Origin: Galdieria partita
Taxonomy: Eukaryota > Rhodophyta > Bangiophyceae > Galdieriales > Galdieriaceae
DNA length: 64,000 nt
Reading direction: 5' to 3'
NCBI GenBank assembly: GCA_025991245.1
Contig: BQMJ01000011.1
Location: 186,001-250,000 of the forward strand
Shown: one piece after another, positions 1-64,000 of the stretch
Position numbering within the stretch: position 1 is the first letter of the stretch
Layout: every line of letters begins with the position of its first letter
Made by a program: the position numbers and the translations under genes
Notes under the pieces: generated by a model
Seen by the model: the letters and a program-made list of their open reading frames with translations, nothing else
Told to the model about the DNA's origin: nothing
The model's database searches: none

Positions 1-2
1 CA

Positions 3-80
3 AAGAGTGTTCGAGCAACTGCTGTCACTGTCGTCTTTGGTAACGGTCGATTGTTCCCTGTAGGAATTAAGGCGCGCTAA
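3..80 (+). CDS. 3' end of an unidentified protein gene (partial)
   Basis: One forward frame is open from the window edge to a TAA at 78-80 and gives about 25 residues ending in FGNGRLFPVGIKAR. The composition looks like protein, but the piece is too short to recognise and no domain can be named. It could equally be chance. The gene body would lie to the left of the window. Confidence 0.25.
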   Translation, partial: KSVRATAVTVVFGNGRLFPVGIKAR

Positions 81-859
81 CATACGGTTAGGACAACTTT
101 TCAGCCCATAACGTTGAGTTGTATGATACACTTTCGAGACCAGAAACTCTCGCTTTGCAAATTCTGCCCAGAGGCTACAAGTCATTTCATTTTTCCAACA
201 ACTTTAACAGGGTGTGGCCTTTAGATTTGAATATACACAAGCAACTATTCACTTTTGTGTGATACCGACGAAAGAATGCCCGTAAAGTTCTCCTTGTGGC
301 CTAATAACTCTCAAAGCGGAATATGAACAATTAAAACAAACAGAATTCTCTCGCGACCTTGATAAAGTTGTCTAAACTAGTATCTACCTATCAAGAGGTA
401 AAACGATGAAAATTTCGTGGCTTCAAGACAACTTTGTTAACGAGTTCTTTAAATCTTTGAAAAAAATATGAATCATGAATTTGACCTGCCTCGAAAGCTC
501 AATCTGACACAAAAATTGCATTGAAAACTGCTTCGTACATTCTTCACACTTTCAAAAGGACCTGGCAACTATCTGTCAAAATCAGACAATAGAGCATAAA
601 CAGTAGTCTGTCAACATTAAACTAAGTCTTAATACAAAAACTTTGCACAAACAGTTGAACGGAGTGGAACGCAACTTCGAAATTGAGATAGCCCAAAAGA
701 CAATCGAAAGATGAATGAATAATTCTCTTTCAAAACAGCTCACCATATACCGACATAAAAAGCTTGAGTGATTGATGAAAAAATGTTCAAATATGACAAA
801 AAATTTACAAGTCTCAAATTTCTAAAATTCAGCTTAAAAACGATTACACCCAAACTGAC
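81..859. other. intergenic stretch, no gene seen
   Basis: AT-rich sequence with no convincing open frame, tRNA or repeat. It lies downstream of the partial gene at the left edge and downstream of the nuclease gene on the minus strand, so it should hold the 3' ends of both transcripts. Confidence 0.5.
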
Positions 860-2506
860 TCATTTTGCGCTTGACAATTGAGAAAAATTACATGAACTGA
901 AATCTTCGTGTGATATGTGCTTCCAAATAGTACACTGGCTGGCCAATTCCTTTGTAAACTGAAGAAAATCTTGATAACCAGTATGACCCCAGAAAAAGTT
1001 GTCAGGGGGATCTACATTAGAATCCTTTCTTCCATATCTATTATAAAATTCACGAACAAAGGACAAACAAGCACCTAACCATTCATTGTTCCGTGCAACT
1101 TGAAACACATTGGATCCCTTTGTTACGCTGTATGAAATAAGATATCCTTCCTCTTCAATATTTGCACACAACATCTGCAATTGCATTTGAGCAAAATAAA
1201 TAGGCGAGAGCTTTTCCAATGGTCGAAAATTGAGAAATGCCCAATGGGTATGGGTCATGGTATCTTCTTTCCTTGAAAAAGAAATTTTCTCAGATGATGA
1301 TATTTCATGAGAAGAATCTAAAGAAGACGATACAACTCGAGGAACAAAAGGGCAGCGACTCTTCGCTTCACACAACTGCCAGGGATTCCAAACTCCATTT
1401 ACATTACGAACTCGAAACAAAGCATCAGGACTAGCTGAAATAGTTGGAAGTTCCTCATAACAGATATTCCATTCTGGAAGAATTTGCCCTTTCTCCAACA
1501 CAAACAGTCCAACTTCTTGCATTCTTATATCCTGAAAAGAATGCATGTATTCAAGAAACGCCAATAAACAATTGGCTTCATGAGAATGCCCCCATTCCAA
1601 GCGAATCTTACTCACAGAATCGTAGACTTCTTCAAATGATGGATTCAAAAGTGACTTCCAAGCATGCACTGCATGATGATGGCCTTTCATACTACTTGGA
1701 AGTCCTAACAATGTAGATGCCTTACTTTCTCCAAAACCAAGAATTTTCCATAGCGTGCTCGCGCTAACTTGTGAAAAACTACGAGCAATCTTCCATTCCT
1801 CCGAATCTTGTCTCAACATGCGAAAGTCATGACAACTTTCTATGTTTATTAGGTAAGGGGGAGGAAGCGGACGGTACAGTGGGTGCGATCGCAAGACTGA
1901 CTTATGGATGCTTCCCCAAAGAACATTAGGTTGCTTTCCAATGAACTTTTCTTGAAAAAAAGACGAATCGGAAAAACTATCTCCTACCTCCGAGGCCTTC
2001 TTTGCGCTTACTGGCTGGTTGGCTTTTCCAGTTTCCAAGTGGCTAAGAATAGCATTACCAAGTGCCTCTAGTTGACGACATAAATTTTCGTCCAAAATAT
2101 TATTTTGATGTTCTTGCAATAACTGATCAAGTTCTTGTCTCTTGTTCTCTACCTCTAATGAAAGTTCTAAACTGTGTGAAGAAGCTAGAACGTCACGCGC
2201 CTGCTTCCTTAGAGGTACTCCATCGATATCACCAACTTGGTTTCTTTGCTGCAAAGTTTTCAAGAAGCGCCACCACGACTTCTCTAGCTGATTTTCTTGA
2301 CTCGTGCAAAACGTCTTCCCTGAGCCATTCCGGTAAAACTTGGACAACTGAATGTGATGCACACAAGCAAGTCTCGCTTCTAAGGGTGTAGCGTAAAAAC
2401 GACGCAACTGAATTATGTCGAGCGAACTTCGGGAATATTTCAGAGGCCAGAAACCCAGTGAGTCTCTAACACAAGAAGCACAGCGTGGGCTGAAACAAAT
2501 CCACAT
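860..2506 (-). CDS. YqaJ-like PD-(D/E)XK nuclease, probably mitochondrial
   Basis: About 548 residues, apparently intronless. The reading frame extends a little upstream of 2506, but the first ATG is at 2506. The C-terminal half carries a YqaJ/lambda-exonuclease-type nuclease core: a RMLRQDSEEWKIAR strand-helix (the family's R..S..W motif), WGHSHEANCLLAF with the first acidic residue, ISASPDALF with the metal-binding Asp, and LCEAKSRCPF as the E-x-K motif. These residues are in the family order, so the nuclease should be active on DNA ends. The N-terminal 100 residues are rich in Arg, Ser and aromatic residues (for example QLRRFYATP), which looks like a mitochondrial presequence; that location is inference. 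The gene is divergent from the RAP1-like gene at 2875, with which it must share an upstream region. Confidence 0.75.
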   Translation of the reverse strand: MWICFSPRCASCVRDSLGFWPLKYSRSSLDIIQLRRFYATPLEARLACVHHIQLSKFYRNGSGKTFCTSQENQLEKSWWRFLKTLQQRNQVGDIDGVPLRKQARDVLASSHSLELSLEVENKRQELDQLLQEHQNNILDENLCRQLEALGNAILSHLETGKANQPVSAKKASEVGDSFSDSSFFQEKFIGKQPNVLWGSIHKSVLRSHPLYRPLPPPYLINIESCHDFRMLRQDSEEWKIARSFSQVSASTLWKILGFGESKASTLLGLPSSMKGHHHAVHAWKSLLNPSFEEVYDSVSKIRLEWGHSHEANCLLAFLEYMHSFQDIRMQEVGLFVLEKGQILPEWNICYEELPTISASPDALFRVRNVNGVWNPWQLCEAKSRCPFVPRVVSSSLDSSHEISSSEKISFSRKEDTMTHTHWAFLNFRPLEKLSPIYFAQMQLQMLCANIEEEGYLISYSVTKGSNVFQVARNNEWLGACLSFVREFYNRYGRKDSNVDPPDNFFWGHTGYQDFLQFTKELASQCTIWKHISHEDFSSCNFSQLSSAK

Positions 2507-2874
2507 CCGTCGAAGCAATATTAGTCAACGAAAAGTAGCCCTATTTAATGAATGTATTCCAATGGACCACAACGAAAATATTTTATCGATCTTCATGAAA
2601 GTGCGATCACCAGTAATACTCGAGTTGGAAAATTGAAATTTGCTACTCAACAACTTATCCGAATTACCATCGGAGTATTGGAAATGTGGAGTTTGTAGCG
2701 TAGTTACCAACTCATGTTTCTTTTAATGAATAAGTGCTTTGAGATGGTGTTGAAAGAATAGCATATATACTGTAGTTTGTAAAAAGAGATATCGTGTTCA
2801 GATTTTACTTCTTCACACAAACAGTTTCACAACTCTTTTACTCAGACAGCTGACTAGTTGATATATCTTTGAGA
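2507..2874. promoter_or_regulatory. shared upstream region of nuclease and RAP1-like genes
   Basis: 368 nt between two divergent start codons. It is AT-rich and holds a TATA-like run (GCATATATACTG near 2762). No conserved operator could be recognised. Short open frames here look like chance. Confidence 0.35.
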
Positions 2875-4197
2875 ATGGCAATTTCTGTATTCAAGAGCAG
2901 TAATTGGGAGATCTTTGAAACGGATTGTCAGAAACCCGCGTACAATTTAATGGAGTTGATGCAAAGCAGCGAAGGTGAACGTGATGTTGACGTCACTCGT
3001 GATAAACTTTTTCAGATAAATGGAGAACCGTTGCGTTTCTTTGTAGGTCTTAGCAGTCAGAAAAATCACGTGGAGCTTTTGATTAAGAAACGGGGAGGCT
3101 TGGTACTAGGAAAGCTTCCTGACTGTTTCAAGCTCTCAGGCATGGTTCTGGACTTGGATGATAACGGCCTCCCTTCCAACCCTGAACAACTAATCATTTT
3201 ATTAGATACAAATGCAAAACTATCACGCAACAGCAAGTTTACGATAAAGCCCGCTGATTGCTTTTCGTTGTCGTACGTGGAAAGCTGTATAGAGCAAAAC
3301 AAGTTGCTCAACTTGAATGGCTTCCGGATTGGAAATAAGTCTGTTGTTGCGAATTCACAAGAGAACACAAAGACCAAAAAAAGATTCCATGTTTCGGAAG
3401 AACAACATGAAGCTGCCTTGACCAGTGAGAAGCATCTTGCATTCATGAACCTCGCTACTACGACTACACCAGAACCTGTCAAAAGATCAAGACAAAAGTA
3501 TAACCACGAACATGACTTGATACTAGTGAATTTCGTTAAAGAGATGATGTTGAAATACCCTGAAGAGAAACCTCTTGGTCAGAAACTATGGCAGCGAGCA
3601 GAAGAATTGCAAATACTTGGACCCTACCGTACTTGGCAGTCTATGAGAGAACGCTTTAAGACTCGATTACAGCCATATTTACACCAAGGAACAATTTCGA
3701 CTTTAGCATGGAATCAACTACCTATAGATGCTGAAGATCCCATATCCACATCATTTGAAGAAGAAAATACTTCGACCTTTTCAGAGAGTATTGAGTTAGG
3801 CAAAGCTTCGGTTTCCCAAGGAAATCATGCAGACGAGTCGAAGAGACAGACGTACAGAACTGAAATTTCACTCGCGGAGCAACGAGAGAGATCAAGTGTT
3901 ATGTTGGATACTAATATCGTTTCGAACGAATTCACTTATGGGACGGAAGAAAACTCATCTCGTGATGTACTAGTAACAAGTGACTGTAGAAATGACGAAA
4001 GCTTCTGTCGCAAGTTATTATATGATAAAGAAGAAAACAAAGCATTCGATTGTCAACAGGAGCAACTTGTGCAAAAGGTTATCCGAAATTTAAGCGATAA
4101 ATATCTTGTACCCGAAACGCGAGTCTGTATGGCTTTGTTGGATGCCAATGGCTCGGTGGACTTGGCACTAAAGTTTCTGAAACACCGCAAGGTGTGA
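2875..4197 (+). CDS. RAP1: RAP1-like telomere protein (BRCT, Myb, C-terminal RCT)
   Basis: 440 residues from the ATG at 2875 (an in-frame TTG lies two codons upstream); no intron. The domain order matches TERF2IP/RAP1. An N-terminal BRCT-like region (about residues 40-155) ends with SYVESCIEQNKLLNLNGFRI, close to the human RAP1 BRCT end. A Myb/homeodomain-like helix bundle (about 205-270) contains YNHEHDLILVNFVKE, then LGQKLWQRAEELQIL and TWQSMRERFKTRL, as in the RAP1 Myb domain. The last 40 residues (VQKVIRNLSDKYLVPETRVC then LLDANGSVDLALKFL) fit the RCT helical module that binds telomere partners. Between them is an acidic, Ser-rich linker. The expected role is a telomere-bound adaptor in the nucleus. 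The gene converges on the Myb gene at 4882. Confidence 0.82.
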   Translation: MAISVFKSSNWEIFETDCQKPAYNLMELMQSSEGERDVDVTRDKLFQINGEPLRFFVGLSSQKNHVELLIKKRGGLVLGKLPDCFKLSGMVLDLDDNGLPSNPEQLIILLDTNAKLSRNSKFTIKPADCFSLSYVESCIEQNKLLNLNGFRIGNKSVVANSQENTKTKKRFHVSEEQHEAALTSEKHLAFMNLATTTTPEPVKRSRQKYNHEHDLILVNFVKEMMLKYPEEKPLGQKLWQRAEELQILGPYRTWQSMRERFKTRLQPYLHQGTISTLAWNQLPIDAEDPISTSFEEENTSTFSESIELGKASVSQGNHADESKRQTYRTEISLAEQRERSSVMLDTNIVSNEFTYGTEENSSRDVLVTSDCRNDESFCRKLLYDKEENKAFDCQQEQLVQKVIRNLSDKYLVPETRVCMALLDANGSVDLALKFLKHRKV

Positions 4198-4881
4198 TCA
4201 TTTTCGCTGTCCAATTGAAGGTTCGAAACTTTTGCAGTTTGTATAGAAGACGATTTGAAAGTAAATTTGCACTAGCCATCTCTTTGCATTATAGTGTTCA
4301 TAAAGTGGTTTCAAAATGACTGTTGGAGGCCACCAAGAATCTCTTCGCACCTTATGTCTTGATAGCCTAACTGATACTTTTAGACGACTCTAAAAAGCCA
4401 TCTTGCTTAGACTCACTTCCACTCGGAGTACGCACCTATTGCGAAAACGTTTAGAAGGCTATGAAAATTTTTCAGTCTTTTACTGAAAACTGTAGCAGGC
4501 ATTCTCGAATAATATTCACTGCCCTTTATGAAGAATAGCCTTCTTTTGGAAGTTCCTGTAAACGTGATTTTCCAATGACGTGCTAGCAGGAGATAAGATT
4601 TCTATTTTTCTTCAAAAACTAGCACTTATTTGTTTTTCAAAGGTGTTTCTGGACATAGTGCTCGTTACATACCATCATTGTCTCATTTGGACAAAAAAGA
4701 ATGAGCTGCTTCAAATGTCTCATGTAGCATATTGAAAACGCTGAATTTCAACATCAACTCTACAACATATCAAATTCTTCGTACGTGTTATTTACAGGTA
4801 TGTTAAAAATCTTCCAATAACAACAAAACAAAAGACCACAAACTAAAAATGTTCGACATTTTCCTCCAATACAACAAATAT
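4198..4881. other. intergenic region between convergent genes
   Basis: 684 nt between the stop of the RAP1-like gene and the stop of the minus-strand Myb gene. No coding frame, RNA gene or repeat is apparent; it should carry both 3' untranslated regions. Confidence 0.5.
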
Positions 4882-6169
4882 CTAGCAATCCCAAAGAGGT
4901 GGAAGATTACAACTTTCCATCACTAAGCTGTCATCTTCAGAAACAAATGTATTCATTCTGTTCATGTGCAAAGGCGGCAGAATATTACATGAATCTCCCT
5001 TCCACGTTGCTGCGGTCTCCGATGCCCTCGAGACCACGCTACATACTCCCATAAGTGAACTTAAAGACGCCTCCTCATTAACCATTCTATCTCTAAAAGC
5101 TGGTAGCGGCGTGATAGCTACACTTCCTAAACTCTCACACTGCAAAGGCCCTCCTCGCGGGACGCCCATCATCGAGTCTAGTGCAATCCAGTGCTCTTGA
5201 TCTGAAAAGGACGCAATGAACGACGGGTGAGTCATACCATTTGACTCTGTAATTTTTGAAATGGAACCACTATTTAAAGGTCTGACTCGTGCTATCCCGC
5301 AATCTGGGCAAACTGTAGGTGCGGCGTTATCTTTCATCAGGCTGTCCAATGCTCCACTGTGTTCCTGACCATTATTACCATAATAAGAATGTTGAGCACA
5401 ACGTTCTCCAAAAAACCAAGCTCGGTCATCATGCTGCGAGCCAAATGAATGCGAAGCTTCTGTTTTGGTAGGGTAGCATAATCTTTCGCTTTGAGCTAAA
5501 GATACTCCAGCACTCCTTCCTGGATCGGAAGACCTACGTTGCATATTGCTGGGCCACTCAACGTATTTATTCCCCATTTCTTCACCAGCATTACTTGAAT
5601 CACATACTGAATAAGTTCGATACAAACGACTGCTATCTCTTGACACTGTGTTTGAGGCCTTTCCAGCAAGTACTCGGAAATACCGGTACCGACACTGAAT
5701 ATCCGTCCTTCCCGTACCCAGCTTTCTCGCAATATCTGACCATTTGCTGCCAAGTTCTTCATGAAGCTTCATCAGTTTTTCTGTTTCTTCTTTAGTCCAC
5801 GAATCTTTCCTTACGCTAGGATCGAGAGTGTATCTCCTACGATAGCATTTACTCAAGTACTCAAAACCCCTGAGTTGTTTCTTACCATCTCTTCAGGCAC
5901 TGCTGTCCAGTCTTACCGCCCATGAACTTCTTTATAAGAGCCCAACGGTTACCATACTTCCGATGGAGCTTCTCAAATTATCAGAAAGCATATCTCACCG
6001 ACACAACAAACTTCCCTACCTCTATGAGCCTCCTGTCCTCTTGTTCGGTCCAACCCAACGAACCGACAGGACTTTCATGGTTCTCCAACTTTTGCATAAA
6101 GAGTGACTTTGAGTCGAATAATACGTTGTTTCCTTTGTTTTCCCCCTTCTCTGAGACGACAACGGTCAT
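4882..6169 (-). CDS. two-repeat Myb-type transcription factor
   Basis: Three exons. The first (from the ATG at 6169) ends with GSLGWTEQEDRRLIE; after a short intron with a GTAGGG donor comes KLHRKYGNRWALIKKF followed by GGKTGQQCLKR; a second short intron then leads into the last exon, which reads RYTLDPSVRKDSWTKEETEK and KWSDIARKLGTGRTDIQCRY. Splicing restores the Trp between the repeats (KRW). This makes two Myb/SANT repeats near the N terminus, similar to R2R3-like proteins. The remaining 220 residues are Ser/Asn-rich with CPDCGIARV as the only notable Cys pair. Targets cannot be inferred. An in-frame extension upstream of 6169 has no ATG. Confidence 0.8.
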
Positions 6170-7478
6170 TGGAGTCTGTTGCTGCTTAGAAGCTAACGGC
6201 GCCAGTACTACAGATATTTCAAGTGCAACTCTGGTTAGAACAATTAGCAAGTCTTTGGTTGTTCCAAGGTAACCTCGTCAAGTCATAACATGAAATCCTA
6301 CGTGCGGCAACCAAAATAGTAAGGGAAGAAATGCAGTAGCTTGGCACGTGTTTACCTCGGAAAGACCCATGGACAAGGGACGCTTAAGCGATCGAGGGAA
6401 AATCCAAAGTACTAAATTCCACGAATCCAAACCTCCTTGACAGTGGAATTCTCAAGCTATTTCAGATCTTTTAAGTTCAACCAGCGAGGCATAAAATGTA
6501 TAGAGACATCAACATAACCAGTTAATGAGGGAAATTTGACCATACAAACACCGGAATTTACAAGCCTATTCGCTGGTTGCTTCTATATTAAAACTGTTCT
6601 TTTTATTAGGAATACTCATTCGACAGATTGCCTTCAACGCCAGTTCCTATAAACCTATGTCACCTTCTAATTTAGAACCAGCAAACATTCTAGCAGCTCT
6701 CTATATAGCAAGGCTGAATATACTCTACTCCAGAAAAATAAAGGTTTCAAAAACTCTCAAGTACAGACAATTTCATTCTATTTCATCATTCAAGTTGAGA
6801 AAACACTTATCCCTTTCTCAGAACGTTTTGGTAGAATGAAAATAAACATGTCAAATCGTTCTCTTCACTATAGCAGATGAAAAATTTTTGGGTTAAGAAC
6901 TTTTTCTCTTGTCTCTTGCCAGCCAATATCAAATCCATAGGCTGGGTGCCAGGTTCACAGGCAAAATCGAAGTAACTGATAGCTACCCACTGAAGAGAGT
7001 ATATCAAATCGGTTGGCTAAAAAGACCGCGCAGGAGACATCCAATATCTTTTCCATATTAGATACATTCATGAAAGCATTTCACGATAAACACAAATATG
7101 GAACCGGGACCAAATCCAAATTATAAGCGTATCACAGCTACTAAACTTGATAACATCACAAAACTGTCGATATTTAGCTTGTCGCGACACTATATATATA
7201 TATACATAACAGGAAATAATTCTACTTTTCATCACACACGATGAGTGGATAGATTTGAATACAACTTTTAAAATACAAGAAATAATACGATGGTGCTGTT
7301 TAAAACATACACAATCTCTTTCATTCTTCTTTCTAAAGAACCTTATCTTGTGTCTCATTGAGCACAAATATCTGTCATTTGCTGATAACTCACACTTGAC
7401 AAAACAGAAAAATCTACCAAAAGCAAAATCATTATGACTTTATAATTGCTTCGTTCAGACAACTTCCATTTTTGAATT
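6170..7478. other. long intergenic region, no supported gene
   Basis: 1.3 kb between the start of one minus-strand Myb gene and the stop of the next. Several frames of 60-100 codons exist on both strands, but they are low complexity, mostly lack a plausible ATG context and show no domain. A (TA)n run lies at 7191-7206. Confidence 0.45.
7191..7206. repeat. (TA)n simple repeat
   Basis: Alternating TA of about 14 nt followed by CA, in non-coding DNA. Confidence 0.7.
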
Positions 7479-8913
7479 TCACAAACTGGCTTCATGGGGC
7501 TTTCGAATCTCAGAGTTTGAAGATTCTCTCATTAACCGCAAGAAATACTTCTGCATGTGCGTTCTGCATTGAACAGTAGATCTGGTCCCCACATAGTCCG
7601 ACAATGCTTTGAGATCTCGACGTCCAAACTGCGATAGCGCTTCTAAAAACCTTTTGTGCTCTTTTGCAGTCCAGTAACGAGAGCTGGTCTCTTTAGAGGG
7701 TTCCTTAAAAACAACTTTGGCTCCTTCCTTCTCGTTCCCCTTGACAACACTGGCATTTTGCAAATTATCCTTTCCAATGTTACTATTCATACAACTAGCA
7801 TCTTTATATTGTTCATTTGGCTTTGACACTTCAAATGAAGAATGATATAAGAAAGAATCCATATGACTTCTCCGAGAACTGTTTTCTGACTTCATGTTTC
7901 TTAATGAAGGAGTTAGACTTGTCTCTTCGGAAATCGCTAATTTTCTATGAATGTAATCTGAGTGGGAAGCGAAATACTTCTGACATTCACATTGTCCGTT
8001 AGCGTGAAGTTTAATCAAGTCACCAACATTTGAGCACAGAATTTTTATCGTCTCTCGTGCTTCCTGTAACTGTCTTTCAAGAGATATGGCGTGTGACTGA
8101 AACTGGTTCAACTGCACCTTCATTCTATCAATTCTTGATGCTTGGCTCGCTTCAACTTGTTGCAGAGTTTTAATATAGGAATCATTTAGATCATTTTCGA
8201 GTCTGCTTTCCATTTCATCGTAACTATCCAAACTCGTCCTATCATACAATTTTCTTTTCTTCTGTGGAACAAGATTATCAAAAACTACTTGAGCTCCGAC
8301 AGCTTCTTCTTCTTCGAGGTTTCCCTGAATCGGCGACGTCCTTTTTGGTACCCAAGGGAAGACCTTTCCTGCATTGACTAAATGATTCACTTCGATCTTA
8401 TCCTCCTCTCGAGATGAAGTCAATACCATCCTATGTCTATTTGTTTTGGGGTTTCCTCGGTAGAGATGCAGGGTGCGAAAAGCAAAATTGAAAGTTTCTT
8501 GATTTATCGAGTATTCTACGCGATAAATATTCTTAAGAACCCAGGCTTGATTACTTAGTCCTTTTAGTCGCCATACCAAAGTCACTCCCTACAACATGTG
8601 TTTCCCAAATATCTAGAAAAGCACGTTCCACAGCAAAGTGCAACGAGAACTTTGAATTATAGTCGAAGACAGTAGCTACTTGGACTACAAATACAAAAGG
8701 TGATTTGGATGCTTTGAATACAAGTTCTAAAAAGACATACAACCGTTCAGGGAGCTTATTTGAAAAATTGTTGGGCAACTGAAAGTCTGATAGTGGCAAT
8801 CTAAGACAGCGATTTACATCGAAATTGTCTTTCTTGTGTTGTAGGCTTTCCGAAACTTTTGACTTCTGAACTCTGTTTTCTCTCTCATATTTTGCGTCAG
8901 AAAGTGATCTGTC
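7479..8913 (-). CDS. single-repeat Myb/SANT protein with coiled coil
   Basis: The last exon (to the stop at 7479) encodes a Ser-rich acidic stretch, a coiled coil (about VEASQASRIDRMKVQLNQF onward) and, near the C terminus, one Myb repeat: RYWTAKEHKRFLEALSQFG, then VGTRSTVQCRTHMQKYFLRL. The last helix resembles the SHAQKYF variant of plant and protist one-repeat Mybs. An upstream exon is open to about 8913 (reading SPFVFVVQVATVF and FSLHFAVERAFLDIWETHV) and joins cleanly across a 61-nt intron at 8532-8592 (donor GTAGGG, acceptor TTAAG). That exon has no ATG, so a further short first exon probably lies near 8950-9000; the true start is unresolved. A shorter product could start at the ATG of MVLTSSREE in the last exon. 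Confidence 0.65.
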
Positions 8914-9137
8914 TTATATCTTAGTTTTAGAGTTGTATGAACAGCTTATTACTTGTAGGGATAGATACAATTGTTATCAGTTTCATATCTACGTTCATAG
9001 AATCTAGAATTTGTGTCATACAGATTTCCACAATGAAACTTGAAAATGTTAGATGTAGCATCTAATTGTTAAAATACTTGAAGTAGTCCTATAGAAGATT
9101 AATTTTTAAATCCTATAAACTTCCGAAGTTGCTGATG

Positions 9138-9211
9138 GGTCGATTAGCTCAAGTGGTTAGAGCGCCGTGCTAATAACGCGGAGGTTCTGAGTTCAAGCCT
9201 CAGATCGACCA
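9138..9211 (+). tRNA. tRNA-Ile (anticodon AAU)
   Basis: A full cloverleaf of 74 nt: acceptor arms GGTCGAT and ATCGACC with discriminator A at 9211, D arm GCTC/GAGC, anticodon stem CCGTG/CGCGG around the loop CTAATAA (anticodon AAT, read as IAU), a five-base variable loop, and a T arm CTGAG/CTCAG with TTCAAGC. No intron. A T-rich tract (TTTCCTTTT) follows directly and would serve as the RNA polymerase III terminator. CCA is not encoded as a full triplet, as expected for a nuclear tRNA. Confidence 0.96.
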
Positions 9212-9249
9212 TTTCCTTTTGGTAGGAAATTGATCTCTTTGAGAGTCCT

Positions 9250-10603
9250 ATGCTTACCTTTGCCGGAAGTACTGTCTTTTTGGATAACAACAAGACAAGA
9301 ACTTTCTTCAAGACGGACCTCAGCTTGATTTTGAATACTGTAGTTTGTAATCGTTGTAGGCTGCTTCAAAAACAGTTCAGTGCAAGAAACTGGATCAGAG
9401 AGGATGGGAAACAGGCTAGGGAAGTTACGCCACAGCCAAATTTTGTTGTGTTTTTGAAGTTGGAAACTCCGTCGAACGTAAAGATTACAGTCATAGGAGG
9501 TGGTTCCTTCGGAACAGCGATGTCAAAGGTTTTTGGTATGAAAGGATACCAAGTCTGTTTATTGGTACTGTAAGCTATCTTATTTTCAAGTTTGTAGTTT
9601 GACTAGCCCGAAGGTAAGGGATCCTAATATTGTAGCCGGAATCAATCAAGACAGGAGAAATCCCAAATATCTGAGAGAGTTTACGTTACCAGACAGTGTT
9701 TGTGTAAGTCTGTTTCTTGTAAAAGGTCCGACCCTTCTTTGAGTGTATTCGCAGGCAACATCAGACGTGGAGTCAGCTTTGGAAGACACACAGCTTGTCG
9801 TACACGCCCTTCCCGTGCAAGTTTCTCGTGAAGTTTTGGAGAAAGTGTCTCCTTTTATCCCAACTGCTGTTCCAGTGCTTTCGACGTCAAAGGGTTTAGA
9901 GGTTACCTCCCATAAGTTTATGTTTGAGCTTTTACAAGAGACGGTCTCAAATAGTGGGAATAAACGACCCTTGGCTTTTTTATCAGGACCTTCTTTCGCG
10001 AAGGAGATTATGCAAGAGTTGCCTACTGCAGTTGTGGTAGCCTGTGAAAGTTTAGAAACTGCGAGTTTGATTGCGAATATGTTATCGTCATCAATTTTTA
10101 AGGTGTTTACTACCACAGATTTCATAGGTGTTGAAGTTGCGGGCGCACTAAAGAATATTATAGCCATTGCAGCTGGAATGGCAGAAGGCATGGGTTTGGG
10201 AATGAACGCAATAGCAGGATTAGTTACTCGAGGCTGTAGTGAGATGAGAAGGGTTGCTGAATTCTTGGGTGGTTCCTCGGTAACTTTATCAGGCCTTAGT
10301 GGTGTAGGAGACACATTTCTCACTTGCTTTGGTCCTTTAAGCAGAAATCGTACTGTCGGTTACCGTTTAGGCAAGGGTGAAACTCTGAGTGAAATATTAA
10401 AGACGTCGCAAGAAGTGGCAGAAGGAGTTGCAACTGCAAAGGCGGTGGTGGAGTGGTTACCCGCTGTACTTAACACCACATATACTCGTGCACTTGTACG
10501 TTTTCCTATACTTTTGAGCGTTGCACCAATCCTGGAAGGTAGGTTGACGCCTGAAGAAGGAATGCAACAGCTTATGTCAATGCCACCAACTGTAGAAGAC
10601 TAA
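9250..10603 (+). CDS. NAD+-dependent glycerol-3-phosphate dehydrogenase, GpsA type
   Basis: Reduces dihydroxyacetone phosphate to glycerol 3-phosphate, the backbone for glycerolipids. Three exons: one ending near 9569 in VCLLVL, a short one holding RDPNIVAGINQDRRNPKYL, and the main exon from about 9755. Visible motifs are the Rossmann loop TVIGGGSFGTAM, LSGPSFAKEI, and the catalytic block VEVAGALKNIIAIAAG with the Lys, then LVTRGCSEM and SGVGDTFLTCFG. About 75 residues precede the Rossmann loop and are rich in Arg, Ser and Thr, so an organelle transit peptide (plastid by analogy with other algal GpsA proteins) is likely but inferred. It starts 39 nt after the tRNA-Ile gene. Confidence 0.92.
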
Positions 10604-10784
10604 AACTTGGTTGAAAATCTTTCAAATGTATGACTATCCCAAACTGGCTATCACTTCATGTAAGCATTCTAACTTGAAAACACATTTTATCTTGTACGAA
10701 TTTAAGCCACAAAATAAACAAACCAGAAAAAACAACAATTAAACTGGAAACAACAGGAAATCTGACTTTGAACAGAACATTAAC

Positions 10785-11975
10785 TCAGTTCATCGAACGC
10801 TCCCTCAGAAACACGTTGGTGGCAGCAATTGCCCGTCTACGATCTCGTCCTGATAAGGCACCTTTTACATTCCCAAGATGCTGGCTGGAAACTTGTTCCA
10901 AGACATCCAAAGTGGTCACTTGCGAAGAGAATGGTGTGAGGCGCAACATTCCCACCTCCTCCTCATTACAGGCAAAAATGCCCTTAGATGTCCCAGTTTC
11001 TCTCAACTTTTTAGTTTCAAAGTTTCTCTGCTCATAAGGAGAAGCGTCCAATGAAGCATTTCTCTTCTCTGCATTGGGTCTGGGTAGAATTTCGGTATTG
11101 TCGCCTCTTACAGCTTGGCATCTACTCGCGGAATCCTCGTAGAGCTTCAATTTATACCGAACATTAGAAAGTTCCACCGCATACTGATTTATAACGTTTC
11201 TGAGATGTGAGTTCTCTTCAACAAGTTTCTTGTTTTCTTCCTCGGTCTTATATGCACGAGAGCTACGTTCATTCAACGAATCAGCTCTCAGTCGCAGTTC
11301 CTCTAGTTCTTCTCCAATCTGGTTCAAAGTTTTTGCACGTTTCTTTCGTGTTTTTGCCGCAGACTCTCTATTTCTAAGTTTCCTTTTGTAGAGCATCAAC
11401 GCCCTTTCTTCTGCAGTCATTCTACGCCCCTGCGCGGATGTAGAACCTTTCAAGTCTTCTAGGGTCGAAGGAGATAAGTTGCTTTCTGTGAAATACAATG
11501 AATCTGTCGCTTCTGAGACTTGATTTCCCACTGAAGCTGTTGAAATCTCTTCAAACGTAGAAAAAGTTCCATCCTTTGAATTTCTCTCTAAATCCTTACA
11601 ATACCTTTGATCTTCTCCTTGACACATATTTTGTCCCATCAAATCGGGCCAGTTGCTTTCTTCAGCACTTTCCAACTGCTCTAGTGAAGGTTGACCAACA
11701 AAACAGGCAGGGCCCAGAGAGAACTCCAAATCATAGGAGGGGTTCTCCTCAGTAGTCGAAGAAATAAAACTATATGGTGCTTGTGCCTCCTGCTCCGTCT
11801 GAGGGAGCTCATAAGCTCCGTCGCCAAGGTACGAGTCCCACTTTTCGCTACTTTCTAAAGGGACCCCATTAAGACATCCCACACTTTCTTCAAAGCCGTT
11901 CTCCGGAAATTTTCCAAAGTCGTTCCAAGCACCTAGAGAAAACTCTGAAGAAAACGTTTCCAAAGGCTCCTCCAT
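10785..11975 (-). CDS. bZIP transcription factor
   Basis: About 396 residues; the first ATG of the frame is at 11975 (upstream codons lack an ATG). The basic region YKRKLRNRESAAKTRKKR contains the N-x7-R signature, followed by a leucine zipper-type coiled coil (IGEELEELRLRADSLNERSS and on through EENSHLRNVINQYAVEL). The N-terminal 190 residues are acidic and rich in Ser, Glu and aromatic residues, as in activation domains. A conserved-looking C-terminal tail follows the zipper. It acts in the nucleus as a dimer; the target genes are unknown. Its start codon lies 65 nt from that of the divergent RING gene. Confidence 0.88.
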   Translation of the reverse strand: MEEPLETFSSEFSLGAWNDFGKFPENGFEESVGCLNGVPLESSEKWDSYLGDGAYELPQTEQEAQAPYSFISSTTEENPSYDLEFSLGPACFVGQPSLEQLESAEESNWPDLMGQNMCQGEDQRYCKDLERNSKDGTFSTFEEISTASVGNQVSEATDSLYFTESNLSPSTLEDLKGSTSAQGRRMTAEERALMLYKRKLRNRESAAKTRKKRAKTLNQIGEELEELRLRADSLNERSSRAYKTEEENKKLVEENSHLRNVINQYAVELSNVRYKLKLYEDSASRCQAVRGDNTEILPRPNAEKRNASLDASPYEQRNFETKKLRETGTSKGIFACNEEEVGMLRLTPFSSQVTTLDVLEQVSSQHLGNVKGALSGRDRRRAIAATNVFLRERSMN

Positions 11976-12040
11976 TCGAAGAGAAGAACAAACAGCGTAA
12001 AATTGTGCCAAGTCCAAATTGCAATTCTTTTCATCACTTG
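11976..12040. promoter_or_regulatory. 65-nt bidirectional promoter region
   Basis: The whole space between the ATG of the bZIP gene (minus) and that of the RING gene (plus). Both 5' untranslated regions and core promoters must overlap here or extend into the opposite coding region. Confidence 0.5.
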
Positions 12041-12748
12041 ATGTCTTGTGCGATCTGTCTGGACCGTTTGCGAAATCCTACTTTTTGCGAGCCTTGCTTT
12101 CATTCGTTTTGTTACAGTTGTCTGCGTTCTTGGTTCACGACGTTGACTCTTGCCAGGCATTCTTCCGCAAACTGCCCTTTATGCAAAGCTGAAGTTGGTG
12201 GTATTGTCTACAGCGTTAGAAGTCAAAGAAATTACAAAAGACGAAACGTGTCCAAGTTTATTTGTGATAAGGAAGAGAACTTCTTTTCATATGCGAAAAG
12301 TGATGTGCTTGAAACAACTTCTTTGTTTGACGCCGAACCAAGTTTTCTGACAGACCAGCACGTTTTCCGTCGACTTATTTATGCCCAGCACTTGTGGGTT
12401 CAACCTTTACCTTCCTCCCTCTATTATCAGAGTACGAAAGAAAGTGGTGTTTTCTGCAAAGCAGATTGTAAACTTTTTGATTGGATTAGACGGGACTTAC
12501 AGGCACTGCTTGGCTCGGAAGATGTGGAGTTGTTGGTTGTCTATATTTACGGGAAGATTGAATCGGGTAGCTCAAGAGAAGAATTGAAGGAGGCGTTGAA
12601 ACCATTTCTTTTCGAAAATGCAAATCATTTTTTGCACGAACTGTTTCAATTTGCCTCTTCAAGATATAATCTGGAAGACTATGACAAGGTTGCACGGTAT
12701 GTTCATCAACAGGAAGTGTTTCCCACTAGAGAGACAATGATACAGTGA
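12041..12748 (+). CDS. TOPORS-like RING-finger E3 ubiquitin ligase
   Basis: 235 residues from the ATG at 12041; no intron. A C3HC4 RING begins almost at the first residue: CAICLDRL, FCEPCFHSFCYSCL, then CPLCKAEVGG. After it comes the region typical of topoisomerase I-binding RING protein: FRRLIYAQHLWVQPLP, then LFDWIRRDLQALLGSED, LKPFLFENANHFLHELFQFA and YNLEDYDKVARY. The last three stretches match the helical block that follows the RING in animal TOPORS. The Arg/Ser-rich C terminus of animal TOPORS is missing, so this is a minimal form. Expected role: ubiquitin (and possibly SUMO) ligase in the nucleus. Confidence 0.85.
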   Translation: MSCAICLDRLRNPTFCEPCFHSFCYSCLRSWFTTLTLARHSSANCPLCKAEVGGIVYSVRSQRNYKRRNVSKFICDKEENFFSYAKSDVLETTSLFDAEPSFLTDQHVFRRLIYAQHLWVQPLPSSLYYQSTKESGVFCKADCKLFDWIRRDLQALLGSEDVELLVVYIYGKIESGSSREELKEALKPFLFENANHFLHELFQFASSRYNLEDYDKVARYVHQQEVFPTRETMIQ

Positions 12749-13381
12749 TTACTTGGCCTTTGATGTAGGTTTTTGTTACTGAACTTGCAAGACATATTAG
12801 AAACTATGCTAGTCGGAAGTCAATAGTGTTCAACTGAAAGTATATTGTATATCAAATTCGCACCGATCACTTTTCAACATAGTTGGAAAGCAGAAGCATC
12901 TTTCTTTAGCATTTCCACTCAGGACTACTTTGTTTTTCCATTCCGAGTTTTTTTTATATATTATCTTAGCATATTCGAAGGTAATATACTGCTATGGACA
13001 AAAAATTATTGCAAAACACGAAATTGTAATTTTTCAACAAGGTTGTGTTGTAAGTAAAATAAAGAATTTTATGGAGCAAGTGTTTTATTGAACAGCACAA
13101 GAACATTATGTAAAGCATGTCAACTAACTCGTTTTCGGTTCCGATGAGAACTGTCTTAGCTATTTCTCCGTGAACTTTACATAATATGATATAAAACATG
13201 TCATAATTGTTTTCTTGGAGAATTGGGAGAAGTCTAAGTATTCCACTAGAAGTAGTTGTAGTCACTGAGTGCAATAAATATCGAAATGACACACACTTCG
13301 TGTTTTCACAAAGAATGTAGTTCGAACAATTCCAAAGTCATCCACTTCGATTGCTTCTGAGTTTGTTGAAACGACGACATA
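12749..13381. other. intergenic region, no gene seen
   Basis: AT-rich spacer between the RING gene and NDUFAF2, both on the plus strand. Weak frames on each strand lack recognisable sequence. Nothing else is visible. Confidence 0.45.
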
Positions 13382-14321
13382 ATGCGGTCTTCGTGGAAAA
13401 GGTAGGTCGACCGTGAGTCCTACTATTTTCGATAACTGTTTGTCGAGCTAGGATAATAGACTGGTGTTTATCAAGAAAAGCTATAGGCACTGATAAACAA
13501 GGTATAGAAATCCTGGAGAACTGTGCGGGGTTTTTGTTTAGTTCTTGACTTTAGGAAACATTTATTTTGAAGAAACAAGACAGACAGGCTCTTTTAGAAA
13601 GCGTTTTGTAAAGTATAGGGTACGTGTCAGTCTGAATCCTATTGAAGAGTTTTGAGCTTGGCAAGAATGAGTCCATACCAGATGTACATAGTGTGCCAGT
13701 TGAATGGTGGTAAGTCTATTATGACTGCAGAGACGAGGTATGGTAAGAAAAGTCAAGGTCCTGGTTGCACTATATGAGAGAAAATCCTCCGAGTGAACAG
13801 GAAATCTTGAATCACGAAGCCCACCGCTCCAAAGTTGCAGAAAAGGTTGCAAAGATAGAAGCAGAAGATCGCAAACAAAGACTTAAACAGTTTGTCTCTA
13901 GTACCTCTTCCGGTTTGCAGTCTCGTGTTGCGCATATTGTAGCTACTTATTTTGAGAAATAGGCGAGTCGTATGGTGAAGAATTTCAACAAGCACTAAGA
14001 TACTTAGCACAGCAGCGTGGTTTGAACGATACACTGACCGATAAGTTGGCGAAAAACAACAACAAGTAGGTTTAGTCTAACTTTGCAAGTTTTTTTACTA
14101 AACAGAGGCCAGTGAAAACAAGGACTATCTTGAGAAGTCCTCGTTGCAAAAAAACGTTGATGAAGATTTGAGTGAATCATCACCAGAGGAGCCTAAAGTA
14201 AGAATTTATTATTTAGTTGTTGTTTCTGTTAACTTAGAATTTTTAGGGATATGGGGAAGGCTTCCAACCGGGAACATGGAAGCCTTCTAGCGAGAGTGTG
14301 AGAAGAGGGCGAAGAACTTAA
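13382..14321 (+). CDS. NDUFAF2: mitochondrial complex I assembly factor NDUFAF2 (B17.2-like)
   Basis: A gene of about eight small exons. Exons 13382-13401, 13452-13501, 13555-13619, 13666-13709 and 13758 onward join in frame and read MRSSWKRIIDWCLSRKAIG, TDKQGNIYFEETRQ, FRKRFVKYR, SIPDVHSVPVEWWSWLHY and MRENPPSEQEILNHEAHR. This follows B17.2-like proteins (G.D..GN.YYE, then IP.EW..WI and PPT..E..). The final exon gives GYGEGFQPGTWKP, the counterpart of the FQPGSWMP tail of human NDUFAF2. The middle (SYGEEFQQALRYLAQQR, then EASENKDYLEK) is longer than in animals; its two splice junctions are the least certain. It helps build the NADH dehydrogenase membrane arm in the mitochondrial matrix. Its stop is 17 nt from the convergent NusG gene. 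Confidence 0.85.
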
Positions 14322-14338
14322 AAGTGCGCTATGAAAGT

Positions 14339-15655
14339 TTATTTTTCTGTAGAAACGTCTCCTAGGAACAATTCATCTGTCAGAAGATAACTATCTTGTC
14401 CTGAAACCGGTATTACTTCATCATTGGGATCATTTTCAGTTTTTGCCCTTCTCTTCTGTCTTTCCTTCTCTTCCTGTTCCAAGTCATCTATAAAAATATC
14501 TATTTCACTTGCGTTTGATGTCGCTTTCCATACGACATCTTTCTTTCCTTCATTGTTTTTGCTCAACACAGAGACAAGTGTTTCTGAAGAAACATCATTC
14601 TTCTTCTTAGTCTGCCGTGGCTTGGCTTGCCTGGATTTCGTATATTCCTTCACAGCAACTTCAAATTCTTCGTCCTTCACAAACCTGAGAGATTCTACTT
14701 TCGCTTCCACAGTACCTGCTGAACCCTGAAGCAAACATGCAACCTTTACATATTCGTTTGAACTTCCAATTTCCGAAACAATGCCATATGCATTTGTTTC
14801 ACTCGTCAGAACTTGCACTTTATCTCCAACTGAAAAAGCTACGTCGGACTCTGGATATTTTACCTCGACTTTGCGAAGTATTTCTTCTACCTCGGAATCA
14901 CGAATAGGCTCTGGAATTGACTTTCTCTTTCCCTTGTTACCAAACGAAACGAAACCTACAACAAATAGTGTCTGCTTTATAGACCGATACGCGGAATCTG
15001 TCAATATAAGCTTAACTAAAACGTAGCCGGAGAAGAAAGGCTCCATTCGAACCTTTGGGATTCCACTAGGTAAGAGAACCACTTTCTTTGCGCAGGGAAC
15101 AACCACATTCAATAGACGATCTCTAAGGATCTTGGAATTCTCAGCTTTCGATAATAACGTGTCCCGAACGGCTCTCTCTCTTCCACGAGTAACTTGAAGA
15201 AGATACCACTTAGGTGCAACGTTCTTCGCAGCGTCATCACCGTAAAATGATTCTTCAACAGACTCAGCCTCGGCGTCTTCACTGGCTCTTTCTAATCTCT
15301 CTTCTCCCGCTGTCTCGTTGTTGTCTGAAAATCCTTGTCGCAGATCACTTCGGTACACAGAAGGTCCACTCTCGTCACTTGAATTCTCATAACTTGGAAA
15401 CGAACAAATACAAATTCTCGTGTGTACAGTTTTCTGAAGATAGAAAGTGAATACAATTTACCATAGAAACTTCATAACACCAACCACTTTCACCTTGTCT
15501 GAAAGGTTTGAGAAAACTGGTCTCAAGCTTCTTTTGATACACAATGTTCTTGAAATAGGCTTTTTCGCAAGTGTGTACGAACAACCACTTACTTGAAAAC
15601 TGTTGCACGGTACAACAGTGCGATCGAGCTTGATAAAAGCTGCAAAGTTCAACAT
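14339..15655 (-). CDS. nuclear-encoded NusG-like transcription factor, likely plastid
   Basis: Two exons joined by a 60-nt phase-0 intron at 15434-15493. The first exon (ATG at 15655) gives an Arg/Ser/Lys-rich leader typical of a transit peptide (TLAKKPISRTLCIKRSLRP). The NGN domain follows: KWYLLQVTRGRERAVRDTLL, PKVRMEPFFSGYVLVKL, VVGFVSFGN. After it is a KOW-type segment (FSVGDKVQVLTSETNAYGIV) and a long charged C-terminal tail of about 130 residues that bacterial NusG lacks. NusG links RNA polymerase to termination and translation, so a role with the plastid-encoded bacterial-type polymerase is the natural reading; mitochondrial location is less likely because that polymerase is phage-type. 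Confidence 0.87.
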
Positions 15656-16318
15656 TGCAACCCAATTAGCCCATTTTCGATCCTTTCAAAGAACTCTGTT
15701 TTTGGAACTTTGTTAGACAAGTTGAGCTCACTCTTATCTTGAAAAGGATTCATTGCGTTTCTGGTTTTGGAAAAATCTGTCTTACTATTGAAAATGTTCA
15801 AGGAGCAAAACTTTCATAAAAAAAACGAGTTCTCGATTCTATACCAATGATAAGAAGAACGACGTATTTCTTATGTACTTGGTTTTGACTCGATTCCTCA
15901 ATAACAACTTTCAAACCAAGGTTGTTGACTTGAAAGAAGCTCATATTGAACTGAATCGTTAAATAAACATAATTCTACTATGCTGTTTCTATATCAGGAA
16001 CTTGATATAACAGAGAAGGGTTACGACGAGGATAAAACGCATTTGAATTTCTTCTACAACTTCCAGTTTGCATAAGGGTTCCGTCTCTTTTAAGGAACTT
16101 TTTGCTTATTAAAATTTCACAATATAGAATGTCTCCATATACTTTTTTCTAATTTCGCAATATAAACAAATCTGCTTCGAGAAATGTAGAAGAATCTCAA
16201 GAAGAGCTTTCGAAGCAAGTTATCTCTATCCCAAGGACTGATTCACAAAGAGACAACCTAGTTTGAAACATATTCCTATGCACCACAAATACTTTCATAT
16301 GTGCTGTTCTGTCTCGGA
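15656..16318. promoter_or_regulatory. upstream region of NusG and ABC-ATPase genes
   Basis: 663 nt between divergent starts, AT-rich, with no coding frame that I trust. Upstream of 16319 the ATPase frame remains open to a TAG at 16259-16261 without an ATG, so the N terminus cannot be longer unless another exon exists. Confidence 0.4.
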
Positions 16319-17173
16319 ATGGACGACGGAAATGACTCGTGTAAAACATCCAATGGACTCACCCAAAGAGTCGTTATGTTCAATTCTTCTTCAGAAATTG
16401 AGACGCCCCTTCACAACCATAACGCAACTTCTCACGTAACCTTGCCGTCGGCGGTTTCTCTGAGAGGTGTTAACCTGAGGACTCAATCAGGAAGTGAAAT
16501 TCTTACAAATATTGACTGGGACGTATTTCAAGGTTCAACAGCGGTAGTTATTGGCCCATCAGGTTCGGGAAAGACCAGACTTGTTCGCCTTTTGAATCGG
16601 TTGGACGAGGCATCTTCAGGTCACATTGACATCTTTGGACTTGACATAAAGCAGTGGAATCCCCAGCAACTACGTAGAAAAGTTGTATACGTTGCTCAAA
16701 CACCGTACTTGTCGCGAAACACAGTGCTTGAAAATTTGGAGATAATCTGCAAGTTAGGTGTTATTTCCAAGTCCACTTTTGAAAGAAGTCTTGACGAGGC
16801 GTTGGAAATTGCGGGATTTCAAAAGGCACTTCTTGATCACTCAGTGAATACGTTATCGGGGGGAGAAAAGCAACGTTTATCAATTGCTCGAGCACTGTTA
16901 TTGTCACCCGAAATTCTTGTCTTGGACGAACCTACTTCTAGCTTAGACGGTTTAGGGGCACAAAGCTTTCTTCAAAGGCTAAACCACTGGAGACAGAAAA
17001 GTAATAGCACATTGATTGTTATTTCCCACCGTTTTGCAGACTTGTCGGTCCTTGGTGGCCAGCTTCTTATGTTGAATAGTGGGAAAGCTGTTTTGAAAGG
17101 AGAAACTTCTGGTATATTGAATTCAGCTGAGGGAGAACAGGTTCGGAAGTTATTGTCTGGTGAAGATTTATAG
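16319..17173 (+). CDS. ABC transporter ATPase, FetA/STAR1-like
   Basis: 284 residues from the ATG at 16319; intronless. All ABC motifs are present: Walker A GPSGSGKTRLVRLL, Q loop VAQTPYLSRN, signature LSGGEKQRLSIARALL, Walker B ILVLDEPTSSLDG and the switch His in VISHRFADL. The domain starts at about residue 50 after an acidic, Asn/Ser-rich leader. It is directly followed by a UPF0014-type permease, the partner seen in E. coli FetAB (YbbL-YbbM, metal stress) and rice STAR1-STAR2 (aluminium tolerance), so the pair probably exports a metal-related substrate. Two consecutive stop codons (TAG TGA) end the frame, and the partner begins 21 nt later. Confidence 0.9.
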   Translation: MDDGNDSCKTSNGLTQRVVMFNSSSEIETPLHNHNATSHVTLPSAVSLRGVNLRTQSGSEILTNIDWDVFQGSTAVVIGPSGSGKTRLVRLLNRLDEASSGHIDIFGLDIKQWNPQQLRRKVVYVAQTPYLSRNTVLENLEIICKLGVISKSTFERSLDEALEIAGFQKALLDHSVNTLSGGEKQRLSIARALLLSPEILVLDEPTSSLDGLGAQSFLQRLNHWRQKSNSTLIVISHRFADLSVLGGQLLMLNSGKAVLKGETSGILNSAEGEQVRKLLSGEDL

Positions 17174-17194
17174 TGAGTTGTAGCAATATCTCTT

Positions 17195-18004
17195 ATGTCT
17201 TCTTGTCCGGATACAGGCGCAATTCCTTTGGATCCAGAGCAGCTTATTTTTGCAGGTGGTTTTCTCATTGCCAATATTATAGCCATTCACCTTTTGGAGC
17301 TTGGTCTCGAACGAGATATTACTATGGGTGGATTTCGAGCAACTGTTCAGTTATTAATGGTGGGATATTTTCTCAGATGGGTGTTTTTAACACGTCAAGT
17401 AGCTGTTGTTATGTTGGCGTTCGGTATTATGTTGTCAGTAGCAGTTTGGACTGCAACAAGAAGAGTGAAGCGGAAACTACCAGGCTTACTATACAAAAGT
17501 GCAGTTTCAATCGTAATAGGCTCCGGACTGACTACCGTTATAGTGACGGCGTTTGTAATAGGTACTGATCCCTGGTGGGATCCTCGATATTTTCTTCCTC
17601 TTGCCGGAATGATCGTTGGAAATGCGATGAATGCTGCTGCTTTAGTTTCAGAAAGAATGGTTAGCGAAATTATTTCTCGCCAAGGAGAAATTGAGGCCCT
17701 TCTAAGTCTTGCAGCAACACCTAGACAAGCAGTTGCTCCAGCATTACGTGCAGCTCTTCGTTCTTCAATGATTCCTTCTATTAACGGAATGATGACTGTG
17801 GGACTCGTTTCATTGCCTGGAATGATGACTGGACAAATGTTAGGTGGGGCGGATCCTTCAGTTGCGGCAAGATATCAACTAATGATTGTGTTTGTTTTGG
17901 CTGGAGCAACCAGTGCAGTGGCAGTTTCATTGTCCATGTTATTGTATCATTCTTTTTTCACTTCAGCTTGGCAGTTGAGGACAGAGTTGCTAGCGTCTGA
18001 ATAA
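17195..18004 (+). CDS. UPF0014/FetB (STAR2, ALS3)-type membrane permease
   Basis: 269 residues, intronless, with about seven hydrophobic segments. It contains the family hallmarks: FRATVQLLMVGYFLRWVF, PLAGMIVGNAMNAAALVSER, EALLSLAATPRQAV and INGMMTVGLVSLPGMMTGQM. The length equals bacterial FetB and there is no obvious targeting leader, although the first segment could act as a signal anchor. It lies 21 nt behind and in the same frame as the ABC ATPase, the gene order of bacterial fetA-fetB. The pair would form a two-component half-type ABC exporter at the plasma membrane, vacuole or plastid envelope; the location is open. Confidence 0.92.
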   Translation: MSSCPDTGAIPLDPEQLIFAGGFLIANIIAIHLLELGLERDITMGGFRATVQLLMVGYFLRWVFLTRQVAVVMLAFGIMLSVAVWTATRRVKRKLPGLLYKSAVSIVIGSGLTTVIVTAFVIGTDPWWDPRYFLPLAGMIVGNAMNAAALVSERMVSEIISRQGEIEALLSLAATPRQAVAPALRAALRSSMIPSINGMMTVGLVSLPGMMTGQMLGGADPSVAARYQLMIVFVLAGATSAVAVSLSMLLYHSFFTSAWQLRTELLASE

Positions 18005-18272
18005 TATTCCTCAAGAAATAAAGGTAATATATTCTTCTTTTGTTGAAATATGTAATAGAAAAATAACTTTTTCGCCTTACAGGAACATAAGCAATGTTTA
18101 CTGAAGAGTGTAACGACACAGCCAATACGATAACTGCCTAGTATTTGCGCTCCAGAACAACAACAAGGATATAATTCATGTCCACTTGTTCATACGGAAT
18201 CGTCCTTCTATACTGTGACGCCGTTGGTAACTCGCTACACACTTACAATAAACTATTCCTATGGTTGTGTAC
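18005..18272. other. short intergenic region between convergent genes
   Basis: 268 nt carrying the 3' ends of the permease gene (plus) and the coiled-coil gene (minus). Nothing recognisable. Confidence 0.4.
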
Positions 18273-18774
18273 TCACAAGAACTGTTTCAGGTGTTCCAGT
18301 CTCCGTTGCAAATCCGAAATGCGAGATTCCACATGGATTGCACCCAACTTGTTATTTCTTTCCTTTGCTCGTTGAAGCAACTCTTGTCTCTTTTCAAGTT
18401 CGTTTTGGAGCTCCCCGAAAAGAGCTTGTCGAGACTTTGAGTTGAGGGAACGAAAATAACCTTCATCCCAGTCCCATAAGCGTTCTCTTATAGCCTTATC
18501 TCGTCTTTCTTTGCACTTTCTATATATTGTCATCTGAATGCGACATCTCTTTTCTTCAGAAAACAGCAAGAAGCAACGAAACACGTTGGCAAGATGTTTC
18601 TGGCAAAGATTAAAATCTGAACCAAAATTAGCGTTTGTAAAATAAAGAATCAAAATACCTACCTTTCAAAAAATCCTTTGGGACTTCTTGAGGAAGTTCT
18701 GGTGGCGGTTGTCTTACCAAAGCCGAGCTTTGTGTAAACAGATTGCTCCTAACGTCGTCTTCATTCCTTGACAT
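18273..18774 (-). CDS. small basic coiled-coil protein of unknown function
   Basis: Two exons joined across a 46-nt intron at 18617-18662 (donor GTAGGT, phase 1). The product of about 151 residues starts MSRNEDDVRSNLF, has a Pro-rich turn (VRQPPPELPQEVP), then a Cys-containing helix (DFNLCQKHLANVFRCFLLF) and a long charged helix region (ELQNELEKRQELLQRAKERN) ending in LQRRLEHLKQFL. The last 70 residues look like a coiled coil. I do not recognise the family. Its start codon lies 41 nt from that of the divergent kinase. Confidence 0.7.
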
Positions 18775-18815
18775 GAGAAAATTGTCATTGACCAAAATCC
18801 ATTTTTGGGTAGGAA
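18775..18815. promoter_or_regulatory. 41-nt divergent start-codon interval
   Basis: Complete interval between the ATG of the coiled-coil gene (minus, 18774) and that of the kinase gene (plus, 18816). Any promoter must be shared or overlap coding sequence. Confidence 0.5.
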
Positions 18816-20500
18816 ATGCACTGTTCCCCTCTCATCAAACGAGCAGCTGGAGACAAGTACCACCCCGAAAGCTTTAAGCAAAGATGGGAAATACTGAAAA
18901 AGTTAGGAGAGTATGGATGTCGTTCCTGTTTTTAGGACATTTGCTCACTTTCTTTTAAAATGCAGAGGAGGTTTTTCCAAAGTTACCATAGGAAAGCGGA
19001 AAAGCGAAGAGGATTCCGTATATTCCGGGTTTGGACCTTCCAATGCTTCGCGTGACGAAGTTGCTTCCGAAGTTGCTATTAAATGTATTTCAAAGGAAGA
19101 CATGAGAAATGGTTCGGAGAGTGAAGAATTGGTCGCTCGAGAGATACAGACGTTTGTGACCGTATGTATGTTCGTCTACTGATAGCATATTGTTGAAAAG
19201 AGAAACTTCAAGGTTGGAAATGGTTATCCTTATGTTGCACAACTGTATGAAGTATGTGAAGACGAAAAGTTTGTTTATTTGATAATGGTAAGTTGCAATG
19301 CCCTTGTTTTGACCGTAACCGTGAAACCTTTCATAGGAACTGTAAGTGTGAGTTTCTGTTAAATCAAGACTTATATTTTTGAAGACTTTCTGGAGGAGAG
19401 CTGTTTGACCAAATTGTACAACGAGGTCACTTTTCCGAGAGAGATGCTAGTGCTATCGCTTCGTGTATGATTTCTTCAGTTGCACATTGTCATTCGAAAC
19501 ATGTTGTTCACCGAGATCTCAAACGTGAGTGGAAGTTTCAGCGAATTCATTTTCTAACATATACTATAGCTGAAAATTTTGTTTTTGAAAGTCGTGCTCA
19601 TGATGCAAAACTGAAGTTGATTGATTTTGGTTTGGCAGCCATAATGGCAAGTCCTGCATCAACATTTAGAACAATTTGTGAGTTTCTTCTGGTTTTCTTT
19701 GAATAATTTTTTATATCAGGTATTAGGTGGTTCTCCGTCCTATGTTGCCCCAGAAATACTCTATCAGAAGCCTTATACATATAAAGTGGATGTTTGGAGT
19801 TTGGGAGTTATTATTTATATCTTATTGGCAGGATATGCACCTTTTGAAGCGAAAGATGAAAAAGAGCTTTTTCGCAGAATAAAGCACGATCCTGTTAGAA
19901 TGGAAGGAAAGGAGTGGGATGCTGTATCTTCTGATGCAAAGCATTTTGTAGCTTCTTTGTTGGAGAAGGATCCTCGAAAGAGACCTTCATGTGAAGAATG
20001 CCTTGAACATCCTTGGATCGAGAAGGGGCAACATATCCTCGAAGAACAGTACCATTTAGAACATACAGTGAAGAACTTAAAACAGTTCAATGCAAGACGT
20101 AATTGGCATGTAGGAATTATTTGAAAACTGAGACTCTTTTGTTTGTATATACTAAGACGACTTTTATTAGGCAGCTGTCGCCGGTGTGACTGCAATGAAT
20201 CGTATGGCTCGCTTAGCTCATCTTCATCATCACGTATTACGTGCTGTTAGTGAGACTGACCAAAGTGAAGCTTCTCCATTAGAAGATAAGACCAATAACG
20301 AAGATGAGAAGGGTAGAGACAAATCAACTAGTCCACAAGATGGTAAGGTCGAGGATCCAGTTAAGGAAGGTTTAGAAACCTCGAAGGAGACATTAACCTC
20401 ATCCTTAAAGACAAAGAATGAACCTGCAGACAACAAAAACTCCAATGCCAAACATATGCCAAGTGAAAAGGAACCTTTTTGTTCTTGTGCTATTTCTTAA
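18816..20500 (+). CDS. CAMK-type Ser/Thr protein kinase with CaaX box (paralog 1)
   Basis: Eight or more exons. It starts MHCSPLIKRAAGDKYHPE, then QRWEILKKLGEGGFSKV (glycine loop restored by splicing), VAIKCISKED (ATP Lys), VYLIM-EL-LSGGELFDQI, VVHRDLKPENFVF (catalytic loop, spliced inside PEN), KLIDFGLAAIM, GGSPSYVAPEILYQ, DVWSLGVIIYILLAGYAPFE and RPSCEECLEHPWI. The kinase is therefore complete and of calcium/calmodulin-kinase type. After the domain lies a region resembling an autoregulatory helix (TVKNLKQFNARRNWH, then AAVAGVTAMNRMARLAHLHH) and an acidic tail ending CSCAIS, a CaaX box for prenylation. No EF hands. A paralog lies inverted at 26462-28161. The GAACT exon at 19337-19341 is only 5 nt. 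Confidence 0.9.
19337..19341 (+). other. 5-nt microexon of kinase paralog 1
   Basis: GAACT, preceded by a 49-nt intron ending TTTCATAG and followed by a 43-nt intron beginning GTAAGT and ending TTGAAG at 19384. Joined, it supplies GAA CT(A), the Glu-Leu of the conserved M-E-L-x-x-G-G-E hinge. Skipping it would break the frame. Confidence 0.85.
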
Positions 20501-20593
20501 GGAGCATTGTTATCTATTTATTCTTTTTTGGAAATCATAGCGTTGTCTGAAAGAGGTCTATGAACCCAAGGGAAAGGAATTTTTCATAATAAA

Positions 20594-22179
20594 TTAGTTG
20601 GAATTTTTAAGTTTCCATGAAAGAAACTCTTCTCTTAGTTCATTGGTGACTCGCTCTTCTTCCTTCAAGTCAGTCAACGACTTTTTCCAATTAATCTTTT
20701 GGGGCATGCCCATAGCTAACGCTGCAATCTTTCTTCCAAATGAAAACAAAGCAAAATAAGATGATTGCACTCCTACAGATTTGCGTTTTCTTTTACTTTC
20801 TTTTTCAACAACATGTAAGGCATAACAACCGTCCGGCAACTTGAACAAAATGTACTCGTCCATCTTTTCGCGATGATACTTCTCTTTAAGCTCGTCTTGT
20901 GAACACAACTCCCATATAGTAATTCCTAGTTTCTTAGATTCTCTATCTAAAAGATTTGATACAAAAGAGAGATTCTCTCTGCTAGGAATTCCAATAACTT
21001 GTATTTGCATATGATTTACTTCGTTTCCTGATGGTGGCTTCATACTTCTTTCAAACCAAAATATTTGTAAATTCATTGAACGCCACCAATTTTCCAACAA
21101 TTCTAAATAAAATTGCATTTCTTTCCAAGTCTCGCTCGATAACTCAAACCTCGAACCCACATGTTCAATAGGAACAATGAGAATATGATGCTTGGACAAG
21201 TATCCCTTTGCAAGAGCCAAAAAACAATACTGACCAATATCAACAATCAAGTGCAGATCCTTTTCATTGGCTAAACAAAACCAACAAGAAACTTGATGAG
21301 GCTTGTTTGCATCGTCAACTACACTATGCTTCTCCATAAGGCTAACTTTTGTCTCTTCTTCTGCAAGTTTGTCAAATGTAAAAGGATTGGATAATGTAGA
21401 GTGTTCAGACTTTTCTTTTATCAGATCGGTTTCATTCAAATAAGCTAACGGTTTCATGGATAAAGCATATAGCCACTTTTGCTTTGAACCAACACAACTT
21501 AGGTGAATGAAACGGGAAGGAGTAAGACTATCCTCAAATAAGAAAGGTCCATATTCAAAATATTCGAAAGGCTGAACAATTTGTGAATAACAAAACAGAA
21601 CATTGAAACAACGGAAAAATACCTCGACTGAACAGAATGAGTAACGCGGCCTAAGCTTGGCTAAGCCTTTCGACAAGTCGGAATGTTGCCCTTGGAGACG
21701 CAGCAGTTGTCTGTCCAAAGGAATATCAAGAACTGCGATATCCAGCTGAATCTTTGACTGCGTACAACAATCTACAAGACTGTTGAATGCATCTAAATCT
21801 TGCGAAAGGCCAAATGGAATGAATGATAGTCGGAAGCCACAAACTTCAAAAATTTCAAAAGGCCTTATTCTATAAACATTTTTCTGAATAGATTCCTTCA
21901 ATGGTGCAACGTCCCTACTCTGTTGAGAAGCCAAATAAACCCCTAACGACAACTCTTCCTTCACTCCTGCCTCTGCCAAACAAACACTTTGCTTTTGGTC
22001 GTAACCACAGCAAACAACAAAGGAAAAAGGTCCCTGCTTTTCCTGTACTTTTAACACTCGTGATATAAATAAATCCACTTCACTTGCTTTCAACAAAAGG
22101 GTAAGCGAAAATAACTTTACCACTGCTTTGACTAACCATTCCTTATAGCTCCACAGACTAGAAACTTTATCGAATCCAT
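20594..22179 (-). CDS. CWF19L1: CWF19L1/Drn1-like splicing-associated protein
   Basis: Two exons: MDSIKFLVCGAIRN from the ATG at 22179, a 50-nt intron at 22087-22136, then ASEVDLFISRVLKVQ onward to about 510 residues. The N-terminal part matches the metallophosphoesterase-like domain of CWF19L1 (FLVCG, then SRVLKVQEKQGPFSFVVCCG). The C-terminal half holds the two CwfJ domains: CWFCLANEKDLHLIVDIGQY, AKGYLSKHHILIVPIEHV with the HIT-like His residues, and the closing block INWKKSLTDLKEEERVTNEL. In yeast and animals the family interacts with the lariat debranching enzyme; here a role in intron-lariat turnover fits an intron-rich genome. The usual CCCH zinc finger between the halves is not seen. 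Confidence 0.9.
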
Positions 22180-22937
22180 ATAAAGATACTGTCTGAAAAC
22201 CTTATAGTTTGCGTGATATGACAGCAAATAAGCTAACAGAACATCATAAAACAAAAGCTGTTTCACCCAACCAACAAGTCAATTTGGCATTGACTGTTCG
22301 TTTTGTCAAAGTCTGTGATTGTTGCTTGTAGACAGTACTTTGGTTCTTCTGAAAATTTCATACATATCAAACTGTAAAATGCTCTTCATTTACTTTCTTA
22401 TTAGTGTCTTTCGGAAAAATAAGTGAGTAGTTCTATTGAACTACGGTCGTTTGCGAGGTTTGTGATATTCAATCACAATATCTATAAATACATATTCAGT
22501 TGCTCACAAGCCCCCAATATTGTGCCTTCAAGAGGTCTAGACTATTCTTGTGGAAGGTCCACCAAAAAGTTTATGAACACGAGACAACTTTGAAGAGAAG
22601 TGGCTACGATAAAGGAATTGTCTAAGAAAATAGAGCAGTTTAAGTATTGTTGCATGTCTTTCTCCTTGGCATATCACGATTTTTGACTCTTTCTTCCATG
22701 TTTAATATTTCATAGCAAGTACCATAAAGGTACCGGTGGCACACAAAGACGGATTCCAAGTGAACTTTATTGAAAATCTGAAAGTCAAAACGAATCATAA
22801 ACACAAAGCGTACGTAATTACATGAAATACGAACGCAAAGTTGCTTAATTGTTGTTCCCAAGTGGACTGTAAGTTCCAAGAAATAGTTATAAAAAACCAC
22901 TTGAAAGGCGTAGTTTATAACTATCTTGTTGATAACT
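22180..22937. other. intergenic region, no gene seen
   Basis: 758 nt between the CWF19L1 start and the CtpA stop, both on the minus strand. A 124-codon frame on the minus strand at 22640-23014 overlaps the end of CtpA and is low complexity; I treat it as chance. Confidence 0.45.
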
Positions 22938-24487
22938 TTAGAATCCATCAACTCTTTGTTCATGTCGATTGTTGAGATTCTCGATTGGTTGTTGACATTG
23001 ACGGAATCTTTCATTTACTTTTTCCCACTGCTGAATCACGGAAATGGGCTTTCTTTGTTTCAAGTATATATCGGGTTCAATGCCTTTCTTGTGAATATTC
23101 AAATGATTGGGAGTTTGATATTCAGCAACAGTCAGAATCAAGCCACCACCATCCGAAAGCCCAAAAACTGCTTGTACTAAGCCTTTGCCAAAAGTTTTCT
23201 CTCCAACCAAAACAGCTCGACAATTATCATGCAATGCGCTTGCTAATATCTCTGATGCACTCGCTGAATACTTATCCGTAAGAATAACAATAGGATCGGT
23301 TAAAGGTGTCATATTATCAGCTAGCAGCCTATTTGATGAGTCGACAGTTAACTGGTCTTCATGATGATTTCGATCCAATATTCGTACAACTGTTCCATGT
23401 TCCATGAATATACTGGCAACTTGAACTGCTCCTTCAAGAGCACCTCCTCTGTTTCCCTGCAAGTCTAAGATGTAGGCGTTAGCTCCTTGCTGTTCCAAGT
23501 TATTGACAACTTGTAATAATTTGTGAGCTACACTGGCATTGAACTCTCTAATCTTGATATATCCTATTCGATACTCCTTGCCTTCCGTATTGTAAGGAAA
23601 AATTCTATAAGAAGAAATGGCATTCTCATTTGAATACTCTCTACTTAAAGTGACAGTACGATAATGACTGTTTGTGCCTTTTGAATCTAAAATGAGGACC
23701 AACTGGCTCTTTCCATCACCTTGCAAAGTTTCTGCTGCTTCTATATTCGTCATTCGCTTCTAACATTGCTACTAGTAAGTTGAAAACTTTACGACAAAAG
23801 GATGAAGACACATACCACTGGTTTACCATTTATAGCAACAATTCTATCACCTACTCGAATGCCAGCTTTACTCGCAGGACTACCCTTCGGAGGTGGGCCG
23901 GTTACTAAAAGATTACCATCATCTGAAGGTGCCAACAACAAACCTGTTCCTGTCATATCATATTTGAGAAGCCTTCGAAAGTCTGCGGGCCTCACAACTA
24001 CACTATATGGATCCTTCAGAACTTTCATCATCTCTGTTGCAACTTTGTATACTGATTCTCTTTTTGATGTCAACTTCCCACTATACTCTTTCCAAACTTG
24101 ATTCCAAGAATGGCCAGAGTACGTTTTGTCATAATAGTAATTATCTACTAACTTCCAAATTTCGCTCAAAAGTTCTACTTCCCGCTTTGAAGAGTTTTCA
24201 GTGAGGGCAACCGCTGCATAAGTGCTTTCAAGACAAGAGGTTGCTTTATGAAAACAAACAATTGCGCTGTTGCTCAATAAATATATGACTGCGAATACTA
24301 AAAAGGCTGAAGACTTGTTCTTGTTCACCATCTTCACAGTGTTGCAAGGACACCTGTAACTAATTAGTTTCTTTCTCTTTGGAACAACAATACTAATTGG
24401 TTTCAAAGGAACGAAAACACTAAACTTTGCTAGCCTACTGACAGGTAACGCACGCAAAGAGCAGATATGGATAGCAAAACAAAACAT
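22938..24487 (-). CDS. ctpA: C-terminal processing peptidase (CtpA, D1 protease), plastid lumen
   Basis: Serine protease of family S41 that trims the C terminus of photosystem II protein D1. Two exons: the first (ATG at 24487) carries a bipartite leader with basic stretches (SIVVPKRKKLISYRC, then KMVNKNKSSAFLVFAVIYLL as a hydrophobic lumen-type segment), the N-terminal helical bundle and the first half of the PDZ domain (GTGLLLAPSDDGNLLV, SPASKAGIRVGDRIVAING). A phase-0 intron follows KPV and the second exon resumes KRMTNIEAAETLQGDG. The catalytic Ser is in DKYSASASEILASAL and the Lys in VGEKTFGKGLVQ. Length about 500 residues, normal for algal enzymes with the leader. Its start lies 62 nt from the divergent IPK1 gene. 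Confidence 0.93.
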
Positions 24488-24549
24488 GGAACAGAGATTT
24501 AATAAAGTTCAACTAAATTTGCTGATGGAAGAAGTGAGGTGCTGAGGAG
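24488..24549. promoter_or_regulatory. 62-nt divergent start-codon interval
   Basis: Interval between the ATG codons of ctpA (minus) and the inositol-phosphate kinase gene (plus). Confidence 0.45.
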
Positions 24550-25929
24550 ATGTCGTGGGTAGAAAAGGAAGAATGGAAATATTTTCGTTATGGAGGAAGA
24601 CATATTTTGTTTGAACCAATCGGAAAAGTATGTATAGAGTCTTTAAGAAGAATCGATAGAATGACGTGACTCATAACGTAGCATCGTTGCTCTCAAGGGC
24701 TACTTTTGCGTGTGCGCAGACGAGATGCTCGCCAGTTTACAAGTTTAGAGATAGAAGAGGAACAGCGTTTTATAAGAGAATTTTTCGGAACTATTTTGGG
24801 TTTGTCCTATGTGCCAGAAGCTGAAGTTGTTTCAGTTTCTACTGAGTTCCTGTGTGAGCTTTCGAGATCTCTACGTTTTTTAAGGAATCAAACAAGTCAA
24901 AATTCTTTCAAGTTTCCAGCAGAAGATATAGACGTTGACTGTTTTTCACATTCAGTGATTGTGATCAGAGATCAAAGAAAATTGTCACTTCCTGCAACTA
25001 CAACTAGTGAAGATTGTGTGTGCGTCGAATGGAAACCTAAATATATGCTGCTTCCTCGTAGTCGTCTTATTCCAGTACCCATTTCCAAATATAAATACCG
25101 CTATTATAGGTAATGAAGAAATTCATTGTTGACAAAACTAAAGTCCTTGCTCAGGTGCAATTTAAAATATTCTCAACTTGAAAGCAGTCTTGACTACAAT
25201 CCTGAAGACATTTTTTCTTTCCAGTACGAAAGAATTCGCCGAGCGTTGGTCTCGCTGTTAAGGCAGAATAGCAAGTACCTTCAGTTGTTATATCCGTGTG
25301 AGTTAGAACCGAGTTCTTCAACGATACTGGATTCGAAGTTGGATGTTCTTGTACATATTATCTGTAAGGAAGCCGTACTGTTTACAAATATACGAATGAT
25401 CCAACAACTGGATGTATTGGACTACGAAGGTGTAAAGATAGCACTCGAGACCTTGGAGATTCTGGATGAAACTGATTTGGAGCAGCTGGAGAAGAAAATT
25501 TACCGCAGAACTTTTAGTCCTCATTGGTTGAAAGAAGAACTTTTATATTTAGCCAGTCACGACGATATTATATTTCATTCTGATGAGGAAGAGAAGAGGA
25601 TGCATTGGTGTTTGACCGGAGACATTCGAAAACTGGAGGAATCCTTTCTACGAGGACAAAGTTGTTTGCGTTCTTTGGATAGAGTAGAGCTGGAAAGGCT
25701 TATTGGCGATTTTTTATATTCTACAATAATGAAGGACTGCTCCATTTTGATAAATTTTGTGCAAGTTTCTGAGAATTCAGAATGGAACCTCAGTGATATA
25801 TGGAAACCGCTATGTATTGAGCAAAGAATGTACTACTATTGTATTTCCATTATAGATTTAGAGCCCAAGTCACTAAAAAAACTAAAAATATGGTTAGAAA
25901 ATGACCTGTTCCTATTTCAATTTTCATAA
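24550..25929 (+). CDS. IPK1: inositol-pentakisphosphate 2-kinase
   Basis: Makes phytate (InsP6) from InsP5. Three exons: 24550 onward reads MSWVEKEEWKYFRYGGRHIL to a phase-0 intron at about 24629-24682, then LLLRVRRRDARQF, VEWKPKYMLLPRS and, after a second short intron restoring YYRCNLKY, the C-terminal lobe. Recognisable IPK1 signatures are W.YF.YGG.H near the N terminus (the equivalent of the GEGGANLV loop), LLLRVRR, the V-E-x-K-P-K motif, the R/K-rich segment before YNPEDIFSFQYERIRRAL (family: DPLDLFSG....I) and TIMKDCSILINF near the end (family: AKDCSIM). About 440 residues, as usual for the family. Confidence 0.87.
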
Positions 25930-26461
25930 TATTCACAACTGATGGATACTTCAACAGAGTGAACATTTTGTATCTTAATAAACAACAAAGTAAGCCTCCT
26001 ACTAACTTCTATGAAAGTGAATTACATATTGAATTAAGAAGCCAATCAACCATATCAGTCTAGTCTTATCTTGTCCATATAACAATCACAAAGAGCGCTT
26101 TTATGCTTTTGACAAGGAAAACTGAGGACTTGGACCTCCAGTTAGATAAGAACAGTAGCGTATGACTTGAGAAACTCTCTCCAAAAATATAATCCGATTT
26201 TCTTCGTGATAAAACTCTAAAGTATCAAATTTAAAGTATTCTCATCCTGCATTTGTCCAGCAACTGATTTCACAATTGCCATGATCCCTTTGTTACATGA
26301 AATGAAAATACATCTTCATCTGTACAGGAATCGCATTCGATATCTAATCGGAAAGGTCGTATATAACAATGTTGTGCTCCAAAAACAAGTATTTCTCATT
26401 CCTGTTGCTGTATAAGACACATTACTTGACTTAGGCCTCCTCAGGAAGATTTCAAGATAAG
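25930..26461. other. intergenic region between convergent genes
   Basis: 532 nt between the stops of IPK1 and the second kinase. No coding frame or RNA gene is apparent. Confidence 0.45.
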
Positions 26462-28161
26462 CTATTGTAACAGACAAAGCCCACATGATACTTGAGTGTC
26501 CCGATACACTGGTTTCTTAGAATCTTTCTCCTTTGAAGAAGGCTTCCCTCCTATAAAATGATCAAATCTGGGTGCTCCCTCCACTTGTTTCGACTCGTTG
26601 ACAGGCTTTCCTCCCGCTTCTGCTTCGTTAGGATCTCTTCCTGTTGTGTGGTCTTCTGGAGTCTCCTCAAATAAAGTCATAGATCTCTCCTCCACCTCTG
26701 AAACATCAAACTTCGTACCATGAGACTCGCTTGGTTCCATCGTGGCTGAAAGAATCCTTTCGTGCAACTCTGCCAAGTGAGCCAATCTATTGGCTTCTCT
26801 AATTTTTGAAATTGCCACCTAATTTTGATGTTCGTAAAACGAAAAATGTGCATAATACATCTGCTTCTTACTTCCCACTTCTCTCTTGCATCGAAATTCT
26901 GGAGATTCCTTAAAGTTTTCTTTAGGCTAGTTGATAAAATTGTGGTCTCATAGTATTTTTGACCCTTTAATATCCAAGGATGTCGTAAACACCAATAAAT
27001 GTCCGGTCGCATTTGCGGAGTTTTTGATAACATCTTCAACACCAAATCCTTTGCTTCATCAGATACGTCTGTCCAGGAATCACCTCTCAACTCAACTTGA
27101 TCGTATTTAATCTTATGAAATAACACCTTCTCATCTCGATGTTCAAATGGTGCATGGCCACTTAAAAGAATATGAATTATGACACCTAAACTCCAGACAT
27201 CCACTTTTGAGGTATATGGCTGTTGAAACAAAATCTCGGGAGCAATATACGAGGGCGAACCACCTGACATGTAAGAAACTTAGCATTCAAATTGTACCAA
27301 AAGACTCATTCTTACATAAAGTATAAAATACAGAACTTTCTGAAGTCATGATATTGGCTAAACCAAAATCAACCAATTTCAGCTTGCAACTTTCTTGTTC
27401 ATTCTCAAAGACAAAATTTTCGGCTAATAGGAGACAATAGTGACTTCATTTCATGAAAGAATCTAAAAAACTTACGTTTCAAGTCTCGATGAACAACATG
27501 AACCGAGTGACAGTGAGCAATAGAAGCAATCATGCTATAAGCCAATCTACTAGCGTAAGCTTCGTCAAAGAAATTAATATCGATAATTCTTTGAAACAAT
27601 TCACCTCCTCGCAGTCTTCATACGGAATTTAAAAAGTAAAAGAACTTTAGTCAACTCATACTTACAATTCCTACACTAGTTAGCAAAACAGGTCAACAAA
27701 ACGAAAACATGAACGAACCATAACTATATAAACTTTATCTTTCTCTTCAATCACTTCATATAATTCTACAACAAAATTACTTCCATTTCCAGCCTATTTC
27801 CTTCCATAAAGGCATCGTGCTGTCAACTGCAATTACATACCAAACGTAATGCTTTCACTTCTCTAGCCAGTAAAACTTCGCTATCGTATCCCTCATATAT
27901 AGCTTTCTTATCCACAGTTTTTACTGCCGCAAATTCAGTATCACTACTCTCTGATGTATTCGAAGAGAGAAGATTCTTTTTCATGGCAATGCTAACTTTA
28001 GAAAAGGTACCCCTTCAAAAAGATATCCTTAGCAAATCAAGAACTTTAAAAACAATTACCTACCTTCCTAAAGGTTCCAAAATCTCCCATCTTTCGTTAA
28101 AGTCACCTTGAATATACTTGTCAGCTGCTGCCTGTCTCAGCAATTTTGTCAAGTTTCTCAT
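26462..28161 (-). CDS. CAMK-type Ser/Thr protein kinase with CaaX box (paralog 2)
   Basis: Same exon plan as the kinase at 18816. It starts MRNLTKLLRQAAADKYIQG at 28161, then RWEILEPLGRGTFSKV (spliced in the glycine loop), FAAVKTVDKKAIY (ATP Lys), VYIVM-EL-LRGGELFQRI, VVHRDLK-PENFVFE, KLVDFGLANIM, GGSPSYIAPEILFQQPY, DVWSLGVIIHILLSGHAPFE and RPDIYWCLRHPWI. After the kinase domain come TLRNLQNFDAREKWE, a break by intron, then AISKIREANRLAHLAELHE, an acidic tail and a final CLLQ, a CaaX box predicted for farnesylation. No EF hands. Its 5-nt exon is at 27666-27670. The SQD2 gene begins 121 nt away in the opposite direction. Confidence 0.9.
27666..27670 (-). other. 5-nt microexon of kinase paralog 2
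   Basis: On the minus strand GAATT, preceded by an intron ending CTAGTGTAG and followed by one starting GTAAGTATG and ending TATGAAG. Joined to the flanks it reads VYIVM-EL-LRGGELF. It has the same length, phase and position as the microexon of the other kinase. Confidence 0.83.
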
Positions 28162-28282
28162 AACTGTCACAAACACACGAATCGAACGAATTGAATTACT
28201 TCCCGCAACTTTTCCATGAAAGAGTTGCTTCCTTTTAATTTTTCAGATACTGTAAGTAACCAAGCGTAGAGTACAGTGTTAT

Positions 28283-30003
28283 ATGGTATCTTTTATGTTC
28301 TGTAGGTTTTGTGTAACAGAAATTTCTTTGGTTATCCGTCGTCTACTGTTCGTTCCTATCTGTTCGTATGCAGGTTCAACACCTTGCTTAGGGATCGCAT
28401 TTCACCGAGAGTCCTGCAACCAAGACCCGAAAAGTTGTTGTTACCTAATAGTGCAGTGAACCTTTTGTTGAAATTCGGCAAATGTGGTAGATGTGTTTGG
28501 TCACAAAAATATACGGTTCAAAGACGCCCTTTTCGTTGTTTCACAATGTCGTCGAGCGTCCCAGATACTTCTTGTGGAAGTGAAGGAACAGAGAGGGACT
28601 GTACGAATGTCTCTGGTGATATTGAAAAAGATGTTCGTACTGTGGAGTCTTCTAATATCAACTCTATGCAAACACGAAAACTTCCACCGCATCGAATAGT
28701 TATGATTATTGAGCCATCTCCCTTTACACATGTCTCGGGATATAGCAATCGCTTTATTGAAACTTTGCGATACTTGAAGGAGGCAGGTGATGAAGTTTTA
28801 GTCATTGTGCCGGAAGTCTTAGGTTCTGCACCATCGGAAATCTTCGGGTTTCCTATTGTCAATATTCCAGGCTTTCAGTTTGCACTATATCCCAACGTGG
28901 TTCTTTCCACTGGTGCTTACATTTATTTCTTTTTAGTGCTCTATCGTTTTAAACCTGATATAGTTCATTTGGCAACTCCGGGTTGTTTGTGTTTCTCGGT
29001 ACTCAATTGGGTTCGTTTTCTTAGAGTGCCTTTACTGCTATCTTATCACACACATCTTCCTATCTATGCCAATAAGTATGGTCTGGGATATTTAGAAGGC
29101 CTATGTTGGCGACTTATTCGATATGTTAGTATACGAGCTGATCTAACTCTAACGGTTTCACCACAAGTTTGCAAAGAAATGGAAGAGAAAGGAGTCAAAA
29201 ACGTTCAGTTATGGAGAAAAGCAGTGGACTGCAATAGATTTCACCCAAAATTTCGAAGCTTGTCAAAACGAAAACTGTTGACAAATAACAAACCTTCGAA
29301 TCCTTTGGTTATCTATGTCGTAAGTTACCTGTTATAATTTATTTTTCTCAATATTAATGCCATTGTTTGAAAGGGTCGTTTAGGTCTAGAGAAGAACTTG
29401 TTGTGTTTAAAAGAGCTTTTCAATCTTATTCCCAATTTGTGTTTAGCCTTTATTGGAAATGGACCATTTGCTACACAACTTGAAAGTCATTATCGGAATA
29501 CTGCTACAGTGTTTACTGGACTACTAAGTGGTCAAGATCTTTCTGAAGCATTTGCCTCTGCAGATGTCTTTGTTATGCCTTCGGAGACAGAAACACTTGG
29601 CTTTGTTGTTTTAGAAGCAATGGCTTCAGGAGTTCCTGTTGTAGCAACGCGTTCAGGAGGTATTCCTGACCTTATTCAACATGAGATAACGGGACTTTTA
29701 TATGAACCAGGCGATATAGCGACATGCGCATCATATGTTTGTAGACTTATTGAAGATCCCCACTTTGCTCAAAAGTTGTCAGCTAAAGCCAGAAAGGAAG
29801 CTGAGAGTTGGGATTGGAGAACTGCCACGGCCGTTTTGCGAAATATACATTATCGTAGAGCAATGCATCACTTTCAAAACACACGTGCCTTGGGAATCAG
29901 TCTTCCACGAACTTTGTCCATTTACAGATGGTTTCGCAAAAAGTACATAATTTGGAAGCAACAATTTTCACGTTATTGGAATCTGCTGGGTTTTAATCTA
30001 TAA
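28283..30003 (+). CDS. SQD2: sulfoquinovosyltransferase SQD2 (sulfolipid synthesis)
   Basis: Transfers sulfoquinovose from UDP-sulfoquinovose to diacylglycerol in the plastid envelope. GT-B fold, GT4 family. A probable first exon (ATG 28283 or 28295) joins over an intron ending TATGCAG to FNTLLRDRISPRVLQPRP, a basic transit-like leader. The N-terminal domain has RIVMIIEPSPFTHVSGYSNR, KPDIVHLATPGCLCF, LLLSYHTHLPIYANKYGL and LRLWNK-like QLWRKAVDCNRFHP; after a phase-0 intron the second domain starts YVGRLGLEKNLLCLKEL and carries FVMPSETETLGFVVLEAMAS and the donor-binding GVPVVATRSGGIPDL. The stop lies 15 nt from that of the convergent permease gene. Confidence 0.93.
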
Positions 30004-30018
30004 GTTTTTTAGGTTTAT

Positions 30019-31608
30019 CTACAACCTATCCGAAGAATCGTATGGAACTGTGAAACTGGATTTTTTCATTTGTGCTTGTTGGTGTTTGGCTAACCACCAA
30101 CAAGCCAATGGATATAATATAAATCCTATTAAAATCATTGACATTGCAGATAAAAAGGCGGCAAGTCCACTAAGGCAAATCATAAGTACACAACAACATA
30201 TTCCTGAACTGCAACATAACCAAACTCCTATAAATCCTCCAGGTATCGCAAACGGCCTCGAGATATATGGATACTTGTACCTTAAACGTATTAGAGCCAA
30301 AAACTCCAACATTTCCTTGATACAATATAGAACCGAGTCTATTTCAACCAACTTCTCAAAGCTTAACAAAGAAAATAATGCAGTTCCAATAGCAACAAGC
30401 GCTATACATCGAACAGGAGTCTTATAAATACGATGTAAAACAGCAAGTTCTGGTGGTAACAATTGCGTTGTTGCCATACCATACAAGGCACGTGAAGAAG
30501 TTGCCATCAAGGAATTTAACATCCCAGCAGCACTTGCCAACCCACCCAACGTAATTAACGTACCGCACCAAGTACCTCCAACAACACGATTCGCAACTAA
30601 AGGCCAAAAAGCATCATTCCATTCGTCCCAGTCTTGAGCAAACGTAACAGAAGCAGCTACAGGCAGTAGAAAGGAGGCCAATCCCAGTGCACAAGAAAGC
30701 AAAATTGCAGCTGGATAAGTACGCGAAGCATTCTTCACCTCTCCAGCACATGTCCCTGCACTATCAAAACCACATAGATTCCATAACAATGTGGCCCAGA
30801 ATAAGCTCCAATCGGTGTCCCGATCACCTCGCCACTGAAACCATATTTTGGGATCTGACTGTGGAAGACCAACGAGTGTTAAAATAGCAAACGGAATAGC
30901 AACGATTACAACAAAAATAACGGAAGCCCAACCAACTATTTCAAGACCTCGGTAGTTGAGAAGAAAACAAAACATCAACAAGAATATTCCGCCACCCCAA
31001 CTAAGCCACAAAGAAAGATGATCTACCCCTAAGAATATCTTCAAGTAATCACTGAAAAGCCTAGGAAGCAAGGCATTGTCTACCAACGAACCAAAAAAGT
31101 TCCACCATCCCACTTGAAACCCCCAAAAGTTCCCAAAAGCTTCTTCCACCCATACAACGAAACCTCCATCTCGTGGATAAAGCGTCGAAAGCTCCGCCGT
31201 CATAAGTGCTTGGGGTGCTGACCATATCCATGGAACAACAAGTAAACCTATTAGAGCTGGAAGAGGACCAGCTGCTTGTACAACTGGCTCCAAGCCGTAA
31301 CCACCGCCAGCAGTTACTAAATACATTAGCCCGGCCAGCTGAAAGACTCCTAAAGTTCTTGGAGGTGATGAGTCTGCCACTTCTTCCGAGTCAACGCCGT
31401 CCAAACTATGACCTATAGCTTTGTTTACAACATTACAACTACTCATACTGGAACCAGGTGGATAAGCGGTTTTCTGTTCGGACGACCACCAGGCAACACC
31501 TCTTTGTTTATTGTCCTCTGCGTTGGTCTCTCTCTGACCTAAAAACTTTACATTTTCGAAACTACCATATGCTTGAGAACTAGAGACTTCATTATCGGGA
31601 TTGAACAT
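30019..31608 (-). CDS. APC-family amino acid/polyamine permease
   Basis: 529 residues, intronless, about twelve membrane segments. The N terminus is polar; segment 1 reads LAGLMYLVTAGGGYGLEPVV, followed by the family-typical ELSTLYPRDGGFVVWVEEAFG and GFQVGWWNFFGSLVDNALLP. LLWNLCGFDSAGTCAGEVKN lies in segment 6. This is closest to the plant polyamine/L-type transporter (PUT/LAT) group, so substrates are likely polyamines or neutral amino acids; the exact substrate is inference. Extracellular uptake fits the mixotrophic habit of Galdieria. Confidence 0.9.
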   Translation of the reverse strand: MFNPDNEVSSSQAYGSFENVKFLGQRETNAEDNKQRGVAWWSSEQKTAYPPGSSMSSCNVVNKAIGHSLDGVDSEEVADSSPPRTLGVFQLAGLMYLVTAGGGYGLEPVVQAAGPLPALIGLLVVPWIWSAPQALMTAELSTLYPRDGGFVVWVEEAFGNFWGFQVGWWNFFGSLVDNALLPRLFSDYLKIFLGVDHLSLWLSWGGGIFLLMFCFLLNYRGLEIVGWASVIFVVIVAIPFAILTLVGLPQSDPKIWFQWRGDRDTDWSLFWATLLWNLCGFDSAGTCAGEVKNASRTYPAAILLSCALGLASFLLPVAASVTFAQDWDEWNDAFWPLVANRVVGGTWCGTLITLGGLASAAGMLNSLMATSSRALYGMATTQLLPPELAVLHRIYKTPVRCIALVAIGTALFSLLSFEKLVEIDSVLYCIKEMLEFLALIRLRYKYPYISRPFAIPGGFIGVWLCCSSGICCCVLMICLSGLAAFLSAMSMILIGFILYPLACWWLAKHQQAQMKKSSFTVPYDSSDRL

Positions 31609-32049
31609 TCTAACTGCTCTAAGGCTTATCCTTCATGCTAAATGGCAATCAGCTGGAACTCCAACCCATTTGTGGATTGAGTTGTTCTCTCTTCTGCTAA
31701 AGCTTGATACCTTATGTCTTAAAAATTTGCCGTTTCGTTATAATCGATACTATTTGTTTCATAAGCTCTTGGAGGTTCGTATAGGAGAAACCTTTGTTCA
31801 ACTGTGTTTAATCCTAGTTGATGCAAGCCTCGCAGAGCACTGAGTTGAACAGATGGCAACTTGACAAGTCATTTCTTCAAAAGGACTCTTTGGAAAAAAA
31901 CCTTACTTGAGAAAAACATATATTTGAACTATAAATACTCTTATCCTTAAAAATAGAGTGATTATTAAGTAGACAGCGGTGGCAAGTGTCAAACCGAAAA
32001 CAAGTTGAATATTTATATGTAAATTCAATCACCCATCATAAAGGCAAAG
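31609..32049. other. intergenic region, no gene seen
   Basis: 441 nt between the permease start and the stop of the CaaX protein gene, both minus strand. An 80-codon plus-strand frame at 31601-31843 has no recognisable content. Confidence 0.4.
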
Positions 32050-33189
32050 CTAAGAAATCACACAACAGCCGCCTTCGGCCGCTTTCTGTTTAGACTTTCC
32101 AGTTTTTTCGTCAGGCCTATAGTGCTGAGGTTTCGGAGGAGGAGGAGGAATACGTTGCGTATCAGAAGCCGTCTTCAACTCCGTTGTTTCCTTTTTCTCG
32201 ATATCAACTTTTTGATTATTCTCTTCCCTTTCTTTCAATTCTGGTATAAAATCATGTTTCTGCGAGTTTGAAACAGTAGGGGAGTTCTTCTTCTCAGGTT
32301 GTAACTTGTCCTCAACCAATGAGGAATCCGACTGGCTCTCAGCAGGGCTATAGATACTGACTTCTGTTTGTTGGTTTGCAACATTTTCACTCTCTGTGTG
32401 CTTTTCGTGAATATTCGTGGAATGATTCCGATGTTCAGAGAATGAGGTTTGCTGACTGCTACTTTGTGTTTTTGAAGTTTGCAAAGCTATATCATTGTTT
32501 TCTTCTACTGAATATGAATCTTCACCAACACCATTAGCTTCAACGTATCCATTCTCTCCATTCGTCAACAATGATAGTTTATCAGTATCTTCAACTGCAC
32601 TTTCATTAGAATCTATAAAACCATCAGACATGGCCGTCTTTGCATGATCATACTTTTCTTCATCTGGAATATTTGTTTTCTGTTCAGATTCTTCCTCTTC
32701 TACGACTTCTCCATCCTTCTGTATGTCTGGTGTATCTTGAACGATATATGACTTGTGATCATAAGCATTATCAATCCATGAAAAATGCTTTTTACATAAG
32801 AACAATATGCAGTCGTGTTGTTCACTTTGGAATGCGAAAGTCTTACTGGAGGAACATCTTTCTGGAGGTTCCTTTCCGCTTGCTGCTGTTATAAGTGCTT
32901 GGCATTGTTGTTCTTCCATATTTTCATAGTCTCCATAGCCTAATAGCTTTCCGTTCTTAGGCAACGGTTTCATGGGTTGAGTATCCATTCCAAGCGCGCT
33001 CAAGTCACATAAAGCTTTCAGATGTGTACCACAAGTAATATAGCCTTGTTTTTCACCTGGCAAACAAAACATGTACTTTCCTTTGGTCCGACATTTGCTG
33101 GGCTTTTGCTTTACAGTATATCTGGCTTGACAATACTCGGTAGGAGGGTTTGTAAGATAAATGTTTACGATAGGTTCTTCTACTGCCAT
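32050..33189 (-). CDS. unrecognised Cys/His-repeat protein with CaaX box
   Basis: 379 residues from the ATG at 33189; intronless. The N-terminal 150 residues hold two related units. Unit 1 (about residues 18-65) has YCQARYT, then KCRTKGKYMFC and ITCGTHLKALC. Unit 2 (about 95-145) has QCQALIT, ERCSSSKTFAF and LFLCKKHFSWI. Each shows Cys-x-Ala/Gln, a second Cys 12-14 residues on, and a closing Cys-x2-His, which suggests two zinc sites. The rest is a Ser/Glu/Asn-rich disordered stretch, a Pro run (RIPPPPPKP) and a C-terminal AAEGGCCVIS, a CaaX box with an extra Cys that could be palmitoylated. I do not recognise the family. A membrane-anchored zinc-binding adaptor is the best guess. Confidence 0.75.
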   Translation of the reverse strand: MAVEEPIVNIYLTNPPTEYCQARYTVKQKPSKCRTKGKYMFCLPGEKQGYITCGTHLKALCDLSALGMDTQPMKPLPKNGKLLGYGDYENMEEQQCQALITAASGKEPPERCSSSKTFAFQSEQHDCILFLCKKHFSWIDNAYDHKSYIVQDTPDIQKDGEVVEEEESEQKTNIPDEEKYDHAKTAMSDGFIDSNESAVEDTDKLSLLTNGENGYVEANGVGEDSYSVEENNDIALQTSKTQSSSQQTSFSEHRNHSTNIHEKHTESENVANQQTEVSIYSPAESQSDSSLVEDKLQPEKKNSPTVSNSQKHDFIPELKEREENNQKVDIEKKETTELKTASDTQRIPPPPPKPQHYRPDEKTGKSKQKAAEGGCCVIS

Positions 33190-33331
33190 CACTATTATTC
33201 TCTTTCAGGAAATTGACAAACCACAATCGACAATATGGAAAATCCGTTCTTATAGGAATTGATGACGTCAATCGCTCTCTGCAGCTTTGCTGTCTAATCG
33301 CAATTCTCTAAAAGGAGGTGACGAGTTCTCT

Positions 33332-35996
33332 TTACTTGGTTCGACGTTTACGATAAGACACATGGAACGCTCTACGTGGCATATCTCTCTTCAGTACAAC
33401 GAGGAAAAGCGAGTCGCAATAAAGACAACCTTTTTGCTTAATATTACTTGTTAAAGTCTCAAGCCATAACTTTCTAGAGTGGCAAACGTTGCATTTCTCC
33501 GTTTGTTCCTCAAGACCAACTTGAACAACGGAATCCCGTGAGAACTTGAGACAAAAGCTACAACGGTTACAATAGATCTGAAGTGAATCTAATGGTGATA
33601 AGAAAAGAACACCAGGAGAAAGTGGCGACTTGCTCACTTCTGCTTGCTGAACACATTGCCCACAAAGTCCAATAGTGCACTGATGCCACTGTCTCCAAGG
33701 ACAAGAAAAACTACGACACATAGAGAGTTCAGTGCAACCCATCCCTGGGTACCATTCTAGTTCTTTAAAGTTTGTGTTCGAGGAAGAATCGGAGAAACAC
33801 TTTGGACAAATAAGTAAGGGTCGTCCCCAGCTACTAACCCACGTCACTAGCTCGAAAGCGTCTCCTTGACACTTGTAACCGTTCATAATATGAAACTTTC
33901 CTGTAGGAAGACGTAAGGTATCATTACAGTTCATACAAAACAGACGGTTCTGCTTTTCTTCAATAAGTTTCATATATCTATTGCATCTTCCACATAACGA
34001 AAAATTCTTTCCTCTACTATGCAGAGTTGTAAATACTGTCTCAAACAAAGTATCCATAGTCTCAATATGTTCTCTAAAGTATACAAACTTTTTCCAAAAA
34101 ATCTTCAAACAGTGTTCAACAACACTTATAGCGTCAACTTGTCCTGAGGCTACTTGAGATATTTCTTGTTCTATATGACTCCTGACTACTGGTGAGACAA
34201 GCTGAGGATCTATTTTTTGATACCTAATATAAAGTTAGCGATATTCAAACTATTAAGAAAGTATATTCGAACCCTCGATACAGCAGAATTCCTAACTGTG
34301 TTGGAATCAAGCGTCTCTCACTTGAAAGACGGACATAGTCTCTCATGATAATATTATTGATATGAGTTGGAATACTTGCATCAGTTCCAATACCGTGTTT
34401 CTCCATTAAACCCACTAAATCGCTTTCTGAAAGATATTTAGGAGGCTCAGTCTGCATTTCTTCTAAAGAGACTGTAAAGTCTTCAATAAGATCATTTTGT
34501 TCAAAGAGTATCTGACTATTCATATTGAATGATTCCATATAGTGGGTGAAACTTGAAAACTCCAGCCATCCAGGTACTGTAAGCTTCCTCTGACAGAAGA
34601 AAAACTTTTCTCTACCAATTAGCATACAATATTGCTGATTTGTCACAACTGCATCTTCTGAAAGACTTGCCAAAAAACAATTTACGATAAGTTCGTAGAC
34701 ACGTTCGTGCTCTGCATTTCTCAGAGAACCTCTTTCTGCTCCACGAACAGGAGTAATTGGTGGATGGTCACCTTTATCAACGCCTCCTTGTCTCGATTTG
34801 TTTGGATAATTCCTCTCTCGGAAATTCTTGACAATAGGAAACCAAGTTGATGTTCTTTCGAGTTCAGACAATACTGCTTCAATGTCAAAGGAAGGTGGAT
34901 ACTTGGAAGATTCTGTTCGTGGATAGGAAATCAGTCCTTGTGTGTACAAACTTTCTGCAACTGATGCAACTTGATGAGGTGAAATCTTCAATTTCTTAGA
35001 GGCTAACTTGAGCAACTCCACTGTATTTAATGGTAAGGGCCGCTTACGTCTTTCCGTCGTTGTTGTTATATCAATAATCTTCCCTAAAATACCATTTGAG
35101 CAGGAGTTTAGACGTTCTACTACTGCATTTGCAACTTGTCGCTCAAATATTTTGCCACGACAAGAGTACCAACTCGTTGTCCGGTTGTCTTTTCGAACAT
35201 TGACAACTATCAAAAAGAAAGTTTCGGGTGAAAACTTGGAAATTTCATCCAATCTGGCAACACAAAAACCGAGCGTAGGAGTTTGACAAGGACCATAACT
35301 GACCAATCTGAAAAGCAACTGTCAGAGGAAATGACGCAAGTAGATCCATACATACTTAGAATCAAGACTCGAAAACTTGTCACGAAAATACTGCGTCTGA
35401 AAACGAGTGAACGCGACTCCAACTTTCAAGTCTATTTCTGCTCTCACGTCCACAGAAGAAGCTTGGTTTATATCAACAAAAGTTAAACTGTTCATAGCTC
35501 TACAAATGTCTCGAGTTGTCAGAGCTGAAAACTTGGCCCGAAACACGGTGGCTCTGTTTCCGCTGATAACCGGAACGCTTCTCATGGAATCCTTCACACA
35601 AGATATTACTTCACAGGCAATATTTTCTCCTTCTCTATCACAATCTAGCCAAAGGACGAGGTAGTCGATCCCTGTTGCTTCCTTTGTTAAATGCTTGACA
35701 ACTTTCGAACTAGAATCGGCGACTACTTTACGTATACCAGCAAAGAAAAGTTCTTCCGCGTCAACTGAGTTCCAATCGTTGTACTCCTTTGTGAAATCAA
35801 AGCCGTACACGTGTCCAAGGACAGAAGTCACCTTTATGTTCGCCTTTTGACCACGAAAGTAACTTTGAAACTCGTGTACCCTACATGCACTTGTTCGAGC
35901 AGCTCTCGTGCAATAAGAACCTTGAGAAAGTGCATTTGCAACCGTTTCGGCTATGGAAGGCTTTTCTGCAACAATCAAAACTTGAAGCATAATCAT
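33332..35996 (-). CDS. TOP3B: DNA topoisomerase III beta (type IA)
   Basis: Three exons, about 850 residues. Toprim: LIVAEKPSIAETVANALS, SVLGHVYGFDF, LVLWLDCDREGENIACEV (the DxD acidic triad). A 55-nt intron interrupts before LVSYGPCQTPTLGFCVARL, which holds the catalytic Tyr. Later motifs are LISYPRTESSKYP, GDHPPITPV and VGLMEKHGIGTDASIPTHI. After a second intron comes the C-terminal Cys-rich region with several zinc-finger pairs (SLCGRCNRYMKL, LFCMNCNDTL, PLLICPKCF, IYCNRCSFC, EKCNVCHS, GCLYCDSLF). The GMGC and CGRCNRYMKL blocks identify the beta rather than the alpha type. There is no RGG-box tail; the protein ends in RKRRTK. It relaxes single-stranded DNA or RNA, usually with TDRD3. Confidence 0.93.
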
Positions 35997-36381
35997 CAAT
36001 TCAACATGTGATTCTGTCTAAATATGTATATGAAGGATACTCTTCGAAGAGCCTCTGATTCCTCGAATAAGTAATGAGAACATTTAAGAGCTCTTTCAGT
36101 TTTACAATTTGAAATACAAAGCTTTCGTAACATGCGGTCTCACTTCAGGCATTAAAGACCAACGGATATATACAAAACTGATGCTAAAATCCAGGAATAA
36201 CGAAATAATTTTACAATCGTGTATCGTTATCTTACAGATGTGTATTCTCACTAATGAATTGTATTGAAGTTACAAAAAAGAACACAGTCGAGTTCCACAT
36301 ACACTTATTTTACTGATAAAAGACAACTACACGAATAATAATCATACAGACTCAACACAAATGCCCTCCACTACTTGTTAT
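35997..36381. other. intergenic region, no gene seen
   Basis: AT-rich spacer between the TOP3B start and the stop of the phosphate symporter gene. Nothing recognisable. Confidence 0.4.
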
Positions 36382-37944
36382 CTACTCTGAAAGTACGGCC
36401 ATCTCATTCTTTGACGACTCGTCCATATTCCCACGTTGTTTTTCATCAGAATCACTAGAACTGAAATACTTTGAATAGTGTGAGGGCTGCAGATATTTCA
36501 ACTCAACACCATGTTCAAGACAAAACCTTTCAAATTCCAAATCAAGAGCCTCCAGTGACTTCTTCTTATTATCTGGAATGCAAATATAAGTCAATATGGC
36601 TCCAATAAATGACAAGCCACCACAAAATATGAAGACTGCTCGAGGCCCATTGACAGGATTTATACTTTTCAATGGATTGAAGACTTGAGTTCCAATAGCA
36701 GCGCCGGTCTTTCCAAATGCTGCTGAAACACCGTGAAGCGTTGCACGTACGGCTGTTGCATAGGTTTCTGTTGGAAGAATAAAAGTAGTACAGTTCGCAC
36801 CAAATTGAGTGAAGAAAAAGAACAGCCCGTACATCATAATAAATGGTCCAGGATTCGTTCGCAACAAGTTGAAGATGCCGCCCATAATTATTGCAATCAC
36901 ACCACTTACTACAGCACCAATAATTTGAATATTTCTCGAGCCAATATAGTCGGCAGTAAATGCCGAGACGAAATATCCTGGCAGACCAATCAATAAGATA
37001 AGTATACTTGTGTACTCCGTGAAAACCAAGTTTGTCGAGCGGACATCTGTTTCTTTCAAGATCGACTTTGTCATTTCCGACGAAAAAAGGCCGTTTGAGT
37101 AAAACAGAAAGTCATTAATAAACCAGGTCCCAGCGGTTCCAATAATGTTCACCCAGTACTTACGTAAAACCAACAACCAAGGAAGATTCTTGCGTGAAAG
37201 ACCGGCAACCTCATAACGTGTAGAGTTTCTCATTCTCCATCGAAGAATATAAATTGGAATCACAGGAACAATACTTGACGCCAAAGCAACCCTCCAGACA
37301 GGCTCAAAATTACTTGGATTCGCTTTTGCCCATTCGATCAAAAGTATCCCGTATACGTACGCAGTGATAGTGCCTACACCTTGCATTGCAAACACGAGGA
37401 GTACGTTCTTTCCCCTTTTCACTTTCGCATCCTCACCTGCCTCGCAAGACGTCGTTGCTGCACAAGGGTATTCACCACCAATTCCAACACCTAGAAAGCC
37501 TCGCACTATCACAAGCATCCAGAACATGCCGGTCTGCGAACCATTTGCTCCGAAAGAAACAGTCTCCAAAATGGGTCCAATGAGAAGGATAGTGGCTGTA
37601 GTTAAGAGTCCCGCCTTGCGACCGATGCGGTCGGCGAACAAACCGAAGAAGAGCATTCCAACAATATCACCTACAAGTATGCTGTTTGAAACCCTCGTCT
37701 TCATTGTACTCGTGAAAGAGTCTGGATAAGCTTCTGTCCAGACGCCATTCAGAATACTGACAATAAAAATGTTATATGCATCTGTAAAGAAGCCCACTCC
37801 AGAGACTAGAGTATTGATGATAGGCGAGCGAAATCCACCGTATAATTTTTCCTCTTCTACAACTCTTTGTTGTACAATTACGTCTGCTTCTTCTTGTAAC
37901 TTGTTAAGTTCCTCGTCAACGCGGTTTATATTCGAAACGGACAT
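36382..37944 (-). CDS. phosphate:H+ symporter-family (PHS) MFS transporter
   Basis: 520 residues, intronless, about twelve membrane segments. Motifs of the PHS family: GVGFFTDAYNIFIVS in segment 1, FFGLFADRIGRKAGLL between segments 2 and 3, and the signature GVGIGGEYPCAATTSCEA in segment 4 (family GGDYPLSA). Between segments 6 and 7 is a basic loop. The family takes up phosphate or glycerophosphodiesters with protons; in this sequence the group with phosphate transporters of fungal Pho84 and Git1 type is the nearest by eye, and substrate choice between them is open. High external acidity would supply the proton gradient if this is Galdieria. Confidence 0.88.
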   Translation of the reverse strand: MSVSNINRVDEELNKLQEEADVIVQQRVVEEEKLYGGFRSPIINTLVSGVGFFTDAYNIFIVSILNGVWTEAYPDSFTSTMKTRVSNSILVGDIVGMLFFGLFADRIGRKAGLLTTATILLIGPILETVSFGANGSQTGMFWMLVIVRGFLGVGIGGEYPCAATTSCEAGEDAKVKRGKNVLLVFAMQGVGTITAYVYGILLIEWAKANPSNFEPVWRVALASSIVPVIPIYILRWRMRNSTRYEVAGLSRKNLPWLLVLRKYWVNIIGTAGTWFINDFLFYSNGLFSSEMTKSILKETDVRSTNLVFTEYTSILILLIGLPGYFVSAFTADYIGSRNIQIIGAVVSGVIAIIMGGIFNLLRTNPGPFIMMYGLFFFFTQFGANCTTFILPTETYATAVRATLHGVSAAFGKTGAAIGTQVFNPLKSINPVNGPRAVFIFCGGLSFIGAILTYICIPDNKKKSLEALDLEFERFCLEHGVELKYLQPSHYSKYFSSSDSDEKQRGNMDESSKNEMAVLSE

Positions 37945-38691
37945 GACAAAATCTATTCAGCACAATAACTGAAACGTCCCGGCGCTTATAAAGGCTTCTC
38001 ATCTCATCACCAAGATTCTGGTAGATGCGAATCGAATCCAAAAAGATTCTTATCGAGATTCGGAATTTCATGGTCCAAATCCTGAAAGATCGGCAGACAG
38101 CTGTCTCTTCGCTCCAATACTCATTCAATACGAATTACCGGATATGCGTTTCTCTGCCCAGCGAATGCATGCGTTCGTCTTACAAAGACTCCCTTCATGT
38201 ACAACGACAGTCCTCTAAAACATTGACGAGAAAAACGCAACTTCCAAAATATTGGATTTTATACTAATTTCTATGATACAAAATTTACGGGGCGGTAGAC
38301 ACGAAAGTAAAGTATCATTTAATTCCTGCGTATTCCAGCTATTGAGCGTCTAAAATTCCCGTTCTACTCAATCTGTCCAGTCGTAAGTTTCTGGCAACTC
38401 TTTCTTTGATAAGGCTAAATTTTCAGCAAACATTTAGAGGCAGCCCATGAATTTGACTCATAGAAACGCTAGGAAAAATTCCTAAATGTTAGGGATTAAA
38501 GAATCTCTTGGAAACAAGTTGAGCTGTGCAGTATAGTATGGAAAAAAACATTTGAATATCCAAATTATCTGGTTAAAGCTATTTCATTGGAATAGACGGC
38601 CCTCATATTGCAAATAAGTCGTGCTAAGTTGAGACATAAAGTATATATTGAGTGCCTGTCTTTCTCATCAAACCTATCAAATAGCGTAGCT
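37945..38691. other. intergenic region, no gene seen
   Basis: 747 nt, minus-strand genes on both sides. Frames of 70-80 codons on both strands show no recognisable sequence. Confidence 0.45.
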
Positions 38692-39666
38692 TTACTGAAC
38701 TCTCTTCACGAGTTTAGTTCCTTCATACTGTGGAGCAATGAAACCCAACTCTTGTGCAAGTTTCGGAGGTATAAAACGACCGCCAATGTAATGTATTCCA
38801 GAAAACGAAGAGGCACATCGTTTTGGAGCTGTTAAGGAAATAAGCATATCTGGAACAAAGCCAACACAATAAATATCGCCTTCGTTTACATCCCATCCCG
38901 ACGGTATATCTACAGAAACTTTTTGTGCACTGGATGCTTTCAAAGACTGAATAATATCATAAAATGGAGGGCGGATTGCTTCCTTCAACGGTCTTCAAAA
39001 AATTAAAGTCAACGAAACTTAAATTTTAAGCAAAACTTACTTTGAAGGGTCAACGCGGAAAGAGAAACCAAATATAGCATCTATGATTATATCAGGCTCT
39101 TGAATTTGTTCCCAAGCCGAGAGAATAGGAATATCCAAAACTTTCAGTTGTTTAACTAGTGATTGAAACAAGCTTTGTTCAGTTTTCTTTGGATATAGAA
39201 TACTAACACGGTATCCAAAGTGAAAAAGATGCCTTGCAGCTACTAAACTGATAGTACAAATAACTTAGTTGGTAAATGTTGCAGACGAGGAACTGAAGGG
39301 TCCATCAACTTACCCGTCACCTCCGTTATTTCCAGGTCCACAGACACATAAAACGTGTGACGGGCAGGATGAAGATAAGGGATACTGCTCAGCAACCGCC
39401 AACGCAACTGCCAATCCTGCCAGTTCCATCAGCTGGTCAACAGAAAAAGAATATTGAGAACCCATCAACAGTTGATCAACTTTAATTGCTTGTTCCTGTG
39501 ATAGAAAGGGTAACTTCGAAAACGATAAGCTTGACATGTTAATTCGAAAGCCTTGTTTCCTTTGACGATATAAGAACTGATATTTCGTATTGAACAAACT
39601 GGAGACTGCGACTTTGGCAAATGGTACAAGTCCCAGAAGTGTCAATGCGGAAGAGCTCAAATACAT
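38692..39666 (-). CDS. NAXE: NAD(P)H-hydrate epimerase (YjeF N-terminal domain)
   Basis: Interconverts R and S forms of damaged NAD(P)H-hydrate so that a dehydratase can repair it. Three exons. The first ATG is at 39666 and gives a hydrophobic/basic leader ([20 protein letters not shown]), so organelle targeting is likely; a cytosolic form could start at 39537 (MSSLSFSKL). Exon 1 ends in the classic nucleotide loop [11 protein letters not shown]. Exon 2 reads [20 protein letters not shown] and [14 protein letters not shown] with the catalytic Asp. Exon 3 has [15 protein letters not shown] and [14 protein letters not shown]. All active-site motifs are intact, in contrast to the paralog at 44298. 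Confidence 0.92.
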
Positions 39667-40300
39667 TTGTGCTTTCCAATATGGACAATGCTGCCTAGTT
39701 TTTGTAACTTTCTTGAGTTTCAACAGGACTCTGAGAAGTGTCTAGTATATGGAACTTTGACTTAATCTTCAATACATTTTGTTTCACTATGAGTCGGTCA
39801 AGTTATTAATAACGAGAACCCAAGGCCAGAGAAAGATTCTCAAACATTGATTTGTAAACCAGTTTTCCAGATTTCACTTTGTAAAGCGTCAGAGAATACT
39901 AAAGAGTGGAAACTATCACCGAACATGCCAGTCTGTCAAAGGCTGCCTACAGTTTATGCTGAGTTTCGTGCACTTTAACAGTAAAAACACCGAATCTATC
40001 CTTAACCGTCTAACTTCAAGACAGAAACTGTTGATGTTGTATCAAACTTAAAACCACGCGTTCCAAAACAAAGCTGAGTCTATTGATTGTCCAAAGTCGG
40101 AACAGCAAAGAATCGTCACTGTCTCCATCCAAATAGAATCTTTTGTTGCACACTTGAAAACAAGGCTGTTTTCGTCTTTCTAGATATCTAGTGCAACCAC
40201 TGGTTTCCCTTATGTTCAAGTGCAGTTCTTATATGCTCTGTGACTTGTACAAAGTTTTCTGGACATTTGTGATTTTTGACGCAATTGAACAACTTGTGTC
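39667..40300. promoter_or_regulatory. upstream region shared by NAXE and RPB2
   Basis: 634 nt between divergent start codons. No coding frame with recognisable content. Confidence 0.4.
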
Positions 40301-43300
40301 ATGTCTTCCTTTGTAGAAGATGAAGAGATCACTCAGGAAGACGCTTGGACTGTAATTTCCTCATATTTTGAAGAAAATGGTCTCGTTCGACAACAACTAG
40401 ACTCGTTTGATGAGTTTGTCACGAACACCATGCAAGAAATTGTCGATTCACAACCGGATCTTGTGTTAACTGCGGAACCACAATATTTACCTGGTCAACG
40501 TTCAGAAGACTTGGATAAACGATATGTAGTATCTTTTGGACAATTAAGTTTGTCAAAGCCAACATTTACGGAAGACACGGGTGAAACGAGACCCTTATAT
40601 CCCAACCAAGCAAGACTTCGAAACCTTACATATAGTTCCGCTCTATATTGTGATGTGACGGTAACCGAAGTTAAGTTAGAAGGTGGAAAGGAAGAAACTT
40701 CGCAGCAACCGCCTATTCGTGTTTTCTTGGGGAGGATTCCCATCATGCTCAAGTCACAGTTTTGTCACTTGTATAATTTAGAACCATGGGATTTGGCAGA
40801 GTTGGGAGAGTGTCCTTATGACCAGGGAGGTTATTTCGTTATTAATGGGAGTGAAAAAGTGATTATTGCCCAGGAAAGGATGACTTCCAATCATGTCTTT
40901 GTATTTAAGCGCTCGCAACCTTCAAAGTATTCTTACGTAGCAGAGTGTCGTTCAGCTCCCGATTCTGGAAACAGGCCACCATCGTTGCTCCAAGTTAAGC
41001 TTCTAAGAGGTGGAGCAAAGGGCATATCTGGCCAATATATTCGAGTATCGATGCCATATATTAAACAAGTAGGGTTTTAAAATATTGTCCCATGATTGGA
41101 TTGTCTTACTTCTTTGAAAGGATATTCCCGTTATTATTGTTTTTCGTGCGTTGGGTTTTGAGAATGATCGCGAAATAATGAGTCATATTTGTTATAATTT
41201 TCAAGATGAAGAACTTATGACATTTTTGATGCCTTCGATTGAAGAGGCGGCAGTAATTCAGGATCATTTAGTTGCTTTAGATTATATTGGAAAGAGAGGA
41301 AACACTGTTGCTGTTACTAGAGACAAGAGGGTACAATATGCTCGAGAAGTTTTACAAAAGGAGTTTTTGTCACATATTGGGGTTGGCGAAGGCTGTGAGT
41401 TGAAAAAGGGATATTTTTTGGGTTACGTAATTAATCGTTTACTTTCCACTGCACTTGGGAGAAGAGAAGTGGATGACAGAGATCATTATGGAAACAAACG
41501 TTTGGATCTGGCAGGGCCTCTATTAGGAGAAATGTTTCGTCATCATTTGAGAAGAGTAAATGTACTTTTGTTTGCTTATTCTTTATTAAAAATGCATGTT
41601 TTAGGTAATGAAGGAAACCAGAAGTATCTTACAACGCAATCTTGATACTGGAAAAGGTTTGAATCTTCAGGGGGCAGTGAAGTCGCGCACCATAACGAAT
41701 GGCTTAAAGAATGCTTTGGCTACTGGTAATTGGATACGTGGAAGAACGGGTGTCTCTCAAGTTTTGAATCGACTCACTTATGCTTCAACTCTTTCACATT
41801 TACGTAGACTCAACTCGCCAATAGGTCGTGAGGGCAAACTTGCAAAACCACGACAGTTGCATAATACTCACTGGGGAATGATTTGTCCAGCTGAAACTCC
41901 TGAAGGTCAAGCATGTGGTTTGACTAAAAACTTGGCATTGATGGCTTATATATCAGTTGGAACTCCTTCTGCTCCAGTGATTGAATTCTTAGAAGAATGG
42001 AGTATGGAAAACTTGTTGGAAATATCTCCTTCAGTCGTTCCAACAGCTACAAAGGTAATGATTGTAAAAGAATAATCGTAGGAATTGAAATGTATGTTTC
42101 ATTCTAGGTTTTTGTCAATGGTGCTTGGGTTGGTATTCATCGTGAACCAGAGGACCTTGTTCGAACATTGAAAGAACTTCGTCGACAAGGAACTATCAAG
42201 GAAGAAGTGAGTATTGTCATGGATCATCAGTTCAAGGAGCTTCGTATTTATACAGACCCTGGTCGTGTTTGTCGACCTTTGTTTATTGTCAATCCACCGC
42301 CACCTCCCGTACCTTTTGAAGATGTTCATGAAGATACGAATGCATTTGGTCAACGGTCACCACAAACTTTGGCCATTAAAAAGTCACATATCGATATGTT
42401 GAGAAGAGCAGACGGAGACCGTTGTAGTTTTTCTTATTTGGTAGAGGTATTTCAATGCATATCTTGACAAGTTGTTGGTATTGAATTGCAATTAATAGAA
42501 TGGTCTTATCGAATATGTCGATGTAAATGAAGAAGAGACAACTATGATTGCAATGAATATGAGAGATTTAATTGAAACGGACACTGAAGTTGTTTATACA
42601 CATTGCGAAATTCATCCTTCGATGATATTAGGCGTTTGTGGTTCTATCATTCCGTTTCCAGACCACAATCAAAGTCCACGAAATACATATCAAGCAGCCA
42701 TGGGAAAACAAGTAAGCCGGAGTCAAGCAGTGTTGAACACAACTAACATTCTCTTCTAGGCGATGGGAATATATGCAACTAATTATCAGTTACGAATGGA
42801 TACAATGGCACACGTATTATATTATCCACAAAAGCCATTGGTTACTACACGTGCTATGGAACATTTACAATTTCGTTCTCTTCCTGCAGGTATCAATGCC
42901 GTTGTGGCAATTGCATGTTATTCTGGATTCAATCAAGAAGATTCGGTTATTTTGAGTCAAAGTGCGGTTGATCGAGGTTTATTTCGTTCTTTGTTTTTCC
43001 GAACTTTTCGCGTATGTATTGTTGAGATTGTAATAATAGAATGTTCATTTAAATGTGTTTTTCTATGGTAGGATGAAGAGCGTAGAAGATTGGGAGGTAC
43101 TCAAGAAACTTTTGAAGTACCCAATCCAAAGGAATGTATTGGAACCAAACGAGGTGCATATGACAAGTTGGAAGAAGATGGTTTAGTAGCAGAGGGCACT
43201 CGAGTATCAGGAGATGATATTTTGGTGGGTAAGACTTGTCCTCTTGGACGAATGACTGGGAATGGAGAAGAAGATGATGAAACATGGAAGGCATATTCTC

Positions 43301-44296
43301 AAACATTCGGAGGAAAAACCAAAAAAGATGCATCTACCAGTATGCGAAGTACGGAAACGGGTGTAGTAGATAAAGTCATGTTGGCCGCCAATGAAGCAGG
43401 TGCACGATTCGTTAAAGTTAGAATTCGTTCAGTTCGTGTGCCTCAAGTTGGGGATAAATTTTCTAGTCGTCATGGCCAAAAAGGAACAGTGGGCATCACT
43501 TATGGTCAAGAAGATTTACCTTTTAATGTGGTAAGTGTTTGTATTTAGGAACACAAGATTGAATATTTACAAAATATATGTGAATAGGATGGAATTGTTC
43601 CTGACATCATTATCAATCCACATGCTATTCCAAGTCGAATGACTATAGGTCAATTGATAGAGTGTCTTCAAGGGAAAGTTTCTGCCATTGCTGGAAGAGA
43701 AGGAGATGCAACTCCTTTTACTTGGGTTACTGTAGATGAAATATCTCAACAATTGAAAACGTTGGGTTATCAGAGTCGTGGATGGGAACTGATGTACAAT
43801 GGTTTTACAGGTCGACCTTTGGAAGCACATATTTTTATTGGTCCGACTTACTATCAACGACTTAAGCATATGGTTGATGATAAAATTCATTCACGCGCTC
43901 GTGGCCCTGTTCAAATACTTACAAGACAACCGGTTGAAGGAAGAGCTAGAGAAGGTGGATTGCGTTTTGGAGAAATGGAAAGAGATTGTATGATCTCTCA
44001 CGGAGCAGCGTTCTTTTTGAAAGAACGTTTGATGGATGAATCAGATGCTTATCGAATCCATGTTTGCAATCTTTGTGGTTTGATAGCTATTGCCGATTTA
44101 AAGAGGAATACTTTTGAATGCCGAAGTTGCCGTAACAAAACGGAGGTAAGTGCCCTTTCCAAAAATGATGTTTGTAACTCAATAATATTATTTTTGATAG
44201 ATATCTCAAGTATTCATTCCTTATGCTTGCAAATTGCTATTTCAGGAACTTATGGCGATGGGCATTGCACCAAGAATTGTAACTGCAGATGAATAA
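40301..44296 (+). CDS. RPB2: RNA polymerase II second-largest subunit
   Basis: Nine or ten exons with 45-70-nt introns, about 1190 residues. It starts [16 protein letters not shown], as in RPB2 rather than RPA2 or RPC2. Landmarks in order: [30 protein letters not shown], the fork region [19 protein letters not shown] and [40 protein letters not shown], the catalytic [37 protein letters not shown], the switch/clamp [19 protein letters not shown] and the C-terminal zinc site [12 protein letters not shown] with CRSC. The last exon gives [17 protein letters not shown]. The TAA at 44294-44296 is separated by one base from the stop of the convergent gene. Confidence 0.97.
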
Positions 44297-44297
44297 G

Positions 44298-45368
44298 TCA
44301 ATCCAATTCATCCCACAAGTCATCTTCTTCTTCAGGATAGACCCAACGAGAAATACGTGGTTCGGAAAACAGAGTTGGCATAGGTTTGCCTTGTCCATAT
44401 ATTTCACCAGGTGCTTTACCCCACTGACTAAGTTGAGGGGTCGTTTGATGCATGGCATCCAATAAGACATAACATGTACTTGGATATGGAGGCAATACAC
44501 AAGGAGAACGCATAGATTGCAAACGTGAAAGGGGAATAATACCTTTCACTAGAAACTGAAATGCTCCATAAAAATACAAAGTGCATACTTTTGGAAATTC
44601 CAAAGATATCAATACTTCGGGCTTCAAATGGATATCTCTTTCCATATATTCCGTTGGTGGTCCACCGTCCACATACCAACCACTGGGAACGTCTAAAGAA
44701 ACTACAGGAACTTTGGATTGGCTCAATACAGAAATCGCTCTATCGAAAGGCACGCGTGGAAACAAGTCTTGTTGTCCAACACCAAAAATAGCATCAACCA
44801 CAAAGTCCGCATAATATTCCATAGTGGAAGGAATAAAATCCAATATAGGAACTTGATTCTGAACCTGGGAATAGATAAGACTATATCGGGTCCCATCACT
44901 CAATACAATTCTCGACTGATATCCCAACTTTTTCAACTCAAGAGCAAGTAACATACCTATGGCGCCATTCCATCCTCGACCACACAAAATAAATACAGAA
45001 GAATGACTAGAACAGGGAAATACTTCTGTAAATATCAGCTTAGCTACATTACTAGCCAACAACTCGAGACGTGAACCAAGCTGCAACTCTGTACAGCTAT
45101 AGAAATATTCTTGGTACAGTAACAATGTTTCTTTTCGGTTCCACACTGACCAGTTTGCGTTTATATTCAGAGGGGTTGTCAAGTCAAAAGAACAGGGAAC
45201 GCGGTCATTCTCTTCCTCTTTGGAAGAACTACTTGCTTGGACAAGCCATTTTCTCGTAGGCTTATTACAACGTAAACGTAGTTGGTTATTCTTAAAACAG
45301 CTTTTATCAACACACAAGTACTGCGGAGAAAACAAATGAATAGCAGAAAGGAATGCTATCTTCTTCAT
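44298..45368 (-). CDS. diverged YjeF_N-domain (NAXE-like) protein
   Basis: 356 residues from the ATG at 45368; intronless. The fold is recognisable as YjeF_N: SVFILCGRGWNGAIGMLLA, LKKLGYQSRIVL, YYADFVVDAIFGVGQQDLFP, VPVVSLDVPSGWYVDGG and PEVLISLEFPKVC. The nucleotide loop, normally GPGNNGGDG, is GRGWNGAIG here: two of the Asn/Gly and the Asp are changed. The Asp of DAIFG and the DVPSGW loop are kept. The N terminus has a hydrophobic start (KKIAFLSAIHLFSPQYLCV) then a basic, Ser-rich stretch (RKWLVQASSSSKEE), compatible with a plastid leader. A 60-residue C-terminal tail ending PEEEDDLWDELD is not part of the domain. Loss of epimerase activity is inferred. Confidence 0.8.
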   Translation of the reverse strand: MKKIAFLSAIHLFSPQYLCVDKSCFKNNQLRLRCNKPTRKWLVQASSSSKEEENDRVPCSFDLTTPLNINANWSVWNRKETLLLYQEYFYSCTELQLGSRLELLASNVAKLIFTEVFPCSSHSSVFILCGRGWNGAIGMLLALELKKLGYQSRIVLSDGTRYSLIYSQVQNQVPILDFIPSTMEYYADFVVDAIFGVGQQDLFPRVPFDRAISVLSQSKVPVVSLDVPSGWYVDGGPPTEYMERDIHLKPEVLISLEFPKVCTLYFYGAFQFLVKGIIPLSRLQSMRSPCVLPPYPSTCYVLLDAMHQTTPQLSQWGKAPGEIYGQGKPMPTLFSEPRISRWVYPEEEDDLWDELD

Positions 45369-45398
45369 GATCTGCAAGTCCAAAAGTTTTCACATTTT

Positions 45399-47625
45399 CT
45401 ACATTTTGGCCACGGCAAAGCCATTGACTCTTCTTTCATTATGCGTCATTCATAACAAGTCTTCAACATAGAAAACAAACCAACCTTTTCTCTGCTGGAC
45501 TCACATAGTCTGTAGAATATTTTACAGAGGAATTCCTTTGAGTGATAGGAATATAACTGCGCTCATCTGAACCCAAATAGTTTTGCCTATCCAAAATTAT
45601 TCAAGAAATCATGTGCGTCAAGTAAATATACCGTGGACGGGCTATTTTCTTATCTGGATCATCCAAGTATTCTAACCAATGTGCTAACCATCCTATGAAA
45701 GGAATCAATTTCAAAAAAGTAACAAAATACATGGACACACCTGGAGTTCTACCTATTGCAAATAAAATGGTAAAGAAATCTATGACAAAAAAAAGAGTAA
45801 CTTGCGTGAGCTATAAATACAAAAAGTCTCGATACCTGTTGGGAATCCCATGGCCTTATATATAAGGCCTGAATAAAAGTCCACATTTGGATACAGTTTT
45901 CTTTCGATAAAGTAATTATCTTTCAAAGCATGTTCTTCCAATTTGGTCGCTATTTCTATTAACGGATCTCTGCCACATATTTCAAATACCTAATATATTT
46001 ATCCAATTCTTTCCAACGATATGAACATCTTGCTTACTTGATAAGCCAACTTTCTAACAATCCTTGCACGAGGATCATAGCTCCTAACATTCAACGCATC
46101 AGAACTGCATTTTAGAGGGATTCTATCACCTCACTTGTATACTCGATGCCCAAATCCCATGAGACGAGCCTTTCGATTCTTCACAGCTTCAATAAATGCT
46201 GGAACTTTGTCAACCGAACCAATTTTTTCTAACATTCGCAAAACTGCCTCATTGGCTCCTCCATGAAGAGGTCCATAGAGAGCTCCTTTGAATTTTCAGA
46301 AAATATACTCTATTCCGATCATTCCTCACCTGCTGCTCCAGAAAACGCGGTAAAAACATCTACACCACTGCTAGTTAGATGACGAACTGCTGCAGTTGAA
46401 CAATTCAATTCATGGTCTGCATGCAACACAAACAAAGTATCCAATGCTTTGACAAGTGTTGCATTGGGGCGATAGGAAGGATCTTCCATACTATCGTAGA
46501 ATTCTTTAGAGAAAGATACTACTTCAAAGAATAGTCATACCTGTCTAACATATACATGAAGTTTTCGGTATATGAACGACTGCCACCATAAGCTGGATAA
46601 TTGAATGGACGACCCATCTTATGTCGGTAAATGAATGCTGCTAAGGTTGGCATGGTTCCAAGTAAACGAAGAATCTGACAAGTATACAGATTAAGAAAGA
46701 GCCTTATTGCATAGAAAAATTGTACTTACTTGCTTCTCTCGCGCCCTAGGAGAACTGTAGACATCATCACCGTTGATAGCGGGATTGGCATCGGGATACA
46801 ATGTTCCTAATGAAATGCACAAACGCAATCAACAACCACCCATTTTTTTGTCAAAAATAAGAATCAGCTTATCTTACCTTCAGCAGCCAACATACTTACA
46901 AGTAACCCCATGGGATGGGCATCTTTTGGTGTTGCCCTGGAATCAATAGAAATTTTCATGGGAAGAAACAAGTGCTTCAATTGCTTACATACTTGATTAT
47001 ATCAACCAAAGACTGCTTTAAAAAGGTGTGTCGTAAAACTCTATGTGAGAAATGTTCGAGTTCCCTAGAAGTAGGAAGTTCTCCGTACAAAAGGAGGAAG
47101 GAGACCTATGCTGTTGGTCAGCATAAACATTGTCAATACAATAATAAGAGTCCACCTCCATAAAGGTAGATTTCTCTGCCAGTTCTTCTATAGGATAGCC
47201 TCTATAACGAAGAATTCTATACACAGTGATTATATGTAAGCGTCAAAACCAAATATGAATACTACAAACCCTTTGTCTCCATCGATATAAGTAATTCTTG
47301 AAATACATGAAGCAGTGTTTAAAAAGCCAGGGTCATACAAAGTGACTCCAAGTTTTGCCAAATCCACTGCACGAATAGTATCTATCAACAAGAAACACAG
47401 TCCGCATTCATAATAGCCAAGAAAAGGGCAAGGAACAAAATACATACTATTATGTAGCTCTAGTGTCAACTCTTGACCAGTCTGTTTATCTACTACTTTT
47501 AAAGTCTTCTTATTCTTGGTTGTCTCTATACTGTCTTGTCTAACATAGTGTAAACTTGCTTCAGAAGAAACCATCGTTTGGCAAAAATGATCCGAGTTTC
47601 CAATTGTCAAAGGGGTTTCAGCCAT
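45399..47625 (-). CDS. citrate synthase, bacterial-type, probably peroxisomal
   Basis: Condenses acetyl-CoA and oxaloacetate. About ten short exons. It starts [14 protein letters not shown] (ATG 47625) with no mitochondrial leader. Exons give [49 protein letters not shown], then [56 protein letters not shown], and further upstream-numbered blocks with [18 protein letters not shown] (catalytic His) and [19 protein letters not shown]. The end reads [17 protein letters not shown] and YVSPAEKR; from here a 49-52-nt intron (donor GTTGGT) leads to a last short exon VNGFAVAKM with stop at 45399-45401. AKM is a PTS1-like tripeptide. Without that splice the protein would end VCFLC at 45463. The first ATG of the next gene is 30 nt on. 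Confidence 0.88.
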
Positions 47626-47646
47626 TCTCCTTGAAGTTTTCTTCAC

Positions 47647-47889
47647 TGTCCAACAGACAAGTTATTTGCTCTATATGTAAATTATATTTTGTATTGTCAT
47701 TCAAGGCTGCTCAATATATATCTAATATTCCAACGTGCATAGTTGACTATGAAACTATTCCAAGCCAATTTGCAACTCTCTCACTTGCACAGTCTATTCA
47801 TCAGCTATGATATAAAAGAATATATAATGCCAAGTCCAGTTTATATAAAAAGCACTAAAGGCAAATAAAAAACACAAAAGATAAATCTA
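47647..47889. other. short intergenic region
   Basis: 243 nt upstream of citrate synthase and downstream of the sugar porter. Nothing recognisable. Confidence 0.35.
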
Positions 47890-49591
47890 CTATGATAGTT
47901 TCCACACCTCACGAAAGCGAAAATGTACCAGGTCACGCCATACTTGTTTGGTATTTTCCCAATTTTCGTGCACAATATCTTTGGTTGGACGTTCAAACAA
48001 CTCATCCATTTCCTCCAAAGTCAAGTTTTTCGTTTCTGGCATAAAGAAAAGGAGATAGATTCCACCAAAAATAACTACTCCATTGTATAGACCAACAAAT
48101 GTACCAGTTGGGGTCATAGCATCCAACATATCGTTGAATGCATAAGTTGTGGTAAAAGTTCCTAACCAATTGCACAGTGCATTGATACTTACGCCAGTAC
48201 TTCTCAAGTAAGTGGGATATATTTCTGATGCAACTACCCAGGGAGTGGGTCCTAAACATGATCCCCAGAAAAACTCATAAATAACTACTCCCCAAATGTA
48301 TATGCCTTCCTCAACCTTCACATTGGTTGCTTTGAAAGAAAACCCAACGATAAATAAGCCAACAGAAACTCCAGGAATGAGTGTCAGTAACACTGGACGT
48401 CTTCCCAATCGATCCATAAAGTATATGGCTGGAATAGTGGATAGGAACATCGTCCCTCCTCCAATAAGACTAGTATAAACAGCATCTTGAGCTGAAAGTC
48501 CTGTTCTTTCCATCAATGGTCCCATATAATAGAGAACAGAATTGATTCCTGAGAACTGTTGAACAACCAATTGTAATATAATGGCATAGACAACTGCTCG
48601 TCTACATCTTGGTCTTCTAATAAAGTCCAATAATATCCATCTGGTCTTGGATGCTTCCAATTCTTCTAATACAAGAGTTTCCATTCGAAAGAATTCTTGC
48701 TTCTCTTCAAAAGTTTCTAAACCACGCACATGTTTCCATACAAGATACGAATCTACTTTTCTTCCTTTTCTCATTAGCCATCGAGTACTTTCAGGAAGGA
48801 ACAGCATGGCAACAAGTAAAATAGTAGAAAACAACAACGAAGAGCCCAACATCCAACGCCAATTTCCTGAAACATCTACAAAGATAGCTGCTGCAATATA
48901 TCCGAATAAGAGCCCTAAATCAATGTTGACTTGATAAAGTGAAACCAAACCACCACGCCATCTTTTTGCACAGTTCTCTGAAATATAAGGAGGCACAGTT
49001 CCTGTTTCAAGGCCAACTCCTGCACCCAGAATCATTCTTCCGGCTAATAACACACCAAATGAACCTGCAGCTGCTTCTAAAATGCCTCCTGCTGTATACA
49101 ACAGACAAGCAACAATAATCGTCCATTTTCTCCCTAGCAACTCATTCACTGGATAGACACTAATAAAAGAAATTGAATAAAGATATAAAATGCAAAATAG
49201 AAGCAACTCACCATAATGCTCCAAAGATAGCTCCAAGAGCCATAAAACCAGTAATCATGGACATTCGAGAGCTATCAATGCTAAGATCAGTAGGAATATA
49301 GAGTTCTGCTCCGCTAATAAGGCTTTGGTCCAAACCAAACAAGAGACCACCGATACTTGCAAAGGAGGCTAAAAACCAAATGAAAACCTTAGGTTTGGGG
49401 ATAATCCTAGCAGCTAGGAATGGTTTCTTCCCACTAGCTTGAAGTTCTTCTTCAAGTTTTGACAATTCCTTATCCATTTCCACTTCTTCACTCTCCTTTT
49501 CATTATGTGACTCCATTCCACCTGTATCCACTTGGTCAATGATTTCATCTTCTTCAGACTTTCTCCTGTAACCACTCTCTATTTCTGCCAT
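47890..49591 (-). CDS. MFS sugar porter
   Basis: About 570 residues in two exons; the ATG at 49591 gives MAEIESGYRRKSEEDE, the start used here, with a few upstream codons also in frame. Twelve membrane segments with sugar-porter motifs: FASIGGLLFGLDQSLISG in segment 1, VNELLGRKWTIIVA after the intron, GRMILGAGVGLETGTVPPYI, FLPESTRWLMRKGR at the end of segment 6, LQLVVQQFSGINSVLYY in segment 7, MDRLGRRPVL and FFMPETKNLTLEEMDELF. The sequence is closer to fungal-style hexose/polyol porters than to plant monosaccharide porters by eye. Many such genes are known in Galdieria, which grows on a wide range of sugars and polyols. Confidence 0.92.
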
Positions 49592-50129
49592 AGTTCTATA
49601 ATGGAATAAGCCTTCCAGAAAAACCTTCCTCAAAGATCCAAGAAGATTTTTTATCCTTTTTATGTTCCAGTGAAATCATCCCACTTCCTATCCTGTCCAC
49701 GTGACATAAATTGAATGGAGTTCGTCTGGCGAATTGCATCTTTAAGGTGGTACATTAGACAAATGGGAACAAGTCCTGACAGTGAAGCTTCGATATGAAT
49801 GTCCATTGGAATGATCATGTTCGTTTCTTCATTTCTATTATGAAAGTGGAAGATAGATAAACATGTCAGTCATTTCTTGTTCATAAAACACTAGTGTCTT
49901 CCTGTATTTGTGATAAGAGCGTGAAAGTAGGACTAAGTTGTCAGTCAATTGTTATATTTGAAAGAAAAGAACAAAAGCATTTCTATCATACTAAAAACGC
50001 AACAATGTTAAAACCTATTCCTAGAGTAGAGCTACCACAAGTAAAAGTTACGAGATATGAAAATATAAACATTTAGACAAAAATTGGTAACTATATGGAC
50101 CAGAACAGCATTCACAATACTCTTATCTT
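49592..50129. other. intergenic region, no supported gene
   Basis: 538 nt. It contains a palindromic CACGTG near 49698 in the region upstream of the sugar porter. It may also hold missed 3' exons of the membrane-protein gene to its right. Confidence 0.35.
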
Positions 50130-51136
50130 TCACAGCAACGACCTTTTTACAAGATAAGTGAAATCTATCTCAGTTACTATGCTATGATTATCCCTTACCT
50201 GAATCATCACTCCATAAAGGAATCCAGCCAACCACTCAAACTCATATCTAAGATGACAGCAACCAAATCCTAAAGATATGATGATAATAGAAGGCCAGCA
50301 AAATTTGTAAAGTGAAACGTCAAGGACCCAATCACTACCTCCTATTTTTACGAGTTTATAACTCTTAATGTGACTTCCACTTGTACTACTAGAATAACGT
50401 ACCTGTCGATGACTGACCACATAACCAAAGTGTCATAAAGCGAAATCCTAAATTCCTGATTTGAACCTCTTCAATAAAGGGTACCAATACTACGGAATGA
50501 AACATTTTCATGCCAAGAAGAATCATTTTTAGTGACATGTTGTAACTCATAAGAGAAGGATTCCAGAGGAATGGAACTCTATCATTGGTTGGTTGTGGCC
50601 TTGGATGTCGTTGTAAACCTATCAAATATAATAGAAATGGAAGGACCACCCTAAGAGTGTCATTAAGGGACATTGAATGAATAAATGTTGCTAATACCAT
50701 AATAGAAAGCCAAAAAATCCTAAAAATAAACTACTCCAAATATGAATGTATTGAAAGATGTTAGTTGTTTGGAACAAACGACGTTGCAACCACCAAACAC
50801 ACATAACAGTACTTGCAAAGACTCTCATCTAAACATATAAAGAGTTGGACTTTGACTCGATACAAACACACAGATAGAACACTCACTATAAAACAGAGAT
50901 GTTTTCCATTAGTCACACTAACAGGAAATAATAGAAAACAGAAAAACTCTGCCACAGTGATCAAAATGGAAGGAAGATAAATGGCACAAGATGCCGAGTT
51001 CCATCTAACCATAAAATATCCAAAAGAATAACAAATTATGAATACAGTGCTGTCTCGAGACGTACCCTGTTGATACAATACAAATCACAGTAGGATAAAA
51101 AAGTTGCATAAGCCATGCAATGTAAACTTTGAACAT
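50130..51136 (-). CDS. multi-pass membrane protein of unknown function
   Basis: Several short exons, each strongly hydrophobic. From the ATG at 51136: MFKVYIAWLMQLFYPTVICI, then over a 60-nt intron WNSASCAIYLPSILITVAEF and FCFLLFPVSVTNGKHLCFI; next MRVFASTVMCVWWLQRRLF and WSSLFLGFFGFLL; then VVLPFLLYL, VPFLWNPSLMSYNMSLKMIL and FHSVVLVPFIEEVQIRNLGF. The final part near 50130-50340 is uncertain in frame. Five or more membrane segments are likely. The spacing of aromatic and basic residues recalls wax-synthase or MBOAT-like enzymes, but no conserved motif is visible, so I leave it unnamed. Confidence 0.5.
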
Positions 51137-51575
51137 CTCGAGTTTCTAGTCAATTCTACTGCAGTTTCCGGCTTGTAGTATTTGAACTTTTGCCTTGAGT
51201 TTTGTTGCCGTATTTTGTGTGGTTACAATAGGAATTCGTGCCCAATGTATATAAACGTTTGTATGTATATACAGACCCAGAGTTTCTCAGGCTTTTTTGG
51301 CAATACTTCTGTTCTTGATACTACACAACTCTATAAACGTGACCAAGGTTTGTTTATTGCTCTTAGCAAATAACAAGCAGTAACGCTCAAGAACTCAGGA
51401 ACGTAGCTGAGTGTTTACCATTTGTCTCTGAAAAGTGATCCGCTTCCTGTACCGCGGATCTTGAGCAAGTGCAATCGTGTCTTTGATAATCAATCAGACG
51501 ACACCTCAGCTTGTGTGATCCATTTGTGGAAAACTCGCCATGTGGCGAATTGCCTTTATTTAAGTTTATGCGCAA
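51137..51575. other. intergenic region, no gene seen
   Basis: 439 nt between the membrane-protein start and the stop of the ubiquitin-like/eS31 gene. Nothing recognisable. Confidence 0.4.
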
Positions 51576-52031
51576 CTACTTTCCTTCAGAAACATAAGTG
51601 AGACCACATTTGCCACAATATTGTCTTCCACGGTGGGCTGCCATGAATACACCTGGTCCACAGGTTGGATTGGGACAAGATCTTCGAAGTCGAGTGACTT
51701 TTCCATCATCAGACACTTTATAGTACTTCAATACTGCAAGTGGGACCTTCTTCTTCTTATGCTTAATCTTCTTGGGCTTGGTAAAGGACTTTTTTCTTTT
51801 CTTTTTTGCACCTCCTTTCAAGCGAAGACTAGCAAACAAAAAAGGACTATCAACTTCTCCTACATTTGCCTCATCTGCCAAATCTGAAACACTTGAAAAG
51901 ATTCTCAAGTCCTCAAAAGGAACTCGTTCACTTTCTGCTAGTTGTTTCCGTAGTTCCGAAACAGGGGTTGCCGCAGGAAAATCAAATAAACGAGTCTTAT
52001 TATCAAGACTTTTCACAAATAGTTGAACCAT
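51576..52031 (-). CDS. RPS27A: divergent ubiquitin-like domain fused to ribosomal protein eS31 (S27a)
   Basis: 151 residues, intronless. The C-terminal 77 residues are a normal eS31: a Lys-rich linker, [20 protein letters not shown], and the zinc site CPNPTC...YCGKC. The N-terminal 74 residues align with ubiquitin ([13 protein letters not shown] against MQIFVKTLTGKT) and end LRLKGG before AKKKRKK, so a deubiquitinase can still release it. The rest is strongly diverged: no Lys at the positions of K48 and K63, a two-residue shorter body, and LRIFSS where ubiquitin has RLIFAGK. It cannot serve as a normal ubiquitin. It probably acts as a folding or assembly chaperone for eS31 in the 40S subunit, comparable to other eukaryotes with a degenerate fusion partner. 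Confidence 0.93.
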
Positions 52032-52838
52032 TGTTCCGTTTATACACTGTATTCAACAATATGCTTCGCGTCTCTTGAGTGCTCTACTGCGAATCTATGC
52101 AAATAGAGCGGTCAGTCCACGACGTCGAAGCTACAAAATGGAATGAAGACCCAAACTATTTAGGAAATGTTGATTTAGCATTCAGTTGTTAGAACTTAAA
52201 CGAGCTTTGTCCTTTGAAGATATTGAAAATGTTTGTTTATTCAACCAATTTACTTTCACAGTCATATAGCTTCTACCTAGTTTTCCCTCACAAAAGTATA
52301 ATGTTTGGAGAGGAACAAATCCTTTAAAATGAACTCAGTTTGAATGTTGAACTTGAGTTGTAAAGCAGCGTATAATTGCTTGCTTCTGAACCCCCTTTTT
52401 ATTTTTTGGTTATTTATTGTCAAGGAACAAGATATGTTTAGCAGTTACCTTTTGGTTTCAGTTTGAACCTTAGCCGATAATATGTCGTTATTGGACATGG
52501 TGCTAGAGTCAGTTTCAAGTTTTCCTATTTTTCAAAACTGGAAACTTTCAACCATTTCGTTCTATCTTTGTGGAAGTTTGGAATAATTAATTTTCGTTGC
52601 TCTAAATAGGATGTTTCTTGTTATTCAAAGTCACTGCTGTTGAAATATGTTTAATGAGGAACTCTTCCGAGGATAGAATTCGGTTGAATGTGTTGTTCGA
52701 TAGAGTTGCTTGTCGTGCTTATATTATAATTGGTCTAGTTTTACAATCATATTTGGAGTTTTAGAAACGGCAATCTTTGTAAAGAATATGTACAACATTT
52801 TATCATTGCTTTTTGAGTATTGACTATATCTTATATAT
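52032..52838. other. long intergenic region, no gene seen
   Basis: 807 nt with AT-rich sequence, no frame of note and no recognisable RNA gene. It holds the promoter of the eS31 fusion gene and the 3' end of the thioredoxin gene. Confidence 0.4.
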
Positions 52839-53208
52839 TTACATATATTTCTTCAACATCTTCTTCAGACTAGACTTGGAGGCACCCACTGATTCATCCA
52901 GCTTTCGATTGTCTCTGTAGCATACAAATGTTGGAAGTGCTCCTATGCCAACCATCTTTGCTATTCCAGGAAGTGTATCAACATTGATTCTGTAAAACTG
53001 TATCTTCTTGTCTTTATATTTAGAGTCTTTCATGAGGTCTTGTAAGAATTTTTCCATCTTTTGGCAAGGAGAGCACCACTCTGCAAAGAATTCAACGACC
53101 ACCTTAAGAAAGAATGAGACTTCCTTTTCATTTAGAAGAACAACTTACCAACGATTCAGATAAGATGACTTTTTCAAATTCCTCCGTAGCAGTAAGAGTA
53201 GTAGCCAT
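52839..53208 (-). CDS. thioredoxin
   Basis: Small disulfide reductase of about 107 residues. Two exons: ATG at 53208 gives MATTLTATEEFEKVILSESL, then a 46-nt intron at 53103-53148 and VVEFFAEWCSPCQKMEKFL with the active site WCSPC in place of the common WCGPC. IQFYRINVDTLPGIAKMVGI and GALPTFVCYRDN with the cis-Pro follow. No leader is visible, so a cytosolic h-type-like location is likely. The long frame upstream on the same strand (to 53516) is in another reading frame and is not part of this protein. Confidence 0.92.
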
Positions 53209-54152
53209 ACCTCGATTATCTCCTCGAACCGACCAAAGTCAATCTTGTGAAGGTCGTCTTCTAATTTTCGTCCCATCAACTCCGCCATTTGGTGATGATC
53301 ACAATCAGACACGTTGAACGAGCAGGGACAGCTGGAATTGACATGGAATGTTCGTGGAATGCAAAAACGTAAACTGCACCACAACTCATCTTCATGAGTG
53401 GCGACCATTCTCTGTAGTAACGATCGACTATGGGAAGTTATGCATTGTATAGATTGGAATGATTTTGGCAGTTTTAAAGAACTGTCCCTTGTTGCAAAAA
53501 CAAAGAAATAGACCAAAATTTTACTACTAGAAAAGGAAACTCGCCATCACCTTTTCCTAAGAGTGAAATTCTGTTCAGGTTGTTGCTCTAGTATGAAGGA
53601 AACATGTTGTTACAGTTCTATGTAGGCAGTGTAGGTTTTGCACGAATCTCTAAAGATAACGTTGGTTTTCTAAATACAGGGACAGCCTTTTGAGTAAAGG
53701 AGGATAGGAAACAAGCTATAATAATGCGTCAAGTGTTGAACAAAATACTTGAAAGACAACAACTGATTGCTATCAACACAACCCTTCAAAGCCAGTCCTA
53801 TAAAACAAACAAAAGAACTTGTCAAGCACTCTTTGCACATTTAAATGAAGTTTTTGATATAACTTTTAGAAACTCGTAAGAAGAATAGAAGAAGCAATAG
53901 CTTCACTAAGCTCTTGTATTGATGAGAATTTAGTATGTGCCTTGTCAATAGAGTAGATTTAGTTCAAGAGGACATCATCAAATGACCATGTTGTTCCTGT
54001 TTCTCAATTGTCGACAAGTGCAAAAACTGAAAAATTGGTTATCTAATTACCAAACTTGTTTCGGCTATTTGCCAATTGTTATGTAGCTTTACATGAGTCT
54101 TCCAATCACTTGATTCATAGGAAATAAATCATCGAAGAAATTCAGCAGAGCT
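53209..54152. other. intergenic region with a possible small gene
   Basis: 944 nt upstream of thioredoxin and of PEX14 (divergent). A minus-strand frame of about 100 codons at 53209-53516 and a plus-strand frame of 52 codons at 53724-53879 are the only candidates; neither has a recognised domain. Confidence 0.4.
53724..53879 (+). CDS. possible small protein or first exon (low confidence)
   Basis: ATG to TAA, 52 residues, starting MRQVLNKILERQQLIAINTT with a mixed hydrophobic/charged helix pattern. A further open stretch in another frame reads KLVRRIEEAIASLSSCIDEN directly downstream (from about 53868 to 53953), which looks like a continuation after an intron. I could not find a standard intron that joins them in frame. 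It is either a small spliced gene or chance. Confidence 0.25.
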   Translation: MRQVLNKILERQQLIAINTTLQSQSYKTNKRTCQALFAHLNEVFDITFRNS

Positions 54153-55773
54153 ATGACGATCCGTGAAGATGAAGTAAGCTGCGCAATGTTTGTAAACACG
54201 CGTACACAATAGTGCTAAACTAAATTTTGTTCGTATAGGTAAAAAAAGCGGTAAGCTTTTTAGAGCATCCTCAAGTAAAGCCTACTGCGGGACAGAGAAA
54301 GGTGGACTTTTTACGAAGAAAGGGATTGACCGATGACGAGATAAGAGAGGCCTTTCAAAGAGCAGGACAAATATATCCAGAAGATACTTTTACCGGAAAT
54401 TCTGAAGGAGAACAGTTGGATTCAGCTGCAAAGACGACAAATGCACCTAACAACGTACCAAAGAGTGTAACACCAAACGAAAAGGCTGCCAGTCAACAAG
54501 TATGGAAATCACTACACTGTTTTTCTCAGTGGGTAACTGAAACTTTTTGTATTAGGTTGCACAAGTTTCCTCAGACAAAGTAAACGCAAATAGCCTTCCC
54601 TCTAATCAAATGAGTTTGTCACAACCCGGAGGAGTTTGGGTTCCTCAACCTTTCGCCTATGTCACTCCACAAGTTGCAAGTTCGCAACAACCTCAACAAA
54701 AGGAGCGCTCTTGGTCTTTTGGTAGTATATTTTTAGGAGCAGGTGCCACCGCAGGAATTGTTCTAGCGATAAGAGAAGTACTGAGAAAGTATGTTGTGCC
54801 GCTTTATTTCCCTGAAGCACGACCACGAGACAATAGTAAACAGAAGCCTTCCCGAGAAGACGAGGAGGGGAGACAATACTTGGAAAAACAAGTTGGTATG
54901 TAGCGTTATTTGCAATATTTTAAAACTGTTGAATATTTGTAGATGAGTTGAAAACATTGGTGAAAAGCCTTGTAAAAGCTACCGAAAGAAATAATGATAT
55001 GATAGAAGAATTAGTTCATAAATCTGAACGTCAAATGCGTCAAGACTTGTTTGAAGTTGTCAACTGTCTCAAATCTGTGGTTTCCGGTATGCAGATATTC
55101 AAAGAAGCTCTTCATAGGGAACCTTCACATTCAGAGGATAAACTGCGTCAAGATAATGTTGCTATTTTGAATAGTATGCAAGGTTATCAAAGAGAAGAAG
55201 ACTTTAATCGTTCCAAGTCAGAAAAAGAAGTATGGCATTCGAATAAGAGTTGGTTAGTTGGCGATGACAACTATTCATTGGATGCAAATGGTGTTGGAAC
55301 CCAAATATTTTCCAATAAGATACGGGATCCAGGTAGTTTGTATATATGGTCTGTTTGAAAAGTACTTCTGATCATCCTTTATAGGCATTATGGATGATTT
55401 CATGTCGATTCCTCCAGCCTCTTTAGAAGAGTTGGTTCCGAAAGCAAAGGAAGTATCCAGTGGCATGTCCACAGTCAATGATGTCCATAGCAATTCAAAT
55501 AAAAGGGAGGGAAAGGAAGAATATCACAGCGGCAGAATGAATGGATCGCAAATGACTACAGAGAACATGGCGAATGGAACTTTGGACGAGGAAAATGCGA
55601 AGAAAGCATTTCAACAAGCAATGTTGGCAGAAGCCAAAGCTGCACTTGAGAGAAGAAGTCATCCTCATTCGAGTTCTCGTTCGTCACCTGCTCGTTCTGT
55701 AGATAGTGAACGACAGAACACTGAGAAAGAGATTAGGAGAGAATCAGACAACGTTGCAATAGATACCACATAG
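54153..55773 (+). CDS. PEX14: peroxin PEX14
   Basis: Docking protein of the peroxisomal import machinery that binds PEX5. Exons 54153-54173, 54239-54499, 54556 onward, then two more with short introns. Exon 1 and 2 join to MTIREDE-VKKAVSFLEHPQ, followed by VKPTAGQRKVDFLRRKGLT and DDEIREAFQRAGQ, the conserved N-terminal PEX5/PEX19-binding helices. A hydrophobic segment SFGSIFLGAGATAGIVLAIR lies near residue 165 and is flanked by PFAYVTPQ and EVLRKYVVPLYFPEARP, as in plant PEX14. A coiled coil (ELKTLVKSLVKATERNND) and a Ser/Glu-rich C terminus follow. About 440 residues. Confidence 0.92.
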
Positions 55774-55838
55774 GAGACTGTCTTTGTTGATTCGCAAATG
55801 TCGATAGTTTTCCTTGTTGATTCTTGCAAAAATTATCT

Positions 55839-57284
55839 TTAGGATTGAGCCTTGTGATATTTGGATGATGACTTGTTCCACAAAGACTTTTCTAACAATG
55901 AAATCAATATGCTATTTTGTAAAAGAAAGCCGTTTGGATCTTGTAAAGCAATCCTTTGTAGTTGCCCATTGCAGTTATATTTCCCTAATATATGACCACT
56001 TTCTATCCAAGGTTGAGCAGCTTCCATGACTTGCCAAGATACTTGTTGTCCATATTGCTTTTCAAACTCATCTATTGAAATGCCTTGTTTCATTCTTAAG
56101 CCAAGTATCAAAGTATCCACTGCCTGTTCTTGTAACGACTCTTCCGGACATTCCACTTCACCATTTTGCATTTCTAAACGTTTCACCCAATCAAAGTAAG
56201 AAAGTAACTTTCGAGGTCGAGAAAACCTTTTCATTTCTGTATAACTTGTTGCACTTATACCAAAACCGTAATAACTCTGATTCTTCCAATAAACTTGATT
56301 ATGTTTCGAAAGATATTTAGGCTTTCCGTAATTGGAAACTTCATAATGCTCAAAGCCTCGTTCTCTTAGTCGACATGAAGCAAATATATACATAGCGGCT
56401 GCTTCATCCTCTGATGGCAAAGGATAAACACCACTTTGATATTTTTTCCCAAAAGGTGTGCTTCCTTCTAAAATCAAATCATAACAAGATAGATGTTCCG
56501 GATCTAATGAAATGGCCTTTTCAATGGAGTCCTAAAGCCAAGACATAGTCAACAGATGAAAATTCAGTCCTTCAAAGCGGTACACACACAAATACAAACA
56601 TACCTTGAATACTTCTAAACTCTGATTGGGTAATCCACTCATCAAATCGAGGCTCAAATTGGTGAAGCCTGCAGTTCTTAAGGTATCCCAAGCATAATAT
56701 ATTTCTTTCGAATTATGCGATCGACCACATAGCTGCAATAGAGTATCATCAAAAGACTGTACTCCAACACTAACTCGGTTAACACCCAAAGCAAAGAATT
56801 CTCTTGCTTTGGACAAGTCAAAAGTACCGGGATCCATCTCGACAGTCAATTCAACATCAGAAGCAAAGTTGATATATTTTTGCAAGGAAAGTAATATCTG
56901 TTGAATATAAATAGTAGGCAAAAGAGAAGGTGTACCTCCCCCAAAGTAAACAGTTTCCAAGTCTGGAAGTTTCTGATATTTCCGCTTGAAATAACTCAGT
57001 GTACTTTCTATTTCTCTAACAATATATGAAATATAGTTATCGTACCAATGAGAGGAATCTCCTGCAATAACTGCAAAGTCACAATAAAAGCACTTGCGAA
57101 TACAAAAAGGAATATGAATATAAACAGACTTGGGAAGAGCATAACTCCTATTCTCCACTTTACTATTGACATACTCCAACTTTTCATAACTCATAGGAAG
57201 TTTACATCGTGTCATATGCGTAGTAGCAGTAGTAAAATGATGAATAAAAGTCCACGCAAGTTGTCGAGTCTTTGACGAATTCAT
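55839..57284 (-). CDS. HemW-like radical SAM heme chaperone
   Basis: Radical SAM protein of the HemN/HemW group. Two exons split by an intron at about 56533-56604. Motifs: YIHIPFCIRKCFYCDFAVI with the CxxxCxxC [4Fe-4S] site, ETVYFGGGTPSLLP, ELTVEMDPGTFDLSKA, GVNRVSVGVQSFDDTLLQL, and LSLDLMSGLPNQSLEVFK. The second exon carries LSCYDLILEGSTPFGKKY, HYEVSNYGKPKYLSKHNQVYW and the YGFGISATSY stretch. It lacks the fourth Cys and the N-terminal loop of true coproporphyrinogen dehydrogenases (HemN), which places it with HemW/RSAD1, thought to deliver heme to respiratory enzymes. The N-terminal 45 residues could be an organelle leader. Its ATG is 27 nt from that of XRN1. Confidence 0.88.
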
Positions 57285-57311
57285 TGGAGCATAGTGTAAA
57301 AGAGAAGACTT
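57285..57311. promoter_or_regulatory. 27-nt divergent start-codon interval
   Basis: All the DNA between the first ATG of the HemW-like gene (minus) and that of XRN1 (plus). If HemW initiates at an internal Met (for example MTRCKLPMSYEK), the usable interval would be longer, about 95 nt. Confidence 0.45.
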
Positions 57312-60300
57312 ATGGGAGTTCCCAAGTTTTATCGTTGGGTATCAGAACGTTATCCATTAACTCTACATAAAGTAGTTCCTTCGGTAGTGCCAGACGTAGA
57401 TAACTTTTATTTAGATGCTAATGGAATATTACACAACTGTGCTCGACCAAAGGATAGTCAGGAGCCCTTTCCTTGTCAATATCCTTCAGAAGAAGAAATA
57501 TTTCTGGAAACTTTTAATTACATTGATATGCTATTTTCGATGATACGCCCCAAAAGGTTGGTTTATATTGCTATAGATGGAGTTGCACCTCGAGCCAAGA
57601 TGAACCAGCAACGAGCCAGAAGGTTTCGAACTGCCACCGACCGAACAAAAGAAATGGAGAACCGACTCCAACAAGGAAAACCGATTCCTCAACGTTGGTT
57701 TGATTCCAATTGTATTACTCCAGGTACTAGATTTATGGCTAGATTTTCTGAAGCGCTGGAATATCTAGTTCATAAAAAGATAACAGAGGACAAGTCTTGG
57801 GCCAGTGTAAAAGTCATTCTTTCGACTACCAACGCTCCAGGGGAGGGAGAACATAAAATAATAGAGTATATACGTCGTAAGAAGCTAAGTGGGGATTGGG
57901 AAGCCAATCTATCGCACTGTTTATATGGTTTGGACGCTGACTTGATTATGCTTTCCTTAGTGACACATGAACCCCACTTTATTCTGTTACGGGAAAGAAC
58001 GGATCTATCCAAGTTATTTGCTTCCAAAAAAGGAAATTTTGGAGTTGAAGCAACTCCATTGGATCGCTGTATTTCAGGAGAGTTTGAATTTTTTTCCATC
58101 GGAGTGTTGAGAGAATATTTGGATCGCGAATTTTGTAAACTTCCTATTACATTTTACAATTTGGAGAATTGTATTCATGATTTTATTTTTATGTGTTTCT
58201 TAGTTGGAAATGATTTTCTTCCTCAACTACCCACTTTGAATATTGCTGAAGGAGCTTTGGATACTATGTTAACTCTATATAAGAAATTGTTACCTTTATT
58301 TGGTGGTTATTTAATTGAAAATGGAAATATTGTTATGGAGAGATTGGAAATATTTCTTTCCAAACTGGGTTTATTGGAAAGGTTAACTATAAACAGAAGA
58401 CTGGAGGCAATTGCTCAATCCAAAGGCAGACCACCTCGAATGGTGGATATTGGAACTGGTCATGATGGCTTGTGGGGATTGGAAAATGATTATTCTAATG
58501 AGAATGCAGAAGATTATGTTATAGAACCTTGGACAAAGGAAGATATTGATCAATTATTGAATGAAGCATATTTGGCTTCTACAGATCCTTTAATGGAGTC
58601 TATCAAGGTATGTGTCATTAGTTTTATAAACATTCGAGATAAAACATGACATTGGATAGCAATCTTATTATAGAGACAAGTTACATATCGATCGGGAAAA
58701 CAAGGATAGTTTAGAACAACTCAAGTTTACATATATCAAAGGCTTGATATGGACATGGAAATATTATTGTAGCGGTTGTCCTAGTTGGAGATGGTATTAT
58801 CCGTATCATTATGCACCGATGGCTTCCGATTTGGTCGGACTAAATTGGACAACCAATATTAGTGACTTCAGTGTCAGTGAACCCTTTTTGCCATTTCAAC
58901 AACTTTTGGCTGTATTACCTCCTCAAAGTGCTTGGTGCTTACCAACTGCTTTACAAAGACTGATGATAGACAAGTCTTCACCTATTCATTCATTTTATCC
59001 ATCAGAGTTTGAAGTGGATATGGATGGAAAGAGAAATTCATGGGAAGGGGTAGTCAAACTTCCATTTGTGGATGAAGCCATTCTGTTGAAAGCGTATTAT
59101 TCTATACCAAATGAGGCATTCTCTGAAGAAGAAAGGAGAAGAAATGCTTGTCAACAAACTATGATTTATCGACGTCATAATAGAAATGAAAAGAATTTTG
59201 GAAGGAAGATACAATCACCGTTTCCCAATCATTTACGTGACATTGAAGAGACTGCTGCAGTTTGTGAACCTTTAAACCTTCCAGTAATTGATAGTTATCT
59301 TGGATTTGAACCTCAACTGTTTCCTGGAACTTGTTTGGGTGCATCATCTCCGGGTAATTATCCCACTTTGAAGACACTATCATTTTCTATTTATTATGCC
59401 AAGATTGGTGTAAATGTATTTGGTATCCCAAGTAAGCGAGAAACTGTTATTGTCAAACCTCAAGCGAATCAAGATGAAAAGATGACCACTTTGAATATCT
59501 TGATGAATGGACAGGCGTTTTATTCACCAGGGAAAAGAGTTTTAGTAGAATATCCATGGCGTTGTGAAGCATTGGTTTGGTCGGTGATAGTTCGTACTGG
59601 CGAGAAAGTATTTAAACTACCGGGAACATCAGAACTCTCCAAGGAAACCGTTGATCCCAACTTTTTTAGTATTCAATTGGAACAATTCAGAAAGCAAGCT
59701 TTGAGTACCAGTGCTTTAGATATTGGAGAAGTTGAATTTCTTGTGGGCGTTCATCTTTGTGATAAAAGAGATCCCTCTTCTGGTGCCATTGTTTCTTATT
59801 GTAACGAAGAAGTTTGGTTACCTGTTTGTGTTGTTGTACCTATCGACTTTTCCACTAGAATGAATCGGAGACAAGGTTATATAACATCCACCATTTCAGA
59901 GTTGAACAAAGGTGATTGGGTTGTTTACATTGGTGAAGGTCCACATTTTGGAAGAACAGCTGCTGTAGTAAGTCATATCAAACGTCCAAAGAATGATTCT
60001 CATCTCAATTCGAATTGGGTGAAAATCAAATTCTTGAATCAAAGAACTTTAGAATGGAATGAAACTAAGATGGCAACGACTAAAGATGAAGAAGTCACTT
60101 GGTTTTCATTATCTCAAACTGCAGAGTTGCTGAAGAGTACACCATTTGCTGTATCAAGGATCACAAGCTCTGTATTTGTCAAGCCTTACAAGTCCAATGA
60201 CCGACCTGAGGATATTGGACTACGTTTAAAATTCGTGTCTAAAAGTCTTTATGTTCCCGGATATTGTCGATTATTGACACCTTCCAATTCCTACGAATTT

Positions 60301-61389
60301 TCTCAGTTAGCGGTACAAGTTTTGTTCCAATACAAACAGAAATTTCCGCAAGTGTTTGAAATTCTTGAAAGTTATGATAATCTTCATGACACCTCCTTTC
60401 AGACTTCAGGCTCGAAATACATCGATATGGGTGCAGATAGTGAAATTTTGATACCTCGTATCAAGGAATGGCTGCATTCTCTTGAAATTGCCAAGCTACC
60501 TCTTTTACATAGCAGCAGTGAAGTGATGTCCAAGGAGGAGATTGCGAATGTAGAACAAAAGCTAAAACGTGATCACATACAGACGCAGAGTGGAGAGTTT
60601 TTAGTGGTTCCTAGAGAACTTTTGCTTTTTGGAGATGAACATGAGAAACAACGTAATAAGACCAATCTTGCCTGTATACAGAGGTTGAAAGAGAATGTTT
60701 GTTTAAGAGACAGAGTGGTAAATATTTCGGCTACTGGACCTGTGCCTTTTGGGTTTCAAGGTACTGTGGTTGGCATACATGGAACAGAATTGGAGGTTGT
60801 ATTTGATGAACCCTTTCCTGCAGGTACTGATCTTCATCATCGATGTCCAGCATATCGTGGAAAGATGCTCAGTAGAAATACTGTGTTGAAGTTGCATAGC
60901 AGCAAGATATCTCCTTTGAAGAACCGTTCACGAGACTTGTTGTCATTTTCCAAAGAATCTTCTCGTTCTGGTCATGGCATTATGTTGAATAGCCATCAAC
61001 GTTCAAAGAGAATAATGAATGTTCAGACTCCTAGAAAGCCACTTTTCTTGAATGTTTCCAAACCAAGGAAACCGTTTCGAGCAGACTCATTGGTTGAAAA
61101 TGACTCTCAGCTGACAAATGATTTATCAAAACTTTGCTTGAACGATAATTCAGTTCAGAATGGATTCGAAATGAGAGAGAAAGATGTTTGCACAAAGGAG
61201 ATGACAGCTCCAGATATTTCAGACCCTGTCAAGATTTGGGAAAAACTACAAGAAAAGGAATGTCAAGTAGTCCAGCCCAAGTTGAATCCAAAATCACAAG
61301 AATATAGAAAGTTCTATCAACGGGTCTACAAGTGGAGGCCTGTTCAACAACAGACGATGCAAATGAAGGAATCAAAGAATTGCTCATAA
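57312..61389 (+). CDS. XRN1: 5'-3' exoribonuclease XRN1
   Basis: Cytoplasmic mRNA decay nuclease, about 1340 residues in two exons (57312-58607 and 58660-61389). The 52-nt intron joins MESIK to QSYYRDKLHIDREN in frame. N-terminal XRN_N: MGVPKFYRWVSERYP, FYLDANGILHNCA, YIAIDGVAPRAKMNQQRARR, TPGTRFMARFSEALEYL, APGEGEHKIIEYIR, LDADLIMLSL, and LVGNDFLPQLP. After the nuclease come Pazzi-like, SH3 and winged segments; ISATGPVPFGFQGTVVGIHG is the SH3-like stretch typical of XRN1 and absent from XRN2. The C terminus is basic and disordered. The clathrin light chain-like gene starts 26 nt after its stop. Confidence 0.95.
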
Positions 61390-61415
61390 CGAAATTGTTC
61401 AAGTGTGTGATTGTC

Positions 61416-62006
61416 ATGTCTTTCAATCCTTATGAAGAGGATACGTTGGAGACTGGTCCAAGTACGGACAATACTATGTTAGCTAGTAAGTTATTGAAAT
61501 AAAGACAATTATTTTGATATGACAGCAAAATATTGAAACTAGATTCGGGGAGGAATGTCACCTTTTTTGGTTCTTCCACTTGGGAAGACGAGTTCCGACA
61601 GTTACCACCTGAAGGAGAGCGTCTACAACAATGGAGAGCAGAACAACCTCAAAGGATAGAAGAAAAGAGGAGAGCAGAAGAAACGAAAAGGGGAGAACTT
61701 CGTGAAACAGCTTCCAAATATATTTCCGAATTTTTTGAGAAGAGAGCCCAAGACATAAGTAGAAGAAAGGAAGAAAATCGGGCAAAAGATAAGGATTGTT
61801 ACAAAGACCAATTTATAGATAAAGAAGACGAAGAAGTGGAGCCTGCAGAAGCTTTTGATTATGTGTTACACGGAAAAGGTCCACGTTTATCTGCACGAAC
61901 AGAGTCTATTTATGATTCGAGTACAGGTAAAACCAGAACTCAAAAGGAGTTGAAGAGAATGCGTGAATCCATGCAGAGCTATAAACAAAATGTTGTTAGT
62001 GAATAG
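61416..62006 (+). CDS. clathrin light chain-like protein
   Basis: About 177 residues in two exons: MSFNPYEEDTLETGPSTDNT then, after a 58-nt intron, NSGRNVTFFGSSTWEDEF. The core is a long charged helix: GERLQQWRAEQPQRIEEKRR and AEETKRGELRETASKYISEF, as in the heavy-chain-binding helix of clathrin light chains (family: I..WR......L.EKD..EE.KK). After it is an acidic stretch and a basic C terminus with TQKELKRMRESMQSYKQ. The N-terminal acidic domain usual in the family is short here. The family assignment rests on the helix pattern, so it is less secure than its neighbours. Confidence 0.72.
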
Positions 62007-62085
62007 TGAAAAAACAAATAAAACTGGAAGTTGTTTCGTCAAAGAAAGTTTTTTGCCAAGCTTTTTCTTGTGCTTGTAGGTAATC

Positions 62086-62103
62086 ATATATATATATATA
62101 TAT
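62086..62103. repeat. (AT)n simple repeat
   Basis: Alternating AT of about 18 nt between the clathrin light chain-like gene and eL42. Confidence 0.7.
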
Positions 62104-62234
62104 GAGAGTTATTCCATATGTACAATATCGCTGCAATTATTGAATAACAAACTGAGAGAGCATTCAAGCTTGCGATCCCACCAAAGAGCGTCGACGCAAG
62201 CCATTCCATTCTTCGTAAATAAAAACTTTGAGAA

Positions 62235-62656
62235 ATGGTAAGTTGATATGGGAAGATAAAGCGTACGATGAAAATACTTACAAACATAGGTCATTGTTCC
62301 CAAGACTCGACGTACTTTTTGTCCAGGAAAGTGCCGAAAGCACACTTTACACAAAGTATCGCAATATAAGAAAGGAAAAGATTCGCTTTTTGCTCAAGGA
62401 AAAAGAAGATATGATCGAAAACAAAAAGGTTATGGTGGTCAAACAAAGCCAATATTTCGGAAAAAGGTTTGTTCAAACCTTCAAAACTTGGAAAAAGTTC
62501 TCACAGAGAGTATGATAATAGGCAAAAACGACCAAGAAGATAGTGTTACGATTGGAGTGTGTTGATTGTCATCGTAAGACACAGCATACCTTGAAACGTT
62601 GTAAACACTTTGAATTGGGTGACCAAAAGAAAGTTCGAGGTGGTGTTACTTTTTAA
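62235..62656 (+). CDS. RPL36A: 60S ribosomal protein eL42 (L36a/L44)
   Basis: Three exons: ATG alone (62235-62237), a 52-nt intron, [20 protein letters not shown] from 62290, then a second intron ending GATAATAG before [20 protein letters not shown]. About 105 residues, as in yeast and plants. The zinc Cys pairs are CPGKC and [14 protein letters not shown] keeps the Pro whose change in yeast confers cycloheximide resistance. It sits in the E site of the large subunit. The intron right after the start codon is a feature of ribosomal protein genes in many eukaryotes. Confidence 0.95.
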
Positions 62657-62795
62657 ATAAAACTTTGTTTTATGCGAGTTGCTTCCAAAGAATAGCAAAG
62701 ATGCCCATAGAACAATTATGCTTAGTTTATGCGTGGAAAACTAATACGAAGAATGTTCAGTTGCCACAGATGTATCATCAACAGAATCGAAATAC

Positions 62796-63818
62796 TTACG
62801 GATATGTGGACGGTCTTCTTTCTATTATAAACGGATTCTTTTTACTTCTTCGTCTAGTCTTATAACCACATTTGGTCGGCTTTCCCCAAGCTGAAACCGA
62901 AGGCCTACCACCCGAAGTTCTACCTTCTCCACCTCCGTGAGGATGATCGACTGGATTCATAGCAACTCCTCGAACATGAGGTCTTCTTCCTTTTTCTCTC
63001 ATGCGACCGGCACTACCGAGTTTCTCATTTTTATGTTCTGGATTGGAAACTTTTCCAATGGTTGCCATGCAATCTAAAGGCACTTTTCGAAGTTCTTTAC
63101 TGGCAAGACGTAAAACTGCCACATTATCTTCTGGATGGGTGGTCACTATCTTCGCATAAGTACCTGCAGCTCTACAAAGTATTCCGCCATCTCCAGAATG
63201 CGTTTCAATATTATGTACAAAAATGCCTGCCGGAAGATATTTCAATAGTGTCGCATTTCCAGGCTTTATATCAACCGGTTGTTGTCTATTTGAAGTTATT
63301 TCCGCTCCTATAGAAAGACCTTGTGGGCATATAATATAGGATTGTTGTCCTTCTAGAGGATGGGCTTGTCCATCGGAAGAATAGTGTTGTAGAAGAGCAA
63401 CAAAACCGGTTCGGTAAGGATCATACTCTATGCGCTGGACAACAGATCTCATTCCTTCATAAAGAGTACGTTTGAAATCTATCAATCGATAGAGACCACG
63501 AAAACCACCTCCTCTATGTCGAACACAGATATGACCGGAACTATCTCTTCCGCCTGTACGAGGTATATAGTACGCAAGTTCCTTTACTGGTGGTCCTGTA
63601 TAAACTAATGAGAGATCAACCAAGTAACATTCTCTTCTAGCTGGAGTAATTGGTTTCAACTTGATGATGGAAGGTCTTGTTGGATCAGTTGACTTGGGAG
63701 TCACAGTTGTGGTTCCGGACGAAAACTGCTTTACCCACTGTTCTTGAAGAGTAAACTGTGTCCAACGATTGTAGTTACGAGACCCAAAAGTTCTTGAAGA
63801 AAGAGTGGACTTCCACAT
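62796..63818 (-). CDS. mitochondrial ribosomal protein uL2m
   Basis: 340 residues, intronless. A 45-residue leader rich in Ser, Arg and Thr (MWKSTLSSRTFGSRNYNRW) predicts mitochondrial targeting. The uL2 body follows: IKLKPITPARRECYLVDLSL, GRDSSGHICVRHRGGGFRGL, YRLIDFKRTLYEG, VHNIETHSGDGGILCRAAG, and the catalytic-centre loop GVAMNPVDHPHGGGEGRTS with the conserved His, then GGRPSVSAWGKPTKCGYKTR. Red algal plastids encode their own L2, which supports a mitochondrial rather than plastid role. Confidence 0.93.
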   Translation of the reverse strand: MWKSTLSSRTFGSRNYNRWTQFTLQEQWVKQFSSGTTTVTPKSTDPTRPSIIKLKPITPARRECYLVDLSLVYTGPPVKELAYYIPRTGGRDSSGHICVRHRGGGFRGLYRLIDFKRTLYEGMRSVVQRIEYDPYRTGFVALLQHYSSDGQAHPLEGQQSYIICPQGLSIGAEITSNRQQPVDIKPGNATLLKYLPAGIFVHNIETHSGDGGILCRAAGTYAKIVTTHPEDNVAVLRLASKELRKVPLDCMATIGKVSNPEHKNEKLGSAGRMREKGRRPHVRGVAMNPVDHPHGGGEGRTSGGRPSVSAWGKPTKCGYKTRRRSKKNPFIIERRPSTYP

Positions 63819-64000
63819 TTTCTCAAAAAAAGATACACTTTTGATATTCTTTCAACTCCACATACACCGTTCGACGTTCGAAACAAACATTCTCATTCAG
63901 ATCAATTCTTTCACAATGACCTATCAAAATAGGCTAAAGTTCCTTTTATAGTCACTTAACATACAATATTCCAGCTACATAACTAAATAACGCATCCACC
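63819..64000. other. upstream region at the right edge
   Basis: 182 nt upstream of the uL2m start; no gene seen before the window ends. Confidence 0.4.

Follow-up and report, generated by a model that had tools for sequence, protein, structure and literature searches.

Can an exon of only five nucleotides be a genuine coding exon, and what would allow the spliceosome to use it? The question is raised by two paralogous protein kinase genes, lying on opposite strands of a 64,000-nt stretch of a Galdieria partita contig (hereafter, the window), in which a 5-nt segment appears to be interposed between two small introns at the start of the ATP-binding hinge. Here we report a comparative analysis of these genes, which leads us to conclude, with a probability of about 0.92, that each contains a true 5-nt spliceosomal coding exon derived from a common ancestor and most likely included by intron definition. 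Such an exon would probably escape standard annotation, which would then list the kinases as defective or cut short at the ATP-binding hinge. A clear ultra-small exon amid introns of about 50 nt also offers a natural setting for asking whether intron definition by itself lifts any lower limit on exon size.

The gene models were built by homology, with the splicing of each paralog derived by comparison with the other and with the solved CaM kinases CaMK1 and CaMK1D. With the 5 nt included, both spliced reading frames are uninterrupted and encode products of 443 aa (gene 1) and 448 aa (gene 2). Both genes consist of eight exons, and the seven introns all occupy matching aligned positions with identical phases (2,0,0,2,1,1,0). 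Both products match the protein kinase domain PF00069 (E-values of 6.5e-71 and 6.4e-63), the GxGxFSKV, HRDLKPEN, DFG and APE motifs are intact in each, and the best PDB matches of both are CaMK1 and CaMK1D (1a06, 2jc6). By sequence, both are thus CaMK1-like kinases of the CAMK group, having a protein kinase domain with its catalytic motifs; on the Ca2+/calmodulin side, only a CaMK-like C-terminal helix region aligns. The GC content of the window (39%), its introns of about 50 nt and its gene set are those of the nuclear genome of a compact eukaryote. These features fit Galdieria, which has been reported to carry 13,245 introns, about two for each gene, and to have a GC content unusually low for a red alga (PMC5880011). 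The coordinates of the two genes, their exons and the introns next to the 5-nt exon are given in Table 1.

Table 1. Features of the two kinase genes, in positions of the window (exons in order of transcription)
Feature	Position	Strand	Remarks
Kinase gene 1, coding span	18816..20500	+	CaMK1-like, 443 aa; homology to paralog and CaMK1
Gene 1 exons 1-4	18816-18910, 18966-19161, 19213-19287, 19337-19341	+	
Gene 1 exons 5-8	19385-19524, 19570-19677, 19727-20109, 20171-20500	+	
Gene 1 intron 3	19288..19336	+	49 nt, phase 0, gtaagt...catag
Gene 1 microexon (exon 4)	19337..19341	+	GAACT; Glu codon and first two bases of Leu codon, hinge
Gene 1 intron 4	19342..19384	+	43 nt, phase 2, gtaagt...tgaag
Kinase gene 2, coding span	26462..28161	-	inverted paralog, 448 aa
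Gene 2 exons 1-4	28161-28064, 28012-27841, 27793-27719, 27670-27666	-	
Gene 2 exons 5-8	27615-27476, 27423-27316, 27263-26872, 26818-26462	-	
Gene 2 intron 3	27671..27718	-	48 nt, phase 0, weak donor gttcgt, acceptor gtgtag
Gene 2 microexon (exon 4)	27666..27670	-	GAATT; position, phase and encoded residues as in gene 1; also found by gene finder without homology
Gene 2 intron 4	27616..27665	-	50 nt, phase 2, gtaagt...tgaag

An earlier note on this DNA had proposed the 5-nt exon in both paralogs, and its coordinates and layout are borne out by the sequence, which reads tttcatag-GAACT-gtaagtgt in gene 1 and agtgtag-GAATT-gtaagtat in gene 2. In both genes the segment is a predicted internal coding exon between GT-AG introns, within the size range of coding microexons (15 nt or less). 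The note had put the flanking introns at 43-70 nt, a range that is too wide; all four fall between 43 and 50 nt, which is typical for this genome, the median intron in the window being near 52 nt. The donor of intron 3 outscores 88% of the other introns of the window in gene 1, and that of gene 2 is stronger than only 3% of the window introns. The proposal that the 5 nt restore the reading frame also holds, as their skipping leads to a stop within eight codons in both genes, and retention of either intron 3 or intron 4 likewise leads to an early stop. A recursive, zero-length splice site at this position was considered and rejected, since the 5 nt are needed for the reading frame and dropping all of them shifts it in both genes.

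The microexon contributes a Glu codon and two-thirds of a Leu codon that is completed by exon 5, giving the hinge sequence M-E-L-L-x-G-G-E-L-F in both proteins. In standard kinase numbering, the Met is not a hinge residue, as previously described, but the gatekeeper in front of the hinge. The hinge, which contacts adenine, begins with E-L, and it is these two residues that the microexon encodes. The hinge aligns without a gap to CaMK1 (1a06; LIMQLVSGGELF) and CaMK1D (2jc6; LVMQLVSGGELF), and the layout is the same. The completion of the motif by the 5 nt is correct for both genes, but its attribution to every CAMK kinase is not, since CaMK1 has M-Q-L-V where these two kinases have M-E-L-L.

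Over 429 aligned residues the two paralogs share 46% identity, with a dN of 0.54 and a saturated dS of about 3.0; 27 of 73 fourfold sites are identical, and most pairs of corresponding introns, with the exception of intron 6, are no more similar than shuffled sequences. An identical gene structure that persists despite synonymous saturation argues that it was inherited from before an old duplication. Judged from these two paralogs, the 5-nt exon predates that duplication, and its position, size and phase are conserved between copies that are saturated at synonymous sites. Searches of genome-contig and viral-contig collections, with a single protein and with an alignment of both paralogs, returned no orthologs and only two distant bacterial kinase matches. 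The description of the microexon as old and functional is well supported at the sequence level: it belongs to the best gene structure in both copies, restores the frame and has survived to synonymous saturation, and we regard it as old and very probably functional.

In a rival reading, the 5-nt exon is an artefact and exons 3 and 5 are joined in frame by one larger intron with other splice sites. We enumerated joins of these exons through either a single intron or two. When introns had to be GT-AG and no shorter than 30 nt, 34 in-frame, stop-free joins were found in gene 1 and 51 in gene 2; with wider limits that included GC donors, 157 and 71. Every join was aligned to CaMK1 and to CaMK1D and given the lower of the two scores; by this measure the microexon path ranked first of 157 in gene 1 and first of 71 in gene 2, the runners-up requiring weak splice sites and altering hinge residues. 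Single-intron joins that keep the frame do exist (14 in gene 1 and 7 in gene 2), but each of them either deletes core hinge or strand residues or adds residues. None scores as well as the microexon path against CaMK1 and CaMK1D, and unrelated solutions would be demanded in the two genes. Chance was assessed with 5000 dinucleotide shuffles of the stretches between exons 3 and 5 (97 nt in gene 1, 103 nt in gene 2). An in-frame 5-nt exon encoding E-L arose in 0.08% of the shuffles for gene 1 and in 0 of 5000 for gene 2, corresponding to chance probabilities of 0.0008 and <0.0002, and a 5-nt exon followed by a GTRAGT donor arose in 0.2% and 0.34%, respectively. A simple gene finder that used no homology, and whose splice models were trained without the four flanking introns, recovered the microexon of gene 2 under four of the five intron penalties, while placing the donor of exon 3 15 nt upstream. 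In gene 1 it recovered the exon at the mildest penalty only and at most penalties favoured a single-intron join, which is structurally implausible. When gene finding was extended to the whole window, with a retraining step that may have drawn on the flanking introns, no internal exon of 30 nt or less was predicted apart from the microexon of gene 2. A single larger intron appears very improbable as an explanation.

The microexon could instead be real and serve as a switch, in which skipping or retention of a neighbouring intron yields a prematurely stopped message and less kinase, through splicing coupled to decay. In both genes, all mis-spliced forms that we tested do run into a stop within the site or soon after it, and intron retention is the main mode of alternative splicing in Galdieria sulphuraria, partly dependent on temperature (PMC5880011). 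However, any frame-shifting intron would have the same effect, no evidence of regulation was found, and conserved plant microexons mostly occur in major isoforms (PMC8831610); we consider such a role unlikely. Somewhat less likely still is a broader version, in which the kinase family would have retained the 5-nt exon, an ancestral feature, as a fail-safe or regulated switch, and any splicing slip at the hinge would silence the kinase, perhaps as a response to temperature or stress. That the genes are non-functional, through sequencing error or as pseudogenes, and the frame accidental, found no support at all; the structure is common to two independent copies, both retain the catalytic motifs intact and dN is much lower than dS, which leaves this explanation hardly any probability.

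For the preferred reading, a true microexon that is probably constitutive, inclusion in the RNA would most likely come about by intron definition, with the two small flanking introns recognised as units and excised one after the other. A mere 5 nt separate the acceptor of intron 3 from the donor of intron 4, and the two sites would hardly be occupied together, so that sequential removal is expected; after loss of the first intron, the 5 nt would form part of an exon of normal size. Recognition across the intron would be natural for introns of about 50 nt and would leave the exon between them without a strict minimum size. In gene 2, the weak donor of intron 3 suggests that intron 4 is removed before intron 3. 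Comparable behaviour has been described in Caenorhabditis elegans, where microexons flanked by introns of 49-58 nt are independent of PRP-40, which fits intron definition, and where a swap to a short intron releases another microexon from the need for PRP-40 (PMC8378409). For the 1-nt exon of Arabidopsis APC11, intron definition has been put forward, with the introns removed in steps (PMC4674806), and two-step removal of introns around the 9-nt exon of a potato invertase is cited in that same paper.

The earlier note placed five nucleotides near the lower limit for spliceosomes, which overstates the case, since constitutive exons of 1 nt in APC11 (PMC4674806), 4 nt in human MPC1 (PMC9929638) and 6 nt in cTNT (PMC4674806, PMC9929638) have been published. 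In plants, conserved coding microexons of 1-15 nt form 45 clusters, one of which, Cluster 7, is a 5-nt exon conserved in the Peptidase M1 genes of land plants; in Chlamydomonas, microexons occur in kinase domains more often than in any other motif (PMC8831610). The exons of these clusters are likewise tiny, frame-essential, conserved and often missed by annotation. The exon described here does not belong to Cluster 7, however, as it lies in the domain of a CaMK1-like kinase between introns of 43-50 nt and starts in phase 0, whereas Cluster 7 is a Peptidase M1 exon of phase 1. APC11 resembles it as an ultra-small exon for which stepwise intron definition was proposed, but that exon is 1 nt long and experimentally tested. 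The MPC1 exon shares a size that is no multiple of three and is essential for the frame, but has long flanking introns, with exon definition by proximal intron sequences reported. The PRP-40-independent microexons of C. elegans also lie between introns of about 50-58 nt and favour intron definition, but are animal exons of up to 27 nt. A limited search of the literature on microexons in Galdieria and other red algae found no report of a 5-nt kinase exon. The kind of exon is thus already known, while the gene is new and the red algal lineage probably is as well.

The introns next to the microexon have otherwise diverged between the paralogs, yet 12 of the first 13 positions of intron 4 match (gtaagt[g/a]tgagtt; 19342-19354 on the plus strand and 27653-27665 on the minus strand). 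This shared start is a possible splicing element or a product of chance; TGAGT at +7 to +14 is also present in a third intron among 36, and we do not claim a conserved enhancer just 3' of the microexon.

Both kinases end in CaaX-like tails that adjoin another Cys, ...FCSCAIS* (20471-20500, plus strand) and ...SCGLCLLQ* (26462-26490, minus strand). The retention of these ends in tails that have otherwise diverged suggests CaMK1-like kinases that are membrane-anchored through putative prenylation. A CaaX-like end (...GGCCVIS*) was also seen in a 379-aa protein without a Pfam match at 32050-33189 on the minus strand. Upstream of gene 1, at 16319-18004 on the plus strand, an ABC ATPase reading frame (PF00005) has its stop codon just short of the open frame of a UPF0014 permease (PF03649), with only a few bases between them. 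An intron of 57 nt predicted at 17160-17216 would fuse the two into one protein; they may be either tandem genes or a fusion. Between the two kinase genes, at 20594-22201 on the minus strand, lies a gene with a CwfJ C-terminal domain (PF04677), from the splicing-associated CwfJ/Cwf19 family.
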